From Actinorhabdospora filicis (GTDB lineage: Bacteria; Actinomycetota; Actinomycetes; Mycobacteriales; Micromonosporaceae), in NCBI RefSeq assembly GCF_030269765.1, contig NZ_BSTX01000001.1:1867370-1931369 (forward strand): DNA of 64,000 nucleotides, given 5' to 3'. The notes under the pieces are model-generated. The model was not told the origin of the DNA and made no database searches. It saw nothing but the letters and a program-made list of their open reading frames with translations. A program made the translations under genes and the position numbers. Each line of letters begins with the position of its first letter. The first letter of the stretch is position 1. Below are positions 1-64,000 of the stretch, one piece after another.

Positions 1-664
1 AGGAGGCCGAGGCGTTGTCCGCGTTGATGCCGGGTTCACCCGAGGCCGCCGACGAGGAGGCCGCCGCCGAGTCCGCGGGAGCGTCCGAAGTGGACGGCCC
101 CGGGCTGGAGGGCGACGCGGGGTCCTTCGGGCCGGGCTCGGTGGTGGCGGTCTGGCCGGGCTTGGCCGGGTCGCCGCCGGGCTTGGGGTCCTCGGTCTTG
201 GGCGGCGGCTTGGGCGCGGGCTGCTCGGCCGGGGGCGCGATGGACGGCGGTTTCCCGGCGCCGTAGGCCCAGCCCTCGACGTCGCCGGGCTTGGGGTTGC
301 GGGTGCCGGGGCCCTTGGGGCTGTAGGTCCACGAGCCGCCGGGCGAGCCGTACCAGTAGGACCAGTACTTGTTGGTGGGCGGCGGGTCCGGGCAGTCGCC
401 GGGTGTGCTGTTGATGCTGCACACCAGCTTGGTGGAGTTCTGCCGGTAGCCGAAACCGGCACTCGACAAAGCCGCCAGGCCACTGCCCGGATCGCCGTTG
501 GCGCAGGAGGTCTGCGCGCCGCCACCGTTGTCCACGACGACCGTCACGCCGCCGCCTTCACGGCAGGACGCGGCCTGCGCGGCCGGGGCGGCGATCACCG
601 TCCCGGCTGTGGCGCACAGGGCCAGGGCGGCCAGGGCCGCCGACAGTCGCCGTGGGGAGGTCAC
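1..664 (-). CDS. secreted DUF4430 (transcobalamin beta-domain-like) protein, 3' end outside window
   Basis: A GTG start at 664 overlaps the stop of the preceding gene as GTGA, so the two are translationally coupled. The frame stays open to base 1, so the C-terminus is missing. Residues 1-31 form a Sec signal peptide ending AAPAAQA. Residues 32-130 contain a DUF4430-like domain: TVVVDNGGG, several cysteines, and the aromatic KYWSYWYG...W.YS...GDVEGW signature. A long Pro/Lys-rich then Ser/Ala-rich linker follows, typical of a surface stalk. DUF4430 is the family of the cobalamin-binding beta domain of intrinsic factor and transcobalamin. The upstream partner and the cobalamin riboswitch suggest a role in extracellular B12 capture; that role is inferred. 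Confidence 0.85.
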   Translation of the reverse strand, partial: MTSPRRLSAALAALALCATAGTVIAAPAAQAASCREGGGVTVVVDNGGGAQTSCANGDPGSGLAALSSAGFGYRQNSTKLVCSINSTPGDCPDPPPTNKYWSYWYGSPGGSWTYSPKGPGTRNPKPGDVEGWAYGAGKPPSIAPPAEQPAPKPPPKTEDPKPGGDPAKPGQTATTEPGPKDPASPSSPGPSTSDAPADSAAASSSAASGEPGINADNASAS

Positions 665-1788
665 CGGCGGGCCCGCTTCCGGTTCACCAGGACGAGGACG
701 GCGCCCGCGCCGACGAGCGCGGCACCGGCGGCGATGGCCACGCCGAGGGACGTGCCGGTCTTCGCGAGGGGGTCCTTCGCCACGTTGGTGGGCTTGGTGG
801 TGGGGGTGGTCGGGGTGGGCTTGGTGGAGCAGTCGAGGCCGACGACGGCGGTGGTGTCGTCCTTGGCGTTCAGCTCGATGAGGCCCTCACCGGTGAGGCC
901 GAGGACGCCCTGGGCGGTGGCCATCGCGGTCATGTCGTCCACGGCCGGCTCGTTCCAGCCGATGGCGCCGCGCTCGCTCTCCTTGGCGGAGCAGCCGACC
1001 TGGAGGGTGAGCAGGAACTTGGCGGCCTTGTCGGCGGACGCGGTGCGCCCGGCCGAGCGCAGGAGCTGCCCGGCCATGCCGGTGGTGTTGGCGTTTTCGA
1101 CGTTGGAGTAGGAGTCGGCGAAGCCGCCGTCGGCCTTCTGGGCCTTCTCCACGTAGTCGAGGGACTTGGTGGCCGCCGGGGACTTCTGCGCGACGAGCGC
1201 GGTGGCGACGAGGGTGGTGGCGTCGATGTCGGAGAAGCAGTTCGCGCCGCCCCAGTCCCAGCCGAAGCCGCCGTCGGGGCACTGGCCGGTGGCCAGGGCG
1301 GTGACGGTCGCGGCGGGCGCGCCGCCGGTGGTCTTGCCGAGGGCGAGGACGGCCAGGCCCTGGTCGTTGGGGGTGCCGGCGCCGGTGAGCTTGCCGTCCT
1401 GGGCGATCAGGCCGCGCAGGGTCTGCTCCAGGTCGGTGCCGCCGAAGGCGTGGACGTCGCCGCCGACGGCTTCCACGGCGAGCATGACCTTGCCGAGCGC
1501 GCCGGGCTTGTAGGCGCCGGTCTTGGCGTCCTTGACGTAGGCCTCCAGCGCGGTCTTGGAGTCGAAGGCGCCGACGAGGGCCTTCGCCTTGTCCGAGGCC
1601 ACGTCGGCCGAGACCAGCGCGAGGGCGTGGTCGAGGCCGAAGCTGGGGATGGCGGGCTGCTGGGTCGACAGCCAGGACGCGGCGGCCTTGGCGGCGGGCA
1701 CCGGCTCGGCGGCCTGCGCGGGCGCGGCCAGGAAGGCGGTGGTGATCGCGCCCGTGACGGCGGCCACGGCGAGGGAACGGCGGAGCAT
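661..1788 (-). CDS. LAXTG-anchored prenyltransferase/squalene-oxidase-repeat (alpha/alpha barrel) surface protein
   Basis: A 375-residue protein. It has a signal peptide (residues 1-26, ending PAQA) and then alpha/alpha-barrel repeats of the terpenoid cyclase/prenyltransferase type, with repeating motifs such as QCPDGGFGW and KADGGFADS. A Thr/Pro linker, LAKTG, a hydrophobic helix and a basic NRKRARR tail follow, which is the layout of a class E sortase substrate. The fold is the one used by the N-terminal domain of transcobalamin and intrinsic factor. No DXDD cyclase motif is visible, so an enzymatic terpene role is unlikely. The gene lies directly behind a cobalamin riboswitch and overlaps the DUF4430 gene by 4 bp, so I infer a B12-binding surface component. 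Confidence 0.85.
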   Translation of the reverse strand: MLRRSLAVAAVTGAITTAFLAAPAQAAEPVPAAKAAASWLSTQQPAIPSFGLDHALALVSADVASDKAKALVGAFDSKTALEAYVKDAKTGAYKPGALGKVMLAVEAVGGDVHAFGGTDLEQTLRGLIAQDGKLTGAGTPNDQGLAVLALGKTTGGAPAATVTALATGQCPDGGFGWDWGGANCFSDIDATTLVATALVAQKSPAATKSLDYVEKAQKADGGFADSYSNVENANTTGMAGQLLRSAGRTASADKAAKFLLTLQVGCSAKESERGAIGWNEPAVDDMTAMATAQGVLGLTGEGLIELNAKDDTTAVVGLDCSTKPTPTTPTTKPTNVAKDPLAKTGTSLGVAIAAGAALVGAGAVLVLVNRKRARR

Positions 1789-1837
1789 GCGAGGGGCCTT
1801 TCCGCGGCCTGGGCACAGAAAGGACCGCGTGAGGCCC

Positions 1838-1885
1838 GTTCCGTCCCGCTGCCGCGACGGGAGGAGTGAACGAGTGGGACGGAAC
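1838..1885 (-). promoter_or_regulatory. perfect 10-bp hairpin adjoining the cobalamin riboswitch (candidate expression platform)
   Basis: GTTCCGTCCC at 1838-1847 pairs perfectly with GGGACGGAAC at 1876-1885, leaving a 28-nt loop. On the minus strand it begins at the last base of riboswitch helix P1 and ends about 50 nt before the ATG at 1788. No U-tract follows. It could compete with P1 or control access to the leader; which of these it does is inference. Confidence 0.6.
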
Positions 1886-1966
1886 GCGGGTACTCGGGCT
1901 CGCGCCGCCGAATGGGACGCACACCGTTGCGGGTCAGCGCCGGAATCGCACCGGACTTCCCCCGCG
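1885..1966 (-). promoter_or_regulatory. cobalamin (B12) riboswitch aptamer
   Basis: Read on the minus strand, the core matches the B12-box family: GGGGAAGUCCGGUGCGAUUCC, then GACCCGCAACGGU, and near the 3' end GAGCCCGAGUACCC. Helix P1 is closed by CGCGGG (1966-1961) and CCCGCG (1890-1885). The aptamer is compact, about 82 nt, because the variable arms are short. It controls the minus-strand surface-protein genes starting at 1788, presumably turning them off when B12 is plentiful. Confidence 0.9.
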
Positions 1967-2124
1967 GGCCGAAGATGAAATTGTGGTCAACAGTCTCTCG
2001 ACCTGCGAACACGCCTGTCAACCTGGTCGGCCGGCTTGTCTCTTTGATCACCCATGCGACGAACCCGCAGCTCAGCCGATGCGTTCGCGCACCGGCGGAC
2101 CGGACACTGCGGCACGATGGACGC

Positions 2125-3519
2125 ATGAGCGACGAGGACGTACGCATCGAGCACGACACCATGGGCGAGGTCGCGGTCCCGGCGTGGGCCGCCTGGCGGG
2201 CCCAGACGCAGCGCGCGGTGGAGAACTTCCCCATCTCCGGGCAGCGTCTCGACCACGCGCTCATCGCCGCGCTGGCCCGGGTGAAGTCGGCCGCGGCCGC
2301 GGTCAACGCCGAGCTGGGCGTCCTGGACGCCGACATGGCCGCCGCGATCGGCGCCGCCGCCGACGAGGTCGCCGAGGGCACCTACGACGAGCACTTCCCG
2401 GTGGACGTGTTCCAGACCGGTTCGGGCACCTCCAGCAACATGAACGCCAATGAGGTCATCGCGACCCTGGCCACGGCCCGCCTGGGACGTCCGGTGCACC
2501 CGAACGACCACGTGAACGCCTCGCAGTCCAGCAATGACGTGTTCCCCTCGGCGATGCACCTGGCCGCCGTGGACACCACCGTGCACAAGCTGATCCCGGG
2601 GCTGACGACGCTGGCGAGCGCGCTGGAGGCGAAGTCGGCGGAGTGGTCGCGGACGGTCAAGTCCGGCCGCACGCACTTGATGGACGCCACCCCGGTCACC
2701 CTCGGGCAGGAGTTCTCCGGCTACGCCGCCCAGGTGCGCTACGGCGTCGAGCGCGTCCGGAGCAGCCTGCCGCGCGTGGCGGAGCTGGCGCTGGGCGGCA
2801 CGGCCGTCGGGACGGGTGTGAACACGCCGCCCGGGTTCGCCGCGGCCACGATCGCGCTGATCGCCTCCCGCACGGGATTGCCGGTGACCGAGGCCCGCAA
2901 CCACTTCGAGGCGCAGGGCGCGCGGGACGCGCTGGTGGAGCTGTCGGGGCAGTTGCGCACGATCGCCGTCGGGCTGTTCAAGATCGCCAATGACGTCCGC
3001 TGGATGGGTTCCGGCCCGCGCACCGGGCTGTCCGAGCTGCGGATCCCCGATCTCCAGCCGGGTTCGAGCATCATGCCGGGCAAGGTGAACCCGGTGCTGG
3101 CCGAGGCCGTCCGGCAGGTCGCCGCGCAGGTCGTCGGCAATGACGCGGCGATCGCCTTCGCGGGCGCGGCCGGGGATTTCGAGCTGAACGTGATGCTGCC
3201 GGTGATCGCGAAGAACCTGCTGGAGTCGGTGAACCTGCTGGCGAACGTGTCGGCGGTCTTCGCCGAGCGCTGCGTCGCCGGGCTGGAGGCGAACGAGGAG
3301 CGGCTGCGCGAGTACGCCGAGGGTTCCCCGTCGATCGTGACGCCGCTGAACCGGTACCTGGGTTATGAGGAGGCGGCGGCGATCGCCAAGCAGGCTCTGA
3401 AGGAGCGCCGGACGATCCGCGAGGTGGTGCTGGAGCGCGGGCACGTGGCCGAGGGGCGGCTGACGGAGGCCGAGCTGGACGAGGCCCTGGACGTGCTGCG
3501 GATGACCGGGACGGTCTAG
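2125..3519 (+). CDS. fumC: class II fumarate hydratase
   Basis: A 464-residue soluble enzyme that interconverts fumarate and L-malate in the TCA cycle. The family signature [11 protein letters not shown] lies at residues 313-323. Upstream are [13 protein letters not shown] and [11 protein letters not shown], which form the active site with the [11 protein letters not shown] segment. Length is normal for the class. The ATG at 2125 starts the conserved N-terminus ([12 protein letters not shown]); a longer in-frame opening exists but would run through riboswitch sequence on the other strand. The gene stands alone, divergent from the B12 module and converging on the flavin reductase gene with a 1-nt gap. 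Confidence 0.95.
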
Positions 3520-3520
3520 C

Positions 3521-4099
3521 TCAGGCGGTGAGGTTGAAGAACTCGCCGAAGCTGAAGATGATCGGGCGCCACCGGTCCCGGTCGATGTAGTGGTGCTGGT
3601 CGGGCACCAGGATGGCCTCGTCGATGTGGGCCCGCACGACCCGGACCTCGATGCTGACGATGTCGGCATCGGGGTCCCCGAAGGGATGCACGTTTTCGAC
3701 CACGGCCTCCAGCTGGACCGGGCATTCGGCGGCCCGGGGCGGCTTGACGAGGTCGGAGGGCGCGGTGGTGAGCTGCGCGGTGCCGAACTTGTCGGGCTCG
3801 TAGCGGTAGCCGAGCTCCACTTTGGACTCCGGGACGGGGTTCAGGCCGGTGGTGCCGCCGAGGCGGTCCACGTTGTCGCCGAGTTCCCAGGACGGCAGGT
3901 TCAGCACGCATTCGCGTTCGCGCATGAGGTTGCGGGCGGTGGCCGCGCGGGTGCTCAGGCCGAGCATGCAGGACCGGCGCATCCACCAGGCCGAGGACAT
4001 GGGGGCCAGGTTGGGCGAGCCGTCCTCGTTGAGGGAGCTGATCAGCACGACGGGCGTGCCGAAGTAGAAGCTGCGCGGTTCCACGACGAGATGGGCCAT
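3521..4099 (-). CDS. flavin reductase-like (FMN-binding split barrel) protein
   Basis: A 192-residue protein of the flavin reductase-like FMN-binding split-barrel superfamily. It shows the typical opening FYFGTPVVLISSLNEDGSPNLAPMSS followed by a MLGLSTRAATARNL segment that lines the flavin site. It is a probable FMN-dependent oxidoreductase or flavin-binding protein of unknown substrate. GAGGACCG precedes the ATG. It sits downstream of the ArsR-type regulator gene on the same strand, 138 nt away, with its own likely leader. Confidence 0.75.
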   Translation of the reverse strand: MAHLVVEPRSFYFGTPVVLISSLNEDGSPNLAPMSSAWWMRRSCMLGLSTRAATARNLMRERECVLNLPSWELGDNVDRLGGTTGLNPVPESKVELGYRYEPDKFGTAQLTTAPSDLVKPPRAAECPVQLEAVVENVHPFGDPDADIVSIEVRVVRAHIDEAILVPDQHHYIDRDRWRPIIFSFGEFFNLTA

Positions 4100-4129
4100 C
4101 GGTCCTCACTCAGGGCTTGAGGGGTGAGA

Positions 4130-4158
4130 TCCCCGGGGATGACGGGATCCCCGGGGGC
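4130..4158. repeat. 11-bp direct repeat, each copy containing the palindrome CCCCGGGG
   Basis: GATCCCCGGGG occurs at 4130-4140 and 4148-4158, 18 bp apart, between the ArsR-type gene and the flavin reductase-like gene. The two copies can fold as self-palindromes or with each other, so they may act as a terminator for the upstream gene or as a regulator site for the downstream gene. Confidence 0.55.
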
Positions 4159-4237
4159 TCGGAAGCTACCCACGCGCGAGGGCGGTGATCAACTGATTCG
4201 GAACATGCGACATCGGTTGCCGTGTAAGGGAAGGGGG

Positions 4238-5308
4238 TCAGCCTTCGAGGTAGCCGCGCAGGCCGTCCACCACGACGTCGATCGGCTCGGGCGCGAGGCG
4301 GTAGAGGACGTAGTAGCCGCTCCGCTCGGTGGTCAGCACACCCGCTTCGGCCATGAGCCGCAGGTGCCGGGAGAGGGCGGCCTCGCTCAGGCCGACGAGT
4401 GGGGCGAGTTCCTGGGTGCTGCGCGGCCGTTCGGCGATGAGCCGCAGGGCTCGCAGGCGCGTCTCGTCGGCGAGGGCGCGCAGGACCCGCAGCAGGTCTT
4501 CGGGCGGCACCGGGGGGCGCGGCCGCCGGGCCATGGGGAAGACGAGGGTGGGCGGCCACGGCCGGTCGCAGTTGACGCGGACGTGCGGCCAGGCGTGGAA
4601 GCTGGGGACGAGCGTGAACCGCTCATCGGGCCCGATCGTCACGTCGTGTTCGTGGCGGCGGTCGAGCCAGAAGCGCCCGGCGGCCTCGTCGGCGCGGATC
4701 TCGGGACGCAGGCCGCGCAGGAACGGGTAGAGCCCGTGGGCGGCCAGGGTCGTCCCGGCCTCGGCGACACTCGCGGCGAGGAGTTTCTCCAGCCGGGCCC
4801 ATTCCTCGCCGAAGGCCTCGTCCCAGTAGCCGGTGAGGAGGTCGAGGAAGCGGTCGAGGACGGTGTGCGGCTCGTCGAGGACGAGGCGGACGAGGTCGAG
4901 GCTCTTGGGCGCCAGCTCGGCCGCGCGGGTGAGGAGTCGGTCGCGCGCGGCCGGATCGTTCAGGCGCGCGGGATCGCGGGTGGCGGCGAAGGTCTCGGTG
5001 AACTCGAAGGCCAGGACCTCGGGGGTGAAGGCGCGCAGCCGGGTCAGTTCGTCGGCGAAGCCCGGGAAGGGCCCGGTGGGCGTGGGGTAGAAGAACGCCG
5101 GGAAGTGGGAGCGGTAGACGAAGCCGAAGGCGGCGATCTCGCGTTTCAGGGTGGGTGAGAGACCGCGCATCCGCCGGACCCATTCGTGCTGGAGCGGGTG
5201 GTGTTTGGGTTCGATGAGGACGTGCAGGCTCAGGACCGCTTCGAGGGCCGGGGAGTAGGCGAAGGCGAGGCGGTCGACGGCCGAGGCGGGGAGGTGGAAG
5301 GTGATCAC
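4238..5308 (-). CDS. ArsR-family regulator with DUF5937 N-terminal domain
   Basis: A 356-residue protein. Residues about 1-245 resemble the DUF5937 region that precedes winged-helix domains in actinomycete regulators. Residues about 258-345 form an ArsR/SmtB winged helix, with LLRVLRALADETRLRALRLI then a SEAALSRHLRLMAEAGVLTTE recognition segment. No metal-binding cysteine pair of ArsR/CadC type is visible, so the signal is unlikely to be thiophilic metal. A GTG start at 5308 is supported by GGAGG 6 nt upstream. Its promoter region holds six tandem 14-bp repeats, which suggests autoregulation. Confidence 0.8.
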   Translation of the reverse strand: MITFHLPASAVDRLAFAYSPALEAVLSLHVLIEPKHHPLQHEWVRRMRGLSPTLKREIAAFGFVYRSHFPAFFYPTPTGPFPGFADELTRLRAFTPEVLAFEFTETFAATRDPARLNDPAARDRLLTRAAELAPKSLDLVRLVLDEPHTVLDRFLDLLTGYWDEAFGEEWARLEKLLAASVAEAGTTLAAHGLYPFLRGLRPEIRADEAAGRFWLDRRHEHDVTIGPDERFTLVPSFHAWPHVRVNCDRPWPPTLVFPMARRPRPPVPPEDLLRVLRALADETRLRALRLIAERPRSTQELAPLVGLSEAALSRHLRLMAEAGVLTTERSGYYVLYRLAPEPIDVVVDGLRGYLEG

Positions 5309-5332
5309 CGGTGCCTCCGGCCCGAGCGGTGA

Positions 5333-5416
5333 GTGATCAGTCAGAAGTGACTAGTCGAGGGTGGGTAATCAGAGACGGGTAGTCAGGGGTGGGTGATCAG
5401 GCGTGATTGATCAGAT
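5333..5416. repeat. six tandem imperfect 14-bp repeats upstream of the ArsR-type gene
   Basis: Six head-to-tail units start at 5333, 5347, 5361, 5375, 5389 and 5403. Their consensus is roughly GTGRNTRRTCAGRR; examples are GTGATCAGTCAGAA, GTGGGTGATCAGGC and GTGATTGATCAGAT. Many units carry the core TGATCA or AGTCAG. The array ends 24 bp before the GTG start at 5308. It looks like an operator array for the adjacent regulator. Confidence 0.85.
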
Positions 5417-5417
5417 G

Positions 5418-5443
5418 CGGGCCCGGAGTCTCCCCCGGGCCCG
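5418..5443 (-). terminator. hairpin downstream of hisC
   Basis: CGGGCCCGG at 5418-5426 pairs with CCGGGCCCG at 5435-5443 around an 8-nt loop. It lies just past hisC in the direction of transcription and separates it from the ArsR promoter repeats. There is no clear U-tract, as is common in high-GC actinomycetes. Confidence 0.6.
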
Positions 5444-5449
5444 TGCCGC

Positions 5450-5489
5450 TCTGATCTGGTCTGATCTGATCTGGCCTGGTCTGGTCTGA
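5450..5489. repeat. pentanucleotide microsatellite (TCTGR)8
   Basis: Eight uninterrupted 5-bp units run from 5450 to 5489: TCTGA, TCTGG, TCTGA, TCTGA, TCTGG, CCTGG, TCTGG, TCTGA. Only one first-position change breaks the pattern. The tract begins 8 bp beyond the hisC stop codon and lies in its 3' untranslated region. Confidence 0.85.
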
Positions 5490-5496
5490 GGCCGGG

Positions 5497-6567
5497 CTAG
5501 AAGGCCGCGGCGACCTTAAGGAACACGTCGTTCTCCTCGGCGGTGCCGACGGTGACGCGGACGCCTTCACCGGCGAAGGGCCGGACGATGACGCCGTTGG
5601 ATTCGCAGTGCTTGGCGAAGTCGACCGACTTGTCGCCGAGGGGCAGCCACACGAAGTTGGCCTGCGACTCGGGCACGTCGGCGAAGAGCTCGCGGACGGC
5701 GGCGGTGAGGCGGTCGCGCTCGGCGATGACGAGGGCGGCCCGGCGGGCCATTTCTTCTTCAGCGCGCAGGGCGGCCAGCGCGGCGGCCTGGACGCAGGCG
5801 TTGGTGGAGAAGGGGGTGATGACCTTGCGGACGGCGTCGGCGACCTCGGGGGCGGCGACGAGGTAGCCCGCGCGGAGTCCGGCCAGTCCCCAGGCCTTGG
5901 AGAAGGTGCGCAGGACGACGACGTTGGGGCGGTCGGCGAAGTCCATGCCGTCGGGGACGCCGGGGTCGGTGACGAACTCGCGGTAGGCCTCGTCGAGGAC
6001 GACCAGGACGTCGGGGCCGACGGTGTCGAGGAAGCGCTCAATCTCCTCGCGACGCAGGAACGTGCCGGTCGGGTTGTTCGGGTTGCAGACCAGGATGAGC
6101 TTGGTGCGGGGGGTGACCGCGGCGGCCATGGCGTCCAGGTCGTGACCGTGGACGGGGGTGTTGGGGATCTTCACGGCGGTCACGCCGGCGGTGGCGGCGA
6201 TGATCGGGTAGGCCTCGAAGGAGCGCCAGGAGAAGATGATCTCGTCGCCGGGCATGGCGGTGGCCTTGACGAGGTGCTCGCAGAGGGCCACGGAGCCGCA
6301 GCCGGTGGCGACTCGGTCCACCGGGACGTCCAGCTTGGCCGCGAGGGCTTCGCGGAGGGCGAGGACGCCCATGTCGGGGTAGCGGTGGACGTTGGTCACG
6401 GCCTCGGTGACGGCTTCCACGACGCCGGGCAGGGGTCCGTAGGGGACCTCGTTGCTGGCGAGTTTGATGGCCTCTTCGATGCCGAGCTCGCGGGCGAGGT
6501 CGGCCGGGCTGCGGCCGGGGACGTACTTCGGCAGCGCTTCGAGGTCAGCGCGGGTCAGGTTGGCCAT
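5497..6567 (-). CDS. hisC: histidinol-phosphate/aromatic aminotransferase
   Basis: A 356-residue PLP-dependent fold type I aminotransferase. It has ASNEVPYGP near the N-terminus, CNPNNPTGT (161-169), an LDEAYREF segment, and FSKAWGLAGLR with the PLP lysine at K224. It transfers amino groups to imidazole acetol phosphate in histidine synthesis, or to aromatic keto acids; the sequence alone does not separate HisC from the related Pat enzymes. No other his genes are nearby, so this may be a second, aromatic-type copy. Its ATG overlaps the stop of the upstream RDD gene by 23 nt. Confidence 0.85.
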   Translation of the reverse strand: MANLTRADLEALPKYVPGRSPADLARELGIEEAIKLASNEVPYGPLPGVVEAVTEAVTNVHRYPDMGVLALREALAAKLDVPVDRVATGCGSVALCEHLVKATAMPGDEIIFSWRSFEAYPIIAATAGVTAVKIPNTPVHGHDLDAMAAAVTPRTKLILVCNPNNPTGTFLRREEIERFLDTVGPDVLVVLDEAYREFVTDPGVPDGMDFADRPNVVVLRTFSKAWGLAGLRAGYLVAAPEVADAVRKVITPFSTNACVQAAALAALRAEEEMARRAALVIAERDRLTAAVRELFADVPESQANFVWLPLGDKSVDFAKHCESNGVIVRPFAGEGVRVTVGTAEENDVFLKVAAAF

Positions 6568-7423
6568 CGGGGTCTCCTTGGGTGGGGATGGAGCCGGCGA
6601 GGATCACCGCCGTGCCCGGGGACTTGTCGTGCAGGCACTGGCGCAGCGGCTTGTCGCGCAGGCACCACAGTGCGTCCGCCACGAGGATGATCCATCCGCA
6701 GATCAGGATCAAGAAGGGGAGGGCCATGAACGACCAGCGCAGGCTGTTGGGGAAGATCCGCATCGGCTGCCCGTAGACGGGGACGACTTTGATGCCGACC
6801 ATGCGTTTGCCCAGGGTCTGACCGGTGTAGGTGGTCATGGGGACCTCGTAGACGTACCAGAGCAGGAGGGCGACGAGGATGATCGTCATCTGGAGCTGCC
6901 CGGCTCGTTCACTGAGTTTCAGGGGGTAGGTGGTCTCGCCGTTCAGGGCGGCGGCCTCGACCTGGGGCCAGACCTCCTGCATGAACTGGAAGATGAAGTA
7001 GCCGTCGACTACGGCGATGAGCAGCAGGATCGCGACGATGTCGATGAGGCGGGCGACGAGCCGCTGGCCGGGGGTGGCCAGGACGACGCCGCGCATCTTC
7101 GTCTCGGGCATGCCGAAGGGCGTCCCCGGACGAGCGGCGGGTCCGGCGCCGGGCTGATAGCCCGTGGGCGGGCGGCGGTCGATGGGGGTGACGTCGGGAC
7201 GCGGGGGTGCCCAGCTGGGGTCCGGCTCGCTGTTCGCACTGGTGGAAGTGGCGGTGCCGGGGACCGGGACGGGCTCGGGCTCCGGGGCGGGTGGGCCGTC
7301 GGGCGCGGGAGCGTCGGCGGGCAGCGCGGCGCCGATCCACTGCTCGCCGTCCCAGTACCGCTGGGTTTCGGGTGCGGCGGGATCCCGGTACCAGCCGGGC
7401 TCGATACTGCTCACCCGCGCCAT
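6545..7423 (-). CDS. DUF2510 / RDD-family membrane protein
   Basis: A 292-residue protein. Residues about 5-30 form a DUF2510 motif (GWYRDPAAPETQRYWDGEQW), followed by a Pro-rich disordered stretch to about residue 105. An RDD domain comes next, with transmembrane helices near LIDIVAILLLIAVVDGYF, MTIILVALLLWYVYEV and FMALPFLILICGWIILVA. The Arg-Asp pair is in RLVARLID, and GQTLGKRMVGIKV is the usual RDD loop. The ATG at 7423 has AGGAGGG upstream. Function is unknown; RDD proteins are often proposed transporters. Translation overlaps hisC by 23 nt. Confidence 0.8.
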   Translation of the reverse strand: MARVSSIEPGWYRDPAAPETQRYWDGEQWIGAALPADAPAPDGPPAPEPEPVPVPGTATSTSANSEPDPSWAPPRPDVTPIDRRPPTGYQPGAGPAARPGTPFGMPETKMRGVVLATPGQRLVARLIDIVAILLLIAVVDGYFIFQFMQEVWPQVEAAALNGETTYPLKLSERAGQLQMTIILVALLLWYVYEVPMTTYTGQTLGKRMVGIKVVPVYGQPMRIFPNSLRWSFMALPFLILICGWIILVADALWCLRDKPLRQCLHDKSPGTAVILAGSIPTQGDPDGQPDPR

Positions 7424-7571
7424 TGTGTCAGGGCCCTCCTGATCGTTCCCTGGGGTCGGTTCCTCGATCATGCCGTGTTTCCGCCGTTTCCGCCGGTCCG
7501 GGTGGGTGTGGGTGAGGACCGCCGGTAGACAGGAGGGCGTGACGGGAGGCACCCGTCACACGGGAGGGATC

Positions 7572-7835
7572 ATGCGCAAGCTGGTGACACGGGGACTGGC
7601 CGGAGGACTGCTCGCGGGGGCCATCGCGCTCGGGGGGATGGCCGTCGCCGGGACGGCGCAGGCCGCGCCGGCGGGGCCGCAGCACGTCGTCCCGCCGGGG
7701 TACGAGTTCTATGACGACTACTGGACCTACGCGGGCTGCCGCGAGGCGGGGTTGTCCGGGAAGGCGCAGGGGAACTGGCGCGAGTGGCACTGCGAAGAGA
7801 GTGCCGTCGACTGGAACCTGTGGGTTCTGTACTGA
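7572..7835 (+). CDS. small secreted two-cysteine protein, copy 1
   Basis: An 87-residue protein with a signal peptide (residues 1-31, ending GTAQA) and a mature part of about 56 residues. The mature part carries two cysteines in the pattern C-x(n)-GNWREWHC and ends WNLWVLY. GGGAGG lies 4 nt before the ATG. It is clearly related to the next gene: both end C...G.W+..(H)C...W.LWV. The paired cysteines probably form one disulfide. I do not recognise the family. Confidence 0.75.
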   Translation: MRKLVTRGLAGGLLAGAIALGGMAVAGTAQAAPAGPQHVVPPGYEFYDDYWTYAGCREAGLSGKAQGNWREWHCEESAVDWNLWVLY

Positions 7836-7863
7836 GGCCGGATCAAACACGGGGGGATGAGTC

Positions 7864-8109
7864 ATGGGGACGAAGCTGAAGTGGGCCGCGCGTGCGGCGT
7901 TGGCGCTGGCGGCGGCGACCGCGGTGGTCGGCGGCGTGGCGGGGTCGGCGCAGGCCGGGACCGGGGCGGGTCCGTACACCTGGGAGGGCTGGTACGGGAG
8001 TGACCAGTTCTGCGGGTACATCGGGCATCAGGGGCAGATGGACGGGTCGTGGCGGCAGTACCACTGTGAGCCGGTGACTCCGAGGCACTGGGACTTGTGG
8101 GTGCGCTGA
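7864..8109 (+). CDS. small secreted two-cysteine protein, copy 2
   Basis: An 81-residue paralogue of the preceding gene, starting 28 nt after its stop, so the two are probably co-transcribed. The signal peptide ends GSAQA near residue 31. The mature segment is rich in Trp, Tyr and Gly, with YTWEGWYGSDQFC, then GSWRQYHC and a terminal HWDLWVR. A GGGGGG ribosome site precedes the ATG. The fold is unknown; possibilities are a cell-wall ligand, signalling peptide or bacteriocin-like peptide, none of which is shown. Confidence 0.75.
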   Translation: MGTKLKWAARAALALAAATAVVGGVAGSAQAGTGAGPYTWEGWYGSDQFCGYIGHQGQMDGSWRQYHCEPVTPRHWDLWVR

Positions 8110-8127
8110 GCGTGTAGGTAGCCGGGC

Positions 8128-8157
8128 ATCCCCGGGACCGTGCCCGGTCCCGGGGGT
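8128..8157 (+). terminator. strong hairpin after the small secreted protein pair
   Basis: CCCGGGACCG at 8131-8140 pairs with CGGTCCCGGG at 8145-8154, and the stem extends 3 bp further at the base. It lies between the plus-strand secreted pair and the minus-strand gene ending at 8163, so it may terminate both. Confidence 0.75.
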
Positions 8158-8162
8158 GTCCC

Positions 8163-8444
8163 TTAGCTGCGCCGGGTCAGGTGGTGATGGTCGGAGCGGA
8201 TCCCGGACTGGTGCTCGAACAGATCCCACATCCGGTGGCGGCCTCGCGAGCGGGGGTGAAGCGTCGACATCCCGGCGGCGAGCGAGCGGCGTATCAGCGA
8301 ACCGACGAGTTGGCATGTCGTGCACCGGTACCGGCGTCGGCCTCGTTCGAGGAGAGATAGGACGCCGACCGTGATGATCGTGGACGACGCGCCGCCCAGT
8401 GCGGTGACGAGCGGCGGTAGGTCGGCTAGGTTATGGAGCAGCAT
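8163..8444 (-). CDS. small hypothetical protein with one membrane segment and a CxxC
   Basis: A 93-residue protein. The ATG at 8444 has GAAGGA upstream. A hydrophobic stretch (PPLVTALGGASSTIITVGVLSLL) at about residues 10-32 is followed by basic RGRRRYRCTTC and a His/Arg-rich tail ending SDHHHLTRRS. Codon use is acceptable for the genome, though weaker than in core genes. It may be expressed together with the 59-residue gene just upstream. No family recognised; the reading is moderately secure. Confidence 0.5.
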   Translation of the reverse strand: MLLHNLADLPPLVTALGGASSTIITVGVLSLLERGRRRYRCTTCQLVGSLIRRSLAAGMSTLHPRSRGRHRMWDLFEHQSGIRSDHHHLTRRS

Positions 8445-8468
8445 GGAGGCTTGTCCTTCGTGTGGAGG

Positions 8469-8508
8469 AGCCACCCCGATAGCTGTCCAGGCTTTAGGCG
8501 GGGTGGCT
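8469..8508. terminator. 9-bp hairpin between two small minus-strand genes
   Basis: AGCCACCCC at 8469-8477 pairs with GGGGTGGCT at 8500-8508. Reading plus, a T-rich stretch (CGTTTCTGTCTT) follows, which is a better intrinsic terminator in that direction. On the minus strand it lies between the 59-residue gene and the 93-residue gene and could attenuate transcription. Confidence 0.55.
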
Positions 8509-8519
8509 CGTTTCTGTCT

Positions 8520-8699
8520 TCAGGCAGTTAGGGACGCGAGGACGCCGCGCTCGACGGCTTTCACTCGGATCAGACAAGTCGCCACGGGCTTGCCGCAGGA
8601 GCACACGGAGTCGCCCGCGTGGGTGTGGTGTCTGAGGATGGCGGCCCACCAGCGGTGCCACTCGGCGGACTGGTCTGGGCAGGGTTCGGAAGAGCGCAC
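8520..8699 (-). CDS. 59-residue Cys-rich hypothetical protein
   Basis: A GTG start at 8699 has GGGGGA 5 nt upstream, and the frame closes with TGA at 8522-8520. The product begins MRSSEPCPDQSAEWHRWW and holds four cysteines (C7, then CSC, then TC), a plausible small zinc-binding or disulfide motif, and ends ERGVLASLTA. Small four-cysteine proteins of this kind are common in actinomycete accessory regions. I do not recognise a named family. Confidence 0.5.
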   Translation of the reverse strand: MRSSEPCPDQSAEWHRWWAAILRHHTHAGDSVCSCGKPVATCLIRVKAVERGVLASLTA

Positions 8700-9167
8700 G
8701 GTGATCCCCCAAGGTGTGCGTGATGGGGAGGACCGGGCGAATGCAGTTGCAGCGCGTTGGGAATGGTCGGTGCGCTGCCCGCCCGGTCCTCCGGGGATGT
8801 GCCGTCACCTGCCTGGGGAGTTTCGATCCCGGGAATGGATCATCGACAGCAAGGCCGTGCTCGCCCCCACCGCGTGCACGGTCGGGCTAATGGCAGGTGA
8901 CAAACGATCATCACGCGTGCAAGACTGATGATGATCGTCGAAAGCTCTACTCGATAGGGATCTCCTTTCTTCGATTTGGGGACCGGGACGGGTCCAGGGC
9001 TACCAACCATGAGGAGCCCGTCCCGGTCGTTTATGAGCAACTTTCGCGATGACGTTACCGCCCTCACTTTATCGCTCACTCGTTGTATATCATGACCTTT
9101 CTCACTGATGCAACACTGCAGACATGATCAGCCTGCGTGTTGCCGCCAGCAGGAAGGGAGTGCGATC
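8700..9167. other. apparently non-coding interval before the XRE regulator
   Basis: No convincing gene is visible. The interval holds a 10-bp inverted repeat (GTCACCTGCC 8804-8813 with GGCAGGTGAC 8892-8901), a second short one (CGATCATCA 8905-8913 with TGATGATCG 8930-8938) and a strong terminator at 8981-9028. Base composition is lower in GC than the surroundings, consistent with promoters for the flanking divergent genes. Confidence 0.5.
8981..9028. terminator. 12-bp perfect inverted repeat
   Basis: GACCGGGACGGG at 8981-8992 pairs perfectly with CCCGTCCCGGTC at 9017-9028 around a 24-nt loop. Plus-strand sequence after it is GTTTATG. It probably insulates the XRE/DUF397 operon from the small genes to its left. 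Confidence 0.65.
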
Positions 9168-10013
9168 TTGGCGAGGGTGCCGACGATCCGAGCCATCTGG
9201 CTCGGGCAGGAACTCCGCAGTCTTCGCATGAACGCCGGGCTCAGTGCGAGAGGTGCTGGCACGTACCTGTCGCGCGACGCCACCACCGTCACGCGGATGG
9301 AACTCGGCGAGGTACACATCACCGACGCAATGCTGCAGGCCTTCTTCGAGATGTGCGGCCTCAAAGACCCACACCGGCGGGCCGATTTGGAGTTCATCCA
9401 CAAGGATGTGGCGCAGGCAGGATGGTGGGATGGCTATCGCGGCGAGATCGCCAGCACCCTCATGGATCGCGCCTGGATCGAAGATCGATCCACGACCATC
9501 GCATCGTTCGAGCCGATACTCGCTCCCGGCCTACTGCAAACCCGCGAGTACGCCGAGATCGTCATTCGCGCCCTCGACGCCGATGCCCCAGACGAGCAGA
9601 TCGAGCGCTGGGTAGACGTGCGCATGAACCGGCAGGCGGTCGTGATGGGCCATCGGCCACTTCGCTTCGACGGCATCATCGACCATTCGGCCCTCACACG
9701 CCGCATCGGTGGGGCTGAGGTGATGGCGCGGCAACTTGATCACCTGGTCATGGCGCTGGAGCGGCCGAACATTCAGCTACGTGTGCTGCCCGTCGATGTG
9801 GCCGCCCATGCCGGTCTGTCAGGTGCGTTCGCCGTGTACACGATGGTCAGGCCGTACCCAGTCGTCGGCTTCGCGGATACGAGTGCGGGGGAGTTGTGCG
9901 TAGAAGGAGAAGCGGTCGATCGGTTGGTCCGATCGTATGATCGCCTCCTAGAAGCGTGCCTTGACGTGCAGGCTTCCCGGGAATTGATCATCGCCGAGAG
10001 GAACAAACTGTGA
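9168..10013 (+). CDS. XRE-family regulator with DUF5753 domain
   Basis: A 281-residue protein. Residues about 8-65 form a helix-turn-helix of XRE type (LGQELRSLRMNAGLSARGAGTYL... followed by TRMELGEVHIT). Residues about 100-275 match the DUF5753 ligand or partner domain, with SFEPILAPGLLQTREYAE and LRVLPVDVAAHAGLSGAF. The TTG at 9168 is chosen because AGGAAGGGAG lies 7 nt upstream; GTG at 9177 is an alternative. The next gene is a DUF397 protein overlapping by GTGA, the classic pairing. Such pairs act as regulator and antagonist in actinomycete development (BldB-like/WhiJ-type modules). Confidence 0.9.
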   Translation: MARVPTIRAIWLGQELRSLRMNAGLSARGAGTYLSRDATTVTRMELGEVHITDAMLQAFFEMCGLKDPHRRADLEFIHKDVAQAGWWDGYRGEIASTLMDRAWIEDRSTTIASFEPILAPGLLQTREYAEIVIRALDADAPDEQIERWVDVRMNRQAVVMGHRPLRFDGIIDHSALTRRIGGAEVMARQLDHLVMALERPNIQLRVLPVDVAAHAGLSGAFAVYTMVRPYPVVGFADTSAGELCVEGEAVDRLVRSYDRLLEACLDVQASRELIIAERNKL

Positions 10014-10261
10014 TCGCGTGGCGCAAGAGCAGCCGCAGCGGTTCGAGCAGCGGTAACTGTGTGGAAGTCGGCGGGTGGCGCAAGAGCAGCCGCAGCGGCA
10101 GCTCCGGCGGCAACTGCGTCGAGGTCGGCCAACTGACCGACCTCACGGGCGTCGCCCTCCGCGACACCAAAGACCGCAAAGGCCCCCTGCTCACCTTCAC
10201 CGTCCCCCAGTGGCGGGGTCTCCTCGCCGACCTGAAGCGCGGGGAGCTCGACCCCCGCTAA
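10010..10261 (+). CDS. DUF397 protein with duplicated N-terminal motif
   Basis: An 83-residue protein with a GTG start overlapping the XRE stop. The DUF397 signature W+KSS.SG..GNCVEV occurs twice, at residues 4-22 and 23-41, where the family normally has it once. The usual C-terminal half follows (VALRDTKDRKGPLLTFTVPQWRGLLADLK). It is presumed to bind and modulate the adjacent XRE protein. The duplicated block comes from a 57-bp tandem duplication at 10019-10132. Confidence 0.9.
   Translation: MIAWRKSSRSGSSSGNCVEVGGWRKSSRSGSSGGNCVEVGQLTDLTGVALRDTKDRKGPLLTFTVPQWRGLLADLKRGELDPR
10019..10132 (+). repeat. 57-bp in-frame tandem duplication inside the DUF397 gene
   Basis: Units 10019-10075 and 10076-10132 both begin TGGCGCAAGAGCAGCCGCAG and encode the same 19-residue motif. 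Differences are mainly at synonymous or Ser/Gly positions, so the event is not brand new. Confidence 0.85.
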
Positions 10262-10268
10262 ACACAGC

Positions 10269-10296
10269 GTCCCGGGAACCATGAGGTTCCCGGGAC
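10269..10296 (+). terminator. intrinsic terminator of the XRE/DUF397 operon
   Basis: GTCCCGGGAACC (10269-10280) and GGTTCCCGGGAC (10285-10296) form a perfect 12-bp stem with a 4-nt loop, followed by TTCT. It lies 8 nt past the DUF397 stop and can also serve hppD arriving from the other strand. Confidence 0.85.
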
Positions 10297-10334
10297 TTCT
10301 CCCTGTGTCTTAAAGCTCCGTACCTACCCCGGCC

Positions 10335-12158
<1,824 letters not shown>

Positions 12159-12265
12159 CCCGCTTTCCCTTCCCGCTCACCATCCCTCTGCCCCTGCCCT
12201 CGGTCCTCGGCCCCGCGGCCTCAGATGGCGCAAAACCGGGGCCGCCCAAGATCGCCCATTCCATC

Positions 12266-12271
12266 TACAAT
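12266..12271 (+). promoter_or_regulatory. -10 element TACAAT upstream of the patatin gene
   Basis: TACAAT sits 67 bp before the ATG at 12339 in an otherwise GC-rich spacer and is a near-consensus SigA-type -10 box. No equally clear -35 box is visible. Confidence 0.4.
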
Positions 12272-12338
12272 GGACCGATTCCGGCCCGGACGCGACCCGG
12301 GCCGCCGCTCATCGGGGCCACGACGGGGTGGGGGACGG

Positions 12339-13508
12339 ATGAACGACGCAGCGCCCAATGGAATGCCCGGCGGGCCGGCCGACAGGATGCCCGGTGAGAT
12401 GCCCTGGCACCCCCATCACCCCGTCCTCGAAGCCCTCCGCGCCCGCCGCGAGCGCCCCGGCGTCCCCGGCGACCGCCCGGACGGGCTCCGCATCGGCCTG
12501 GCCGTCGAAGGCGGCGGCATGCGCGGCGTCATCTCGGCGGCGATGCTGGCCGCGCTTGAGGACCTGGGCATCCCCTACACGTCCTTCGACGTCATCTTCG
12601 GCACCTCCTCGGGCGCCATCAACTGCGCGTACTACGTCGGCGGCGACACCTGGTACCCGCTCACCATCTACTTCGACGACCTCGGCACGCGCGAGTTCGT
12701 CGACTTCCGCCGCGCCTTCGGCGGCAACATCCTCAACCTCGACTACGCCCTCGGCCACATCGTCTCGCGCGTCAAACCACTCGACGTGGCCGCGCTGGTC
12801 GACTCGCCCGTCCCGGTGCACATCACCATGACCAACGTGGACGAGCTGCGCACCGAGTCCGTCGCCAAATACGCCTCCGGGGACGAAGTGATGGCCGCGC
12901 TGCGGGCGAGCATGTGGCTGCCGGTCGCCATCCGCGGCACCACGCGCTTCCGGGACTTCCGGGCCGTCGACGGCGGCGTCCTGACCGCCCACCCCTTCCA
13001 GCTCGCCCTGAACGACGGCTGCACGCACGTCCTGTCCCTGAGCACACGGCCGATCCAGCCGCCCAGACCCCGGCTCAACCTGATGCACTGGCTCACCCAC
13101 CGGCACCTGGAGAAGCTCCAGAAGGGCCTCGGCTCGGGCTACCTCGACGCCGTCCGCCGCTACCGGGTCGACCGGGTCCGCCTCCAGCAGCGGATGCGCG
13201 AGCCCGGCGAGGCCCCCTACGTCCTCGACCTCGCCCCGCTGTCGCACATGACCGAGGTCAAACGGCACGAGATCCGGCTCGGCCACCTGATCGCCGGGGC
13301 CCGCCAGGGCTACGAGCTGATGTGCTGCGCCATCGAAGGCCTCGACCCCTCCACCGTGCGGTCGGGCGGGGTCCAGGCCCTGCCCCGGTTCACGTTCGTC
13401 AGGAGAGAGCATGGCGCCACCCCGTCCCGTCTCCCGCGTCCGGACGCTGATCACGACCTGCGACAGGCTGCCGAAAAGCCCGGCGGCCCTGGCGGCCTGG
13501 ACGGATGA
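12339..13508 (+). CDS. patatin-like phospholipase
   Basis: A 389-residue protein with all patatin elements. The oxyanion loop GGGMRG is at 58-63, the nucleophile elbow GTSSG at 88-92 (Ser90) and DGG at 211-213 (Asp211), giving a Ser-Asp dyad. It lacks a signal peptide or membrane helix, so it is a cytoplasmic or peripheral lipid acyl hydrolase. The last 33 residues lie inside the next gene and have poorer codon use, so they look like an overprinted tail. The 98-nt overlap with the kinase-like gene implies coupled expression. Substrate is unknown. Confidence 0.85.
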   Translation: MNDAAPNGMPGGPADRMPGEMPWHPHHPVLEALRARRERPGVPGDRPDGLRIGLAVEGGGMRGVISAAMLAALEDLGIPYTSFDVIFGTSSGAINCAYYVGGDTWYPLTIYFDDLGTREFVDFRRAFGGNILNLDYALGHIVSRVKPLDVAALVDSPVPVHITMTNVDELRTESVAKYASGDEVMAALRASMWLPVAIRGTTRFRDFRAVDGGVLTAHPFQLALNDGCTHVLSLSTRPIQPPRPRLNLMHWLTHRHLEKLQKGLGSGYLDAVRRYRVDRVRLQQRMREPGEAPYVLDLAPLSHMTEVKRHEIRLGHLIAGARQGYELMCCAIEGLDPSTVRSGGVQALPRFTFVRREHGATPSRLPRPDADHDLRQAAEKPGGPGGLDG

Positions 13509-15711
13509 GGACTGGCGGCTCGCGCTGGCCGACCTGCCGCAGGACTCCGCGGCCTTCTACGACCGGCTGGTCACCGACGCCGACGGGGTGATCGAACGCC
13601 TCCGGTCCTGGTGGGCGGACACCCCCGACGACCCCCTGCGGGGATACCTGGGGCTGGTGATGCTCACGCTCATCGGGCTGCGCCACTCCGAGAGCGTGCG
13701 CATGGGCACCTCCTACACCCACGACTGCGCCCGCGACTGCGTCCCGCTGGTGGCCGACCCGCGCGTCCAGGACGCCGTCACCGCGATCTACAAGCCCGGC
13801 GCGCTGCCCGAGTCGGTCCGGCACCCCGACGGCCGCCGCGCCGGCGCCGCCCGGCTCACCACCGGCCTGTCGGTGCGCTGGCGCGGCCTGGGCGAGTTCC
13901 GTTTCCACCGGCACGGCACGACCTCGGTGATCCTCACCGTCCGCGAGCGCGGCGAGACCTCCGACGCGGTTCTGAAGTGCCTGCTCTACCCCTACCTGCG
14001 CATCCCCGCGATCGCGCGGGCGACGGTCGCCTACCAGGCCGACACGACACCGCGCGGCAACGGGGACACCGTCGCCGTCGCCGTCCTCAAGCACACCGCG
14101 AAGGTCCGGGCCAGTGCCGACAGCTGGATCCTGATGGACTTCGTGCCCGGCGTCCAGCTCGACGCCCACCTCGCCGGGCACCGCCCCACTCGTCCGGGAC
14201 TGCGGCTGGACCTGCTCCAGGACGTCGGGAAGGGCTTGCTGACCGCGCTGGACGAGCTGGACCGGGCCGGTCTGCGGCACGGCGACCTGTCCATGTCCAA
14301 CGTCCTGGTCGACAACGGCGGCGTGACCCCGGAACTGACCCTCATCGACCTGGGACCGAACTACCTGCACACCCACCGCATCCCCGGGCGCGGGGAGGAC
14401 ACCGCCTTCACCGCTCCGGAGCTGGGATCCGACCGGCGGGACCTGGCCGGGGCCGACCTGTACTCGCTGGGGCAGCTGCTCATCCGGGCCGGGGCGGGGG
14501 CGAACACTCCCGACGGGACCGTCCCGGACGCCTTCTACGCCGAGGCGCCACGGCTCGCGCGGTTCCTGGAGGACCTGGTGGACCGCGACCCGGCCAAGCG
14601 GCTCCTCGTCATCGAGGAGGCCGGCGAGACGGACAAGCCCCCCGATGCCCGGGAGCCCCCGGAACCCGAGGAGCCCGGCGGGGGCGAGCGGGCGGGCCGC
14701 TATCTGCGGCTGTGCCGGATCCTCCTCGACGAGATCACCATGGTGAGCGAGTCGCGGCGCGGCGGGCGTCCCGGCCCGAACTCGCCCTGGTACGCGCACC
14801 TGCGGGAGCTGGCGCGGCCGCTGTCCGGCGTCCCGGCCGAGCAGCGGCGGCTGTGGGCGCAGAACCGGCGGCTGCGTTCGGCCGGGCGGCGCGACCCGGA
14901 GCTGCGGCGGCTGCGGAAGTGGTCCATGGTCAGCGCCTACGCGTTCTTCGTCGCGGCGACCCTGATCATCATGTACTGGACGCGCGACATCGGCTTCAGC
15001 TGGGACACGCGGCTGATCAACCTCATCCAGCTGGTCACCGGCACCTCCCGGGACACCCTGCCGGGCTTCGACGACATCCTCCGGTACCCGCACGACGAGC
15101 CGCTGAACAGCCTCCCGGCGCGGATGGTGTGCCTGAGCTTCGCCTTCGCCGGGGCGAAGTACTACCAGAACGTCTTCGCCGGGGTCAGCCCCTTGATCGC
15201 CTCGCGCAACGACCGCCCCCTCTGGCGGCGGGCGGTGGCCGCCGAGATCGGCATGCGCGCGATGACGCTGGTGCCGTTCGTGCTCACCGTCAGCCCCACC
15301 CTCATCGACCGCGACTGGTGGCCGATCTGCACCGCGCTGGGGATCACCGCGACGTTCCTGTGCAACCTGATGTGCGCGCGGTTCGCGCAGCTGGCGCTGA
15401 AGCGGGCCCTGGACAAGGGGCTCACCACGGTCCCCCGCGCGGTCGGCGAGGAGGACCGCTCGGACGTCTACGGGGCCCGCGCGATCCGGGGATGGACCTC
15501 GACGGCGGCCTTCTACGCGTTCAACTGCTGGTGGATCGGGCTGCTGATCTACTTCGGCGTCCTGAAGGACGTGTGGGTCTACGCCGGCGCGGTCACGCTG
15601 ATCAACCTGGTGCTGTTCTACGTGATCCGCTGCGGGCTGGACGCCCCGCGCGTGCGCACGGGGCTCCTGCGGGCGTGCCTGGCCGCCGAGCGGGTGCGGC
15701 GGCTGGAGTAA
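13411..15711 (+). CDS. kinase-like protein fused to a six-helix membrane domain
   Basis: A 766-residue protein. Residues 1-150 are unrecognised. Residues about 155-410 form a protein-kinase-like fold: probable ATP lysine K189 (VLKCLL), catalytic HGDLSMSNVLV (D292, N297), LIDLG in place of DFG (D313) and an APEL-like FTAPELG. HGD rather than HRD recalls APH-type kinases. An acidic Pro/Glu linker follows. Residues about 505-760 contain around six hydrophobic helices, starting SMVSAYAFFVAATLIIMYW. AGGAGAG precedes the ATG. It overlaps the patatin gene by 98 nt. The domain combination is unfamiliar to me; a membrane signalling kinase acting with a lipase is a guess. Confidence 0.75.
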   Translation: MAPPRPVSRVRTLITTCDRLPKSPAALAAWTDEDWRLALADLPQDSAAFYDRLVTDADGVIERLRSWWADTPDDPLRGYLGLVMLTLIGLRHSESVRMGTSYTHDCARDCVPLVADPRVQDAVTAIYKPGALPESVRHPDGRRAGAARLTTGLSVRWRGLGEFRFHRHGTTSVILTVRERGETSDAVLKCLLYPYLRIPAIARATVAYQADTTPRGNGDTVAVAVLKHTAKVRASADSWILMDFVPGVQLDAHLAGHRPTRPGLRLDLLQDVGKGLLTALDELDRAGLRHGDLSMSNVLVDNGGVTPELTLIDLGPNYLHTHRIPGRGEDTAFTAPELGSDRRDLAGADLYSLGQLLIRAGAGANTPDGTVPDAFYAEAPRLARFLEDLVDRDPAKRLLVIEEAGETDKPPDAREPPEPEEPGGGERAGRYLRLCRILLDEITMVSESRRGGRPGPNSPWYAHLRELARPLSGVPAEQRRLWAQNRRLRSAGRRDPELRRLRKWSMVSAYAFFVAATLIIMYWTRDIGFSWDTRLINLIQLVTGTSRDTLPGFDDILRYPHDEPLNSLPARMVCLSFAFAGAKYYQNVFAGVSPLIASRNDRPLWRRAVAAEIGMRAMTLVPFVLTVSPTLIDRDWWPICTALGITATFLCNLMCARFAQLALKRALDKGLTTVPRAVGEEDRSDVYGARAIRGWTSTAAFYAFNCWWIGLLIYFGVLKDVWVYAGAVTLINLVLFYVIRCGLDAPRVRTGLLRACLAAERVRRLE

Positions 15712-15712
15712 C

Positions 15713-16681
15713 TCACCGCGTCCGCAGCACCAGCTTGCCGAACACGCGATTGTGCTCCAGGTCGTCGTGGGCGCGACGGACGTCCGCCAGCGGGTACACC
15801 GTCACCGGCCCGAGCGTCACCGCACCGGCCGCGATGCGGTCCAGGTACGACTGGAGGACCTCGGCGGGCAGATCCGAGGACTCACCGCCGTAGGCGGCCA
15901 GCCGTACGCCCTTCGGCAGGTAGCCGATGGGGTAGAAATCGGGGACCGTCCACTGGTTGGACAGCATCCCCGTGAAGCACACCGTGCCGTGCACGCGAAC
16001 CGCGCGCAGCGTGTCGGGCAGGACGTCGGTGCCGACCAGCTCAAGCGCGGCGTCCACACCCTCCGGGTACAGCTCGCGCACCTTCTCCGCGACCTTCCCG
16101 TCGTCCACAATGCCGTGCGCGCCCTGCGCCTCGATCGCGCCCAGCCTCGCCGCGCTGCGGCTGGTGGCCAGCACCTTCGCGCCCATGTCGCGGGCGAGCG
16201 CGGTGGCGGCCATGCCCAGCGCCGAGGTGCCGCCGCGGATGAGCAGCGTCTGGCCCTCGCGCAGGTCCAGGCCGGTGGTGAGCGAGCCGTAGGCCGTCTG
16301 CAGGGTCTCCGGGACCGCGCCGATGGTCTCCCACGGCAGTTCCGAGCGGAACGGGATGAGGATCTCGCGCGGGACGATCGTGTACTCGGCGTAACCGCCG
16401 TCGTAGCTCCGGCCCATGTCGCCCATCATCGCCGCGACCTGCGTCCCGGGCTCCAGCACACCGTCGGGATCAAGATCGACCGTGCCGACGGCCTCGATGC
16501 CCGGGACGCGCGGGAACGTCACCCCCACGGCGAGGCCGAGCCGCGTGTGCAGCTCGGAGCGGTTGATCCCGGCCGCCTCCACGCGAACCCGGACCCACCC
16601 GGGTCCCGGCTCGGGCAGCGGCAGGTCGGTGACGGTGAGGTTCTCGACGGGTCCGGGACCCGACAGGACGGCGGCGCGCAT
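15713..16681 (-). CDS. zinc-type alcohol dehydrogenase / quinone oxidoreductase-like MDR protein
   Basis: A 322-residue medium-chain dehydrogenase/reductase. The N-terminal GroES-like part has VEAAGINRSELHTRLG and FPRVPGIEAVGTV. The NADPH-binding Rossmann part has LLIRGGTSALGMAATALARDMGAKV. The catalytic zinc ligands of alcohol dehydrogenases are absent, which places it with quinone oxidoreductases (QOR/zeta-crystallin type). It probably reduces an electrophile or quinone using NADPH. It lies downstream of a 44-residue gene and a MarR gene on the same strand. Confidence 0.85.
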   Translation of the reverse strand: MRAAVLSGPGPVENLTVTDLPLPEPGPGWVRVRVEAAGINRSELHTRLGLAVGVTFPRVPGIEAVGTVDLDPDGVLEPGTQVAAMMGDMGRSYDGGYAEYTIVPREILIPFRSELPWETIGAVPETLQTAYGSLTTGLDLREGQTLLIRGGTSALGMAATALARDMGAKVLATSRSAARLGAIEAQGAHGIVDDGKVAEKVRELYPEGVDAALELVGTDVLPDTLRAVRVHGTVCFTGMLSNQWTVPDFYPIGYLPKGVRLAAYGGESSDLPAEVLQSYLDRIAAGAVTLGPVTVYPLADVRRAHDDLEHNRVFGKLVLRTR

Positions 16682-16695
16682 GCGGCGAGCCTAGA

Positions 16696-16830
16696 TCATC
16701 GTCCCCCGTGGCATTCGGCGCTCGCCGCGCAGACCGGCACGGGCGGCGCGGCCTCCGACTTCTTGCCGAAGTAGGCCCCGAGTGTCGCGGCGGCCAGGAT
16801 GAGCAGGCCGCGGGCGATCCATTTCTTCAT
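16696..16830 (-). CDS. 44-residue membrane-anchored small protein
   Basis: An ATG at 16830 has a very strong GGGGGGAAG site 2-8 nt upstream. The product starts MKKWIARGLLILAAATLGAY, a single membrane helix or uncleaved signal, then FGKKSEAAPPVPVCAASAEC and a short HGGR tail with two cysteines. It ends 14 nt before the oxidoreductase start and is likely part of that transcript. The family is unknown. Confidence 0.6.
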   Translation of the reverse strand: MKKWIARGLLILAAATLGAYFGKKSEAAPPVPVCAASAECHGGR

Positions 16831-16918
16831 GACTTCCCCCCTTTGGGAGTAAGTACTACCGGAGCGCCCGGGGGCCGCGGGGGCGAACGGCGGGGGTGTC
16901 GGCTTTACGCCATGTCCT

Positions 16919-17392
16919 TTACACCAGGTCCGCCGTCACCTCTTGTCCCGCGTCGGTGGTCCTGCGCAGGAAACCCGCGATGACCTCCAGTTCCTCAGGG
17001 GTGTACTCCTCGCACAGCTCGTCCATCGCCGCGTTCATCCCGCCGAAGAGGCGGTAGATCTCCCCCATGCGCTCCTTGACCGCCCGCAGCGTCACCGCCC
17101 GCCGGTCGGCGGCCTCCGGATCGCGCTCGCGGACGATCCAACCGCCCTTCTGGAGGCGGTCGAGGATGCCCGTCATCGTCGCCGGATGCAGCCCCGCCCG
17201 CCGCGCCAGCGCACTCGGCCCGATCGGGCCGTGCCGGGTGATGAGGTCGAGGCAGTCGAGGTCGACCTGCTTGAGCCCGGCGCCGGCGCTGACCCGGTGG
17301 TTGAGGAGGGCGAGCTGGACCGAGAGCTCGCGCAGGTGCTCCTTGACGCCGTTGGTGAGGTGACGGCGATCCCTAGAAGATATGGAACTCAT
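16919..17392 (-). CDS. MarR-family regulator
   Basis: A 157-residue winged-helix protein: LDLITRHGPIGPSALARRAGLHPATMTGILDRLQKGGWIVRERDPEAADRRA is the MarR DNA-binding core (shown here in part: SALARRAGLHPATMTGILDR). It is divergent from a NAD(P)-binding reductase-like gene 52 bp away and sits upstream of a quinone oxidoreductase-like gene. Control of both in response to an electrophile or phenolic compound is a reasonable inference. Confidence 0.85.
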   Translation of the reverse strand: MSSISSRDRRHLTNGVKEHLRELSVQLALLNHRVSAGAGLKQVDLDCLDLITRHGPIGPSALARRAGLHPATMTGILDRLQKGGWIVRERDPEAADRRAVTLRAVKERMGEIYRLFGGMNAAMDELCEEYTPEELEVIAGFLRRTTDAGQEVTADLV

Positions 17393-17408
17393 ATGATACG
17401 TTCTCCAT
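17382..17408. promoter_or_regulatory. imperfect palindrome over the MarR start codon
   Basis: ATGGAAC at 17382-17388 mirrors GTTCTCCAT at 17400-17408 with a centre around CATATG. It covers the MarR start codon and lies in the divergent promoter region, so it is a candidate autoregulatory operator. Confidence 0.45.
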
Positions 17409-17444
17409 GTAGTACGGGGCTCAGATCACTGTAGGGAGTATGCC

Positions 17445-18140
17445 ATGGACATCCGCGTCTTCGGGGCCAACGGCCCCACCGGCCACCACCTCGTCCGCCA
17501 GGCACTGGCCGCCGGGCACGACGTCACCGCCTTCACCCGGTCCACCGCGTTCCCCATCGCCCACGACCGCCTGCGGGTGCACGTCGGGGACGCGCTCTCG
17601 CCGCAGGACGTGTCGGGCGCGATCGCGGGCGGCGACGCCGTCCTGTCGGCCCTCGGCGTCCCCTTCGGCAAGGACGAGGTGGAGACCTTCTCGCGCGGCA
17701 CGCGCAACATGATCGACGCGATGCGGGCGCACGGCGTCCGGCGACTGGTGGTGGTGAGCTCGTCTGCCGTCGACGCGGACGCGCTGCGGCACGACACCGG
17801 GGGCGGGCTCGTCTTCGAGAAGCTGCTCAAGCCGTACGTGATCAAGAAGCTCGGGCGGACGGTCTATGACGACATGCGCCGGATGGAGTCGGCGGTGCGG
17901 GAGAGCGGGCTGGAGTGGGTGATCGCGCGGCCGTCGGGGCTCTTCGAGGGCGAGCGGACCGCGTTTCATGTCGAGGAGGGGCACTGCGGGTACCGGTTCA
18001 CCTCGCGGGCGGACCTGGCGGCGTTCATGCTCGCCTGCGCCTCGGAGGACAGGTGGGTCGGGCGGGCGGTGGCGGTGGCGACGCCTTCGGCGCGGATCGG
18101 GCTGGTGGAGTTCATGCGCAAGGAGGCGCTGAAGAAGTAG
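17445..18140 (+). CDS. NAD(P)-binding atypical SDR (NmrA-like) protein
   Basis: A 231-residue protein with the atypical SDR nucleotide-binding start VFGANGPTGHHLVRQAL (GxxGxxG type), then AVLSALGVPFG, VVVSSSAVD and a WVIARPSGLFEG segment. It belongs to the NAD(P)H-binding/NmrA-like family and may be a reductase or redox sensor. It is divergent from the MarR gene. GTAGGGAG precedes the ATG. Confidence 0.85.
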   Translation: MDIRVFGANGPTGHHLVRQALAAGHDVTAFTRSTAFPIAHDRLRVHVGDALSPQDVSGAIAGGDAVLSALGVPFGKDEVETFSRGTRNMIDAMRAHGVRRLVVVSSSAVDADALRHDTGGGLVFEKLLKPYVIKKLGRTVYDDMRRMESAVRESGLEWVIARPSGLFEGERTAFHVEEGHCGYRFTSRADLAAFMLACASEDRWVGRAVAVATPSARIGLVEFMRKEALKK

Positions 18141-18158
18141 CTGTCGCGGACGCGACAG
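18141..18158 (+). terminator. 8-bp perfect hairpin directly after the NmrA-like stop codon
   Basis: CTGTCGCG (18141-18148) pairs with CGCGACAG (18151-18158) around 2 nt. It begins at the base after the TAG stop, so it could terminate transcription or protect the 3' end. The hicA-like gene starts 67 nt later. Confidence 0.55.
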
Positions 18159-18225
18159 GAGGGCTCACGTGACTTCTGCAGATGCAGGTCGTTACCGCAG
18201 ATGGACGATCTAGAGAGGGGACACG

Positions 18226-18624
18226 ATGGCGTACTACCCCGGCGAGACCCCCGAGCAGCGGCGGAAGCGGGCGGCGAAGGTGATGAAGGCGATCTGCCGC
18301 GGCCCCGAGGACACGCCCGCGATGGACCACTACGCGTGGGTCTTCGCCAGCCTCGGCAAACCGCTGCCCACGGCCGCCGAACTGATCGCGAGCGAGATCC
18401 CGATCCGGCCGGGTTCGAAGGACCCCGGCAGCACCAATGGGCTCGTCGGCCTGCTCACCGAAGCCGGATGGAACCACGTGCGCCGAAACGGTGGCTGCAT
18501 GCAGTTCACCAACCCGTCTGAGGCGGGGCTCGTGACCATGGGCATGAGGCCGACCCGGGCGGCGTCCCCCGGCGTCACGCGAAGTGTTCTCGAAGTCGCG
18601 GGCCTGGCCGGACGTGAGCGATGA
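18226..18624 (+). CDS. HicA-like protein with N-terminal extension and no catalytic His
   Basis: A 132-residue protein. Residues about 70-130 align by eye with HicA RNA-binding domains: LVGLLTEAGWNHVRR, a VTMGMRPTRAASPG segment and RSVLEVAGL. Canonical HicA toxins have GSHH after the first strand, and that histidine is catalytic. Here the same place reads GGCMQF, so the residue is missing. Residues 1-70 are an extension absent from ordinary 60-80-residue HicA. The stop overlaps the hicB start (ATGA), the usual arrangement of the pair. It may be an inactivated toxin or a repurposed RNA-binding protein. Confidence 0.6.
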   Translation: MAYYPGETPEQRRKRAAKVMKAICRGPEDTPAMDHYAWVFASLGKPLPTAAELIASEIPIRPGSKDPGSTNGLVGLLTEAGWNHVRRNGGCMQFTNPSEAGLVTMGMRPTRAASPGVTRSVLEVAGLAGRER

Positions 18625-18836
18625 AGGGGTACGCCATCATCATCGAACGCGCCGACGACGGCGGTTTCGGCGCCTGGTCCCCCGACCTCCCCGGCTGCGT
18701 CGCCCTGGCCGACTCCCCCGAGGAGACCCTCGCCGAGATGCGCGAGGCCATGCGCTTCCACATCGAGCTCCTGCGCGAGATGGGCGAGCCCGTCCCCGCC
18801 CCCTCGACGGTCGAGGTCACCCTCGTCACCCTCTGA
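18621..18836 (+). CDS. hicB: HicB-family antitoxin-like protein
   Basis: A 71-residue protein with the HicB partial RNase H-like fold: YAIIIERADDGGFGAWSPDLPGC, then VALADSPEETLAEMREAMRFHIELLREMGEPVP. It is full length for the short HicB type but lacks a C-terminal helix-turn-helix or ribbon-helix-helix, so autoregulation would need another DNA-binding partner. It overlaps the hicA-like gene by 4 bp. Confidence 0.8.
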   Translation: MKGYAIIIERADDGGFGAWSPDLPGCVALADSPEETLAEMREAMRFHIELLREMGEPVPAPSTVEVTLVTL

Positions 18837-18842
18837 CAAGCA

Positions 18843-18875
18843 AGAGCGCCGGTCCCCCAAGGGAACCGGCGCTCT
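18843..18875. terminator. bidirectional terminator between hicB and clpC
   Basis: AGAGCGCCGGT at 18843-18853 pairs with ACCGGCGCTCT at 18865-18875, with further partial pairing inside. It serves the converging hicAB-like pair and clpC. Confidence 0.8.
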
Positions 18876-18898
18876 CCACTAACCCACTAACCCGGGGC

Positions 18899-21442
18899 CT
18901 ACTCGTCCCCGTTGGTCACCTGCTCCGCAGCGAGCTCCGGCGGCACGCCGTCCGGGACCTTCACCAGCGGCTCGCCCTCGGCACCGCTGAACACCAGGTG
19001 GGCGTTCTCGATGTCGGTCGGCTCGCCTTCCACGTCCACGTGGATGATCTGGCCGGGGCGCAGCTCGTTGAACAGGATCTTCTCGGACAGGGTGTCCTCG
19101 ATCTCGCGCTGGATCGTCCGGCGCAGCGGCCGGGCGCCCAGGACGGGGTCGTAGCCCTTGGTGCCCAGGTACAGGCGGGCGCCGGGGGTCACGTCGAGGG
19201 TCATGTCCTTGTTCTTCAGCTGCTCCTCGATGCGCTTGAGCATGAGGTCCACGATCGAGACGATCTCGCTCTCCGAGAGCTTCGGGAAGACGATGATGTC
19301 ATCGATGCGGTTGAGGAACTCGGGCCGGAAATGCTGCTTGAGCTCGTCCTGGACCTTCTGCTTCATGCGCTCGTAACCGGCCTCGCCGCCGTCCTCGTCG
19401 GACTGGAAGCCCATCGACACGGCCTTGGCCACGTCGCGGGTACCGAGGTTGGTGGTGAGGATGATGACGGTGTTCTTGAAGTCCACGATGCGGCCCTGAC
19501 CGTCGGTCAGGCGGCCGTCCTCCAGGATCTGGAGGAGCGTGTTGAACACGTCGGCGTGGGCCTTCTCGATCTCGTCGAACAGCACGACGGAGAACGGCTT
19601 CCGGCGCACCTTCTCGGTGAGCTGGCCGCCCTCGTCGTAGCCGACGTACCCGGGAGGGGCGCCGACCAGGCGGGACACGGTGTAGCGGTCGTGGAACTCG
19701 GACATGTCCAGCTGGATCAGGCTGTCCTCGGAACCGAAGAGGAACTCGGCGAGGGCCTTGCTCAGCTCGGACTTACCGACACCGGAGGGACCGGCGAAGA
19801 TGAAGGAACCCGAGGGACGCTTGGGGTCCTTCAGCCCGGCGCGGGTACGGCGGATCGCCTGCGACACGGCCTTGACCGCGTCCTTCTGGCCGATGATCCG
19901 CTTGTGCAGCTCGTCTTCCATGTGGAGCAGACGCGAGGTCTCCTCCTCGGTGAGCTTGTACACCGGGATACCGGTCCAGTTGGCCAGCACTTCGGCGATC
20001 ATCTCGTCGTCGACCTCGGACACGACGTCGAGGTCGCCGGCCTTCCACTCCTTCTCACGGCGGTCGCGCTGATCGATCAGCTGCTTCTCCTTGTCGCGCA
20101 GCTGCGCGGCACGCTCGAAGTCCTGGGCGTCGATCGCCGACTCCTTGTCCCGGCGCGCCTGGGCGATCCGGTCGTCGAAGTCGCGCAGGTCCGGCGGCGC
20201 GGTCATGCGGCGGATGCGCATGCGGGCGCCGGCCTCGTCGATGAGGTCGATGGCCTTGTCCGGCAGGTACCGGTCGGAGATGTAGCGGTCGGCGAGGGTC
20301 GCGGCGGCCACCAGCGCGTCATCGGTGATGGACACGCGGTGGTGCGCCTCGTAACGGTCCCGCAGGCCCTTGAGGATCTCGATCGTGTGGGCGAGGGTCG
20401 GCTCGTCCACCTGGATCGGCTGGAAGCGGCGCTCCAGGGCGGCGTCCTTCTCCAGGTACTTGCGGTACTCGTCGAGGGTCGTCGCACCGATGGTCTGCAG
20501 CTCACCGCGGGCCAGCATCGGCTTGAGGATGGAGGCGGCGTCGATCGCGCCCTCGGCGGCGCCGGCGCCGACCAGGGTGTGGATCTCGTCGATGAACAGG
20601 ATGATGTCGCCGCGCGTGCGGATCTCCTTGAGCACCTTCTTCAGGCGCTCCTCGAAGTCACCGCGGTAGCGGGAACCGGCGACCAGCGCGCCCAGGTCCA
20701 GGGTGTAGAGGTGCTTGTCCTTGAGGGTCTCGGGCACCTCGCCCTTGACGATGGCCTGCGCCAGGCCCTCCACGGCGGCGGTCTTGCCGACGCCGGGCTC
20801 ACCGATCAGCACCGGGTTGTTCTTGGTGCGGCGGGACAGGACCTGCATGACGCGCTCGATCTCACGCTCGCGCCCGATGACCGGGTCGAGCTTGCCGTCG
20901 CGCGCGGCCTGCGTCAGGTTGCGGCCGAACTGGTCCAGGACCAGCGACGTCGACGGCGTCTGCTCACCGGTGGCGGCGCCGGTCGTGGCCTGCTCCTTAC
21001 CGCCCTGGTAACCCGACAGAAGCTGCAAGACCTGCTGGCGGACCCGGTTGAGGTCCGCGCCGAGCTTGATGAGCACCTGAGCGGCGACACCCTCGCCTTC
21101 ACGGATCAAGCCGAGGAGGATGTGCTCCGTGCCGATGTAGTTGTGGCCGAGCTGCAGGGCCTCCCGCAGCGACAGCTCAAGAACCTTCTTGGCGCGAGGC
21201 GTGAACGGGATGTGCCCACTGGGGGCCTGCTGTCCCTGCCCAATGATCTCCTCCACCTGCTGGCGCACGCCCTCAAGCGAGATGCCGAGGCTCTCCAGAG
21301 CCTTGGCGGCGACGCCCTCACCCTCGTGGATGAGCCCGAGCAGAATGTGCTCGGTGCCGATGTAGTTGTGATTGAGCATCCGGGCCTCTTCTTGGGCCAG
21401 GACGACAACCCGCCGCGCTCGGTCGGTGAACCTCTCAAACAT
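18899..21442 (-). CDS. clpC: ATP-dependent Clp protease ATPase subunit ClpC
   Basis: An 847-residue AAA+ unfoldase of the Hsp100 class. It has a double Clp N-domain (residues about 1-145, repeated [15 protein letters not shown]), AAA-1 with Walker A GEPGVGKT, a UVR/M-domain with [14 protein letters not shown] that contacts adaptors, and AAA-2 with Walker A GPSGVGKS. It feeds substrates to ClpP and is normally essential in actinomycetes. Length is normal. It lies in the usual block with lsr2 and lysS, although two genes separate them here. Confidence 0.97.
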
Positions 21443-21631
21443 TCCTACGTGCTCCTCACATACCTGCGACGGGGCTCCCGACGCCGGGCCGGACCTCGAA
21501 TCGCTGGCCCGGCTCTCGCCGGCCCGGGACAGTTAGTGCCAAGTGCCCGGGTCTTCACTCTATCGTCGCTCCGTGACACTCCCTGGCCCCAACCTACGTG
21601 GCGAACCATGTGTTCCGCCGACTTGTGCTTG

Positions 21632-21647
21632 TACGCCGTCAGCGAAC
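21632..21647 (-). promoter_or_regulatory. candidate ClgR box upstream of clpC
   Basis: On the minus strand GTTCGCTGACGGCGTA resembles the ClgR operator (two halves TTCGC/GCGAA around a short spacer), 190 bp before the clpC ATG. ClgR activates clp genes in actinobacteria. The second half is imperfect. The rest of 21443-21892 shows no gene I can support. Confidence 0.35.
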
Positions 21648-21892
21648 ACGGGAAGCTCCCGGGCGACCACCCGATGACGGGACAGCGCGTCCGGTGAGGG
21701 TTTTGTTCCCCGCTCAGGGGCATGTGTGCGGCACTACAGCCCGCCGATCCCCTTCCCCACCAGCGGCATCCCCATCACCAGCGGCAACACCGCCATCACC
21801 GCGCAGGACGGCGTGAACGCCGCTGCCGACTGTCGCCGACCCGACTGTGAGCCCGCACGCACCCACCGCGAGATTCTCCGGCCGGACCGGCA

Positions 21893-22981
21893 TCAGAGCC
21901 TCTCGAAGTCCCCGGGCCGCCACTCCCCCGCCGCCCCGTGCACGCGCAGGTGCGCGAACCAGCCCTCGCCGGGCACGGTCTTGACCCAGCGGCTGTCGGC
22001 GTACTCCATCGGCGGCGCGGGCCCGAAGAAGAGCTCGGCGCCGGCGGGGACCGGCTCGGCGAGGGACCGCAGCGCGGCCCGGTCCTGGTCGGTGCGGACC
22101 TGGGAGCGCGTCCGGCGGTCGTAGGCGGTCACCGACCACTCCGGGACGGGCGGGGGCGCGCCCAGCCGGTAGTTCGCGCCGCCGTCGAGGAGCCGCCCGG
22201 CGGAGTCGCGCGCGGTCAGGCAGTGCAGGCCGGGGGTGTCGGCGGGCTCGACCCGCTCCCAGCGCCGCCCGGGCCAGGCCGGGCGCGTGCCCGCGTAGGC
22301 CTCGGCGAGCATCGCGTCGCGGGCCTCGCGCGTCCACCGTCCGGCGCCGGGAGGGATCGGTGGCCCATCGGGACGCGGCTCGGCGGCCAGGACCCGGCGC
22401 AGCACCCGCCAGTACTCGGGGCCCTCCTCCCAGCGCAGGCACGTGCCGTCGGTGGACAGCGCGCTCACGTCGACACACGGGAAGAAGAGGACGGGCTGCG
22501 CGCCCGGCCGCTGGACGTTCACGCGCCGCAGCGTGTCCAGGGCCCGGCCGGTGTCGCCGCCGGTGAGCGGGACGCGCAGGTGCAGCAGGGCGATCGAGGT
22601 CCCAGATCGGGCCTCGGGGCACAGGTCGCCCGGCGGGCGGATGAGATGGCTTCGGCCGGCGGCCAGATCGGCGACCCGGGTGCGGTGGCGGTCGTCCACG
22701 TGCCCGGTGACCGGGCCGGGCGGCAGCTCGACGCGGACGGCGCCCGCGCGCAGGTCGAGCGCGGCGAGGCCGCGGGCGGTACCGGGGTCGAGAGTGAAGC
22801 CGGTGTGCCTGGGACCGGCCACGCCGATGGCCATGGCCGCGCCCTCGGCGATGCCCAGATCGCGCAGGCCCTGGAGGAGCCCCTCGGTGGCGACCGTGGG
22901 ATGCCAGAAGCGGTAGGCGGCGGCCAGGTCCGGCGGCGAGAGGCCGGGTGCCAGACCGCTCGGCGCGGTGGTCATCGGCAT
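21893..22981 (-). CDS. DUF1214-domain protein
   Basis: A 362-residue protein. The C-terminal third matches the DUF1214 pattern: EWSVTAYDRRTRSQV, then LFFGPAPPMEY, SRWVKTVPGEGWFAHLRVHGAAGEWRPGDFERL in a beta-sandwich layout. The N-terminal half resembles the DUF1254-like companion region. Such proteins are widespread in actinobacteria with no assigned reaction. It stands alone between clpC and lsr2, interrupting the usual block. Confidence 0.65.
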   Translation of the reverse strand: MPMTTAPSGLAPGLSPPDLAAAYRFWHPTVATEGLLQGLRDLGIAEGAAMAIGVAGPRHTGFTLDPGTARGLAALDLRAGAVRVELPPGPVTGHVDDRHRTRVADLAAGRSHLIRPPGDLCPEARSGTSIALLHLRVPLTGGDTGRALDTLRRVNVQRPGAQPVLFFPCVDVSALSTDGTCLRWEEGPEYWRVLRRVLAAEPRPDGPPIPPGAGRWTREARDAMLAEAYAGTRPAWPGRRWERVEPADTPGLHCLTARDSAGRLLDGGANYRLGAPPPVPEWSVTAYDRRTRSQVRTDQDRAALRSLAEPVPAGAELFFGPAPPMEYADSRWVKTVPGEGWFAHLRVHGAAGEWRPGDFERL

Positions 22982-23125
22982 CCCCCCGGACGGCGTGGGC
23001 CGCGACGGCCGCGCCTCCCGGCCCGCGCGACGCGAGCCGGACGTGAGGAAGTTTAGTGATCTTGCGGGGTAGAGGAGGCCGAAAACAGCGGGTTACGTCC
23101 GATTAACGGCGCTGTTCTGCGGATA

Positions 23126-23168
23126 CACCGCGACCCCGCCCCTTGACGGGTGGGGCGGGGTCGCGGTG
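23126..23168. terminator. strong 17-bp hairpin downstream of lsr2
   Basis: CACCGCGACCCCGCCCC (23126-23142) pairs with GGGGCGGGGTCGCGGTG (23152-23168), 34 nt beyond the lsr2 stop in its direction of transcription. Confidence 0.85.
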
Positions 23169-23201
23169 ATGCCGGTGGTCCGATGAAGGACCGAGCTGGT
23201 A

Positions 23202-23558
23202 CTACGCCTGGGCGTGGTATTCGTCGATGATCTCCTGCGGAATGCGGCCGCGGTCGGAGACGGGCTTGCCATTGCGCTTGGCCCATTCCCGAATGGCCTT
23301 GTTCTGCTCACGGTCGGTAGTGGGACGGCCGACCGCGCGACCCGGGATACCCACCGGCGCCTTGCCACCGGCCATGGGGAAACGGCCAATGTTGCGACCC
23401 GCGGCGACGTAGTCGGCGAGCGCCTCACGCAAGGTGGCGGCCTTGTCCTCGGCCAGGTCGATCTCGTAGATCTTCCCGTCGAGACCGAACTTGACGGTCT
23501 CGTCCGCCTTACCGCCGTCGAGGTCATCGACGAGGATTACCTGAACTTTCGATGCCAC
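23202..23558 (-). CDS. lsr2: Lsr2 nucleoid-associated xenogeneic silencer
   Basis: A 118-residue Lsr2 protein. The N-terminal dimerisation domain ([33 protein letters not shown] being diagnostic) is followed by a linker and a C-terminal DNA-binding domain with [12 protein letters not shown] and the AT-hook-like RGR in SDRGRIP. It binds AT-rich minor grooves and silences foreign DNA, like H-NS. Length is typical. It lies next to lysS, as in most actinobacteria. Confidence 0.97.
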
Positions 23559-23707
23559 GTGGGTTCCCTTCGGGAAATAACGACCTCAACCTTGTTTACG
23601 GAGATACCTTAGCTCAACCGTACTCCGAACAAAACAGCGCGCACTCTATTCCGGGTGCGACCTGCGGTTGATGAGCCCGAGTGATGATCTGCGACTCGTC
23701 CGTTCGG

Positions 23708-25207
23708 CTACTCCGGCCGCAGCATTGGGAAGAGGATGGTCTCCCGAATACCGAGACCGGTCAGCGCCATGAGGAGCCGGTCAATGCCCATGCCGAAGCC
23801 GCCGGTGGGGGGCATCCCGTACTCCATTGCCCGCAGGAAATCCTCGTCGAGGCGCATGGCCTCGTCGTCGCCGCGGGCCGCCTGGCGCGCCTGCTGCATG
23901 AAGCGTTCACGCTGGACGACCGGGTCGACGAGTTCGGAGTACCCGGTGCCCATCTCGACGCCGAGCATGTAGAGGTCCCATTTCTCGGTGAGACCGGGCT
24001 CGGTGCGGTGCTGGCGGACCAGCGGCGAGGTCTCCTCGGGATAATCGCGCACAAACGTCGGTTCCCGCAGCTTGTCCTGCACGAGGGCCTCGAAAAGCTC
24101 CTCGGCGAGCTTCCCGGCGCTCCAGGCGGGGTCGACGCCCAGCTCAATACCCTCGGCGTACTTCTTCAGCTCCTCGTAGGGAGTGCGGACGGTGACCTCC
24201 TCACCGAGCGCCTCGGAAATGGAACCGAAGACGGTGATCTCGTTCCACTGTCCGCCGAGGTCGTACTCGGAGCCGTCGGCGTGGGTGACCACTGTGGATC
24301 CGTAGACCGCGCGGGCCGCGCCCTGCACCAGATCGCGGACCAGGGCCGCCATGGTGTCGTAGTTGCCGTATGCCTCATAGGCTTCCAGCATTGCGAACTC
24401 CGGCGCGTGACTGGAGTCACTGCCCTCGTTGCGAAAATTCCGATTGATCTCGAATACCTTGTCCAGGCCGCCGACCACGCAGCGTTTCAGGTACAACTCC
24501 GGTGCGATCCGCAAGAATAGATCGGTATCGAAAGCGTTACTGTGCGTCGCGAAGGGCCGGGCGGAGGCGCCGCCGTGGATCGGCTGAAGCATCGGGGTCT
24601 CCACCTCGATGAAGCCGCGCTCGTGGAACTGCTCGCGCAGCGAGCGGACCATGGCGGCCCGGTCCCGCACTACCTGCTGCGCCTGCGGGCGCATGATGAG
24701 GTCGACGTACCGCTGCCGGACGCGAGACTCCTCGCTCATGTCCTTGTGGGCGACCGGCAGCGGCCGCAGCGCCTTGGCGGTCATCTCCCAGTCGTCCGCC
24801 AGGACGGAGAGCTCCCCGCGCCTGCTGCTGATCACCTCGCCGGTGACGGCGACCTGGTCGCCGATGTCGACCAGGCGCTTCCAGTCGGCCAGGCGCTCCT
24901 CGCCGACGTTGGCCAGCGAGAGCATGGCCTGCAGCTCCACCCCTTCGCCCTCGCGGAGGGTGGCGAAGCACAGCTTGCCGGTGTTGCGCAGGAACATGAC
25001 CCGTCCGGTGACGGTCACCTTGTCGCCGGTGGCGGTGTCGACGGCCAGGCCGTCGTAGTTCCGCCGGATCTCGGCGAGGGTGTGCGTGCGCTTGACACCG
25101 AGCGGGTACGGCTCGACACCCGAGTCGAGCAGCTCGTCGCGCTTCTCACGCCTGACTCGCATCTGCTCGGGCAGATCATCGATTCCGGGTACGCCTGTGT
25201 CGGTCAC
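23708..25207 (-). CDS. lysS: class II lysyl-tRNA synthetase
   Basis: A 499-residue enzyme. It has an N-terminal OB-fold anticodon-binding domain (residues about 55-160) and a class II catalytic core with motif 2 ([14 protein letters not shown]) and motif 3 ([14 protein letters not shown]). It charges tRNA-Lys in the cytoplasm. Length and motif spacing are normal. It precedes lsr2 on the minus strand with a 149-nt gap. Confidence 0.97.
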
Positions 25208-25296
25208 GCCACGTTCCTTTGCTACACGGTCTCGCTGGGGCGGTGCTTATGTCGCCGACCAGAATACGTGCAGCGTCTTCGGGGGTTCGACGGCTT

Positions 25297-26028
25297 TTAG
25301 CCCTTCCGGCGGATCCGGTAGGCCAGCGTCTCGTAGGGCAGCTCGAACGTGCTTCTTCCGGCCAGATCGGGATGGGTCCGGACGAGTTCCCGCGTTCGGC
25401 GTTCCAGTTCGGCGCGGCCCTCCTCATCGGCGATCAGATAGTAGGAGCGCGACTTCACGAGGGTGACCAGATCCTCCTCGGTCATCACGCGGTCGTAGAA
25501 GAGAGTGTGACTTTCGGCTCGTTCGAAGCCGTCGGCGGTGAGATCGGGCACGGCGTGGGCGACGACTTCGGCCTCGGATTTGCCGATCAGCTCCGACATT
25601 CGCGACACCCACGGAACGGTTTCGTCCCGAAGGTTCCAGATCGGCGCGAACACGCCCCCGGGGCGCAGGACGCGGGCGATTTCCGGGTGCGCTTTCGCCG
25701 GGTCGAACCAGTGGTAGGCCTGACCGGCGGTGACGGCGTCGACGCTGCCGGAGTCGACCGGGATGTGCTCGGCGTCGCCTTGGCGCGGTTCCACTCCCGG
25801 CGATTTCTCGGCGAGCTTGGCGAGCATCTCGGCATCGGGCTCGACGGCGATGACGCGGTGGCCCAGGGCGGCCAGCGCGCGAGAGAGGATTCCGGTTCCG
25901 GCGCCCAGGTCGACCACCGTGAGCGGTGCGGTCCCCAAGGCCCATACGAGCGGTTCGGAGGCGTATGTCGGGCGGATGGCGTCGTAAACGCCGGCGGCCT
26001 GCCCGAAGGAGTGCGCTGGGTCGGTCAT
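25297..26028 (-). CDS. class I SAM-dependent methyltransferase
   Basis: A 243-residue methyltransferase with motif I VVDLGAGTGILSRALAALGHRV, an acidic post-I EPDAEM, and GDAEHIPVDSGSVDAVTAGQAYHWF, typical of the Methyltransf_11 group. The substrate is unknown. The ATG at 26028 begins the family-typical HSFGQAAGVYDAIRPTY. It is inserted between lysS and coaX, away from the block's usual partners. Confidence 0.85.
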   Translation of the reverse strand: MTDPAHSFGQAAGVYDAIRPTYASEPLVWALGTAPLTVVDLGAGTGILSRALAALGHRVIAVEPDAEMLAKLAEKSPGVEPRQGDAEHIPVDSGSVDAVTAGQAYHWFDPAKAHPEIARVLRPGGVFAPIWNLRDETVPWVSRMSELIGKSEAEVVAHAVPDLTADGFERAESHTLFYDRVMTEEDLVTLVKSRSYYLIADEEGRAELERRTRELVRTHPDLAGRSTFELPYETLAYRIRRKG

Positions 26029-26314
26029 GACGGGTTGCCTTTCGCATATCGATCCGCATAGATGGGGTACGCGAAATCGGCGCGTATCGGCCTGATTCGC
26101 GTCTGGGGGGCTGCGGAAGGGGACTGATTCGGTGAATTCTCGAAGGGGCGTTGCGGACAGTACTGCACACCCACCCGATCGGGGCAATGCGATGACCGTG
26201 CGCGACGGGTTGACGGATCGGGGACCATGTGCGTCAACCGGGATGGGGCCCGGGGGCGTCAAAGGGGTAAGGGGTGACTGAAGACGTCCGCGCCTTCGAG
26301 GGAGAGCGCGGATG

Positions 26315-26367
26315 GGCGTCCGTGCGGACGCCGGCGCGGGGACCGACCGGAACGCGGTCCCCGCGCC
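26315..26367. terminator. two adjacent hairpins in the 26029-26484 spacer
   Basis: GGCGTCCG/CGGACGCC (26315-26332, 2-nt loop) abuts GGCGCGGGGACCG/CGGTCCCCGCGCC (26333-26367, 9-nt loop). They lie downstream of the WYL regulator gene and probably end its transcript. The rest of the spacer holds no supportable gene, apart from the repeat at 26414-26447. Confidence 0.65.
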
Positions 26368-26413
26368 CAAGCCCGCGCGGATGGGGGTTGGAACGGGAGT
26401 GTTTACTCCGTCT

Positions 26414-26520
26414 AACGATCGTCGCGCTCGGCGGACGCGCGGGCGAACCACGTCACCCGGCCCGGGGAGCCGTCACCACGTCGATCAACGATCGTCGCCT
26501 TCGCCGGCCGCGCGGGCGAA
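26414..26520. repeat. 34-bp direct repeat of the 3' end of the WYL regulator gene
   Basis: The 34 bp at 26487-26520, which encode the last residues and stop of the WYL gene, recur at 26414-26447 with 30 of 34 bases identical. Read on the minus strand the extra copy again gives an ARA-like tail and DDR then a stop. It looks like a remnant of a tandem duplication. Confidence 0.75.
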
Positions 26521-27432
26521 GCGCTCGGCGAAGTGCCGGACCGCCTCGCGCAGCTCCGGCGAGCCCACCACCCGGAACGGCACCTCGATGACGGCGAGCT
26601 GCCGCGCGTACCAGCCGGGCGCCTCCGTACTGCCGAGCAGGCGCGACTGGTGCGTCCCGTACGGCTCCAGGCGGCCGAGACTGCGCGAAACCCAGCGCGA
26701 GGCCCACTCCACGGGCGCGTCGATGATGACCTCGGTGGGCATCCCCCAGCCCTCGGAGAGCTGCTCCTCGACCGCCGCGATCGGGTCGAGCCCCTCGGGG
26801 ACCTCGGCGGGCACGTCCAGCACCTCCGGCGCCAGCACGCGGTCCACGCGCAGCATCCGGCGCGCGTCCACCGCGTGCGACCAGCACAGCAGGTACCACT
26901 TGCCGCGCCGGACCACCACCGCCCACGGATCGACCTCGGTGACGCGCTCGCGGTAGGTCAGCCGCACCCGCCGTTTCGTCGCGCAGCCGCGCAGGAGGAC
27001 CGCGGCGACCTCGACGTCCGGCCTCGCGGCCTGCGGGTCGGCGGCGCGCGAGACCGCCGACCAGGCCGCCTCGGCTGGTCCCGCGACCGTCTCGGGCAGG
27101 ACGCGCATGAGCTTGCCGAGCGCGAGTCCGGCCGGGCCCTCGGGGTCGGCGGCGTGATTGCCGTCCAGGACGGCCATGACCAGCCCGAGCGCCTCGGTCG
27201 CGCTGAACATCAGCGGCGGCAGGCGCAGGCCCCGGCCCGCCCGGTAGCCGCCGTGGGGTCCGCGCACCGACTCCACGGGGATGCCCGCCTCGCGCAGGAT
27301 CCCCACATAGCGCCGGGCGGCGCGCTCGGTCACGCCCAGGCGGGCGGCCAGGCGGTCGGCGGTGACGCCGGGGCGGTTCTGGATGAGCTCCAGGGCCAGC
27401 AGCGCCCGCGCGGTGGGACTCTCGTCACGCAT
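26485..27432 (-). CDS. WYL-domain helix-turn-helix regulator
   Basis: A 315-residue protein. An N-terminal DeoR/HTH_11 winged helix (VTADRLAARLGVTERAARRYVGILREAGI) is followed by a WYL domain (VRLTYRERVTEVDPWAVVVRRGKWYLLCW), where WYL reads WYL exactly, and a WCX-type C-terminal domain. WYL proteins sense nucleic acids or other ligands and often control DNA-damage or defence genes. It is divergent from a DinB-like gene 54 bp away, its likely target. Confidence 0.88.
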   Translation of the reverse strand: MRDESPTARALLALELIQNRPGVTADRLAARLGVTERAARRYVGILREAGIPVESVRGPHGGYRAGRGLRLPPLMFSATEALGLVMAVLDGNHAADPEGPAGLALGKLMRVLPETVAGPAEAAWSAVSRAADPQAARPDVEVAAVLLRGCATKRRVRLTYRERVTEVDPWAVVVRRGKWYLLCWSHAVDARRMLRVDRVLAPEVLDVPAEVPEGLDPIAAVEEQLSEGWGMPTEVIIDAPVEWASRWVSRSLGRLEPYGTHQSRLLGSTEAPGWYARQLAVIEVPFRVVGSPELREAVRHFAERFARAAGEGDDR

Positions 27433-27486
27433 CTTTTCCCCAACCCGGCAGTAGAACGTCCGGATAGCACGTTAGCGTGCTTCGAC

Positions 27487-27966
27487 ATGGAGATCCTTCG
27501 TGAGCCCGCGTTCATCGGCGACGAGCGCGACACCTTCATCGGTTCGCTGGAACGCGGCCGCCGCCTCGTGGCGTGGAAGACCCGCGGCCTGGACGCCGAG
27601 GGGATGCGCGCGACCCTCGCCCCCTCCACCCTCACCCTGGGCGGCCTGCTGACCCACCTGGCCACCGTCGAGGACGACATGTTCCAGGTGCGCCTCGGCG
27701 AGCCCGCCGCGGTGTCGGTGGCCGACAAGTGGTCCCCCGAGGGCGGCGTGGAGCTGTGGGAGGCCGCCGTCGCCCGCTCCCGCGCGAACCTGGCGCGCTT
27801 CGACCTGGGCGACATCGCGCCCTGGACCTCGTCCAAGGGGCTCAAGGTGAGCGTCCGCCGCCTCGTCGCCGACATGATCGAGGAGTACGCCCGCCACCTC
27901 GGCCACATCGACCTGATCCGCGAATCCATCGACGGCCTCGTCGGCGAGGACGAACCGGATGAGTGA
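27487..27966 (+). CDS. DinB/DUF664-family protein
   Basis: A 159-residue four-helix-bundle protein of the DinB/DUF664 type, with TLGGLLTHLATVEDDMFQVRLG and a C-terminal EEYARHLGHIDLIRESIDG. Conserved histidines (in LLTHL and ARHLGHID) would bind a metal. Members include thiol-dependent (mycothiol/bacillithiol) transferases. No ribosome site precedes the ATG; GTTAGCGT lies about 15 bp upstream, so the mRNA may be leaderless. Confidence 0.8.
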   Translation: MEILREPAFIGDERDTFIGSLERGRRLVAWKTRGLDAEGMRATLAPSTLTLGGLLTHLATVEDDMFQVRLGEPAAVSVADKWSPEGGVELWEAAVARSRANLARFDLGDIAPWTSSKGLKVSVRRLVADMIEEYARHLGHIDLIRESIDGLVGEDEPDE

Positions 27967-28561
27967 CCTGACGATCGTGCCCGCCTCCAGCGCCCCCTGG
28001 GCCGACCTGGCCGGGCTCCTCGGCTTCGGCAAGGAGGGCGACCGCTGCTACTGCCGCCGCTTCGCCATGCCCAGCCGCACCTTCTGGTACGCCACCGACG
28101 CCGAACGCGCCGCCTCACTCGAAGAAGACGCCCGCTGCGGCGAACCCGGGGCCCCCACGGCCGGCCTCATCGGCTACCGCGACGGCGAACCCATCGCCTG
28201 GGTCGCGGTGGCCCCCCGCACCCGCTACCCCGGCCTGCTCGGACGGCGCGTGACCTGGGCGAAACGCGACGAGGACAAGACCGACCCCGGCGTGTGGTCG
28301 GTGACGTGCTTCTTCGTCCGCAAGGACCACCGGCGCGAAGGACTCACCACCGTCCTGGCCAAGGCCGCCGCCGACTACGCGCGCGAGCAGGGGGCCACGG
28401 CCGTCGAGGGCTACGCGATGATCACCGTCCCCGGAAAGGTGATCACCTGGGGCGAGCTGCACGTGGGCCCGCTGGGGGCGTTCCTGGACGCGGGGTACAC
28501 GCAGGTGGCGCAACCGACGCTGCGGCGGGTGGTGATGCGGATGGACTTCGGGGAGGGGTGA
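27959..28561 (+). CDS. GNAT-family N-acetyltransferase
   Basis: A 200-residue protein. CFFVRKDHRREGLTTVLAKAAADYAREQGATAVEGY is the acetyl-CoA-binding GNAT core (RREGLTTVLAKAA being the P-loop-like motif). An N-terminal CYCRRFAMP segment has paired cysteines. The substrate is unknown. It overlaps the DinB-like gene by 8 nt and belongs to the same transcript. Confidence 0.85.
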   Translation: MSDLTIVPASSAPWADLAGLLGFGKEGDRCYCRRFAMPSRTFWYATDAERAASLEEDARCGEPGAPTAGLIGYRDGEPIAWVAVAPRTRYPGLLGRRVTWAKRDEDKTDPGVWSVTCFFVRKDHRREGLTTVLAKAAADYAREQGATAVEGYAMITVPGKVITWGELHVGPLGAFLDAGYTQVAQPTLRRVVMRMDFGEG

Positions 28562-28565
28562 GAAA

Positions 28566-28587
28566 GGGCCGCCCCGAAGGACGGCCC
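28566..28587. terminator. hairpin between converging GNAT and coaX genes
   Basis: GGGCCG (28566-28571) pairs with CGGCCC (28582-28587), with near-complementary bases inside. It starts 5 nt after the GNAT stop codon. Confidence 0.6.
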
Positions 28588-28607
28588 CGCGTTCTCGAAC
28601 CACTCCC

Positions 28608-29369
28608 TCAGGAGTTCTTCTCGTAGATCATCCGCAGCCCGATCAGCGTCAGCATCGGCTCGTAGTGCGTCACCGTCGCGCACTCCCCGATCACCACCGG
28701 CGCCAGTCCGCCCGTGGCGACCACCGCCGCGACTTCGCCGCCGAGTTCGGCGATCATGCGCGACACCAGTCCGTCCACCTGGCCGGCGAAGCCGTAGACG
28801 ATCGCCGACTGGAGGCATTCGGTGGTGTTCTTGCCGATGACCGAGCGGGGTTTGACCGGCTCCACCTTGTGCAGCTGGGCGGCGCGCTGGGCGAGGGCGT
28901 CGATGGAGATCTCGATGCCGGGCGCGAAGGCGCCGCCGAGGAACTCGCCCTTACCGCTGATGACGTCGATGTTGGTCGAGGTGCCGAAGTCGACGATGAT
29001 CGCGGGCCCGCCGAAGAGGGTGTAGGCGGCGAGGGTGTTGGTGACCCGGTCGGCGCCGACCTCCTTCGGGTTGTCGATGGCGAGGTGGACGCCGGTGCGG
29101 GTGCCGGGGCCGACCACCACGTGGGGCACGTTGCCGTAGTAGCGGTCGAGCATGCGGTGGATCTCGCGTCCGGCCTGGGGGACGGTCGAGCACAGGGCGA
29201 CGCCGGTGATCTGGACGTTGTCCCCGGCGAGCAGGCCCTTGAGCATCAGCGCGAGCTCGTCGGCGGTGGCGCGCGAGTCGGTGCGGATGCGCCAGGAGTG
29301 CACGAGCTTGTCGCCGTCGAAGGTCGCCAGCACCGTGTTGGTGTTGCCCACGTCGATGCACAGGAGCAT
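28608..29369 (-). CDS. coaX: type III pantothenate kinase
   Basis: A 253-residue ASKHA-fold kinase that phosphorylates pantothenate, the first step to CoA. It opens LCIDVGNTNTVLATFDG (phosphate-binding), then GPGTRTGV, GADRVTNTLAAY, VDFGTSTNIDVI and GAFAPGIEIS, all diagnostic of CoaX. Type III enzymes are not feedback-inhibited by CoA. It starts 7 nt after nadC and is last in the cofactor operon. Confidence 0.95.
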   Translation of the reverse strand: MLLCIDVGNTNTVLATFDGDKLVHSWRIRTDSRATADELALMLKGLLAGDNVQITGVALCSTVPQAGREIHRMLDRYYGNVPHVVVGPGTRTGVHLAIDNPKEVGADRVTNTLAAYTLFGGPAIIVDFGTSTNIDVISGKGEFLGGAFAPGIEISIDALAQRAAQLHKVEPVKPRSVIGKNTTECLQSAIVYGFAGQVDGLVSRMIAELGGEVAAVVATGGLAPVVIGECATVTHYEPMLTLIGLRMIYEKNS

Positions 29370-29376
29370 GAGCTTT

Positions 29377-30258
29377 CTAGCCTTCCCTGATGTCCAGAGC
29401 GATGTCGACGATCGGCGAGGAGTGCGTGAGCGCCCCCACCGAGATGTAGTCCACGCCGGTCTTGGCGTAGTTGAGGGCGGTGGACAGGGTGATGTTGCCG
29501 GTGGCCTCCAGTTCGGCGACGCCGCCGACCTGCGAGACCACCTGGGTGAGGGCCTGGGTGGACATGTTGTCGCACAGGAGGAAGTCGGCGCCGGCCTTGA
29601 CCGCCTCGACGGCCTCCTCCACGGTGGTGACCTCGACCTGGACGCGCACGTCGGGGAACGCCGCGCGGACCCGGTCGTAGGCGGCGGTGATGCCACCGGC
29701 GGCGATGATGTGGTTGTCCTTGATCATGGCCACGTCGTAGAGGCCCATGCGCTTGTTGTCGCCGCCGCCGACGCGGACGGCGTACTTCTCCAGGTGCCGC
29801 AGGCCGGGGGTGGTCTTGCGGGTGTCCAGGACGGTCGCCTTGAACCCGTGCAGGGCCCGGGCGAAGGCGCGGGTGTGGGTGGCGACGCCGGACATGCGGC
29901 AGATCAGGTTGAGCGCGGAGCGCTCGGCGGTGAGCAGGGCGCGCGCGGGCCCGCTGACGGTGCCGAGGACGGTGCCGGGGCCGACCTCGGTGCCTTCCTC
30001 GACGAGGTACTCGAACGTCGCGGCGGTGTTGGACGCGGCCTCGAAGACCATCGCCGCCACGGGCAGCCCGGCGATGACGCCGGACTCGCGGGCGACGAGG
30101 TCGGCGGTGGCGACGGCGTCCTCGGGGATGGTGGCGACGCTGGTCACGTCGACGCCGGAGGGCCCGCCGAGGTCCTCGGCGAGGGTGGCGCGGGCGATGC
30201 GGGTGACTTCGAGCAGGTCCAGTCCGCCGTCTTCGATGCGTTCCACGGTCGACTTCAC
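29377..30258 (-). CDS. nadC: quinolinate phosphoribosyltransferase (nicotinate-nucleotide pyrophosphorylase)
   Basis: A 293-residue enzyme converting quinolinate and PRPP to nicotinate mononucleotide. Signatures are LICRMSGVATHT, LDTRKTTPGLRHLEKYAV, RVGGGDNKRMGLYDVAMIKDNH and a C-terminal TGVDYISVGALTHS. The GTG start at 30258 overlaps the nadB stop by GTGA. Length is typical. Confidence 0.96.
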   Translation of the reverse strand: MKSTVERIEDGGLDLLEVTRIARATLAEDLGGPSGVDVTSVATIPEDAVATADLVARESGVIAGLPVAAMVFEAASNTAATFEYLVEEGTEVGPGTVLGTVSGPARALLTAERSALNLICRMSGVATHTRAFARALHGFKATVLDTRKTTPGLRHLEKYAVRVGGGDNKRMGLYDVAMIKDNHIIAAGGITAAYDRVRAAFPDVRVQVEVTTVEEAVEAVKAGADFLLCDNMSTQALTQVVSQVGGVAELEATGNITLSTALNYAKTGVDYISVGALTHSSPIVDIALDIREG

Positions 30259-31919
30259 GCGATGGCCTCCCAGGTCGTGTTCATCTGGTCGTCTGGACCG
30301 ATCGACGCCAGCAGGTGGCCCCGCCAGGCGTCATCGGCTTCGGGGAAATCCTCCCGCCAGTGGCATCCCCTGGTTTCGGTGCGGGCATGCGCGGCTGAGA
30401 CGAGCGCCGCGGCGACGGTGAGGAGGTTGGTGACCTCCCACGTCTCGGTGCGGGGACGCCCCGAGCGGGCCTTGCCGAGGGCGCCGAGGGTCTCGGCGAC
30501 CTCTCCCAGCCCCTCCGCCGAGCGCAGGACGCCCGCGCCGCGGGTCATCGCGCGCTGGAGTTCGGCGCGGGAGGTCGTGGACGCCACCCACTGCGAGCAG
30601 TCGCGCGGCACCGGCACCGGATCGGCCTGCCCGGGCAGGTCGCGGGCGATGTCGTCGGCGATGCGGCGGGCGAAGACCAGGCCCTCCAGCAGCGAGTTCG
30701 AGGCGAGCCGGTTGGCGCCGTGCACACCGGTGCAGGCCGCCTCGCCGCAGGCGTAGAGCCCGGCGACGGAGGTGCGGCCGTGCAGGTCGGTGCGCACGCC
30801 ACCGGAGGCGTAGTGCGCGGCGGGCGCGACGGGGATGAGGTCGGTGACGGGGTCGATCCCGGCGGCCCGGCACGCGGCCAGGATGGTCGGGAAGCGCTCC
30901 TCCAGCATCGGACCGCCCAGGTGGCGGGCGTCGAGCCAGACGTGGTCGAGCCCGTCGCGGTGCATGACGCGGGTGATGCCCTTGGCGACCACGTCGCGGG
31001 GGGCGAGTTCGGCGAGCTCGTGCGCGCCGACCATGAAGCGCTTGCCGTCGGCGTCGACGAGGTGGGCGCCCTCGCCGCGCAGGGCCTCGGAGATGAGCGG
31101 CTGCCGGTCCCGCACGCCCGTCAGGTACAGGGACGTGGGGTGGAACTGCACGAACTCCAGGTCGGTGACCGCGGCCCCGGCGCGCAGGGCGAGCGCCACG
31201 CCGTCCCCGGTGGACACCGAGGGGTTGGTGGTGGTCGCGAAGAGCTGGCCGAGCCCGCCGGTGGCCAGGACGACGGCGCGGGCGAGGATGCCGCCGACGC
31301 CGTCCTCGGTGCCCTCGCCCAGGACGTGCAGGCTGACGCCGCAGGCGCGGCCGGAGGCGTCGGTGAGCAGGTCGAGGACGAGGGCGTGCTCGATGAGCCG
31401 GATCCACGGGTCGCGGTGGACGGCGGCGTGCAGCGCGCGCTGCACCTCCGCGCCGGTGGCGTCGCCACCGGCGTGGATGATGCGGTTGGCGCGGTGCCCG
31501 CCCTCACGGGTGAGGGCGAGCGAGCCGTCGGCGTTGCGGTCGAACTCGGCGCCGGCCCGGATGAGCTCGCGGACCTGCCCGGGGCCCTCGGTGACCAGGA
31601 TCTTCACCGCGGCCGGGTCGCACAGGCCCACACCGGCGATCTCGGTGTCGACGGCGTGCGCCTCGGGGGTGTCGAGCGGGTCGAGGACGGCGGCGATGCC
31701 GCCCTGCGCCCAGCGCGTGGAGCCGTCGTCGAGGTTGTCCTTGGTGACGACGGTGACGTGCAGGCCCTGCTCCCGCAGGTGCAGGGCCGTGGTGAGACCG
31801 GCGATGCCGGAGCCGATGACGACGACGTCGGTGGTCTCGGTCCACGTCGGCTCGGCCGCCAGGAGCCTCTGGGGGATCTTGGGCAGCGCGGCCGGCGGGA
31901 TCAAAAGGGGTGTGCTCAC
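30255..31919 (-). CDS. nadB: L-aspartate oxidase
   Basis: A 554-residue flavoenzyme oxidising L-aspartate to iminoaspartate, the first step of de novo NAD synthesis. The FAD-binding DVVVIGSGIAGLTTALHL lies near residues 31-48, then GSTRWAQGGIAA and HPTSLY, with AYACGEAACTGVHGANRLASNSLL-type signature (CTGVHGANRLASNSLLE) near the active site. The GTG start at 31919 is fixed by the 4-bp overlap with the peptidase gene and the absence of homology further upstream. nadA (quinolinate synthase) is not in the window. Confidence 0.95.
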   Translation of the reverse strand: MSTPLLIPPAALPKIPQRLLAAEPTWTETTDVVVIGSGIAGLTTALHLREQGLHVTVVTKDNLDDGSTRWAQGGIAAVLDPLDTPEAHAVDTEIAGVGLCDPAAVKILVTEGPGQVRELIRAGAEFDRNADGSLALTREGGHRANRIIHAGGDATGAEVQRALHAAVHRDPWIRLIEHALVLDLLTDASGRACGVSLHVLGEGTEDGVGGILARAVVLATGGLGQLFATTTNPSVSTGDGVALALRAGAAVTDLEFVQFHPTSLYLTGVRDRQPLISEALRGEGAHLVDADGKRFMVGAHELAELAPRDVVAKGITRVMHRDGLDHVWLDARHLGGPMLEERFPTILAACRAAGIDPVTDLIPVAPAAHYASGGVRTDLHGRTSVAGLYACGEAACTGVHGANRLASNSLLEGLVFARRIADDIARDLPGQADPVPVPRDCSQWVASTTSRAELQRAMTRGAGVLRSAEGLGEVAETLGALGKARSGRPRTETWEVTNLLTVAAALVSAAHARTETRGCHWREDFPEADDAWRGHLLASIGPDDQMNTTWEAIA

Positions 31920-33361
31920 CGCTCGCCTCGGACGAACGCGGCCAGATCGGCCGACTGCCGCAGGCGCGACTCCTCGTGGACGTACATCATGTGCCCGGCC
32001 TCGTAGTACTCGAAGGAGATGTTCTCCTGGAGCTTCGGCGAGATCGCCAGCCGCGCCATGGTGGCCTCGGCGGCGAAGTGCGGGGTGGCCGCGTCGTGGT
32101 ACCCGGCGGCGACGTGGACGCGCAGGTGCTCGTTGTTGCGCATCGCGTGGGCGAGCTTGTCGGCCACCGAGATGTTCTTGCCCTCGAACTCCTTGAAGGA
32201 CCAGGGGTGGACCTTCACGGTGATGATCTCGTAGGGCAGGTCGCTCTCGTAGCCCAGCTCGGCGCGCAGGTAGTGGTTGAGCGCGGCGGTGTAGGGGCCC
32301 ACGATCGCCGACATGGACGGGTCGGCCGACCAGTTCTCGCGGCCGTAGTCGCTGTCCTCGCCGGTGAAGCGGCCGTCGAGGCGGCCCACGACCAGGCGCT
32401 TCTCGCGCAGCAGCTCCGACTGGAAGCGGATGTGCTCCGGGCGCAGGTCGACGCGGTCCACGTAGGACTCCGACAGCCCGGTCAGGCGCGCGACGGTCGC
32501 CACGGCCTCCGCGCGCTCCTCCGGCGTCAGGCGCGCGCCCCGGTGCAGGGCCCACTGGTAGTCCTTCGAGGCGTACTCCTCGGCCTCGGCGACGACCTCG
32601 GCGAGCGGGCGGTCCCCGTGCAGGCCGTGGTAGTGGGCGGTGGCCGCGTACGTCGGCAGGTAGTAGACGTAGGGGTCGTCGTTGTGGTCGGTGAAGTCGA
32701 TGGTGCCCAGGTCCAGCGTCGCCGAGATCAGCACCAGCCCATTGAGCTGCATGCCGTGCCGGGACTGGAGGTGCTCGGCCAGGGCCGCCGCGCGCAGCGT
32801 GCCGTAGGACTCGCCGCACAGGTACTTCGGGGACAGCCAGCGGTTGTTGCGGGTGATCCACATGCGGATCACCTCGCCGACGCTCTCCACGTCCTTGAGG
32901 TAGCCGTGGTACTCCCCGGCCTTGCCGCCCTCCACCGCCCGCGAGAAGCCCGTCGACATGGGGTCGATGAACACCAGGTCGGCGTGCCGCAGCAGCGTCT
33001 CGTGGTTGTCGGTGAGGCCATAGGGCGGGGGCAGCAGCTCACCGGCGTCGCCCATGACCACACGGCGGGGCCCGAGCAGGCCGAGGTGCAGCCACACCGA
33101 GGACGAACCGGGACCACCGTTGAACGCGAACAGGATCGGCCGGTTCTCACCGTCGACGGTGTAGGCCGTGACCGACATCTCCGCCTTCGCCTTGTGGCCG
33201 TCGAAGACGTCGTCGGTGTGCGTCTCCTCCCGCAGGACGACGCGTCCCGTGGTCGCGGTGTAGTGGAGATCCTCGTGACCAGGCGACACCAAGGTGTGCT
33301 GGCTGGTCACGAGGTCGTCCTTGGGCTCGGGGCGCTCGGCCTTCTCGGGGGTGTCGCTCAT
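31916..33361 (-). CDS. S10-family serine carboxypeptidase-like protein
   Basis: A 481-residue alpha/beta hydrolase of peptidase family S10. It has the oxyanion motif FNGGPGSSSVW, nucleophile GESYG (Ser185), and a C-terminal GHMMYVHEES histidine; the Asp is expected in the AAGYHDAATP region. No signal peptide is visible, so it seems cytoplasmic, unlike secreted eukaryotic S10 enzymes. It lies 18 nt after panD and overlaps nadB by GTGA, so it is translated with the NAD/CoA genes. Its link to cofactor metabolism is unexplained. Confidence 0.88.
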   Translation of the reverse strand: MSDTPEKAERPEPKDDLVTSQHTLVSPGHEDLHYTATTGRVVLREETHTDDVFDGHKAKAEMSVTAYTVDGENRPILFAFNGGPGSSSVWLHLGLLGPRRVVMGDAGELLPPPYGLTDNHETLLRHADLVFIDPMSTGFSRAVEGGKAGEYHGYLKDVESVGEVIRMWITRNNRWLSPKYLCGESYGTLRAAALAEHLQSRHGMQLNGLVLISATLDLGTIDFTDHNDDPYVYYLPTYAATAHYHGLHGDRPLAEVVAEAEEYASKDYQWALHRGARLTPEERAEAVATVARLTGLSESYVDRVDLRPEHIRFQSELLREKRLVVGRLDGRFTGEDSDYGRENWSADPSMSAIVGPYTAALNHYLRAELGYESDLPYEIITVKVHPWSFKEFEGKNISVADKLAHAMRNNEHLRVHVAAGYHDAATPHFAAEATMARLAISPKLQENISFEYYEAGHMMYVHEESRLRQSADLAAFVRGER

Positions 33362-33379
33362 GGGAAGGCAGCCTACGTC

Positions 33380-33823
33380 TTAGTGGGCGCCGACGCCGAT
33401 GGGCACCGCGTGCGGGGCCGGGCGGGGATCGCCCGCCGTGCCGGGCGCGGCCACCGACGGGTCGCCGCCGAGTCCGACGATGCGGTTGTCGGCGTCGACG
33501 TGCACGACCTTCGGCACGAACGAGCGGGCCGTGGCGTCGTCCATCTGCCCGTAGGAGATGAGGATGACCAGGTCACCCGGCTTCACCAGGTGCGCCGCCG
33601 CGCCGTTGATGCCGATCACGCCCGAACCGCGCTCGCCCGGGATGATGTAGGTCTCCAGCCGGGCGCCGTTGGTGATGTCCACGATCGCCACCTGCTCGCC
33701 GGGGAGCAGGTCGGCGGCGTCCAGGAGGTCCTCGTCGACGGTCACCGAGCCGATGTAGTGCAGATCGGCCTGGGTCACCGTGGCGCGGTGGATCTTGGAC
33801 TTGAACATGGTACGGAGCAGCAT
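33380..33823 (-). CDS. panD: aspartate 1-decarboxylase proenzyme
   Basis: A 147-residue pyruvoyl enzyme giving beta-alanine for pantothenate. Self-cleavage is expected at G25-S26 in [24 protein letters not shown] and [15 protein letters not shown] are diagnostic. The ATG at 33823 shares one base with the panC stop (TAATG). The C-terminus runs about 20 residues longer than many homologues with a Pro/Ala-rich tail. Confidence 0.95.
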
Positions 33824-34662
33824 TACTCGGCCTCCGCGATGTCGAGGGGGATGTTGTCGATGAGCCGGGTGGAGCCCAGGCGGCCGGCGAACAGTAGCCG
33901 GGCCGGGCCGGAGGTGGGCGCGGGACCCAGTTCCGGTGAGGTGACCTGCACATAGTCCAGGTCGACGCCCGCCGGGAGCTCGCCGATGACGCGCTCGCGG
34001 ATCTCCTCCGCCGCGGCCCCCTTGGCGCCGAGGGCGGCACCGGACCGGAGGGCGGCGTGGATGCCCGGGGCGGCCTGGCGTTCGGCCGGGGACAGGTACA
34101 CGTTGCGGCTGGAGCGGGCCAGCCCGTCGTCCTCGCGCACGGTCGGGACGCCCACGACCTCCACGGGGAACGACAGGTCGGTGACCATCTGCCGGACGAG
34201 GGTGAGCTGCTGGTAGTCCTTCTCCCCGAAGCACGTCACGTCCGGGCGGGTCACGTTCAGCAGCTTCGCCACGACCGTCAGGACGCCGGTGAAGAACCCC
34301 GGGCGGTAGGCGCCTTCGAGGAGCTCCCCCAGCGGGCCCGGGGTGACCTGGACCTGCGGGCGCCCACCGGGGTACATGTCCTCGCGGCTGGGCGCGAAGA
34401 CCGCGTCGGCGCCCTCCTCCTCGCAGATGCGCAGATCGGCGTCGAGGGTGCGCGGGTAGCGGTCGAAGTCCTCGGTGGGCCCGAACTGGAGCGGGTTGAC
34501 GAAGACGGTGACGATGAGGTGGTCGGCGCGGCCGCGCGCGTCCCGGATCAGCTCGCGGTGCCCGTCGTGCAGGGCGCCCATGGTCATCACCACGGCGACC
34601 GTGCCGGTCATCTCGCGGCGGACCTCGGCGAGGGTCGCCCGGTCGGGGACGAGTCGCGTCAT
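33823..34662 (-). CDS. panC: pantothenate synthetase
   Basis: A 279-residue enzyme ligating pantoate and beta-alanine with ATP. It has the HIGH-like [36 protein letters not shown] and the KMSKS-equivalent SSRNVYLS. Length is normal. The start overlaps the DUF2520 gene by ATGA, and the stop abuts panD. Confidence 0.96.
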
Positions 34663-35552
34663 TGCGATGCCTCCTGGGGTCGGTCGGCGAGCACGCCGAG
34701 CAGCGGTTCGGCCGCCTCGGGGCTGAGGCGGTGGGCGTCGATGGCGCGGTCGGCGGTGCGCCTGGCCAGCGCGAGGTAGGCGGCCACCGAGTCGGGCGCG
34801 GTCTCGGCGAGCGCGCTCAGGTGAGCCGCGACGGTCCCGGCGTCGCCACGCGAGACGGGCCCGGTGAGGGCGGCGTCGCCCAGGCGCAGCGTGTTGTCCA
34901 GGGCCGCCGACAGCAGCGGGCCCAGCATCCGCTCGGGCATCAAGACGCCCGAGGCGCGCAGGATGTCGCAGGCCTCGTTGACCAGGGTGACCAGGTGGTT
35001 CGCGCCGTGTGTGAGCCCGGCGTGGTAGAGCGCGCGGCGGTGCTCGGCGATGAACTCCGGCTCCCCGCCCATCTCCACGACCAGCGCCTCGCCGACGACG
35101 CGCGCGTCCTCGTGCGAGGTCACGCCCCAGGAGATGCCGGCGAGCCGGTCGAGGTCCTCGGCGCGCCCGGTGAAGGTCATCGCCGGGTGCAGCGCGAGCG
35201 CCAGCGCCCCCGCGTCGGTGGCGGGCCGGAGCACGCCGATGCCGTGCGCGCCGGAGGTGTGGGCGACGATGCGTCCCGGCACGAGATGGCCGGTGTCGGC
35301 GAGGCCCTTGACGAGGCCGGGGAGGGTGTCGTCCGGCACGGCCAGGACGAGGAGCTCGGCGAGATCGGCGACGCGCTCGGCGGGAGCGAGCTCGGCCTGC
35401 GGGATGAACCGCCCGGCCCGGTCGCGCGAGGCGTCGGAGACGGCCGTGGCGGCGATGACGTGGTGCCCGGCGCGGGCGAGCGCGGCACCGAGCACGGAGC
35501 CCACGCGTCCGGCGGAGATGATGCCCACGGTCAGTCGGGCGGCGTTCGTCAT
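34659..35552 (-). CDS. Rossmann-like / DUF2520-domain protein
   Basis: A 297-residue protein. The N-terminal Rossmann part [24 protein letters not shown] is followed by a DUF2520 C-terminal domain with [24 protein letters not shown]. The family is always found next to panC in actinobacteria and has been proposed to act in pantoate formation (ketopantoate reductase-like), though not proven. It is the first gene of the cofactor operon here. Confidence 0.85.
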
Positions 35553-35694
35553 CGAACTCCTGTTCTGCGATCCAGTCCTGCCAGGGGTACCGGTCAACGT
35601 GGTCAAGTATCGCCTTCGGAGCGCTCGCGGGGGAGATGTTGCGACAGTGAGGTTAGGCACTCGTTACCACCCCATTTCGTCCTAAGCTGCGGGC

Positions 35695-36333
35695 ATGCAG
35701 ATTTCCGCGCCCTGGGGGCTCACCGCCTACGGCACCGGCACCGCCGTGGCGTCACCGGACCTCGCCCGCGTCCGCCTCGCCGCCGAACGCGTCGAACCCG
35801 ACGCCGCCGCCGCGTTCGGGGCCACCCGCCTGCGCGTCGCGGCGATCCGCGAAGCGATGCGCGCACACGGCGTCCCCGACGAGGCGGTGCAGGAATCCCG
35901 GCTGACGCTGTCCTCGGAGTACGAGGGCTACGGCATCGAGCGGAAGTTCCTCGGCTACCGCTGCGAGGCCGGATTCACCGTCGAACTCGGCGACCTGGAC
36001 ATCGTCGAGCCGATGCTCGTCGCGGTCACCGACGCCGGGGCCAACCGCGTGGACGAGGTGACCTACACCGTCCGGGACGCGGCCGCGCTGGCGTCCCGGG
36101 CGCGGTCCCTGGCGGTGTCGGCGGCGCTCACGCGCGCGTCCGAGCTCGCCTCGGCGTCCGGCGTCCGGCTCGGGGCGGTCCTGCACGTGGAGGACCTGGA
36201 CGCCGGGGACCCCGGGCCGGTGATGTACCGGATGGAGGCCATGGCGGCTCCGCCCATGCCGTCGGGAATGCAGCCGGGGGCGGTGTCGGTTCGCGCGTCG
36301 GTGCTGATGGGGTGGGCGCTGCTACGGGATTAG
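35695..36333 (+). CDS. SIMPL-domain (DUF541) protein
   Basis: A 212-residue protein matching the SIMPL family: GTGTAVASPDLARVRLAAERVEPDAAAAF, then GVPDEAVQESRLTLSSEYEG and a C-terminal VSVRASVLMGWAL. Unlike many members it lacks a signal peptide. The function is unknown. Its 3' end overlaps the converging membrane gene by 12 nt. No strong ribosome site is visible; it may be leaderless or weakly translated. Confidence 0.8.
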   Translation: MQISAPWGLTAYGTGTAVASPDLARVRLAAERVEPDAAAAFGATRLRVAAIREAMRAHGVPDEAVQESRLTLSSEYEGYGIERKFLGYRCEAGFTVELGDLDIVEPMLVAVTDAGANRVDEVTYTVRDAAALASRARSLAVSAALTRASELASASGVRLGAVLHVEDLDAGDPGPVMYRMEAMAAPPMPSGMQPGAVSVRASVLMGWALLRD

Positions 36334-37137
36334 GTGACGGAGATCGGGTGGGAGCTCGGCGCGGACGCGATCCGGCGTGGTGGGGTCGGACAGGCGGCAG
36401 CGGGTGGCACGGCGGATCCCCAGGAATATGACGAAGACCTGCGCGATCAGCGGACTGAGACCGACCGGGAAGCCCGGCGTGTCCGCCAGGATCCACACGA
36501 AGCCCGGCATGTACCCGAGGACCAGCAGGGTCCGGGCGTTCCCGAGGACCACCCCACTCGGCGCGTTCCCGCCGACGAGCTCTTGGGCCCGCGCGTACCG
36601 CGCCAGTACCCCGGGCGCGACGTCCGGGTCGTCACAGGCGTCGTGCAGCAGCCGGTGGACCCGCTCACCGAGGTGGCCCGGGTCGGCAACGGAAAGGTGG
36701 CCGTCCTCTTCCACGTAGGTGCGCACGATCGCCGCCTGCGCGTAGGCGTGCGCCAGGAGGTGGCGTCCCCGGCGAGCGGTGACGTAGGCGTCCCGGGTGG
36801 CGGTGAGCAGGCGACCGGCGAGTTCGGGCACGTCGCCGCCGATGACGGGCGTGGGCTCCGGCCGCTCCCGCAGCACCCGGAGCAGGCCCACGACGACGGC
36901 GAAGGCACAGACGCCATAGATCACCAGCTCGACCAGCCGGTCCAGGTCAATGACGTAGTAGAGGATCGCCGCCACCGCGAGATTCGCGGCCACGCCGAGC
37001 CACGGCACCCACCCGACCGGCGCGGCGAGCCTGGCGGCGGCGCGCGAGGCGTTTTGGATGAGGGTGACGCGGTAGCGGAGGGCGTCGCCGGGGTCGAGGC
37101 GGGCGAGGAGGGCGGCGGCGAGGGCTTCGGGGGTCAT
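36322..37137 (-). CDS. paralogue array gene 5: membrane protein, unknown
   Basis: A 271-residue protein, last of five in the minus-strand array. Hydrophobic segments lie at about residues 40-60 (GWVPWLGVAANLAVAAILYYV), 66-88 and 215-245 (TLLVLGYMPGFVWILAD, SPLIAQVFVIFLGI). It shares the array's plan of a short N-terminal helix, a membrane pair, a cytosolic helical middle with HAYAQAAIVRTYV and RLLHDACDDPDV, then a membrane segment. It lacks the C-terminal DREEALREI tail. The ATG overlaps gene 4 by ATGA. Confidence 0.7.
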   Translation of the reverse strand: MTPEALAAALLARLDPGDALRYRVTLIQNASRAAARLAAPVGWVPWLGVAANLAVAAILYYVIDLDRLVELVIYGVCAFAVVVGLLRVLRERPEPTPVIGGDVPELAGRLLTATRDAYVTARRGRHLLAHAYAQAAIVRTYVEEDGHLSVADPGHLGERVHRLLHDACDDPDVAPGVLARYARAQELVGGNAPSGVVLGNARTLLVLGYMPGFVWILADTPGFPVGLSPLIAQVFVIFLGIRRATRCRLSDPTTPDRVRAELPPDLRHLIP

Positions 37138-37970
37138 GGGCGGACCAGGTCGCGGAGGCCGGGGAAGGCTTCGGCGATCTCGCGGAGGGCCTCTTCGCGA
37201 TCCCGAGGACGCACACGCCAGCCCGCGACCGGGCAATCCGGCAGGGCCAGCTCCATTCCGGCGCCGATCGAGGCGGTGATCACCGGGCCGTACCCGAGGA
37301 CCATCACGTACGGGTGGTCGGGTCCGGCCACCGCCATCGTCATCCCCAGGACGCCGATGGCGGTCCAGACGAGGTTCATCCGGGACGGGGTGCTCACCAG
37401 CAGCAGTGCCCGGTCCAGGCGGGCGAGGGTGAGGCGGTCGCAGGACTCGTCGGTGGCGGTGCGGTGTACCAGCGAATGCAGCCATTGCGCGGCCCGTTTG
37501 CGCCGCCGGCCGAAAGGCGGTCGCGGCGGATCCGCGTCCGGCAGCTCGCCGCGAGCCTCCGCCCACACCCGCGCGGCGAACGCGCGGGCGTGCACGACGC
37601 GGCCGAGTGAGCGGTGCCGGGGCTTCAGCGCGCGGAATGCGGCGTCGACGGCGTCCATGAGCGCGTCGGGAGTCGCGTCCGGGACCGGCGCGGCCATCAC
37701 CGGGCGGCTCGGCCACCGCCCGACCACGATCACCGGTGTCACGACAAGGGCGAAGGCACCCATGCCCAGCAGAGCCTTGAGCGGCCAGGTCATGTCGGAC
37801 AAGCCGATGATGACCACCGCCGCCGTGACCAGCGCGGTGACGACGAGGCGTGCGATCAGGCCCGTCCACCGCGCCCTGGTGATCTCGGCGTCGGCGGCCG
37901 CGAGGTGCTCGCGCAGCTCGACCGCCCCCAGCCCCGCCGCGAGGCGGTCGGCTTCGGCGAAGTACCTCAC
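37134..37970 (-). CDS. paralogue array gene 4: membrane protein, unknown
   Basis: A 278-residue protein with a GTG start and GGAGG 4 nt upstream. It opens RYFAEADRLAAGLGAVELREHLAAADA. Two membrane helices follow (IARLVVTALVTAAVVIIGL and ALLGMGAFALVVTPVIVV), then a conserved middle with VHARAFAARVWAEARGELPDADPP, two weaker hydrophobic segments, and the tail PRDREEALREIAEAFPGLRDLV. It is closely related to gene 3. It overlaps gene 3 (GTGA) and gene 5 (ATGA). Function unknown. Confidence 0.75.
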   Translation of the reverse strand: MRYFAEADRLAAGLGAVELREHLAAADAEITRARWTGLIARLVVTALVTAAVVIIGLSDMTWPLKALLGMGAFALVVTPVIVVGRWPSRPVMAAPVPDATPDALMDAVDAAFRALKPRHRSLGRVVHARAFAARVWAEARGELPDADPPRPPFGRRRKRAAQWLHSLVHRTATDESCDRLTLARLDRALLLVSTPSRMNLVWTAIGVLGMTMAVAGPDHPYVMVLGYGPVITASIGAGMELALPDCPVAGWRVRPRDREEALREIAEAFPGLRDLVRP

Positions 37971-38843
37971 GAGACCTCCAGGTGGTCGCGGGCGATGAGC
38001 TCGCGGAGGCCCGGGAACACCTCGGCGATCTCGCGGAGGGCCTCTTCGCGGTCCCGGGGAGGCCACGACGAGAACGAGTGCGGGCAGGCGGGCATGGCGC
38101 CGTCCAGCACCGGCCTCATCAGGGACCCGAGCAGCCCACACACTCCGCCGCTCATCGCGGGTGAGAAGGCCGTCACCACAGCGCCCACGCCCACGGCAGC
38201 AACGCCGAAGGCGATCCAGGGCAGCCTCGCGCGCGGGCCGTGGTCCACCAGCAGCGAGGCGCGGTCCAGCCTGGCGAGCGTGGCTCGGCTGCGGTCGTCA
38301 TGGGACTCGCGGCCGGCCAGGTCATGGGTCAGGCCGTGCAGCCAGTGCGCTGCTCTGGCCCGCCGCCGGTCGAAGGGCCGGTGCGGCGGATCCGCGTCGG
38401 GCAGCTCGCCGCGAGCCTCGGCCCACACCTGTGCGGCGAACGCGCGCGCGTGCAGGACCGGGCCGAGTCGCCGATGGCGGGGCCGGAGGGCACCGAAGGC
38501 GTCATCGACGGCCGCCACGAGCGCGTCGTGGGTCGCGTCCGGCACGGGCTCGACCACCCCCGGCCTGCCGGGGCGGCGGGCCACCAGGAGCATCAGGGTG
38601 AGAAGGGCGGCGAACACGCCCGCTCCGAGCAGTGCTCTGAGCGGCCACGGCGAGTCCAGGCGACCGATGAGCATCACGGCGGCCGCCGCGAGTACGGCCA
38701 TGGTCGCGTACGCGGTCACGCCTCTCCACCGCGCTCTGCCCACGGCCGCGTCGGCGGCCGCGAGGTGCTCGCGCAGCTCGGTCTCCCCCAGGGCGGCAGC
38801 GAGGCGGTCGGCCTCGGCGAAGTACCTCACGAGACCTCCAGGT
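37941..38843. repeat. 43-bp near-identical direct repeat at starts of array genes 4 and 3
   Basis: 37941-37983 and 38801-38843 match at 42 of 43 bases, 860 bp apart. The block covers the ribosome site, GTG start and first codons of both genes and supports recent tandem duplication or gene conversion. Confidence 0.85.
37967..38830 (-). CDS. paralogue array gene 3: membrane protein, unknown
   Basis: A 287-residue protein, the nearest relative of gene 4: same RYFAEADRLAA start, ELREHLAAADA, LHARAFAAQVWAEARGELPDADPP and PRDREEALREIAEVFPGLREL tail. Membrane helices lie around AYATMAVLAAAAVMLIG, LLGAGVFAALLTLMLLV and IAFGVAAVGVGAVVTAF. The GTG start overlaps gene 2 by GTGA. The similarity with gene 4 extends to the DNA, with a 43-bp near-identical block at the starts. 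Confidence 0.75.
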   Translation of the reverse strand: MRYFAEADRLAAALGETELREHLAAADAAVGRARWRGVTAYATMAVLAAAAVMLIGRLDSPWPLRALLGAGVFAALLTLMLLVARRPGRPGVVEPVPDATHDALVAAVDDAFGALRPRHRRLGPVLHARAFAAQVWAEARGELPDADPPHRPFDRRRARAAHWLHGLTHDLAGRESHDDRSRATLARLDRASLLVDHGPRARLPWIAFGVAAVGVGAVVTAFSPAMSGGVCGLLGSLMRPVLDGAMPACPHSFSSWPPRDREEALREIAEVFPGLRELIARDHLEVS

Positions 38844-39294
38844 AGCCGCGCACGACGGGGTGCGGGAACGCCTCCGCGACGTCCCGGAGCACGGCCTCCC
38901 GGTCGGCGACCGGCTTCGTCGTCGCCCGGCACCATGGCTGCGGTGAATCGGGCTTGGGGATGTGGCCCGACACCAGCCGCAGCGCGTGGTCCAGTCGCGC
39001 GAGACGGCGGCGGGCGGTGTCCGGGTCGGGTCCGTCGAGCAGCTCGGCGGCGGTGTCGTGCAGGACGCGGTCGAGGCGGGCGACGGCGTCACCCCGGTCG
39101 GTGCCGGGTGGGGTGCCGGGGCCATAGAGCTGCCGGAGGCCGTCGTGGGTCTGCGCCCAGGCGCGGGCGGCGCAGGCGAGGGCGTGGACGAGCGGGCCGG
39201 GGCGGCGGGGTTGGGTGCGGGACACGTGCCACCGCAACTCCCCCAGCCCCAGCCCGGCGGCGAGGCGGTCGGCTTCGATGAAGCGGCGGGTCAT
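38827..39294 (-). CDS. paralogue array gene 2: short soluble member
   Basis: A 155-residue protein. It has the array's N-terminus (RRFIEADRLAAGLGLGELRWHV), then passes directly to a middle region (LVHALACAARAWAQTHDGLRQLYG, ARLDRVLHDTAAELLDG, ARLDHALRLVSGHI) and a DREAVLRDVAEAFPHPVVRGYLEVS tail. The membrane helices present in genes 3-5 are missing, consistent with an internal deletion. It overlaps gene 3 by 4 bp. Confidence 0.7.
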   Translation of the reverse strand: MTRRFIEADRLAAGLGLGELRWHVSRTQPRRPGPLVHALACAARAWAQTHDGLRQLYGPGTPPGTDRGDAVARLDRVLHDTAAELLDGPDPDTARRRLARLDHALRLVSGHIPKPDSPQPWCRATTKPVADREAVLRDVAEAFPHPVVRGYLEVS

Positions 39295-39385
39295 CCCGGG
39301 GCTCCGGGTACGGAGAAGGCGATCATGGCGGGCACTCCATGGGCGGTGGGCGGTACTTCACGTGGGCGGGGGCGAGCATACGGCC

Positions 39386-40345
39386 TCAGCGCATCAGCTC
39401 CCGCAGCACGGGATCGCCGCTCACCGAGAAGAGCCAGCGGGTGTGCGCGTCGTCGGCGCGGACGTCGAAGGCCGCGTAGCTCGACGGGGGGTACTCGTGG
39501 CAGGGGTCGAGGCGGGTCAGCTCGATCGCGCCGAGGCAGACCACGGCGGCGGCCAGCCCGAGGAGGCCGCCGAGGAAGGCGGCCACGAGCAGCGGCGGCA
39601 GCGTCACGACCAGACGAGCGGGCAGTCCACCGGGAGCACGCCAGGTGTAGCGGAGGACGTGGTCGGCGCGGGCGAGTATGCGCCGGCCCGCCGGGTGGTA
39701 CAGGGAGTGATACCAGTACTGGTGGACCATCCGGTGCGCGGTGGCGGCCACGTTCCAGCGCAGGCCGGTGGCCCGCATGGCGCGCATGGCGGGGCTCGCG
39801 TCATGACGTTCGAGAAAGGGGACACGCCCGAAGCGCTGGTAGCCCGCGCCCGGCGTGTACGGGGGGATCGCGCCCAGGTTGAGGACGTCCCAGGCTCGCG
39901 CCAGGCACGCGGCGGTGTGCGCGAGGCGGCCGCCGTGGGAGCCTTGCGCTCCGTGCGTGGCGAGGGCCACGCCGATCTCGCGGACGATCGCGGCCACGTC
40001 GCCCTCCGCCTCACCGCCGGGCTCCGGGGAGGGCGATGGGGGACGGGAGCGCAGGAACACCGCGGCGAGTGTGAGGGGGAGGACGGCCGCGATCCCCCAG
40101 AACCGGGCGTCGAGCAGGTGGCAGGCCGTCCCGGCCGCCAGGCCGAGGAACGCCAGGACGACGCGGGGTCCGGTGTCGAGGAGCCACCGCCGCACCGGGC
40201 GCAGATCGCGGGCGAGTAACTCCCGCAGCTCCGTCAGGGTCGCGTCCAGGACGCGGGTGCGCTCATCGCCCGCCTCGCCGCGTCGCAGCAGGATGATTGC
40301 GGCGGCGGCGAGCCGGTCGGCGTGGGCGAGGTCGGACACGGGCAT
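39386..40345 (-). CDS. paralogue array gene 1: membrane protein, unknown
   Basis: A 319-residue protein, first in the array, starting [16 protein letters not shown]. Hydrophobic helices lie at about residues 58-100 ([32 protein letters not shown]) and 240-275 ([27 protein letters not shown]). Between them is a cytosolic helical stretch with [16 protein letters not shown] and [32 protein letters not shown] 91-nt gap separates it from gene 2. It is divergent from the MidA-like gene. Confidence 0.7.
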
Positions 40346-40373
40346 CTCCCATCCGGCGTGCCAGACTCCCAGG

Positions 40374-41315
40374 ATGCTCCCCTGGCGCAAGGCCATCCGC
40401 GAGGCCCTCTACGGCGTCGACGGCTTCTACCGCCGCAACCGCCCGGCCGGGCACTTCCACACCTCCGCCAGGTCGCCGGTGTTCGCCGAGGCGATCCTGC
40501 GAGTGGTGAAGGAGCTGGACGCCGCGCTCGGCCATCCCGCGGAGTTCGACCTGGTCGATGTGGGCGCGGGCGAGGGCGAGCTGCTGACGGGCGTCCTCGA
40601 ACTGGCGGACGACGGGCTCGCCGCCCGACTCAGGCCGGTCGGAGTGGAGCTGCGACACCGCCCGGTGGGCCTGGACGCCCGCATCGGGTGGCGGGACGTG
40701 CCGCCGTCGCGGGTGACGGGCCTGATCACCGCGTGCGAGTGGCTGGACAATGTGCCGCTCGACGTCGTGGTGCGCACCGAAACCGGCGTCCGCCTCGAAC
40801 GCGTCGACGCGCACGGTGTCACGGAGCCCGGCGAGCCGGTCGCCGATCCGTGGCTGGACGCGTGGTGGCCCGACGGGGAACGCGCCGAGATCGGGCGCCC
40901 GCGCGACCTGGCGTGGGCGACACTGGTGTCCACAGTGGAGCGAGGGGCGGCGCTGGCGGTGGACTACGGGCACCTCAAGGCCGCGCGGCCCGCGCACGGC
41001 ACCCTCACCGGGTTCGCCCACGGGCGGCAGGTGCCGCCGGTGCCGGACGGCTCGCGCGACATCACCGCGCACGTGGCCATGGACGCCGTCGCGGCGGCGG
41101 GCGTGCGCGCCGGGGCCACGGCCACGAGCCTCGCCACGCAGCGAGAAGCCTTGCGGGGACTGGGTTTCAGCACGGAGAGGCCGCCGCTGGCGCTCGCCTC
41201 GGCCGACCCCGGCGGGTACCTGCGGGGCCTGTCGCGGACGGGGGAAGTCGCCGAACTGACCGATCCGGCCGGATTGGGTGCGCACTGGTGGCTCTTGCAG
41301 CGAGTAAGTTGCTGA
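40374..41315 (+). CDS. MidA/NDUFAF7-family SAM-dependent methyltransferase (COG1565)
   Basis: A 313-residue protein. [20 protein letters not shown] is the SAM motif. The family pattern continues with the [15 protein letters not shown] and [26 protein letters not shown] segments. Human NDUFAF7 dimethylates an arginine of complex I subunit NDUFS2, the NuoD homologue. Here the next gene, 2 nt downstream, is nuoD. That pairing supports the same activity: arginine methylation of the adjacent NuoD. The start ([14 protein letters not shown]) follows an AGGA site. Confidence 0.82.
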
Positions 41316-41317
41316 GC

Positions 41318-42463
41318 ATGACGCGGGAGATGACCGTCGGCGTCGGCGCGGGCGCCGACCACCTCGACACCACCGAGATGGTCCTGAACATCGGGCCGCA
41401 GCACCCGTCGACGCACGGCGTCCTGCGGCTGAAGCTGAAGCTCGACGGCGAGCGGGTCACCGCGTGCGAGCCGGTCGTGGGCTACATGCACCGGGGCGCG
41501 GAGAAGCTGTTCGAGGTGCGCGACTACCGGCAGATCCTGATGCTGGCCAACCGGCACGACTGGCTCTCGGCGTTCTGCTCCGAGCTGGGCGTCGCGCTGG
41601 CCGTGGAGCGGCTGATGGGCATCGAGGTGCCGGAGCGGGCGGTGTGGCTGCGCACGGCGCTCGCCGAGCTGAACCGCGTCCTCAACCACCTGATGTTCCT
41701 GGGCTCCTACCCGCTGGAGATCGGCGCGATCACGCCGGTGTTCTACGCGTTCCGGGAACGCGAGGTGCTCCAGGGGGTCTTCGAGGAGGCCGCCGGTGGG
41801 CGCATGCACTTCATGTTCAACCGGATCGGCGGGCTGAAGGAGGAGGTCCCGGTCGGCTGGACGGGGCGCGCCCGCGAGGCGATCGGGCTGGTCCGCAAGC
41901 GGATGCCCGATATCGACAAGCTCATCACCCGCAACGAGATCTTCCTGGCCCGCACCAAGGGCGTCGGCGTGCTGACGCCGGAGAAGGCCGTCGCCTACGG
42001 GGTGAGCGGACCAGTCGCGCGGGCCTCGGGCGTCGACTTCGACCTGCGCCGCGACGAGCCGTACCTGGCCTACGGCGAGCTGAAGGTGCCGGTGGTGACG
42101 CGGACGGCCGGTGACTGCCACGCGCGCTTCGAATGCCTGCTGGAGCAGGTGTACGTCTCGCTCGACCTGGCCGAGGAGTGCCTGAACCGGGTGGACGCCA
42201 TCAGCGGGCCGGTGAACGTGCGGCTGCCGAAGGTCGTGAAGGCGCCCGAGGGGCACACCTACGCGTGGACGGAGAACCCGCTCGGCGTCAACGGGTACTA
42301 CCTGGTCTCGCGCGGGGAGAAGACGCCCTACCGGCTGAAGCTGCGCACCGCGTCCTACTCGAACGTGCAGGCCCTGGCCACGCTGCTGGAAGGCTGCCTG
42401 GTGCCCGACCTGGTGGCGGTGCTGGGCTCGATGTTCTTCGTGGTCGGCGACGTCGACAAGTAG
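41318..42463 (+). CDS. nuoD: NADH-quinone oxidoreductase subunit D-like protein (orphan NuoD2)
   Basis: A 381-residue 49-kDa complex I subunit homologue. It opens [27 protein letters not shown] and has [11 protein letters not shown] (R59 in HRG), then the family-typical [18 protein letters not shown] and C-terminal [14 protein letters not shown]. It is clearly a Complex1_49kDa protein. No other nuo genes flank it, so it is probably a second copy (nuoD2) with either an accessory role or assembly into a complex encoded elsewhere. It follows the methyltransferase gene by 2 nt. Confidence 0.92.
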
Positions 42464-42475
42464 CGCTCCATCCAC

Positions 42476-43441
42476 TCAGGACGGCCAGCCGCGGTACTCC
42501 TCGTCCTCGCGACGGCGGTGGCGGCGCGGCTCCTGGTGGTACTGGGGCTGCGGGTACTGCTGCTGGGCGGCGCGCTGACGCTCGTGCTGCTGCCGGATCC
42601 AGAACGCCGAGGTGTCCTCTTTGGACAGCCGCGGCCCGGGGGCGTCGGTGCGCGGCTCCTCGTGGCGGCGCATGGCCTCGTCCCGGCGCAGCGCGTCGAT
42701 CCAGGCCTCGGTGCGCGGATCGTCCCCGGCGTGCCGGCTGCGGGGAATGCGGGTCTGGCGGGGATCGGGCGCGGGCACGGCCGGCTGGACGCTGGGGCCG
42801 CCCCGGGTGACCGGGTTGCGCGGCGCGGGCACCTGCGCGCGGGCGACCACGCGCTCGGGCTCCTCGGTGTGGCGATGCCTGCCGGAGGCGGGCGAAGAGG
42901 GCTGCCTGCCGGACGAGGGTGAGGGCGCGGGCGAAGGCGGGGGTGCGGGCGGGGGCGGCGGTACCGGAGGCGGAGTCGGCGCGGGCGGTTCGGCCCGCCG
43001 GGGCAGGTTCGCCGGGACCGCCCGCAGTAACGGCTGCTGGCCGGTGTGCAGGCCGTCCAGCGCGGTCCGGGTCTGCTGCACCGAGCCCAGGAGCCGGGCG
43101 CACATGTCGTCCACCACCAGTTTCAGGTCGCGGATCTCGGTGCGCGCGGTGACGATGGCGACGCGGGCGGCCTCATCGGCCTCGGCGGCGTCGCGGCGGG
43201 CCAGGGCCAGTTGCCGGGACAGGTCCTCGAAGGTCACGTCGGCGTCGGAGCGCAGGCCGACGGACAGTCCGATGAGGACGATCGAGGTCACCGCGAGCAG
43301 GACGGCGACGTCGGACGGACCACCACCGTCCTCCACCAACAGCACGCCCGCCGCCACCGGCGCGAGCCCCACCCCGCACCAGAAGAGCACCGCGAGCGCT
43401 CGTCCTCCCCGCCGCCTCGGCGTGGGCGTCGAGGGTGGCAT
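42476..43441 (-). CDS. membrane protein with coiled coil and proline-rich tail
   Basis: A 321-residue protein. Two membrane helices (LAVLFWCGVGLAPVAAGVLLV and VAVLLAVTSIVLIGLSVGL, residues about 15-62) precede a helical coiled-coil region (FEDLSRQLALARRDAAEADEAARVAI...). A long Pro-rich and then Arg/Gln-rich disordered tail (KEDTSAFWIRQQHERQRAAQQQ) follows. No enzyme signature is visible. It may be a structural or scaffold protein. It converges on nuoD with a 12-nt gap. Confidence 0.65.
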   Translation of the reverse strand: MPPSTPTPRRRGGRALAVLFWCGVGLAPVAAGVLLVEDGGGPSDVAVLLAVTSIVLIGLSVGLRSDADVTFEDLSRQLALARRDAAEADEAARVAIVTARTEIRDLKLVVDDMCARLLGSVQQTRTALDGLHTGQQPLLRAVPANLPRRAEPPAPTPPPVPPPPPAPPPSPAPSPSSGRQPSSPASGRHRHTEEPERVVARAQVPAPRNPVTRGGPSVQPAVPAPDPRQTRIPRSRHAGDDPRTEAWIDALRRDEAMRRHEEPRTDAPGPRLSKEDTSAFWIRQQHERQRAAQQQYPQPQYHQEPRRHRRREDEEYRGWPS

Positions 43442-43597
43442 AAGGCCAGACCATACGCCCGATTTCGGGGGAAGGGAAGGGTGAGGCGGGTGTCGGGTTC
43501 CCGGCTCGGGCGGATGATTGGGTCCACTGTCGACGGTGTCTTCGACCGTGCCCTTTCGGCACCCCCGCGGGCGGCGTCCCGGCGGTATCGTCGGCGC

Positions 43598-43873
43598 ATG
43601 TCGCCCCAAACGCGTCCCGCCACCTCCCGTGACGTCTCGGTGCTGTCCGGATTCGTGCTGTTCTGCGGCTTCGTCGCCGAGATCTGGTCGCTGGTCTGGG
43701 TGTTCACCGGCAACGACAAGGCCGTGCCGATCGCCATCGTCGGCATCGGCCTGGCCCTGTGCGGCATCGGGATCCGGCTGCACCCGGCCCGGTCTACGCC
43801 ACCCGCGCCCCTGCTCGCAGCACGGACCGCACCAGCGGCACCCCCGGCCGATACGCCAAATGGAGAGCGCTAG
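43598..43873 (+). CDS. small two-helix membrane protein
   Basis: A 91-residue protein with hydrophobic helices at about residues 15-36 ([22 protein letters not shown]) and 43-60 ([18 protein letters not shown]), then a Pro/Ala-rich tail. GGTATCGT lies about 12 bp upstream of the ATG with no ribosome site, so a leaderless transcript is likely. Its last 80 nt lie within the opposite-strand hutI gene. The coding call is moderate. Confidence 0.5.
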
Positions 43874-44954
43874 GCGCGTCCAGGACCACCAGGTCGGCCC
43901 GCGCGCCCGGCACCAGACGGCCGATGTCGGTGCGGCGCAAGGCCTTGGCGCCGCCGGCGGTGGCGGCCAGGATCGCCTCCGGGACGGTCATGCGCATCTC
44001 GCGGACGGCCAGGGCGATCATCAGCGGCATCGAGCTGGTGTAGCAGGACCCGGGGTTGCAGTCGCTGGCGATGGCCACGTTCACCCCGGCGTCGATGAGG
44101 CGGCGGGCGTCCGGATACGGCTGGCGGGTGGAGAACTCCACACCCGGCAGCAGAGTGGCCACAGTAGACGATGAAGCCAGGGCGTCGACGTCGGCGTCAC
44201 TGAGGAACGTGCAGTGGTCGGCGCTGGCCGCGCCCAGCTCCACCGCCAGCCGCACCCCCGGCCCCTCGGTGAGCTGGTTGGCGTGGACGCGCAGGCCCAG
44301 CCCGCGTTTGGCGGCGGCGGTGAGGATCTCGCGGGCCTGGTCGCCGTCGAAGGCGCCACGCTCGCAGAACACGTCGGCCCACTTGGCGTAGGGCGCCGCC
44401 GCGTCCAGCATCTCCCCGGCGGCCAGGGCCACGTAGGCGTCGGCGTCGGTGCCGGCGGGGACGACGTGCGCGCCCAGGTAGGTCGTCTCGGCGGTGAACT
44501 CGCGGGCCAGGCGCAGGCTGCGGGCCTCGTCGGCGACGGTGAGCCCGTAGCCGCCCTTGATCTCGATGGTCGTGGTGCCCTGCCGCAGGGCCTCCTCGAC
44601 GTGCCGGGCGGCGTTGGCGCGCAACTGCTCGTCGGAGGCGGCGCGGGTCGCGGCGACGGTGGTGCGGATGCCACCGGCGGCGTAGGGCTGCCCGGCCATG
44701 CGCGCGGCGAACTCGCCCGCGCGGTCACCGGCGAAGACGAGGTGGGCGTGGCTGTCGACGAAACCGGGCAGGACCGCGCCCCCCTCGGCCGACAGGCGCT
44801 CGTCGGCGTCCGGGGCCTGCGCGGCCGGGCCGATCCAGGCGACCTCGCCGTTCTCGACGACGAGCGCGGCATCGGTGAGGACGCCGGTGGGGCCCTCGCC
44901 GTGGGCGGGGTCGCAGGTGGAGAGTTCGGCGATGTCGGTGATCAGCAGGCTCAC
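43794..44954 (-). CDS. hutI: imidazolonepropionase
   Basis: A 386-residue amidohydrolase hydrolysing 4-imidazolone-5-propionate in histidine breakdown. Metal-site motif [13 protein letters not shown] is at about residues 66-78, then [22 protein letters not shown] and SDCNPGS, with the rest of the TIM barrel. It acts after HutU, whose gene is nearby on the same strand but separated by an opposite-strand gene. hutH and hutG are not in the window. Confidence 0.93.
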
Positions 44955-45067
44955 GCCACGAGGGTAGCGGTCGCGGTGTGCGGGCCCGCCGGGACGCGCG
45001 GGGTCGCGCGGGGGTGACGGGACCCCCTACCTTGTGCAGCACCCCTCCCGCCGACCCGAGGTGCCCC

Positions 45068-46246
45068 ATGCATCAGCTCCGCCGGCCGCGCGCCGTCCTG
45101 CTGTCCGCCGCCGCCGTGGCCGCCGTCATCTTCGTCGGCGCCGGCGCGTTCCTGGCCGCGTCCTCGGCGCACCGCGTCAGTCCGGTGTGGACGGCCGGGT
45201 TCGGCGACCGGGGCCTGCCCTTCGCCACCGAGACCACCGCCGACCGGGTCGTGGTCACCACCGACTTCGCCGTGGTCGTCCTCGACCGCGACAACGGCGA
45301 GCGGCTGTGGCGGCGCGACCTCGACGAGGGCGACCGGACCCTGGACTCGCGGGTCCCGCGCCTGTTCGGCGACACCGTCGTGGTGCCCCGCGACGGCTTC
45401 TACGCCTTCGAGGGCGTCGACCTGGACACCGGCGAGACCCGCTACACCGTGAAACTCGACGCCGGCGAGACCTACGTCGCGGTGCCCGCGCCGGTCATCG
45501 TCACGCGCCTCTGCGATCCGGACGGCTGCCGCTTCCGGGGCCGCGACGCCGCCACCGGCGCGGTGGCCTGGGAGGGGCAGATGATCGTGGGCGACGCGCA
45601 GGAACCCGAATGGCCGCGCGAACTGGGCGGCGACACCTTCAGCGCGCTGCGCCGGACCCCCGTCGGCTACGGGATCATCGGCTCCGGCCGCGGCGCGGTG
45701 GCCGTCGACCTGGCCACCGGCGCGACCCTGTCGACCTGGCACGACAGCGACATCACCGCCTTCGACGGACACGTCCTGGGCCGCAACGGCGACACCGTGC
45801 GCGGACTCGACCCGGTCACCGGCGGCGAGCTGTGGCGGGCCGGCGACCGCGGCACCATGTTCAGCTCCAACGGCCGCCTGGTCTTCGGGACGCCCGAGCG
45901 CAACTTCATCACCGGCCCCTACCTCGTCACCGGCGACGACGGGAACGCCCGCGAAGGCGACACGCTCGGGCGGCTGCTGATCGGCGCCGCCGACTCCGGG
46001 GACGTCTTCTTCAATCCCGCCACCGGGACCCTGGAGGGTCCCTCGTGGATGGTCCACATCGGTGGGCGCGCCCCGGACACCGCGCAGCTGATCGGCGACC
46101 GGCTGATGCTGTCCAGTGGCCCGCGCACCTGGCTGATCAACACCGCCAGCGGCGCCTACGCCCGCATCCAGGGCCAGGGCTTCGCGCTCACCGACGACGG
46201 ACTGGCCGCCGTCGGTGGCGACGGGATGTACTTCTACGAGATCTAG
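45068..46246 (+). CDS. membrane-anchored PQQ-like beta-propeller protein
   Basis: A 392-residue protein. An N-terminal membrane anchor (AVLLSAAAVAAVIFVGAGAFLA, residues about 10-31) is followed by PQQ-like blades with repeated DRDNGERLWRRDL, DAATGAVAWEGQM, DLATGATLSTW and DPVTGGELWRAG. No catalytic residues of quinoprotein dehydrogenases are evident, so it is more likely a binding or scaffolding propeller. It is divergent from hutI and converges on hutU with a 7-nt gap. Confidence 0.8.
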   Translation: MHQLRRPRAVLLSAAAVAAVIFVGAGAFLAASSAHRVSPVWTAGFGDRGLPFATETTADRVVVTTDFAVVVLDRDNGERLWRRDLDEGDRTLDSRVPRLFGDTVVVPRDGFYAFEGVDLDTGETRYTVKLDAGETYVAVPAPVIVTRLCDPDGCRFRGRDAATGAVAWEGQMIVGDAQEPEWPRELGGDTFSALRRTPVGYGIIGSGRGAVAVDLATGATLSTWHDSDITAFDGHVLGRNGDTVRGLDPVTGGELWRAGDRGTMFSSNGRLVFGTPERNFITGPYLVTGDDGNAREGDTLGRLLIGAADSGDVFFNPATGTLEGPSWMVHIGGRAPDTAQLIGDRLMLSSGPRTWLINTASGAYARIQGQGFALTDDGLAAVGGDGMYFYEI

Positions 46247-46253
46247 GCCGGGA

Positions 46254-47933
<1,680 letters not shown>

Positions 47934-47988
47934 ACGGCCGAGACTACTAAGGCCCGGGCGCGCGGAGAGGGGGGCGGCTGATCTTGGG

Positions 47989-48501
47989 TCAGTCAGTGAA
48001 GGCGGCCGCGATCGCGATGGTGACGGCGAAGGCGTACACGCCCAGCCCGAAGGCCAGGCCGAGCAGCCCGGGGACGAGGTTCGCCCACCGGCCCGCGCCG
48101 TCGGCGGCCACGGCGATGGACGGGTCGCGCGGGTCGTAGCTGACGGCGAGGGTGGTGCCCGAGGCCAGGGTCCAGCCGGTGGCGTATTCACGGTCCCGGT
48201 CGCGGTCGTCGCGGTAGACGTAGGTGAGCCGCCCGGAGTGCTTGTCGAGGATGCGCGCGGTGACGGTGATCCCGCGCCGGGGCAGCCGCCAGCGGTGCAG
48301 CGCCCCCGGCACCCGCACGGCCGCCCAGGCGAGGGCGAGCGCGCCGATGGCGGCGATGGTGAAGGTGATCGCCGGGTACCACAGGTCGCGTGCGGCGAAG
48401 GCGAGCGCGCTGGGCGCGATGGTCAGGACGAGGGCGACGCCGGTGAACAGCCGCCGCTCTCGGCGGCGGCGGGTCTCGGCCGGGTCGGCGTCGCGGGTCA
48501 T
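47989..48501 (-). CDS. DUF3592 membrane protein
   Basis: A 170-residue protein with two N-terminal helices ([37 protein letters not shown]), an extracytoplasmic DUF3592-like domain ([36 protein letters not shown]) and a C-terminal helix. Function unknown. It may be cotranscribed with the upstream TetR gene, 50 nt away. Confidence 0.75.
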
Positions 48502-48551
48502 ACCCCGATCCTAGGGACCGCGAGGGAGTCGGGAGCTCGCCCGAACGGGTC

Positions 48552-49106
48552 TCAGGCGGCCGGGCGCACCCCGCCTTCGAAGGTGCGCACGACGAGGTCG
48601 ACGACTCCGCCGCGCGCGATCTGGCCCTTGGCCCCGGCCTCGCCGCCGGTGTAGGTGACCGCCCAGAGGATCTGCTGGACCCAGTCGACGCTCATCGCGG
48701 GGTCGACCGCGCCTTCGTCCCGGGCGCGTTCGATGAGGGCGCGCACGGCCGCGTCGGCCTCGGCGGGGCCGGGCCCGGCGTCCACCTCGGGCACGCCGGC
48801 GGGTTCACCCCATACGAACAGGGACCGCTCGTAGGTCTCGACCATGGCCGCGATCAGCCGCCGCAGGGCCTCGCGGGCGGGTCCCTCGTGGGGGCGGGCG
48901 GCGAGGACGTTCTCGGCGATGGCGCGCAGGGAGTCGGCGACGGTGGCGCGGACGAGGTCCTCGCGGTCGGGGAAGTAGCGGTGGAGGGTCGTGCGCCCGA
49001 CCCCGGCGGCCTCGGCGATCTCGGCGAGCGTGGCGGCCCGGTTGCGGCCCAGCGCCGAGGCGGCCGCGGCGAGGATCGCCGCGCGGGTGCGGTTGCGGAC
49101 GGTCAT
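48552..49106 (-). CDS. TetR-family regulator
   Basis: A 184-residue protein with the TetR helix-turn-helix ATLAEIAEAAGVGRTTLHRYFPDREDLV at residues about 25-52 and a helical ligand domain. It is divergent from an ABC exporter operon 67 bp away. A perfect palindrome in between (49122-49139) is its likely operator, so it probably represses the exporter until a drug or substrate binds. Confidence 0.9.
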   Translation of the reverse strand: MTVRNRTRAAILAAAASALGRNRAATLAEIAEAAGVGRTTLHRYFPDREDLVRATVADSLRAIAENVLAARPHEGPAREALRRLIAAMVETYERSLFVWGEPAGVPEVDAGPGPAEADAAVRALIERARDEGAVDPAMSVDWVQQILWAVTYTGGEAGAKGQIARGGVVDLVVRTFEGGVRPAA

Positions 49107-49121
49107 GCCCAGATTATCTAC

Positions 49122-49139
49122 TGGAACACTCGCGTTCCA
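49122..49139. promoter_or_regulatory. TetR operator palindrome
   Basis: TGGAAC (49122-49127) and GTTCCA (49134-49139) form a perfect 6-bp inverted repeat with a 6-bp spacer in the TetR/ABC divergent promoter region. Confidence 0.6.
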
Positions 49140-49173
49140 TAGTGGTACTTTCGAAATCCAGATTGGAGGACCA

Positions 49174-50067
49174 ATGCTCATAGCCGAGGACCTGCGGAAG
49201 TCCTTCCGCGCCACCCCCGCCCTCACCGGCTTCTCCCTGACCGTGGCAGCCGGGCGCGTCTGCGCGCTGCTCGGCCCCAACGGCGCGGGCAAGACCACCG
49301 CCGTCCGCGTCCTGGCCACCCTCACCCGCCCCGACGCCGGGAGCGGCAGCGTGGCCGGAGTACCGCTGTCCGACGTCAAGGCCGTCCGCGAGCGCATCGC
49401 CATCGTCGGGCAGGAGGCGACCGTCGACGAGATCCTGACCGGGCGCGAGAACCTGGTCATGTGGTCGAAGCTGCACCACCTGCCCGACCCGCGCGCCCGC
49501 GCCACCGAGCTGCTGGCGGCCTTCGGGCTCACCGGCGCCGCCGACCGGCGCGTCAAGACCTACTCCGGCGGCATGCGGCGGCGCCTGGACCTGGCCGCCG
49601 CGCTCGTCACCCGCCCGGCCGTGCTGTTCCTCGACGAACCCACCACCGGCCTCGACCCGCGCGCCCGCGCCGAGACCTGGCGCGCGGTCCGCGAGGTCGC
49701 CGCCGCCGGGACCACCGTCCTGCTCACCACCCAGTACCTGGAGGAGGCCGACCGGCTCGCCGACCGCGTCGCCGTCCTCGACCACGGGCGCGTGGTCGCC
49801 GAGGACACCCCCGCCGCGCTCAAGGCACGGCTCGGCGGCGACCGCGTCGAACTGGTCGTGGGCGAGGAGGACTTCGCCGGGGCCGCCGCGCTCATCGGCG
49901 GCGAGGGCGATCCGGAGACCGGGCGGCTGACCGTGCCGGGCGGGGTGGCCGAGCTGGTGGCCGTCCTGCGCCGCCTGGACGACGCGGGCGTCACCCCGCG
50001 GGACGTGGCGCTGCGGCGTCCCACGCTCGACGAGGTGTTCCTGAGCCTGACGGGAGGCCCGCGATGA
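49174..50067 (+). CDS. DrrA-like ABC transporter ATP-binding protein
   Basis: A 297-residue ATPase with Walker A LLGPNGAGKTTAVRVL, signature TYSGGMRRRLDLA, Walker B VLFLDEPTTGLDP and an H-loop-like LLTTQYLEEADRLAD segment. It belongs to the DrrA/NodI drug-export group, with the long C-terminal domain after the switch region. TTGGAGGA precedes the ATG. The membrane partner follows by ATGA overlap. Confidence 0.93.
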   Translation: MLIAEDLRKSFRATPALTGFSLTVAAGRVCALLGPNGAGKTTAVRVLATLTRPDAGSGSVAGVPLSDVKAVRERIAIVGQEATVDEILTGRENLVMWSKLHHLPDPRARATELLAAFGLTGAADRRVKTYSGGMRRRLDLAAALVTRPAVLFLDEPTTGLDPRARAETWRAVREVAAAGTTVLLTTQYLEEADRLADRVAVLDHGRVVAEDTPAALKARLGGDRVELVVGEEDFAGAAALIGGEGDPETGRLTVPGGVAELVAVLRRLDDAGVTPRDVALRRPTLDEVFLSLTGGPR

Positions 50068-50810
50068 TCCGCGACGCGCTGGTGCTCACCCACCGGGGCC
50101 TGATCCACTGGCGGCGCAACCCGATGGTGCTGGTCTCGGGGCTGACCTACCCGATCGTGATGGTCGGGCTGTTCGGGCTGATCCTGGGCAGTGCGATGGT
50201 GGTGCCGGGTGGTGGCGAGTACGCCGAGTTCTTGATGCCGGGGATGTTCGCGCAGGCCATGGCCAACGGGCTGCTCACCACCTCGGTCATCGTCGCCACC
50301 GACGCCCGCCGCGGCGTCACCGACCGCGTCCGCACCTCACCCGTCTCACCGGCCTCGGTCGTCCTCGGCCGCTCGGTCACCGACCTGGTCAACTCCGTCT
50401 TCGAGCTGATCGTCCTGGTCGCCTGCGGCCTCGCCATCGGCTGGACGGCCCACGGGAGCCTCCCGGCCGCCCTCACCGCGATCGGGCTGCTCCTGCTACT
50501 GCGCTGGGCCATGGTCTGGCTCGGCATCTACCTCGGCCTGTCCCTCACCCCCGAGGCCGCCGGAATGGGCTGGATGGTCCTGCTGCCGCTGACCATGCTC
50601 GCCAACACCTTCGTCGCCCCCGAACAACTCCCGGCCTGGCTGGGCGTCCTGGCCGAATGGAACCCACTGTCGGCCACCGTCTCGGCCTGCCGCGAACTCT
50701 TCGGCAACCCCGGCGCAGACGGCAAAGTACTCCCGGCGGTGCTGTGGCCCCTGCTCATCATCGGCGTCTTCGCACCCTTGAGCGTCCGCAGGTTCACCCG
50801 ACTCTCCTAA
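50064..50810 (+). CDS. ABC-2 type transporter permease
   Basis: A 248-residue membrane protein with six hydrophobic helices (for example GLTYPIVMVGLFGLILGSAMV, VFELIVLVACGLAIGW, IGLLLLLRWAMVWLGIYLGL, GMGWMVLLPLTMLAN) and the DrrB-like PEQLPAWLGVLAEWNPLSA segment. It pairs with the preceding ATPase to export an unknown hydrophobic compound. It is the second gene of the TetR-controlled operon. Confidence 0.9.
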   Translation: MIRDALVLTHRGLIHWRRNPMVLVSGLTYPIVMVGLFGLILGSAMVVPGGGEYAEFLMPGMFAQAMANGLLTTSVIVATDARRGVTDRVRTSPVSPASVVLGRSVTDLVNSVFELIVLVACGLAIGWTAHGSLPAALTAIGLLLLLRWAMVWLGIYLGLSLTPEAAGMGWMVLLPLTMLANTFVAPEQLPAWLGVLAEWNPLSATVSACRELFGNPGADGKVLPAVLWPLLIIGVFAPLSVRRFTRLS

Positions 50811-50819
50811 AGTGACCTC

Positions 50820-53207
50820 ATGACGACGCCAGAGGGCCGCCTCGAAGCCGATCCGCCCCCGCCGCCCCCCACGGCCGTCGGCACGCTCGAACCACCCCCG
50901 CCCCCGCCACCGGCGGCCCGGCCGGAGTCGACGTGGGGCCCGTTCGCCGCGATCTACACCGTCCTGGCCGGGCTGTGGGCGGTGGCGTGGACCTTCCTGT
51001 TCCAGGGCGGCGGATGGGTCGTCTGGCAGATCGGGCTCCTCTACAACCAGGACAGCGGGCGCGCCTTCTGGCCCGGCGTCACCATCGCCGGGGCCGTCAC
51101 GGTCGCCCTGGCCATGCTGCCGATGCTGTTCATGCGCCGCTGGCCGGCCGCGTGGGCCGCCGGTGGCGCGTGGCTGGGGGCGTCCGTGGCGATGCTGCTG
51201 CTGGCCGCGCCCAAGCTCGTCCCCGGCGTGGTCAACGAGCTGGCGCTGGCCGCGCAGGGCGCGCTGGCGCTGCTCATCGCGGTGGTGGCGTGGCTGATCC
51301 GGCGCCCGCGGCGCAGCGAGCCGCAGCCGTCCGGCCGGTACTGGTGGGCGGCGGTCGTCGGCCTGGCCGCGTTCGTGCCGTGGACGTGGGCGGGCGCGCT
51401 GGGCTCGTGGTGGGAGACCGGCGCGGCGGTGCTGGCCGCCGCGGGCTGCGCAGCCCTGGCCGCGACCGTCCTCGGCGAGCGCTTCTGGGCGCCCTTCGTC
51501 GACGGACCGGCGTGGCGGCGGGTCCTGGGCGGCGGCGCCACCGCGGGCGTCGCGCTGTTCATGATCGGCACCGGCTTCGGGGCGACGGGAGTGCAGCTGC
51601 TGGTCATGACCGTCGCCGCGGCCCTCGGCTTCGCGATCGCGGCCCTGCAGACCGGCGCGCGCGCCGGGCGCGTGGTGGCCCTCGCGGTCGGACCGGCGGT
51701 GCTGGGTCCCCTGGCGTTCGTGGACTCCGACGAGTTCGTGCCGCTGGTCACCGGTCCCGAGTTCGGGACCTGGGCGGGCTGGGCGGCGCTGATCGCGGTC
51801 GGCGCGGCCTGGCTGGCCGGGCTGGTCTACGCGCTGCTGTCCTCGCGGATCATCCGGCTGCCCGCCGTGGGCGCCGGGGTCACGGTCGTCGCGCTGGCCG
51901 CCGCGTGCGCCGTCTACTACACCGCCGGTTCGCCGGGGACCTTCGGCGAGCGCCTGTTCGTGGTGATGGGCGGGCAGGCCGACCTGTCGGGCCTGGAGTT
52001 CCTGCCCCGCGAGCGGCGGCTGACCGAGACCTACCAGCGCCTCACGGCATACGCCGAGGCCACCCAGAAGGAGCTGCGGGCCGAACTCGACTCGCGCGGG
52101 CTGTCCTACACGCCGTTCTACCTGGTCAACGCGATCGCGGTGGACACCGGACCGGAGTCGCGGCCCTGGCTGGAGGAGCGCGGCGACGTCGCGCGGGTGC
52201 TCATCGCGCCGCGCACGCGCCCGGTGCCCGCGCCCGCCTCCCCCATCCACGGCGACACCGCCGTCAACGGCGTCCAGCCGAACATCACCCAGATCGGCGC
52301 GCCCGAGGCGTGGGCGAAGGGCTTCGACGGCACCGGCATCACCATCGGCATCGCCGACTCCGGCGTCGACGGGACGCACCCGGCGCTGGCCTCGGGGTAC
52401 CGGGGCGGCGCGGACTCCTGGTTCGACCCGGTCAACGGCACGAGCGCGCCCAACGACCCCAACGGGCACGGCACGCACGCGCTGGGGCTGGCGCTGGGAC
52501 GCGACGGGATCGGCGTGGCACCCGGGGCGTCCTGGATGGGCTGCGCGAACCTGCCGCGCAACATGGGCAACCCCATCGACTACACCGCGTGCCTCCAGTT
52601 CATGCTCGCGCCCTTCCCGCAGGGCGGCGACCCGTTCACCGCCGGGGACCCCTCCCGCGCGCCGGACATCATCACCAACTCGTGGGGATGCCCGGGCATG
52701 GAGGGCTGCTCCGGCGACGTGCTGCGCCCGGCCGTCCAGGCGCTGACCGGGGCGGGGATCTTCTTCGCGGTGGCCGCCGGGAACACCGGCCCCGACTGCG
52801 GTTCGGTCGCCGACGAGCCCGCCGACCTCCCCGAGTCCTTCTCGGTCGGGGCGGTCAACAAGAGCGGCGAGGTCACCGAGTTCTCCAGCCGCGGCCCGTC
52901 CTCGGTCGGCAAACCCGACGTGGTCGCCCCCGGCGAGGAGGTCGTCTCCTCCGTGCCCGGCGGCGGCTACACCGCGCTGTCCGGGACCTCGATGGCCACC
53001 CCGCACGTGGCGGGCGTGGTGGCGCTGCTGTGGCAGGCGCGTCCCGAACTCGCCGGCGACATCGCGGGCACCGTGGCGGCCCTGAAGTCGACGGCGGTGC
53101 CCGCGAACGGCGCCCGGACCCTGTCCGGCGAGCAGTCGCTGTCCGCGTGCGGCGGGAACGTGGCCGGGGCGGGCGTGGTGTCGGTGCCCGGGGCCCTCGG
53201 TCTCTGA
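50820..53207 (+). CDS. multi-pass membrane protein with C-terminal subtilisin (S8) domain
   Basis: A 795-residue protein. A Pro-rich N-terminus (residues 10-32) is followed by roughly ten hydrophobic helices (residues about 42-380). Residues about 390-470 may be a propeptide-like spacer. The S8 subtilase domain (480-780) has the full triad: D513 (IADSGVD), H550 (GHGTHA) and S724 (GTSMATPHVAG), with oxyanion N655. The protease would face outside. There is no signal peptide; the helix bundle replaces it. The gene starts 9 nt after the ABC permease, so coexpression is possible. Confidence 0.85.
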   Translation: MTTPEGRLEADPPPPPPTAVGTLEPPPPPPPAARPESTWGPFAAIYTVLAGLWAVAWTFLFQGGGWVVWQIGLLYNQDSGRAFWPGVTIAGAVTVALAMLPMLFMRRWPAAWAAGGAWLGASVAMLLLAAPKLVPGVVNELALAAQGALALLIAVVAWLIRRPRRSEPQPSGRYWWAAVVGLAAFVPWTWAGALGSWWETGAAVLAAAGCAALAATVLGERFWAPFVDGPAWRRVLGGGATAGVALFMIGTGFGATGVQLLVMTVAAALGFAIAALQTGARAGRVVALAVGPAVLGPLAFVDSDEFVPLVTGPEFGTWAGWAALIAVGAAWLAGLVYALLSSRIIRLPAVGAGVTVVALAAACAVYYTAGSPGTFGERLFVVMGGQADLSGLEFLPRERRLTETYQRLTAYAEATQKELRAELDSRGLSYTPFYLVNAIAVDTGPESRPWLEERGDVARVLIAPRTRPVPAPASPIHGDTAVNGVQPNITQIGAPEAWAKGFDGTGITIGIADSGVDGTHPALASGYRGGADSWFDPVNGTSAPNDPNGHGTHALGLALGRDGIGVAPGASWMGCANLPRNMGNPIDYTACLQFMLAPFPQGGDPFTAGDPSRAPDIITNSWGCPGMEGCSGDVLRPAVQALTGAGIFFAVAAGNTGPDCGSVADEPADLPESFSVGAVNKSGEVTEFSSRGPSSVGKPDVVAPGEEVVSSVPGGGYTALSGTSMATPHVAGVVALLWQARPELAGDIAGTVAALKSTAVPANGARTLSGEQSLSACGGNVAGAGVVSVPGALGL

Positions 53208-53208
53208 C

Positions 53209-53520
53209 TCAGCCTCGGGTGAAGACGAGGATGCGCGCGCCGGTCTCCGTCCCGGGCCGGTGCCGCGAATTCGGCCAGTAGTGCAGGAACGACCCCGCCG
53301 GGTAGGTGACGCCGTTGTCGAGGAGCACCCCGTCGGCGACGTAGATCAGCTCGTCGTGCGGGTGCTCGTCCACCTCGGGCCACACCGCGCCCGGGGCGAA
53401 GTCGAAGGCGCGGGCGGTGACCTGCTCCCCCGGCAGGCCGAGGCGGGTGATGCCGGGGGCGACATCGGTGGGGACGATCTCGTCGAGCCGGACGGCGGTG
53501 ACGCGCTTCTCTGGTGTCAT
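53209..53520 (-). CDS. cupin-domain protein (anti-sigma ChrR-like cupin)
   Basis: A 103-residue single-domain cupin. FDFAPGAVWPEVDEHPHDELIYVADGVLL carries the metal-binding G(X)nHXH..E pattern of cupin motif 1, and GVTYPAGSFLHYWPNSRH is motif 2 with a histidine. It is divergent from the GlxA-type regulator 70 bp away, which may control it. Confidence 0.8.
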   Translation of the reverse strand: MTPEKRVTAVRLDEIVPTDVAPGITRLGLPGEQVTARAFDFAPGAVWPEVDEHPHDELIYVADGVLLDNGVTYPAGSFLHYWPNSRHRPGTETGARILVFTRG

Positions 53521-53590
53521 GCGGCCATCCTGCGGCGGATCCGGCGCGGACGTCAGTGGCAGGGATGTCATCCTCGGGTACTTTTCTGCC

Positions 53591-54514
53591 ATGTCCCCGC
53601 ACCGGATCGTGGCACTCCTGCATCCCCCGCAGCAGCCCTTCGAGCTGGCGATCGTCTCGCAGATCTTCGCCGCGCCGCACTACTCCTTCGAGGCCTGCTC
53701 GCTGTCCCCCGGCCCCCTGCGCACCACCGCCGGTTACGACATCGACGTGCCCGCCGGACTGGCCGCCTTCGAGCGCGCCGACACCATCGTCCTGCCCGGC
53801 TGGTCCGGCGGCCCCGCGCCCGCGCCACTACTGGACGCGCTGCGGGCGGCCCACACGCGCGGCGCCCGCGTGGTGTCCATCTGCACCGCCGCGTTCGTCC
53901 TCGCCGAAGCCGGACTCCTCGACGGCCGCGCCGCCACCACCCACTGGCGGCGCGCGGCCGAACTCGCCGAACGCTTCCCCCTGGTGTCGGTCGACCCCGA
54001 TGTCCTCTACGTCGACGACGGCGACGTGGCCACCAGCGCGGGCACCGCCGCCGGGATCGACCTGTGCTTCCACCTCCTGCGCCGCGACCACGGCGCCGCC
54101 CACGCCTCCGAGATCGCCCGCGACATGGTCATGCCACCCCACCGCGAGGGCGGCCAGTCCCAGTACGCCCGCCCCCTCGCCGAGCGCCGGGAGCTGTCGC
54201 TGTCACCCGTCCTGGACTGGGCCGTCGCCCGCCTCGACGCCCCCCTGACAGTGACGTCGCTAGCCGAACACGCGCGCATGTCACCCCGCACCTTCGCCCG
54301 CCGCTTCACCGCCGAAGTCGGCGCCTCCCCCGGCCAGTGGCTCCTCGACCGCCGCGTCGACGCCGCCCGCGAACTCCTGGAGACCGGCGACCTGCCCGTG
54401 GAGGCCATCGCGACCCGGGTCGGGCTGTCATCGGCGGTGAACCTGCGCAGGCACTTCCGGGCGCGGCTGGGGACGACACCGGCGGGGTACCGCAGGGCGT
54501 TCAGACGCGGGTGA
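53591..54514 (+). CDS. GlxA-family AraC-type regulator with DJ-1/PfpI domain
   Basis: A 307-residue protein. Residues 5-175 form a DJ-1/PfpI domain, with IVALLHPPQQPFELAIVSQIF and SICTAAFVLAEAGLLDGR (the nucleophile-elbow ICTAAF retains the cysteine). Residues about 205-305 form an AraC helix-turn-helix pair (LTVTSLAEHARMSPRTFARRFTAEVG, PVEAIATRVGLSSAVNLRRHFRARLG). It is divergent from the cupin gene, its likely target. The 3' end overlaps the converging gene by 14 nt. Confidence 0.9.
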   Translation: MSPHRIVALLHPPQQPFELAIVSQIFAAPHYSFEACSLSPGPLRTTAGYDIDVPAGLAAFERADTIVLPGWSGGPAPAPLLDALRAAHTRGARVVSICTAAFVLAEAGLLDGRAATTHWRRAAELAERFPLVSVDPDVLYVDDGDVATSAGTAAGIDLCFHLLRRDHGAAHASEIARDMVMPPHREGGQSQYARPLAERRELSLSPVLDWAVARLDAPLTVTSLAEHARMSPRTFARRFTAEVGASPGQWLLDRRVDAARELLETGDLPVEAIATRVGLSSAVNLRRHFRARLGTTPAGYRRAFRRG

Positions 54515-55124
54515 GGAGATCGCGCCCGACCCGGTCGGCGAGCTCGGTGGCGAGGGCCTGGGGGGTGGTGGCGGCGGCTTCGGCGGCGGCGGGGAGCTTC
54601 TTCCGATCGAGTTCGATCATCAACCGAACCGTCTTCTGCCGGATCATTCCCGACCACCGCACCACGCTCGGCGTCTTGAAGCAGGACACCGGCCCGTACG
54701 GTTCCGACGGCGCACCGGGTGAGCAGTACGCCATCTGACCCAGCCGCATCCGGTTCACGTCATCCAGAGCGGTGTCGGTCGCATAACTGTTGATCGTGAC
54801 ATCGAGTGAGGCGAGGTAACCGCCCCCGTCATCGAGCCCCATGGCGAAGCACGACCGCTCGAAGTCGGCGACGGACCTGTCGACACCCCGCGTCTGGAGC
54901 TCGCCGAGCAGGGGCTCCTTCACCGACGCCCGCCACGCCTCACAGGTCAGCGCGATGGGCTCGGGGACGGCCACCGACGGAGCCGGTTCCGGCTCGGCCG
55001 GCACGAGTCCGAACAGCCGGGTGTCGACGAGCACCAACACGATGAAACCCACGACGGCGAAGGCGATGATCGTGGTCCCGATAGGTGAGCGGGCCCAGAA
55101 GCCGGGCTTCTTCTCGTCCGTCAC
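54501..55124 (-). CDS. single-pass membrane protein, third gene of the T7SS-like cassette
   Basis: A 207-residue protein with a GTG start overlapping the previous stop (GTGA). It opens TDEKKPGFWARSPIGTTIIAFAVVGFIVLVLVD, a cytosolic stub and one membrane helix (residues about 16-36). The rest is extracytoplasmic with four cysteines (in LTCEAWRAS, FERSCFAMGL, AYCSPG, SCFKTPS), probably two disulfides. No family recognised. Its coupling to the two genes upstream suggests a shared secretion-related role. Confidence 0.65.
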   Translation of the reverse strand: MTDEKKPGFWARSPIGTTIIAFAVVGFIVLVLVDTRLFGLVPAEPEPAPSVAVPEPIALTCEAWRASVKEPLLGELQTRGVDRSVADFERSCFAMGLDDGGGYLASLDVTINSYATDTALDDVNRMRLGQMAYCSPGAPSEPYGPVSCFKTPSVVRWSGMIRQKTVRLMIELDRKKLPAAAEAAATTPQALATELADRVGRDLLTRV

Positions 55125-56557
55125 GAGCCGCTCTCCTGTTCGGTCGAGTACGCGGGCAATGCGCCGCCCTTGTTCTTCCACAGGCCCGGTTCGCTCCAGC
55201 CGGGGCCACCGCCGGGCGGCTGGAATCTGCGCGGTTCGAGGTACAGCTCGCCCAGTCCGACACCGAGCTTGTGGGCGATGGAGCCCTTCTCCTCTTCGAT
55301 CTCGGCTCTGACCATGTCGGCGTCCATCTTCCGCGAGGCCGTGTAGACACTGAAGACGGCCTCGATGGCGGTCTTCACCGACGAGGCCGGATCTCCGCCG
55401 AGCACCGAGGCGACCGCCTTGCGGTACTCGTCGTTGGCCGCGTTGACCGCTTCGACCTGCTTCAAAGCGCCGTCGGCGAAGAGGTTCCGGATGGACTCGA
55501 TGGTTACGGAGACCTTGCTGCTGCGCGTGGTGAGCCAGTCGATGCGCGCGCTTAGCCCCTGCAGGTATGCGCCCATCAACGGGGCGAGGCCGGACTGGTC
55601 CTTGGAGAGGTAGGAGGCCGCGCCCACGCCTTCCCAGTAGGTGTTGAGGCGGCCGGACTGGTTGATGACCCGTTCGGCGATCTCGGCGACGGCCGAGGCC
55701 ACCGCCTGGATCGACGGCTGGCGGCTCGCGAAGACCTTCGCCGAGGCCGTCCACGCCGGAACGATCATGTCCTGCATCGGCCGCCCGCCGGTCGAGCCGT
55801 CCTCGAATTCGATGATGGCCTCACCGAGGGCGAGCGCGTTGCCCTTGGTGTCGTCCATGACGAACGCGACCAGTTTGTCCGCCTCGACACCGGGGTCGGC
55901 GGCGATGGACACCTTCGGCACCTCGACGGTCGTGGTCAGCGCGGACTCGTAGTACTCCGACTCCCACGGCCACGGCCACTCGTCCTCCCACGGCCATGCC
56001 CACTTCGTCTCGAAGGGGATGCTCTCCAGCACCGTCTCCTGCGAGTACGTCGGCAGTACGGGCGTCTCGACGGGCGAGGCGAAATCGAATCCGTCACCAC
56101 CGCTGGAGGCGGCCACGGTGTCCCGGAGGCTCCGGAAGTCGGCGGGGAACGAGCCGTGCGCGGGGTAGGTCAGGCCGCCGTACACGGCGAAGAGGGTGTC
56201 CAGATAGGACCCGACGGCGGTGCCCTGAACCGACCAGCTGTTCCCGATCAGGTAGGCGACCTCGATGTCGGTGTTCTCGTAGCCGGCGGCGACCCGCAGG
56301 AGCCCCGATCCGGCGGCCCACAGGGCGTCGCGGATGGACTCCAGTTCGGCGCAGCGGGCGGCGAACTGCTCGGTCCAGTCCCGGTGCATCTCGGTGGAGA
56401 ACTTCGCGATGGCACCGAAGGCGGCGGCCGGGACCGAACCGACCTCCAGGAGTAGCAGCCGGGCGGCCTCGCAGGCGAGGGCGTCCTCCATGCGGTTGAC
56501 GCCGTTCTCCACGAGGACCTTGGTCTCGGCCTTGAAGGAGGCGTACGGGCCGGTCAT
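55121..56557 (-). CDS. large WXG100/EspC-like helical protein with Trp-rich insert
   Basis: A 478-residue protein. Residues 1-110 form a helical domain with the ESX/EspC-type ending LLRVAAGYENTDIEVAYL. Residues about 160-210 are a low-complexity Trp/Glu/Pro insert (KWAWPWEDEWPWPWES). Residues about 265-440 are a second long helical region (AEIAERVINQSGRLNTYWEG...). No membrane helix or signal peptide. It resembles a type VII secretion substrate or a chaperone fused to one. It overlaps the YbaB-like gene upstream and the membrane gene downstream by 4 bp each. Confidence 0.6.
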   Translation of the reverse strand: MTGPYASFKAETKVLVENGVNRMEDALACEAARLLLLEVGSVPAAAFGAIAKFSTEMHRDWTEQFAARCAELESIRDALWAAGSGLLRVAAGYENTDIEVAYLIGNSWSVQGTAVGSYLDTLFAVYGGLTYPAHGSFPADFRSLRDTVAASSGGDGFDFASPVETPVLPTYSQETVLESIPFETKWAWPWEDEWPWPWESEYYESALTTTVEVPKVSIAADPGVEADKLVAFVMDDTKGNALALGEAIIEFEDGSTGGRPMQDMIVPAWTASAKVFASRQPSIQAVASAVAEIAERVINQSGRLNTYWEGVGAASYLSKDQSGLAPLMGAYLQGLSARIDWLTTRSSKVSVTIESIRNLFADGALKQVEAVNAANDEYRKAVASVLGGDPASSVKTAIEAVFSVYTASRKMDADMVRAEIEEEKGSIAHKLGVGLGELYLEPRRFQPPGGGPGWSEPGLWKNKGGALPAYSTEQESGS

Positions 56558-57093
56558 CGGCGGTCTCCGCGCAGCTCGTCGCGGACGGCGAAGACCCGTC
56601 CGAGGGTCCGCCGGCGCAGCAGCGCGTACTGCTCGCGCTGGTCGCTGATGGCGGAGTAGACCGCCGACAGCAACTCGTGCCGCAGCTCGCCGCCTTTGGC
56701 TCGGCGCATGCGGACGGCGTCGATGGTCACGTCGAAGGAGTCGTGTCCCGTCCAGCGGACGGTCGCCCAGCCGTGCCGGGAGCGGCCCTCGGCCTCCAGG
56801 CGGCTCACCGCGTCCGCCATCCGGGACGTGCCTCGATCTGGTGGCGGCTCGGGCAGCCCGGCCGCCTCGCGGGCGCGGGCGGTGGCCTGCCGGAAGACGC
56901 GGTCGCGGGTGAGGATCCAGCTGTGCAGGACGGCGGCCAGTTCACGCTCCAGATCCCGCGAGGCGATCGCGGCGGGATCGGCGAGGAGGACCAGGTTCAC
57001 CGCCCGCATCGTCGCGTCCAGCCGCAGGACGCGGCCGGGGGACGTGACGGAGAACGTCGCGCGGTCGAGCAGCTCGCTCAAGGACATGGGCAT
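56554..57093 (-). CDS. YbaB/EbfC-like protein, first gene of the T7SS-like cassette
   Basis: A 179-residue protein. Residues about 10-75 resemble the YbaB/EbfC fold used next to ESX genes in actinomycetes (VTSPGRVLRLDATMRAVNLVLLADP..., then ELAAVLHSWILTRDRVFRQA). The C-terminal half is helical and basic (LLSAVYSAISDQREQYALLRRR). It is a possible chaperone or DNA-binding protein. It overlaps the 478-residue gene by ATGA. Confidence 0.55.
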   Translation of the reverse strand: MPMSLSELLDRATFSVTSPGRVLRLDATMRAVNLVLLADPAAIASRDLERELAAVLHSWILTRDRVFRQATARAREAAGLPEPPPDRGTSRMADAVSRLEAEGRSRHGWATVRWTGHDSFDVTIDAVRMRRAKGGELRHELLSAVYSAISDQREQYALLRRRTLGRVFAVRDELRGDRR

Positions 57094-57231
57094 CTCCCTC
57101 GGGGCACCGTGTCACCGGTTCGGGCGGAACCGGCGTGGCACGTCGGGCACTCGGCGTCGCCCCCTTCCGCCTCCGGCACCGTAGCGGCCCGGCGCCACCG
57201 GCGCCGCCCCCGTCAGATCACCGAAACGACC

Positions 57232-57259
57232 ACGGGCGGCCCGTCCCCGGACCGCCCGT
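57232..57259 (-). terminator. hairpin downstream of the 209-residue gene
   Basis: ACGGGCGG (57232-57239) pairs with CCGCCCGT (57252-57259). It lies 53 nt beyond the stop at 57312 in the direction of transcription. Confidence 0.5.
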
Positions 57260-57311
57260 TCTTCATCGACTCGCCGTCTTCTTCCCTCGCCGACCCCTTG
57301 CGACTCGCGCG

Positions 57312-57941
57312 TCAGGCGCGCGCGTCCTCCCATTTCTCCGCCAGGAACTTGTACCCGTTGGCCTCCGATTCCAGCCACACGCCGAAGCCCTCGGTCTCCT
57401 CGCCGCGGCACCAGATCTTCTGGCGGCGGACGTCGACGACCACCGGTTCGGCGCCGGCGAAGATCTCCGGCATCGCCGCCCCTGCGAGGTAGAGCATGGC
57501 CTCGGCGTCGCCCGCGGGCAGCGGGTCGGCCTTCAGGTACAGCCAGAGCGCTTCCTTGCGCCCGTCGGGCCGGGCCAGCAGCAGGTGCGGCGTGGCCCGG
57601 ACGGTCACCGACGGGTTGTGCCAGCGCCCGGTGTGGACGCGCAGGCAGCGCGTGCCGGTGAACTGCGGCAGGACCGCGAGCCAACCGTCCACGACCTGCT
57701 GGTAGTGCGCTTTCTTGTACTGCGGCGCCGCCTCCAGCACGGCCCGCAGGGTCTCCTCGTCGGTGCCGGTGCGCCGGCCGGAGACGATCGCGTTGAGGAT
57801 TCGGCGGTAGAAGTCCCGAGCCGGGGAGTAGGGCTCGGTGTACTGCGTGAGCTGCCGTGTCACGACGTCGACCCGGGCAGCGCCGCGGGTCCGCAGGAAG
57901 TCGACGAATCCGTTGAGGGTGATCTCGAACTGGCTGGGCAT
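57312..57941 (-). CDS. hypothetical protein
   Basis: A 209-residue protein without signal peptide or membrane helix. It is mixed alpha/beta: a helical N-terminal half (FVDFLRTRGAARVDVVTRQLTQY, YYRRILNAIV-type FYRRILNAIV) and a beta-rich C-terminal half (EALWLYLKADPLPAG, PVVVDVRRQKIWCRG, GFGVWLESEANGYKFL). EPVVVDVRRQKIW recalls a nuclease-type D/E-x-K strand, but this is weak. No family recognised. It is divergent from murQ. Confidence 0.6.
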   Translation of the reverse strand: MPSQFEITLNGFVDFLRTRGAARVDVVTRQLTQYTEPYSPARDFYRRILNAIVSGRRTGTDEETLRAVLEAAPQYKKAHYQQVVDGWLAVLPQFTGTRCLRVHTGRWHNPSVTVRATPHLLLARPDGRKEALWLYLKADPLPAGDAEAMLYLAGAAMPEIFAGAEPVVVDVRRQKIWCRGEETEGFGVWLESEANGYKFLAEKWEDARA

Positions 57942-58076
57942 TTATGTACCCCTCCCTCCGCGTCTGTACTCCTTACGGTATGCGAGGGGTACGACAGTTT
58001 TCCATGTGCGGAATCCGTTGCTAGCCTTCATTCGGATTCCTCCATGCGGAGGAAAACTTCGCACCTGGGGAGCGGG

Positions 58077-58991
58077 ATGACGACGGTAGACGACGCCGCG
58101 GCGCTGGCCGAACTCGGCACCGAGCAGGCCGACGCGCGGTACGCGCACATCGACCGGATGAGCGTGGCCGAGCTGGCGGCGACCATGAACGACGCCGACG
58201 CGACCGTCGCGCAGACGGTGCACCGGGCGCTGCCGCAGATCGCCGCGGCGATCGAGGCCCTCGTCCCGCGCCTGGAGTCCGGCGGCCGCATCCGCTACTT
58301 CGGCGCCGGAACCGCCGGGCGCATGGCGGTCGTGGACGCCTCGGAGTGCCCGCCCACCTATGGCACCTCGCCGGAGTTCGTGAAGGCGATCCTGGCCGGC
58401 GGCCCCAGCGCCCTCGTCAACTCGGCGGAGGGGGCCGAGGACGACGAGGCGGCGGGCGCGGCGGCGGTGGACGCCGAGCGGGTCGGGCCGTCCGACGTCG
58501 TCGTGGGCATCGCCGCGTCCGGGCGCACCCCGTTCGTCCTGGCGGCCCTGGCGCGCGCCCGCGAACTGGGCGCCCTGACCATCGGCATCGCCTGCAACAC
58601 CGGCTCGCGCCTGGCCGGCGAGGCCGACTTCGGCATCGACATCCCCGTCGGCCCCGAAGTCGTGGCGGGCTCGACCCGGCTCAAATCGGGCACCGCGCAG
58701 AAGATGGTGCTGAACATGATCTCGACGATCACCATGGTCCGCCTGGGCAAGACCTACGGCAACCGCATGGTCGACATGCAGATCCTGAACGAGAAACTCG
58801 CCGTCCGCGCCGCCCGCATGGTCGCCGAGATCACCGGAGTCGGCCTCCCCGAAGCCGAAGCCGCCCTCGCCCGCGCCGGACGCAACACCAAGCTGGCGGT
58901 GGTGATGCTGGAGCGCTCGGTCGACGTGGAGGAAGGCGCCGCACTGCTGGCACGGGCGGGCGGACGCCTGGGCGTCGCGCTCGGGGGGTGA
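58077..58991 (+). CDS. murQ: N-acetylmuramic acid 6-phosphate etherase
   Basis: A 304-residue SIS-fold enzyme cleaving the lactyl ether of MurNAc-6-phosphate in cell-wall recycling. It has RIRYFGAGTAGRMAVVDASECPPTYG, an IAASGRTPFVLAAL sugar-phosphate motif, GPEVVAGSTRLKSGTAQKMVLNMIST and GNRMVDMQILN. The ATG at 58077 has GGGGAG upstream; an earlier in-frame ATG at 58044 is less likely. No MurNAc transporter is nearby. Confidence 0.95.
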   Translation: MTTVDDAAALAELGTEQADARYAHIDRMSVAELAATMNDADATVAQTVHRALPQIAAAIEALVPRLESGGRIRYFGAGTAGRMAVVDASECPPTYGTSPEFVKAILAGGPSALVNSAEGAEDDEAAGAAAVDAERVGPSDVVVGIAASGRTPFVLAALARARELGALTIGIACNTGSRLAGEADFGIDIPVGPEVVAGSTRLKSGTAQKMVLNMISTITMVRLGKTYGNRMVDMQILNEKLAVRAARMVAEITGVGLPEAEAALARAGRNTKLAVVMLERSVDVEEGAALLARAGGRLGVALGG

Positions 58992-59587
58992 AGCTCCGCG
59001 CGTCGCGCACAACGGGGTGGGCGGCGGGTGGGTGGGGCGGTGGGCTTTGCGTGGGGCGGTTGCTTCGTTCGTGGCGGGTGATGGTCGGCGGCACTCGGGG
59101 CGAGCCGGGCCGGTGGGGCTCGGTCGGCGAATGACTTCGCCTCACCCGCCGGCCGGTGGGGTCTCACGCCTGCGAGTTATCCACATTGAGGTGGTTATCC
59201 ACAGGTTCCGCGATGGGCCGTTTGGTGGAGCACGCGTGAGGTGGGGTTACGTTCGCCCCAGCGGGGCGGGCTTCGGGCCCCCACCAACAGAGTCGGCGCG
59301 CGAAAACGGCACGCGCCGACCGTGACCAAGGCATGGTGGCCGTGACGGACGGGCGTGAGAACGGCGGGTGGCAGCCCCGTTGGCGCACGGGCGCGCGGCG
59401 GGCGATGCGCGCGCGGGCGGGCGGTCCGGTGAGCAAACAAAGCACAGTGGCCGACAGCCCTACAGACGTGTCGCGGCCCGCCCTAAGCGCCAGCCACACG
59501 AGCGTCCGTCCAGCCAGTCGCCCCGCTCACACCACCCCCTCACCCCCTCTCACCTCCCCCCGAAAACCGTGACCCCACCCCCATCCG
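58992..59587. other. non-coding interval between murQ and groEL
   Basis: I see no supportable gene; the open frames present have random-looking products. The interval holds two perfect DnaA boxes (59177-59203) and GC-rich inverted segments around 59270-59420. The CIRCE elements of groEL begin at 59588. Confidence 0.55.
59177..59203 (+). promoter_or_regulatory. two perfect DnaA boxes (TTATCCACA)
   Basis: TTATCCACA occurs at 59177-59185 and 59195-59203, same orientation, 18 bp apart. The 9-mer is the classical high-affinity DnaA site, and two so close are unlikely by chance in DNA this GC-rich. No origin genes are near, so this is a DnaA-binding locus rather than oriC. Confidence 0.7.
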
Positions 59588-59614
59588 CTTGCACTCCCCC
59601 GCCGAGAGTGCTAA
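59588..59614 (+). promoter_or_regulatory. CIRCE element 1 (HrcA operator)
   Basis: CTTGCACTC, a 9-bp spacer, then GAGTGCTAA. It matches the CIRCE pattern TTAGCACTC-N9-GAGTGCTAA with two changes in the left arm. HrcA would repress groEL here. Confidence 0.85.
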
Positions 59615-59622
59615 ACAAGTCA

Positions 59623-59649
59623 TTGGCACTCGCCCCCCGTGAGTGCCAA
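59623..59649 (+). promoter_or_regulatory. CIRCE element 2 (HrcA operator)
   Basis: TTGGCACTC, a 9-bp spacer, then GAGTGCCAA: perfectly symmetrical. It lies 8 bp after the first CIRCE and 129 bp before the groEL ATG, so groEL has a double operator. Confidence 0.9.
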
Positions 59650-59753
59650 GGTCGGGGTGGTGGGACCGTCCATACCTGGGCGGTCGTTATCGTCGCGGGC
59701 CATCCGCCCGACCGGAGACAGCTACACACCACGTGTCCTACCCGGGCACGTGA

Positions 59754-61400
<1,647 letters not shown>

Positions 61401-61430
61401 ACTCTCTAGAACCGCCTGTTCCCAGGCCCG

Positions 61431-61462
61431 AACCGGCCCGTCCCGCAAGGGGCGGGCCGGTT
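61431..61462. terminator. terminator between groEL and the APH-type kinase gene
   Basis: AACCGGCCCG (61431-61440) pairs with CGGGCCGGTT (61453-61462), followed by TCTTC. It serves both converging genes. Confidence 0.85.
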
Positions 61463-61470
61463 TCTTCGTC

Positions 61471-62427
61471 TCAGCCCTCCGAGAGGGTCAGCACGCCGCC
61501 GTCGCCGACGAGGCCCCGGAAGATCCGCAGCGAGAAGTCCCGGTCCTCCGCCGCCGCGTCCTCCAGCCCTGAACGCGCCCAGGACTCCAGGTCCTCCAGG
61601 GCGCGCGCGTGCAGGTAGTACGACAGGCGCGCCGGGTCGGGCTCGCGGCCGCCGTAACCGGCGAAGAAGGCCGCCTTGTCCGCCGCCGTCATCGCCGGAT
61701 CGGCGATCCACCCGTAATGGAAGAACGACAGGTCGCGCTCGGCGGGCGCCATCGCCGCGCCGTCCCAGTCGATGAGCCACACCCCGCGCTCGTCCTGGAT
61801 CACGTTGCCCAGGTGCGGGTCGCCGTGCGTCAGCACGTACGGGACGTCGCGGTCGAGGGTCGCGGCGAGCTTCTCGGTGCGGTCGGCCGCGGCGAGGATC
61901 CGCGCGGAGTTCGCCCGCCACACCACCGCGATCTCGTCGCCGAGACCGGACATGCGCTCGTCCATCACCCGGGTCGGCCCGGTGGCGATCGGCCGCCAGT
62001 CCTCCACCGGCAGCCCGCCGAGGGCGGACACGGCGTGGACGGCGGCCATCAGCTCGCCGTAGGCGCGCCAGCGCTCGCCCAGGACCTGACCCCAGCCGCC
62101 CTCGCCGGTGATCCACTCGGTCACCGAGAGCTCGCCGCCGTCCAGGACGAGGCACGCCCGCCCGTCCAGGGTCGGCACGGTCGCGGGCACGCCCGGCACG
62201 TGATGCGCCGAGAGGTGCGCGACGGCGTGCAGCCCGTGCGCGACGCCCGCCGCGCTGCGCTTGACGGCGTACACGCGCCCGTCGGGGGCCACGGCCCGCC
62301 AGACGGCGGCATCGGGGTCGTGTCCGCCGTCGGCGGCGGTGAGGACGGCGTCGAGGCCGTAGCGGTCGCGCAGGAGAGCGGTGAGATCCACGTCCGGATG
62401 ATGTCCTCCCGTCCGATCCGCCGCCAC
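61471..62427 (-). CDS. APH-family phosphotransferase
   Basis: A 318-residue kinase of the aminoglycoside phosphotransferase/choline kinase fold. The catalytic loop is LTHGDPHLGNV with Asp203 and the metal site is LIDWDGAAM. It phosphorylates an unknown small molecule; resistance to an aminoglycoside is only one possibility, and there is no resistance context. It is divergent from an S41 peptidase gene. Confidence 0.88.
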   Translation of the reverse strand: MAADRTGGHHPDVDLTALLRDRYGLDAVLTAADGGHDPDAAVWRAVAPDGRVYAVKRSAAGVAHGLHAVAHLSAHHVPGVPATVPTLDGRACLVLDGGELSVTEWITGEGGWGQVLGERWRAYGELMAAVHAVSALGGLPVEDWRPIATGPTRVMDERMSGLGDEIAVVWRANSARILAAADRTEKLAATLDRDVPYVLTHGDPHLGNVIQDERGVWLIDWDGAAMAPAERDLSFFHYGWIADPAMTAADKAAFFAGYGGREPDPARLSYYLHARALEDLESWARSGLEDAAAEDRDFSLRIFRGLVGDGGVLTLSEG

Positions 62428-62471
62428 TCGAATTCTTGATTCGCTCGCGATATATCGTTACAGTCTTCGAC

Positions 62472-63317
62472 ATGACTGTTCATGATGTCGTGACGGGCGC
62501 GCTCGCCCACATCACCGCCCACTACGTCGAGCGGGACATCGCCGCCGCCATGGACGCCCACGTCAAGCGCCGCCTGGCGCGGGGCGCCTACGACGCGCTG
62601 GACGGCCCGGACCTCTGCGCCGCCGTCACGAAGGACCTGCGCGAGGTCTACGACGACCGCCACCTCTCCCTCGACTGGCACGACGAACCCCGGCACGCCG
62701 CCGGGGACTGGCGCGAGCGCTTCCGGCGGGAGGGACAGGCCGTCCGGCGCGTCGAGCGGCTCGAACCGAACATCGGCCTGCTCGCGCTGGAGGGCTTCGG
62801 CGACCCGCGCGACACCGGTCCCGTCTACGAGGCGGTGTTCCGGCTGCTGGCGCACACCGAGGCGATGATCCTGGACCTGCGCGTCAACCACGGCGGCTGG
62901 CCGTGGAGCGCGGTGCAGCTCATCGGGTACTTCCTGGACGGCGAACCGGTGCGGCTGCGCGACATCCGCACCGCCGGCGAGGTCCGCCAGCAGTGGAGCC
63001 CCGCCGCGCTGCCCGGCCCCCGCTACACCGCGCCGCTGTGGGTGCTGACCAGCGCGAAGACCTTCTCCGGCGGCGAGGACGCGGCCTACACCCTCCAGAG
63101 CCTGGGCCGCGCGCGCGTCGTCGGGGAGACCACCGCGGGCGCGGCCAACGCGTTCGAGGTGTACCCGGTGACGGCGAACATCGACGCGTTCGTGCCCAAT
63201 GAGCTGCTCGTGGACGCCCGCACCGGCGGCAACTGGGAGGGCGTCGGCGTCCGCCCGGACGTCCCGGTCGCGGCCGCCGACGCGCTGACCGCCGCGCTGG
63301 CCGAGGCGCGGGCGTGA
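62472..63317 (+). CDS. S41-family (tail-specific/IRBP-like) peptidase
   Basis: A 281-residue protein. ILDLRVNHGGWPWSAVQLIGYFLDG is the S41 DxRxNxGG strand, and LTSAKTFSGGEDAAYTL carries the catalytic FSGGE serine; VGETTAGAANAFEVYP follows. It lacks a PDZ domain and a signal peptide and has an IRBP-like N-terminal helical domain. The ATG at 62472 has no ribosome site; GTTACAGT lies about 15 bp upstream, so it may be leaderless. Confidence 0.88.
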   Translation: MTVHDVVTGALAHITAHYVERDIAAAMDAHVKRRLARGAYDALDGPDLCAAVTKDLREVYDDRHLSLDWHDEPRHAAGDWRERFRREGQAVRRVERLEPNIGLLALEGFGDPRDTGPVYEAVFRLLAHTEAMILDLRVNHGGWPWSAVQLIGYFLDGEPVRLRDIRTAGEVRQQWSPAALPGPRYTAPLWVLTSAKTFSGGEDAAYTLQSLGRARVVGETTAGAANAFEVYPVTANIDAFVPNELLVDARTGGNWEGVGVRPDVPVAAADALTAALAEARA

Positions 63318-63350
63318 GAACGGGCCCGCACCGGTGGCGCGGGCCCGTTC
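63318..63350. terminator. terminator directly after the S41 peptidase gene
   Basis: GAACGGGCCCGC (63318-63329) pairs with GCGGGCCCGTTC (63339-63350). It starts at the base after the S41 stop codon and also lies 2 nt beyond the stop of the converging gene at 63352. Confidence 0.85.
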
Positions 63351-63351
63351 C

Positions 63352-64000
63352 TCAGTAGGTGTAGCCCAGCGGGAGGGCGTCCTTGAGCGAGGCCGGCTCG
63401 TCCTCGGTATCGAAACCGCCGCCCTGGTGCATGTCCCAGATGGAGACCTCGTACTTGCCGTCGATCTTCTGCCGCAGCACCATCAGCCCGTCACCGCCCT
63501 GGTAGGCGGCGCCCATGGTCCGGTCGTCGAAGTCGAGGTCGACGAGCTTGCCGTCCCGCAGCTCGAACAGCGAGTCGCCGCCGAAGCCGCGCAGGCCGTC
63601 CCCGAGCGTGCCGTTGAGGGTGGTGGTCCGCATCGTGAACCTGACCTTGCCGTCGGCGGTCACCATGGCCGCCGACATGTCCGTCGCGCGCCGCGAACCG
63701 GCGGTGTTCGGCACGTCGACGACGACCTTCCCGGACTCCAGCTCGATGCCTCGCAGGTGCGAGACCGAGCCGTCGATGAAGTAGACCATCAGGACGCCGC
63801 CCTGCTTCACCACGCGCGGCTGGCAGCCGTTGACCGTGAAGGACAGCTCGGTGTACTTGTTCGTCACGGGGTTGAAGAGACCGGACTTGCCCTCGGTGTT
63901 CGGGGTGATGAGGATGCGCCCGTCGGGCGTCCAGGCCGGGGTGCCGCAGAAGTTCCCCTCGTACACGTCCATCAGGTCACGGGCCTTGCCGGTGGCCAGG
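63352..64000 (-). CDS. PD40/TolB-like beta-propeller protein, 5' end outside window
   Basis: The frame is open from 64000 to a stop at 63352 (216 codons visible). Motifs resemble PD40/TolB propeller blades: CGTPAWTPDGRILITPNTEG, then ELESGKVVVDVPNT, VTADGKVRFTMRT and DGLMVLRQKIDGKYEVSIWDM. The N-terminus, which would show a signal or membrane anchor, lies beyond the window, so neither start nor full length is known. Confidence 0.75.
   Translation of the reverse strand, partial: LATGKARDLMDVYEGNFCGTPAWTPDGRILITPNTEGKSGLFNPVTNKYTELSFTVNGCQPRVVKQGGVLMVYFIDGSVSHLRGIELESGKVVVDVPNTAGSRRATDMSAAMVTADGKVRFTMRTTTLNGTLGDGLRGFGGDSLFELRDGKLVDLDFDDRTMGAAYQGGDGLMVLRQKIDGKYEVSIWDMHQGGGFDTEDEPASLKDALPLGYTY

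Follow-up and report, generated by a model that had tools for sequence, protein, structure and literature searches.

The closest described relatives of the system reported here are the bacterial transcobalamin-like proteins of Burroughs et al. (2007), whose transcobalamin-type domains, in the passages of that paper concerned with them, precede or follow a toroid to which they are fused. These proteins are secreted or anchored, their operons also contain CbiO and CbiQ, and a role in B12 scavenging was proposed for them; the members of this clade come from low-GC Gram-positives, planctomycetes and euryarchaea (PMC1796856). Transcobalamin-type proteins bear a C-terminal DUF4430 domain according to a 2014 paper (PMC4350170). 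The alpha and beta domains of human transcobalamin, when expressed separately, are described as assembling on the addition of cobalamin (PMC5599065), and the association of the two domains in such carriers requires cobalamin according to a paper on rat transcobalamin (PMC11107200). The Bacteroides surface lipoprotein BtuG likewise captures B12 at the cell surface ahead of an importer but differs in being part of a Gram-negative outer-membrane system. BtuG is not known to contain a toroid or a DUF4430 domain. Lastly, two NCBIfam families, SCO2321 and SCO2322, whose names state no function, are homologous to the proteins described below, which score far under the curated cut-offs.

The whole stretch of DNA analyzed here (64,000 nt; hereafter, the window) corresponds to C1:1867370-1931369 of a 7.2-Mb genome in 19 contigs. 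At its start lies a locus that we read, with a probability of roughly 0.85, as a five-gene B12 (corrinoid) scavenging operon in which a surface pair forming a split transcobalamin feeds an ECF importer. Because Burroughs et al. had proposed such scavengers, this system is a variant of a predicted kind (PMC1796856), and the novelty implied when the initial annotation presented the locus as a transcobalamin split over two genes is lessened accordingly; what is new is the actinobacterial two-gene form and the presence of soluble, unanchored pairs beside anchored ones. Like the 2007 SLBB clade, the window operon combines secretion or wall anchoring, a toroid and a beta-grasp domain with genes for an ABC ATPase and a CbiQ-type protein, but it differs from the fused toroid-SLBB proteins of that clade, as they are described there, in belonging to Actinomycetota, in keeping the two domains in separate, overlapping genes, and in the additional presence of a riboswitch, a gene for an S-component and another pair that has no anchors (PMC1796856). 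In the open-licence PMC literature, we found no paper on the actinobacterial genes, the two-gene form or the soluble pair; subscription papers may say more.

On the minus strand, a cobalamin riboswitch is followed by a gene for an alpha/alpha-toroid (barrel) protein and then by a gene for a beta-grasp (beta) protein, an order that mirrors the alpha-to-beta domain order of the animal carrier protein (Table 1). The beta gene begins with a GTG that overlaps the TGA of the barrel gene and ends 101 bases past window base 1; its complete product (254 aa; L015:9270-10034) has a proline-rich linker and a C-terminal hydrophobic anchor. Beyond base 1, the same locus continues with genes for EcfT, then for a protein that has two ABC_tran stretches, and finally for an S-component. 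The four junctions of the operon overlap (GTGA, GTGAGTAA, GTGA and GTGA, respectively), and because all of them do, the five genes very likely form one translationally coupled operon.

Table 1. Features of the locus by window position
Feature	Position	Strand	Evidence
Cobalamin riboswitch aptamer (RF00174), operon leader	1868..2010	-	cmscan 31.2 bits (gathering 31.5), E 2.8e-6 in 451 bases
Toroid (barrel) gene; predicted secreted alpha/alpha-toroid protein, 375 aa, signal peptide, LAKTG sorting signal, membrane anchor	661..1788	-	ORF, NF053823 SCO2321_fam, AlphaFold2 model
Toroid domain as modelled	853..1710	-	segment aligned and modelled
GTGA stop/start overlap of barrel gene and beta gene	661..664	-	sequence
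Beta gene (part in window); predicted secreted transcobalamin-beta-domain-like (DUF4430-like) protein, C-terminal membrane anchor	1..664	-	ORF, NF040672 SCO2322_fam, AlphaFold2 model
Beta-grasp domain as modelled	233..583	-	segment aligned and modelled

An Rfam scan of the whole window at the default (gathering) threshold reported nothing. With laxer filters, Infernal aligned all 189 positions of the RF00174 model at a score 0.3 bits below the gathering score, and the match had an E-value of 1.0e-5 in a search of the entire 7.2-Mb genome. That search gave six cobalamin riboswitch matches including this one, and four of the six exceeded the cut-off. The initial annotation had placed the riboswitch at 1885-1966, a span that falls within the match, and its claim of two coupled genes behind a minus-strand cobalamin riboswitch was confirmed by this 31.2-bit match together with the GTGA overlap. 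We also considered 44 lead genes with room upstream from 40 related loci (see below): for 22 of the 44, the 600 nt ahead of the gene contain a cobalamin riboswitch at the gathering level. The 40 loci contain 25 riboswitches of this level in all, and 22 of these occupy such a position. The 22 lead genes without one include those of L080-L082, which come from the same class as the host and, because they pass the SCO2322 cut-off, are probably from Streptomyces; a simple riboswitch core motif was found in 0 of the 14 stretches searched around named Streptomyces loci. Elsewhere in the host genome, another riboswitch (C1:478757) lies ahead of two genes, which in our reading would encode ribonucleotide reductase subunits.

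The specific evidence for the surface pair is carried by the beta-domain. At the sequence level, neither the in-window part of the beta protein nor its domain matched Pfam at E ≤ 1, the full-length protein gave weak matches of its C-terminal tail only (best E-value, 0.053), and beta-domain sequence profiles found no relative in the PDB. The protein is distantly related to SCO2322 and matches NF040672 SCO2322_fam with an E-value of 7e-9 (36.2-36.8 of 85 bits). The DUF4430 label given to it in the initial annotation was upheld by relatives and fold but not by the window protein itself, which has no PF14478 match. Specifically, the equivalent gene of a genome from the same taxonomic order (L099:8598-8882) scores 29.3 bits against a PF14478 cut-off of 23.8; it was the only one over the cut-off among the 3 of 24 beta-domains matched in one alignment, and PF14478 matched 0 of the 57 rows of an alignment including the window domain.

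We next turned to structure, using AlphaFold2 with alignments of the window sequence and rows from related loci as input. The beta-domain model (57 rows; pLDDT 89.6, pTM 0.85) has a helix at residues 35-41 followed by strands at 46-48 and 54-57. In a Foldseek search of the PDB, its best nine rows were all transcobalamin or haptocorrin (probability 0.60-0.99; E-values 0.024-0.14, none of the rows reaching 0.001), with the probability falling to 0.16 at the tenth row. Similarly, 14 of the best 15 rows of VIA-align were transcobalamin, haptocorrin or intrinsic factor (Z, 8.9-10.0), the remaining row being the Ruminococcus gnavus protein 3u7z, and the next unrelated row had a Z of 6.2. The modelled domain is therefore strongly and specifically similar to the transcobalamin beta-domain, a link made by predicted structure together with the one relative over the DUF4430 cut-off.

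The same domain bears on whether the pair captures corrinoids broadly (cobinamide and other cobamides) and not B12 in particular. The human transcobalamin beta-domain has also been crystallized with cobinamide (PMC5599065), and the sequence has no feature that would specify the lower ligand; there is no direct counterpoint to this reading, but the apparent lack of CobS in the host argues against the completion of incomplete corrinoids by the usual route, and we consider a broad corrinoid catch unlikely. Neither CobS nor CobN, the two enzymes covered by the search, had a match in the host genome (99% completeness), and because the genome nevertheless has seven B12-binding-domain matches, the host probably uses B12 but cannot finish making it. 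Among 61 genomes, CobS is lacking in 8 of the 21 with a barrel compared with 5 of the other 40 (Fisher's test, two-sided p 0.045, one-sided 0.025, for species that are not independent and genomes some of which are incomplete), so that CobS loss is only mildly commoner with the barrel and the correlation is weak. CobS is retained in 13 of the 21 genomes with a barrel, so possession of the pair does not depend on an inability to make B12.

Returning to the preferred reading, a B12-scavenging operon, we analyzed the importer genes. The initial annotation had called for a check for an ECF transporter beyond base 1, and EcfT, a double ABC ATPase and an S-component, the components that mark an ECF transporter, were all found there. 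EcfT matches Pfam PF02361 CbiQ (35.3 bits; cut-off, 25). The S-component scores 28.6 of 30.7 bits against PF12822, i.e., 2.1 below the cut-off, and a paralogous S-component in the host genome passes PF07155 (29.2 versus 26.7). CbrT-type ECF B12 transporters resemble the system in having an ECF module and the same proposed cargo, but sequence comparison of the window S-component with solved chains gave nothing better than E 0.24, which leaves a relationship to CbrT unsupported.

These genes could instead import cobalt or another metal, with the surface proteins binding that ligand in place of B12. The EcfT protein does fall in a Pfam family named after cobalt transport, and cobalamin riboswitches control cobalt importers too. 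However, the S-components match vitamin-type ECF S families rather than CbiM, and the beta-domain matches cobalamin carriers above every other fold; moreover, with CobN and CobS not found in a search limited to these two enzymes, the host would gain little from importing cobalt to build corrins. Metal import is, on balance, quite improbable.

The barrel protein is where the predicted B12 capture would meet the cell wall. It has a Sec-type N-terminus and, at its C-terminus, LAKTG, a hydrophobic stretch and RKRARR, so that the LPxTG-like motif, hydrophobic stretch and positive tail of a sortase substrate are all present. The sortase anchoring proposed from the LAKTG motif and membrane anchor was supported by a match to NCBIfam LPXTG_anchor TIGR01167 (20.2 bits; cut-off, 15.9) and by two sortase matches over the cut-off in the host genome. 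The barrel is a distant relative of SCO2321 and matches NF053823 SCO2321_fam (E-value, 6.8e-16; 58.1 of 300 bits).

The AlphaFold2 model of the barrel (54-row alignment; pLDDT 94.9, pTM 0.91) aligned with intrinsic factor (2pmv) over 230 residues with a Z of 21.1 and an rmsd of 2.8, and terpene cyclases outscored intrinsic factor, the top structural match being drimenyl diphosphate synthase (Z, 24.0). Sequence comparisons gave a similar picture. The window barrel has no match to Pfam PF01122 (Eukaryotic cobalamin-binding protein). This family picks up 19 of the 54 barrels in the alignment with E-values of 1 or less (lowest, 6.1e-5), and two other families match more of the 54 (PF13243, 47; PF00432, 46). 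Barrel sequence profiles searched against the PDB placed toroids of terpene cyclases, complement and farnesyltransferase on top, with transcobalamin absent among the best 60 of 87 matches and among the 54 of another profile search. The modelled barrel is thus an alpha/alpha toroid, a fold common to many families, and is compatible with the transcobalamin alpha-domain but not specific to it. Accordingly, the claim that both predicted folds resemble the transcobalamin domains held specifically for the beta-domain and for the barrel only as one toroid among many. That the barrel might instead act as a secreted enzyme, a toroid like those of terpene cyclases or glycosidases, with the beta-protein as its partner, as its nearest PDB sequences (squalene-hopene and drimenyl diphosphate cyclases) could suggest, is highly improbable given its export and wall-anchor signals, the presence of the class II terpene cyclase DxDD string in only 3 of the 54 aligned barrels and not in the window barrel (sequence read by eye), and the absence of the CGEQ thioester motif from all 54.

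We propose that the split-transcobalamin operon works as follows. Plentiful B12 should shut the operon off through the riboswitch, and low B12 would release it. The operon would then make a sortase-anchored, wall-fixed toroid and a membrane-anchored beta-grasp protein, together a split transcobalamin; B12 would be clamped between the two and passed to the S-component, and the ECF module (EcfT, fused EcfA-A' and S-component) would pump it inward. The extracellular B12-scavenging role assigned to the pair at the outset agrees with the folds, the riboswitch and the ECF importer, from which we infer that the two proteins meet, that they bind B12 as their ligand and that they hand it over to the S-component. 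Such a mechanism would give a function to SCO2321 and SCO2322, families named by NCBI only after Streptomyces genes, and would reveal a possible means of B12 capture beyond the membrane in actinobacteria. As a natural two-chain transcobalamin, the pair would also offer a system for studying the cobalamin-induced assembly reported for the separate human domains.

Next, we examined how widely the arrangement recurs. A barrel match was present in 21 of 61 genomes, host included, one of the 21 (G006) being a weak partial match, and of the 198 genomes from the phylum, 32 have SCO2322-type domains, which exceed the family cut-off in 8. Searches with profiles built in this analysis yielded 122 barrel-to-beta gene pairs in 121 loci (42 + 79, some contigs being counted twice), and 84 of the 122 pairs are followed by ecfT within 1.5 kb. 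The loci were picked by barrel or beta-domain, and the evidence consists of the neighboring genes with the seed gene excluded. The order barrel-beta-EcfT-A-S recurs in Actinomycetota but does not hold everywhere, 13 of the 14 named Streptomyces loci having a barrel behind ecfS; the SCO2322 members over the cut-off stand before the same ECF genes, and the barrels of L080-L082, from genomes over that cut-off, appear circularly permuted. With the gene order recurring in many genomes, the arrangement is more than chance.

The pairs differ in their C-terminal tails. Both proteins are anchored in 53 of the 122 pairs, 50 of which are followed by ecfT, and both are free (barrel tail of ≤25 aa and beta tail of ≤6 aa) in 35, one of them in the host genome, with 33 of the 35 lacking ecfT; the remaining 34 have mixed or unclear tails. 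By a simple hydrophobicity rule, signal-peptide-like N-termini occur in 35/35 free barrels and 35/35 free beta-proteins and in 49/53 anchored barrels and 53/53 anchored beta-proteins. A pair with an anchored barrel is also present in 29 of the 35 free-pair loci. The second host locus (L016; C4:341-358 kb) illustrates this combination: on one strand, it encodes a barrel, a beta-protein, EcfT, a double ABC ATPase and an S-component, preceded by a partial riboswitch match under the cut-off (25.4 bits), and its divergent side, which lacks importer genes, carries a riboswitch over the cut-off (31.8 bits) together with the soluble pair of barrel and beta-protein at L016:8545-10223.

A maximum-likelihood tree of 81 barrels, which carries long-branch warnings, splits the anchored and free classes by one branch (support, 98/95), and the beta-domain tree, with too few columns to resolve the question, needs three changes rather than one for the soluble class. 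When each sequence is compared with those of other loci, its closest relative is of its own class in 79 of 81 cases for the barrels and likewise in 79 of 81 for the beta-domains. Within each class, barrel and beta distances correlate strongly (r 0.88, reached by 0 of 1,000 permutations), which could be explained by shared ancestry alone. These data suggest one old duplication that gave rise to a soluble branch and a surface branch.

We tentatively suggest for actinobacteria a two-stage extracellular B12 relay of split transcobalamins, running from a soluble pair ("cobalophore") to an anchored pair and then to the ECF importer; the soluble-to-anchored step is our own inference, and we place the chances of the relay somewhat below even. 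The soluble secreted pair would catch B12 away from the cell, with B12 gluing both halves together, and the related wall- and membrane-anchored pair would take the cargo from the soluble complex and feed the importer. In the host, the window operon would be an anchored stage, and the C4 cluster would supply another anchored stage with its importer as well as the divergent soluble stage. If it works as proposed, the split between soluble and anchored pairs would parallel haemophore relays, with a vitamin in place of haem, and would bear on competition for B12 in soil.

Finally, we compared the pair with the animal carriers, transcobalamin, intrinsic factor and haptocorrin. Both predicted domain folds and their order are alike, but the window pair consists of two polypeptides where the animal proteins have one with a linker, bears wall and membrane anchors, and has a sequence identity of 12-18% to its structural matches. 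In the loci examined, a single frame encodes both domains only at L087, where a barrel, a beta-domain and further repeats share one 771-aa frame behind a 37.1-bit riboswitch, and at L129 (Dactylosporangium siamense), where a beta-domain is followed by two barrels in a 986-aa frame.

Besides the operon in the window, the genome of Actinorhabdospora filicis (G000) carries a further barrel and beta-domain pair (locus L016), which lacks any anchor, i.e., a C-terminal wall or membrane attachment tail, and is transcribed away from a neighbouring anchored pair whose operon includes the complete ECF importer. From its sequence, this unanchored pair is predicted to be a soluble, secreted split transcobalamin. 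The two domains also occur as natural fusions in other genomes, one of them (L087) in the transcobalamin order within a single frame. The repeats that follow its fused domains look like cell-wall-binding repeats, and the gene is preceded by a riboswitch and followed by a second beta-protein and ECF genes.

Positions of the features described (C1 and C4, contigs of G000)
Feature	Position	Strand	Remarks
Gene divergent from the operon	window, about 2125-3519	plus	
Unanchored barrel and beta-domain pair	L016:8545-10223 (G000:C4, about 349.5-351.2 kb)		Riboswitch in front
Barrel and beta-domain fusion	L087:4569-6881		771 aa
Beta-barrel-barrel fusion	L129:4095-7052		986 aa; Dactylosporangium siamense
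Lone beta-domain gene, unanchored	L101:7981-8679	minus	Own cobalamin riboswitch (43.2 bits)
Cobalamin riboswitch	G000:C1:478757-478897		75.3 bits; ahead of two genes (L017:7030-10346)

The barrel itself varies in architecture. At four loci (L080, L081, L082 and L094), the C-terminal part of our barrel profile (about 105-291) precedes the N-terminal part (about 2-118), so that the toroid appears to be circularly permuted; the first three loci represent three genomes, probably of Streptomyces, and L094 one other lineage. Two tandem barrels within one reading frame were found at L140, L145, L165, L166, L172, L174, L179 and L195, six of which are from Amycolatopsis. Among named Streptomyces, an unpermuted barrel is located behind the S-component gene (ecfS) rather than before the beta gene in 13 of 14 loci (L153, L161, L162, L167, L176, L178, L183, L185 and L190-L194), and most of these barrels have an LAxTG-type tail.

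The two genes behind the further cobalamin riboswitch on contig C1 read, by sequence, as the large and small subunits of ribonucleotide reductase. In the window, the operon riboswitch sits in the intergenic region common to the operon and the divergent gene, which reads as a putative class II fumarate hydratase.
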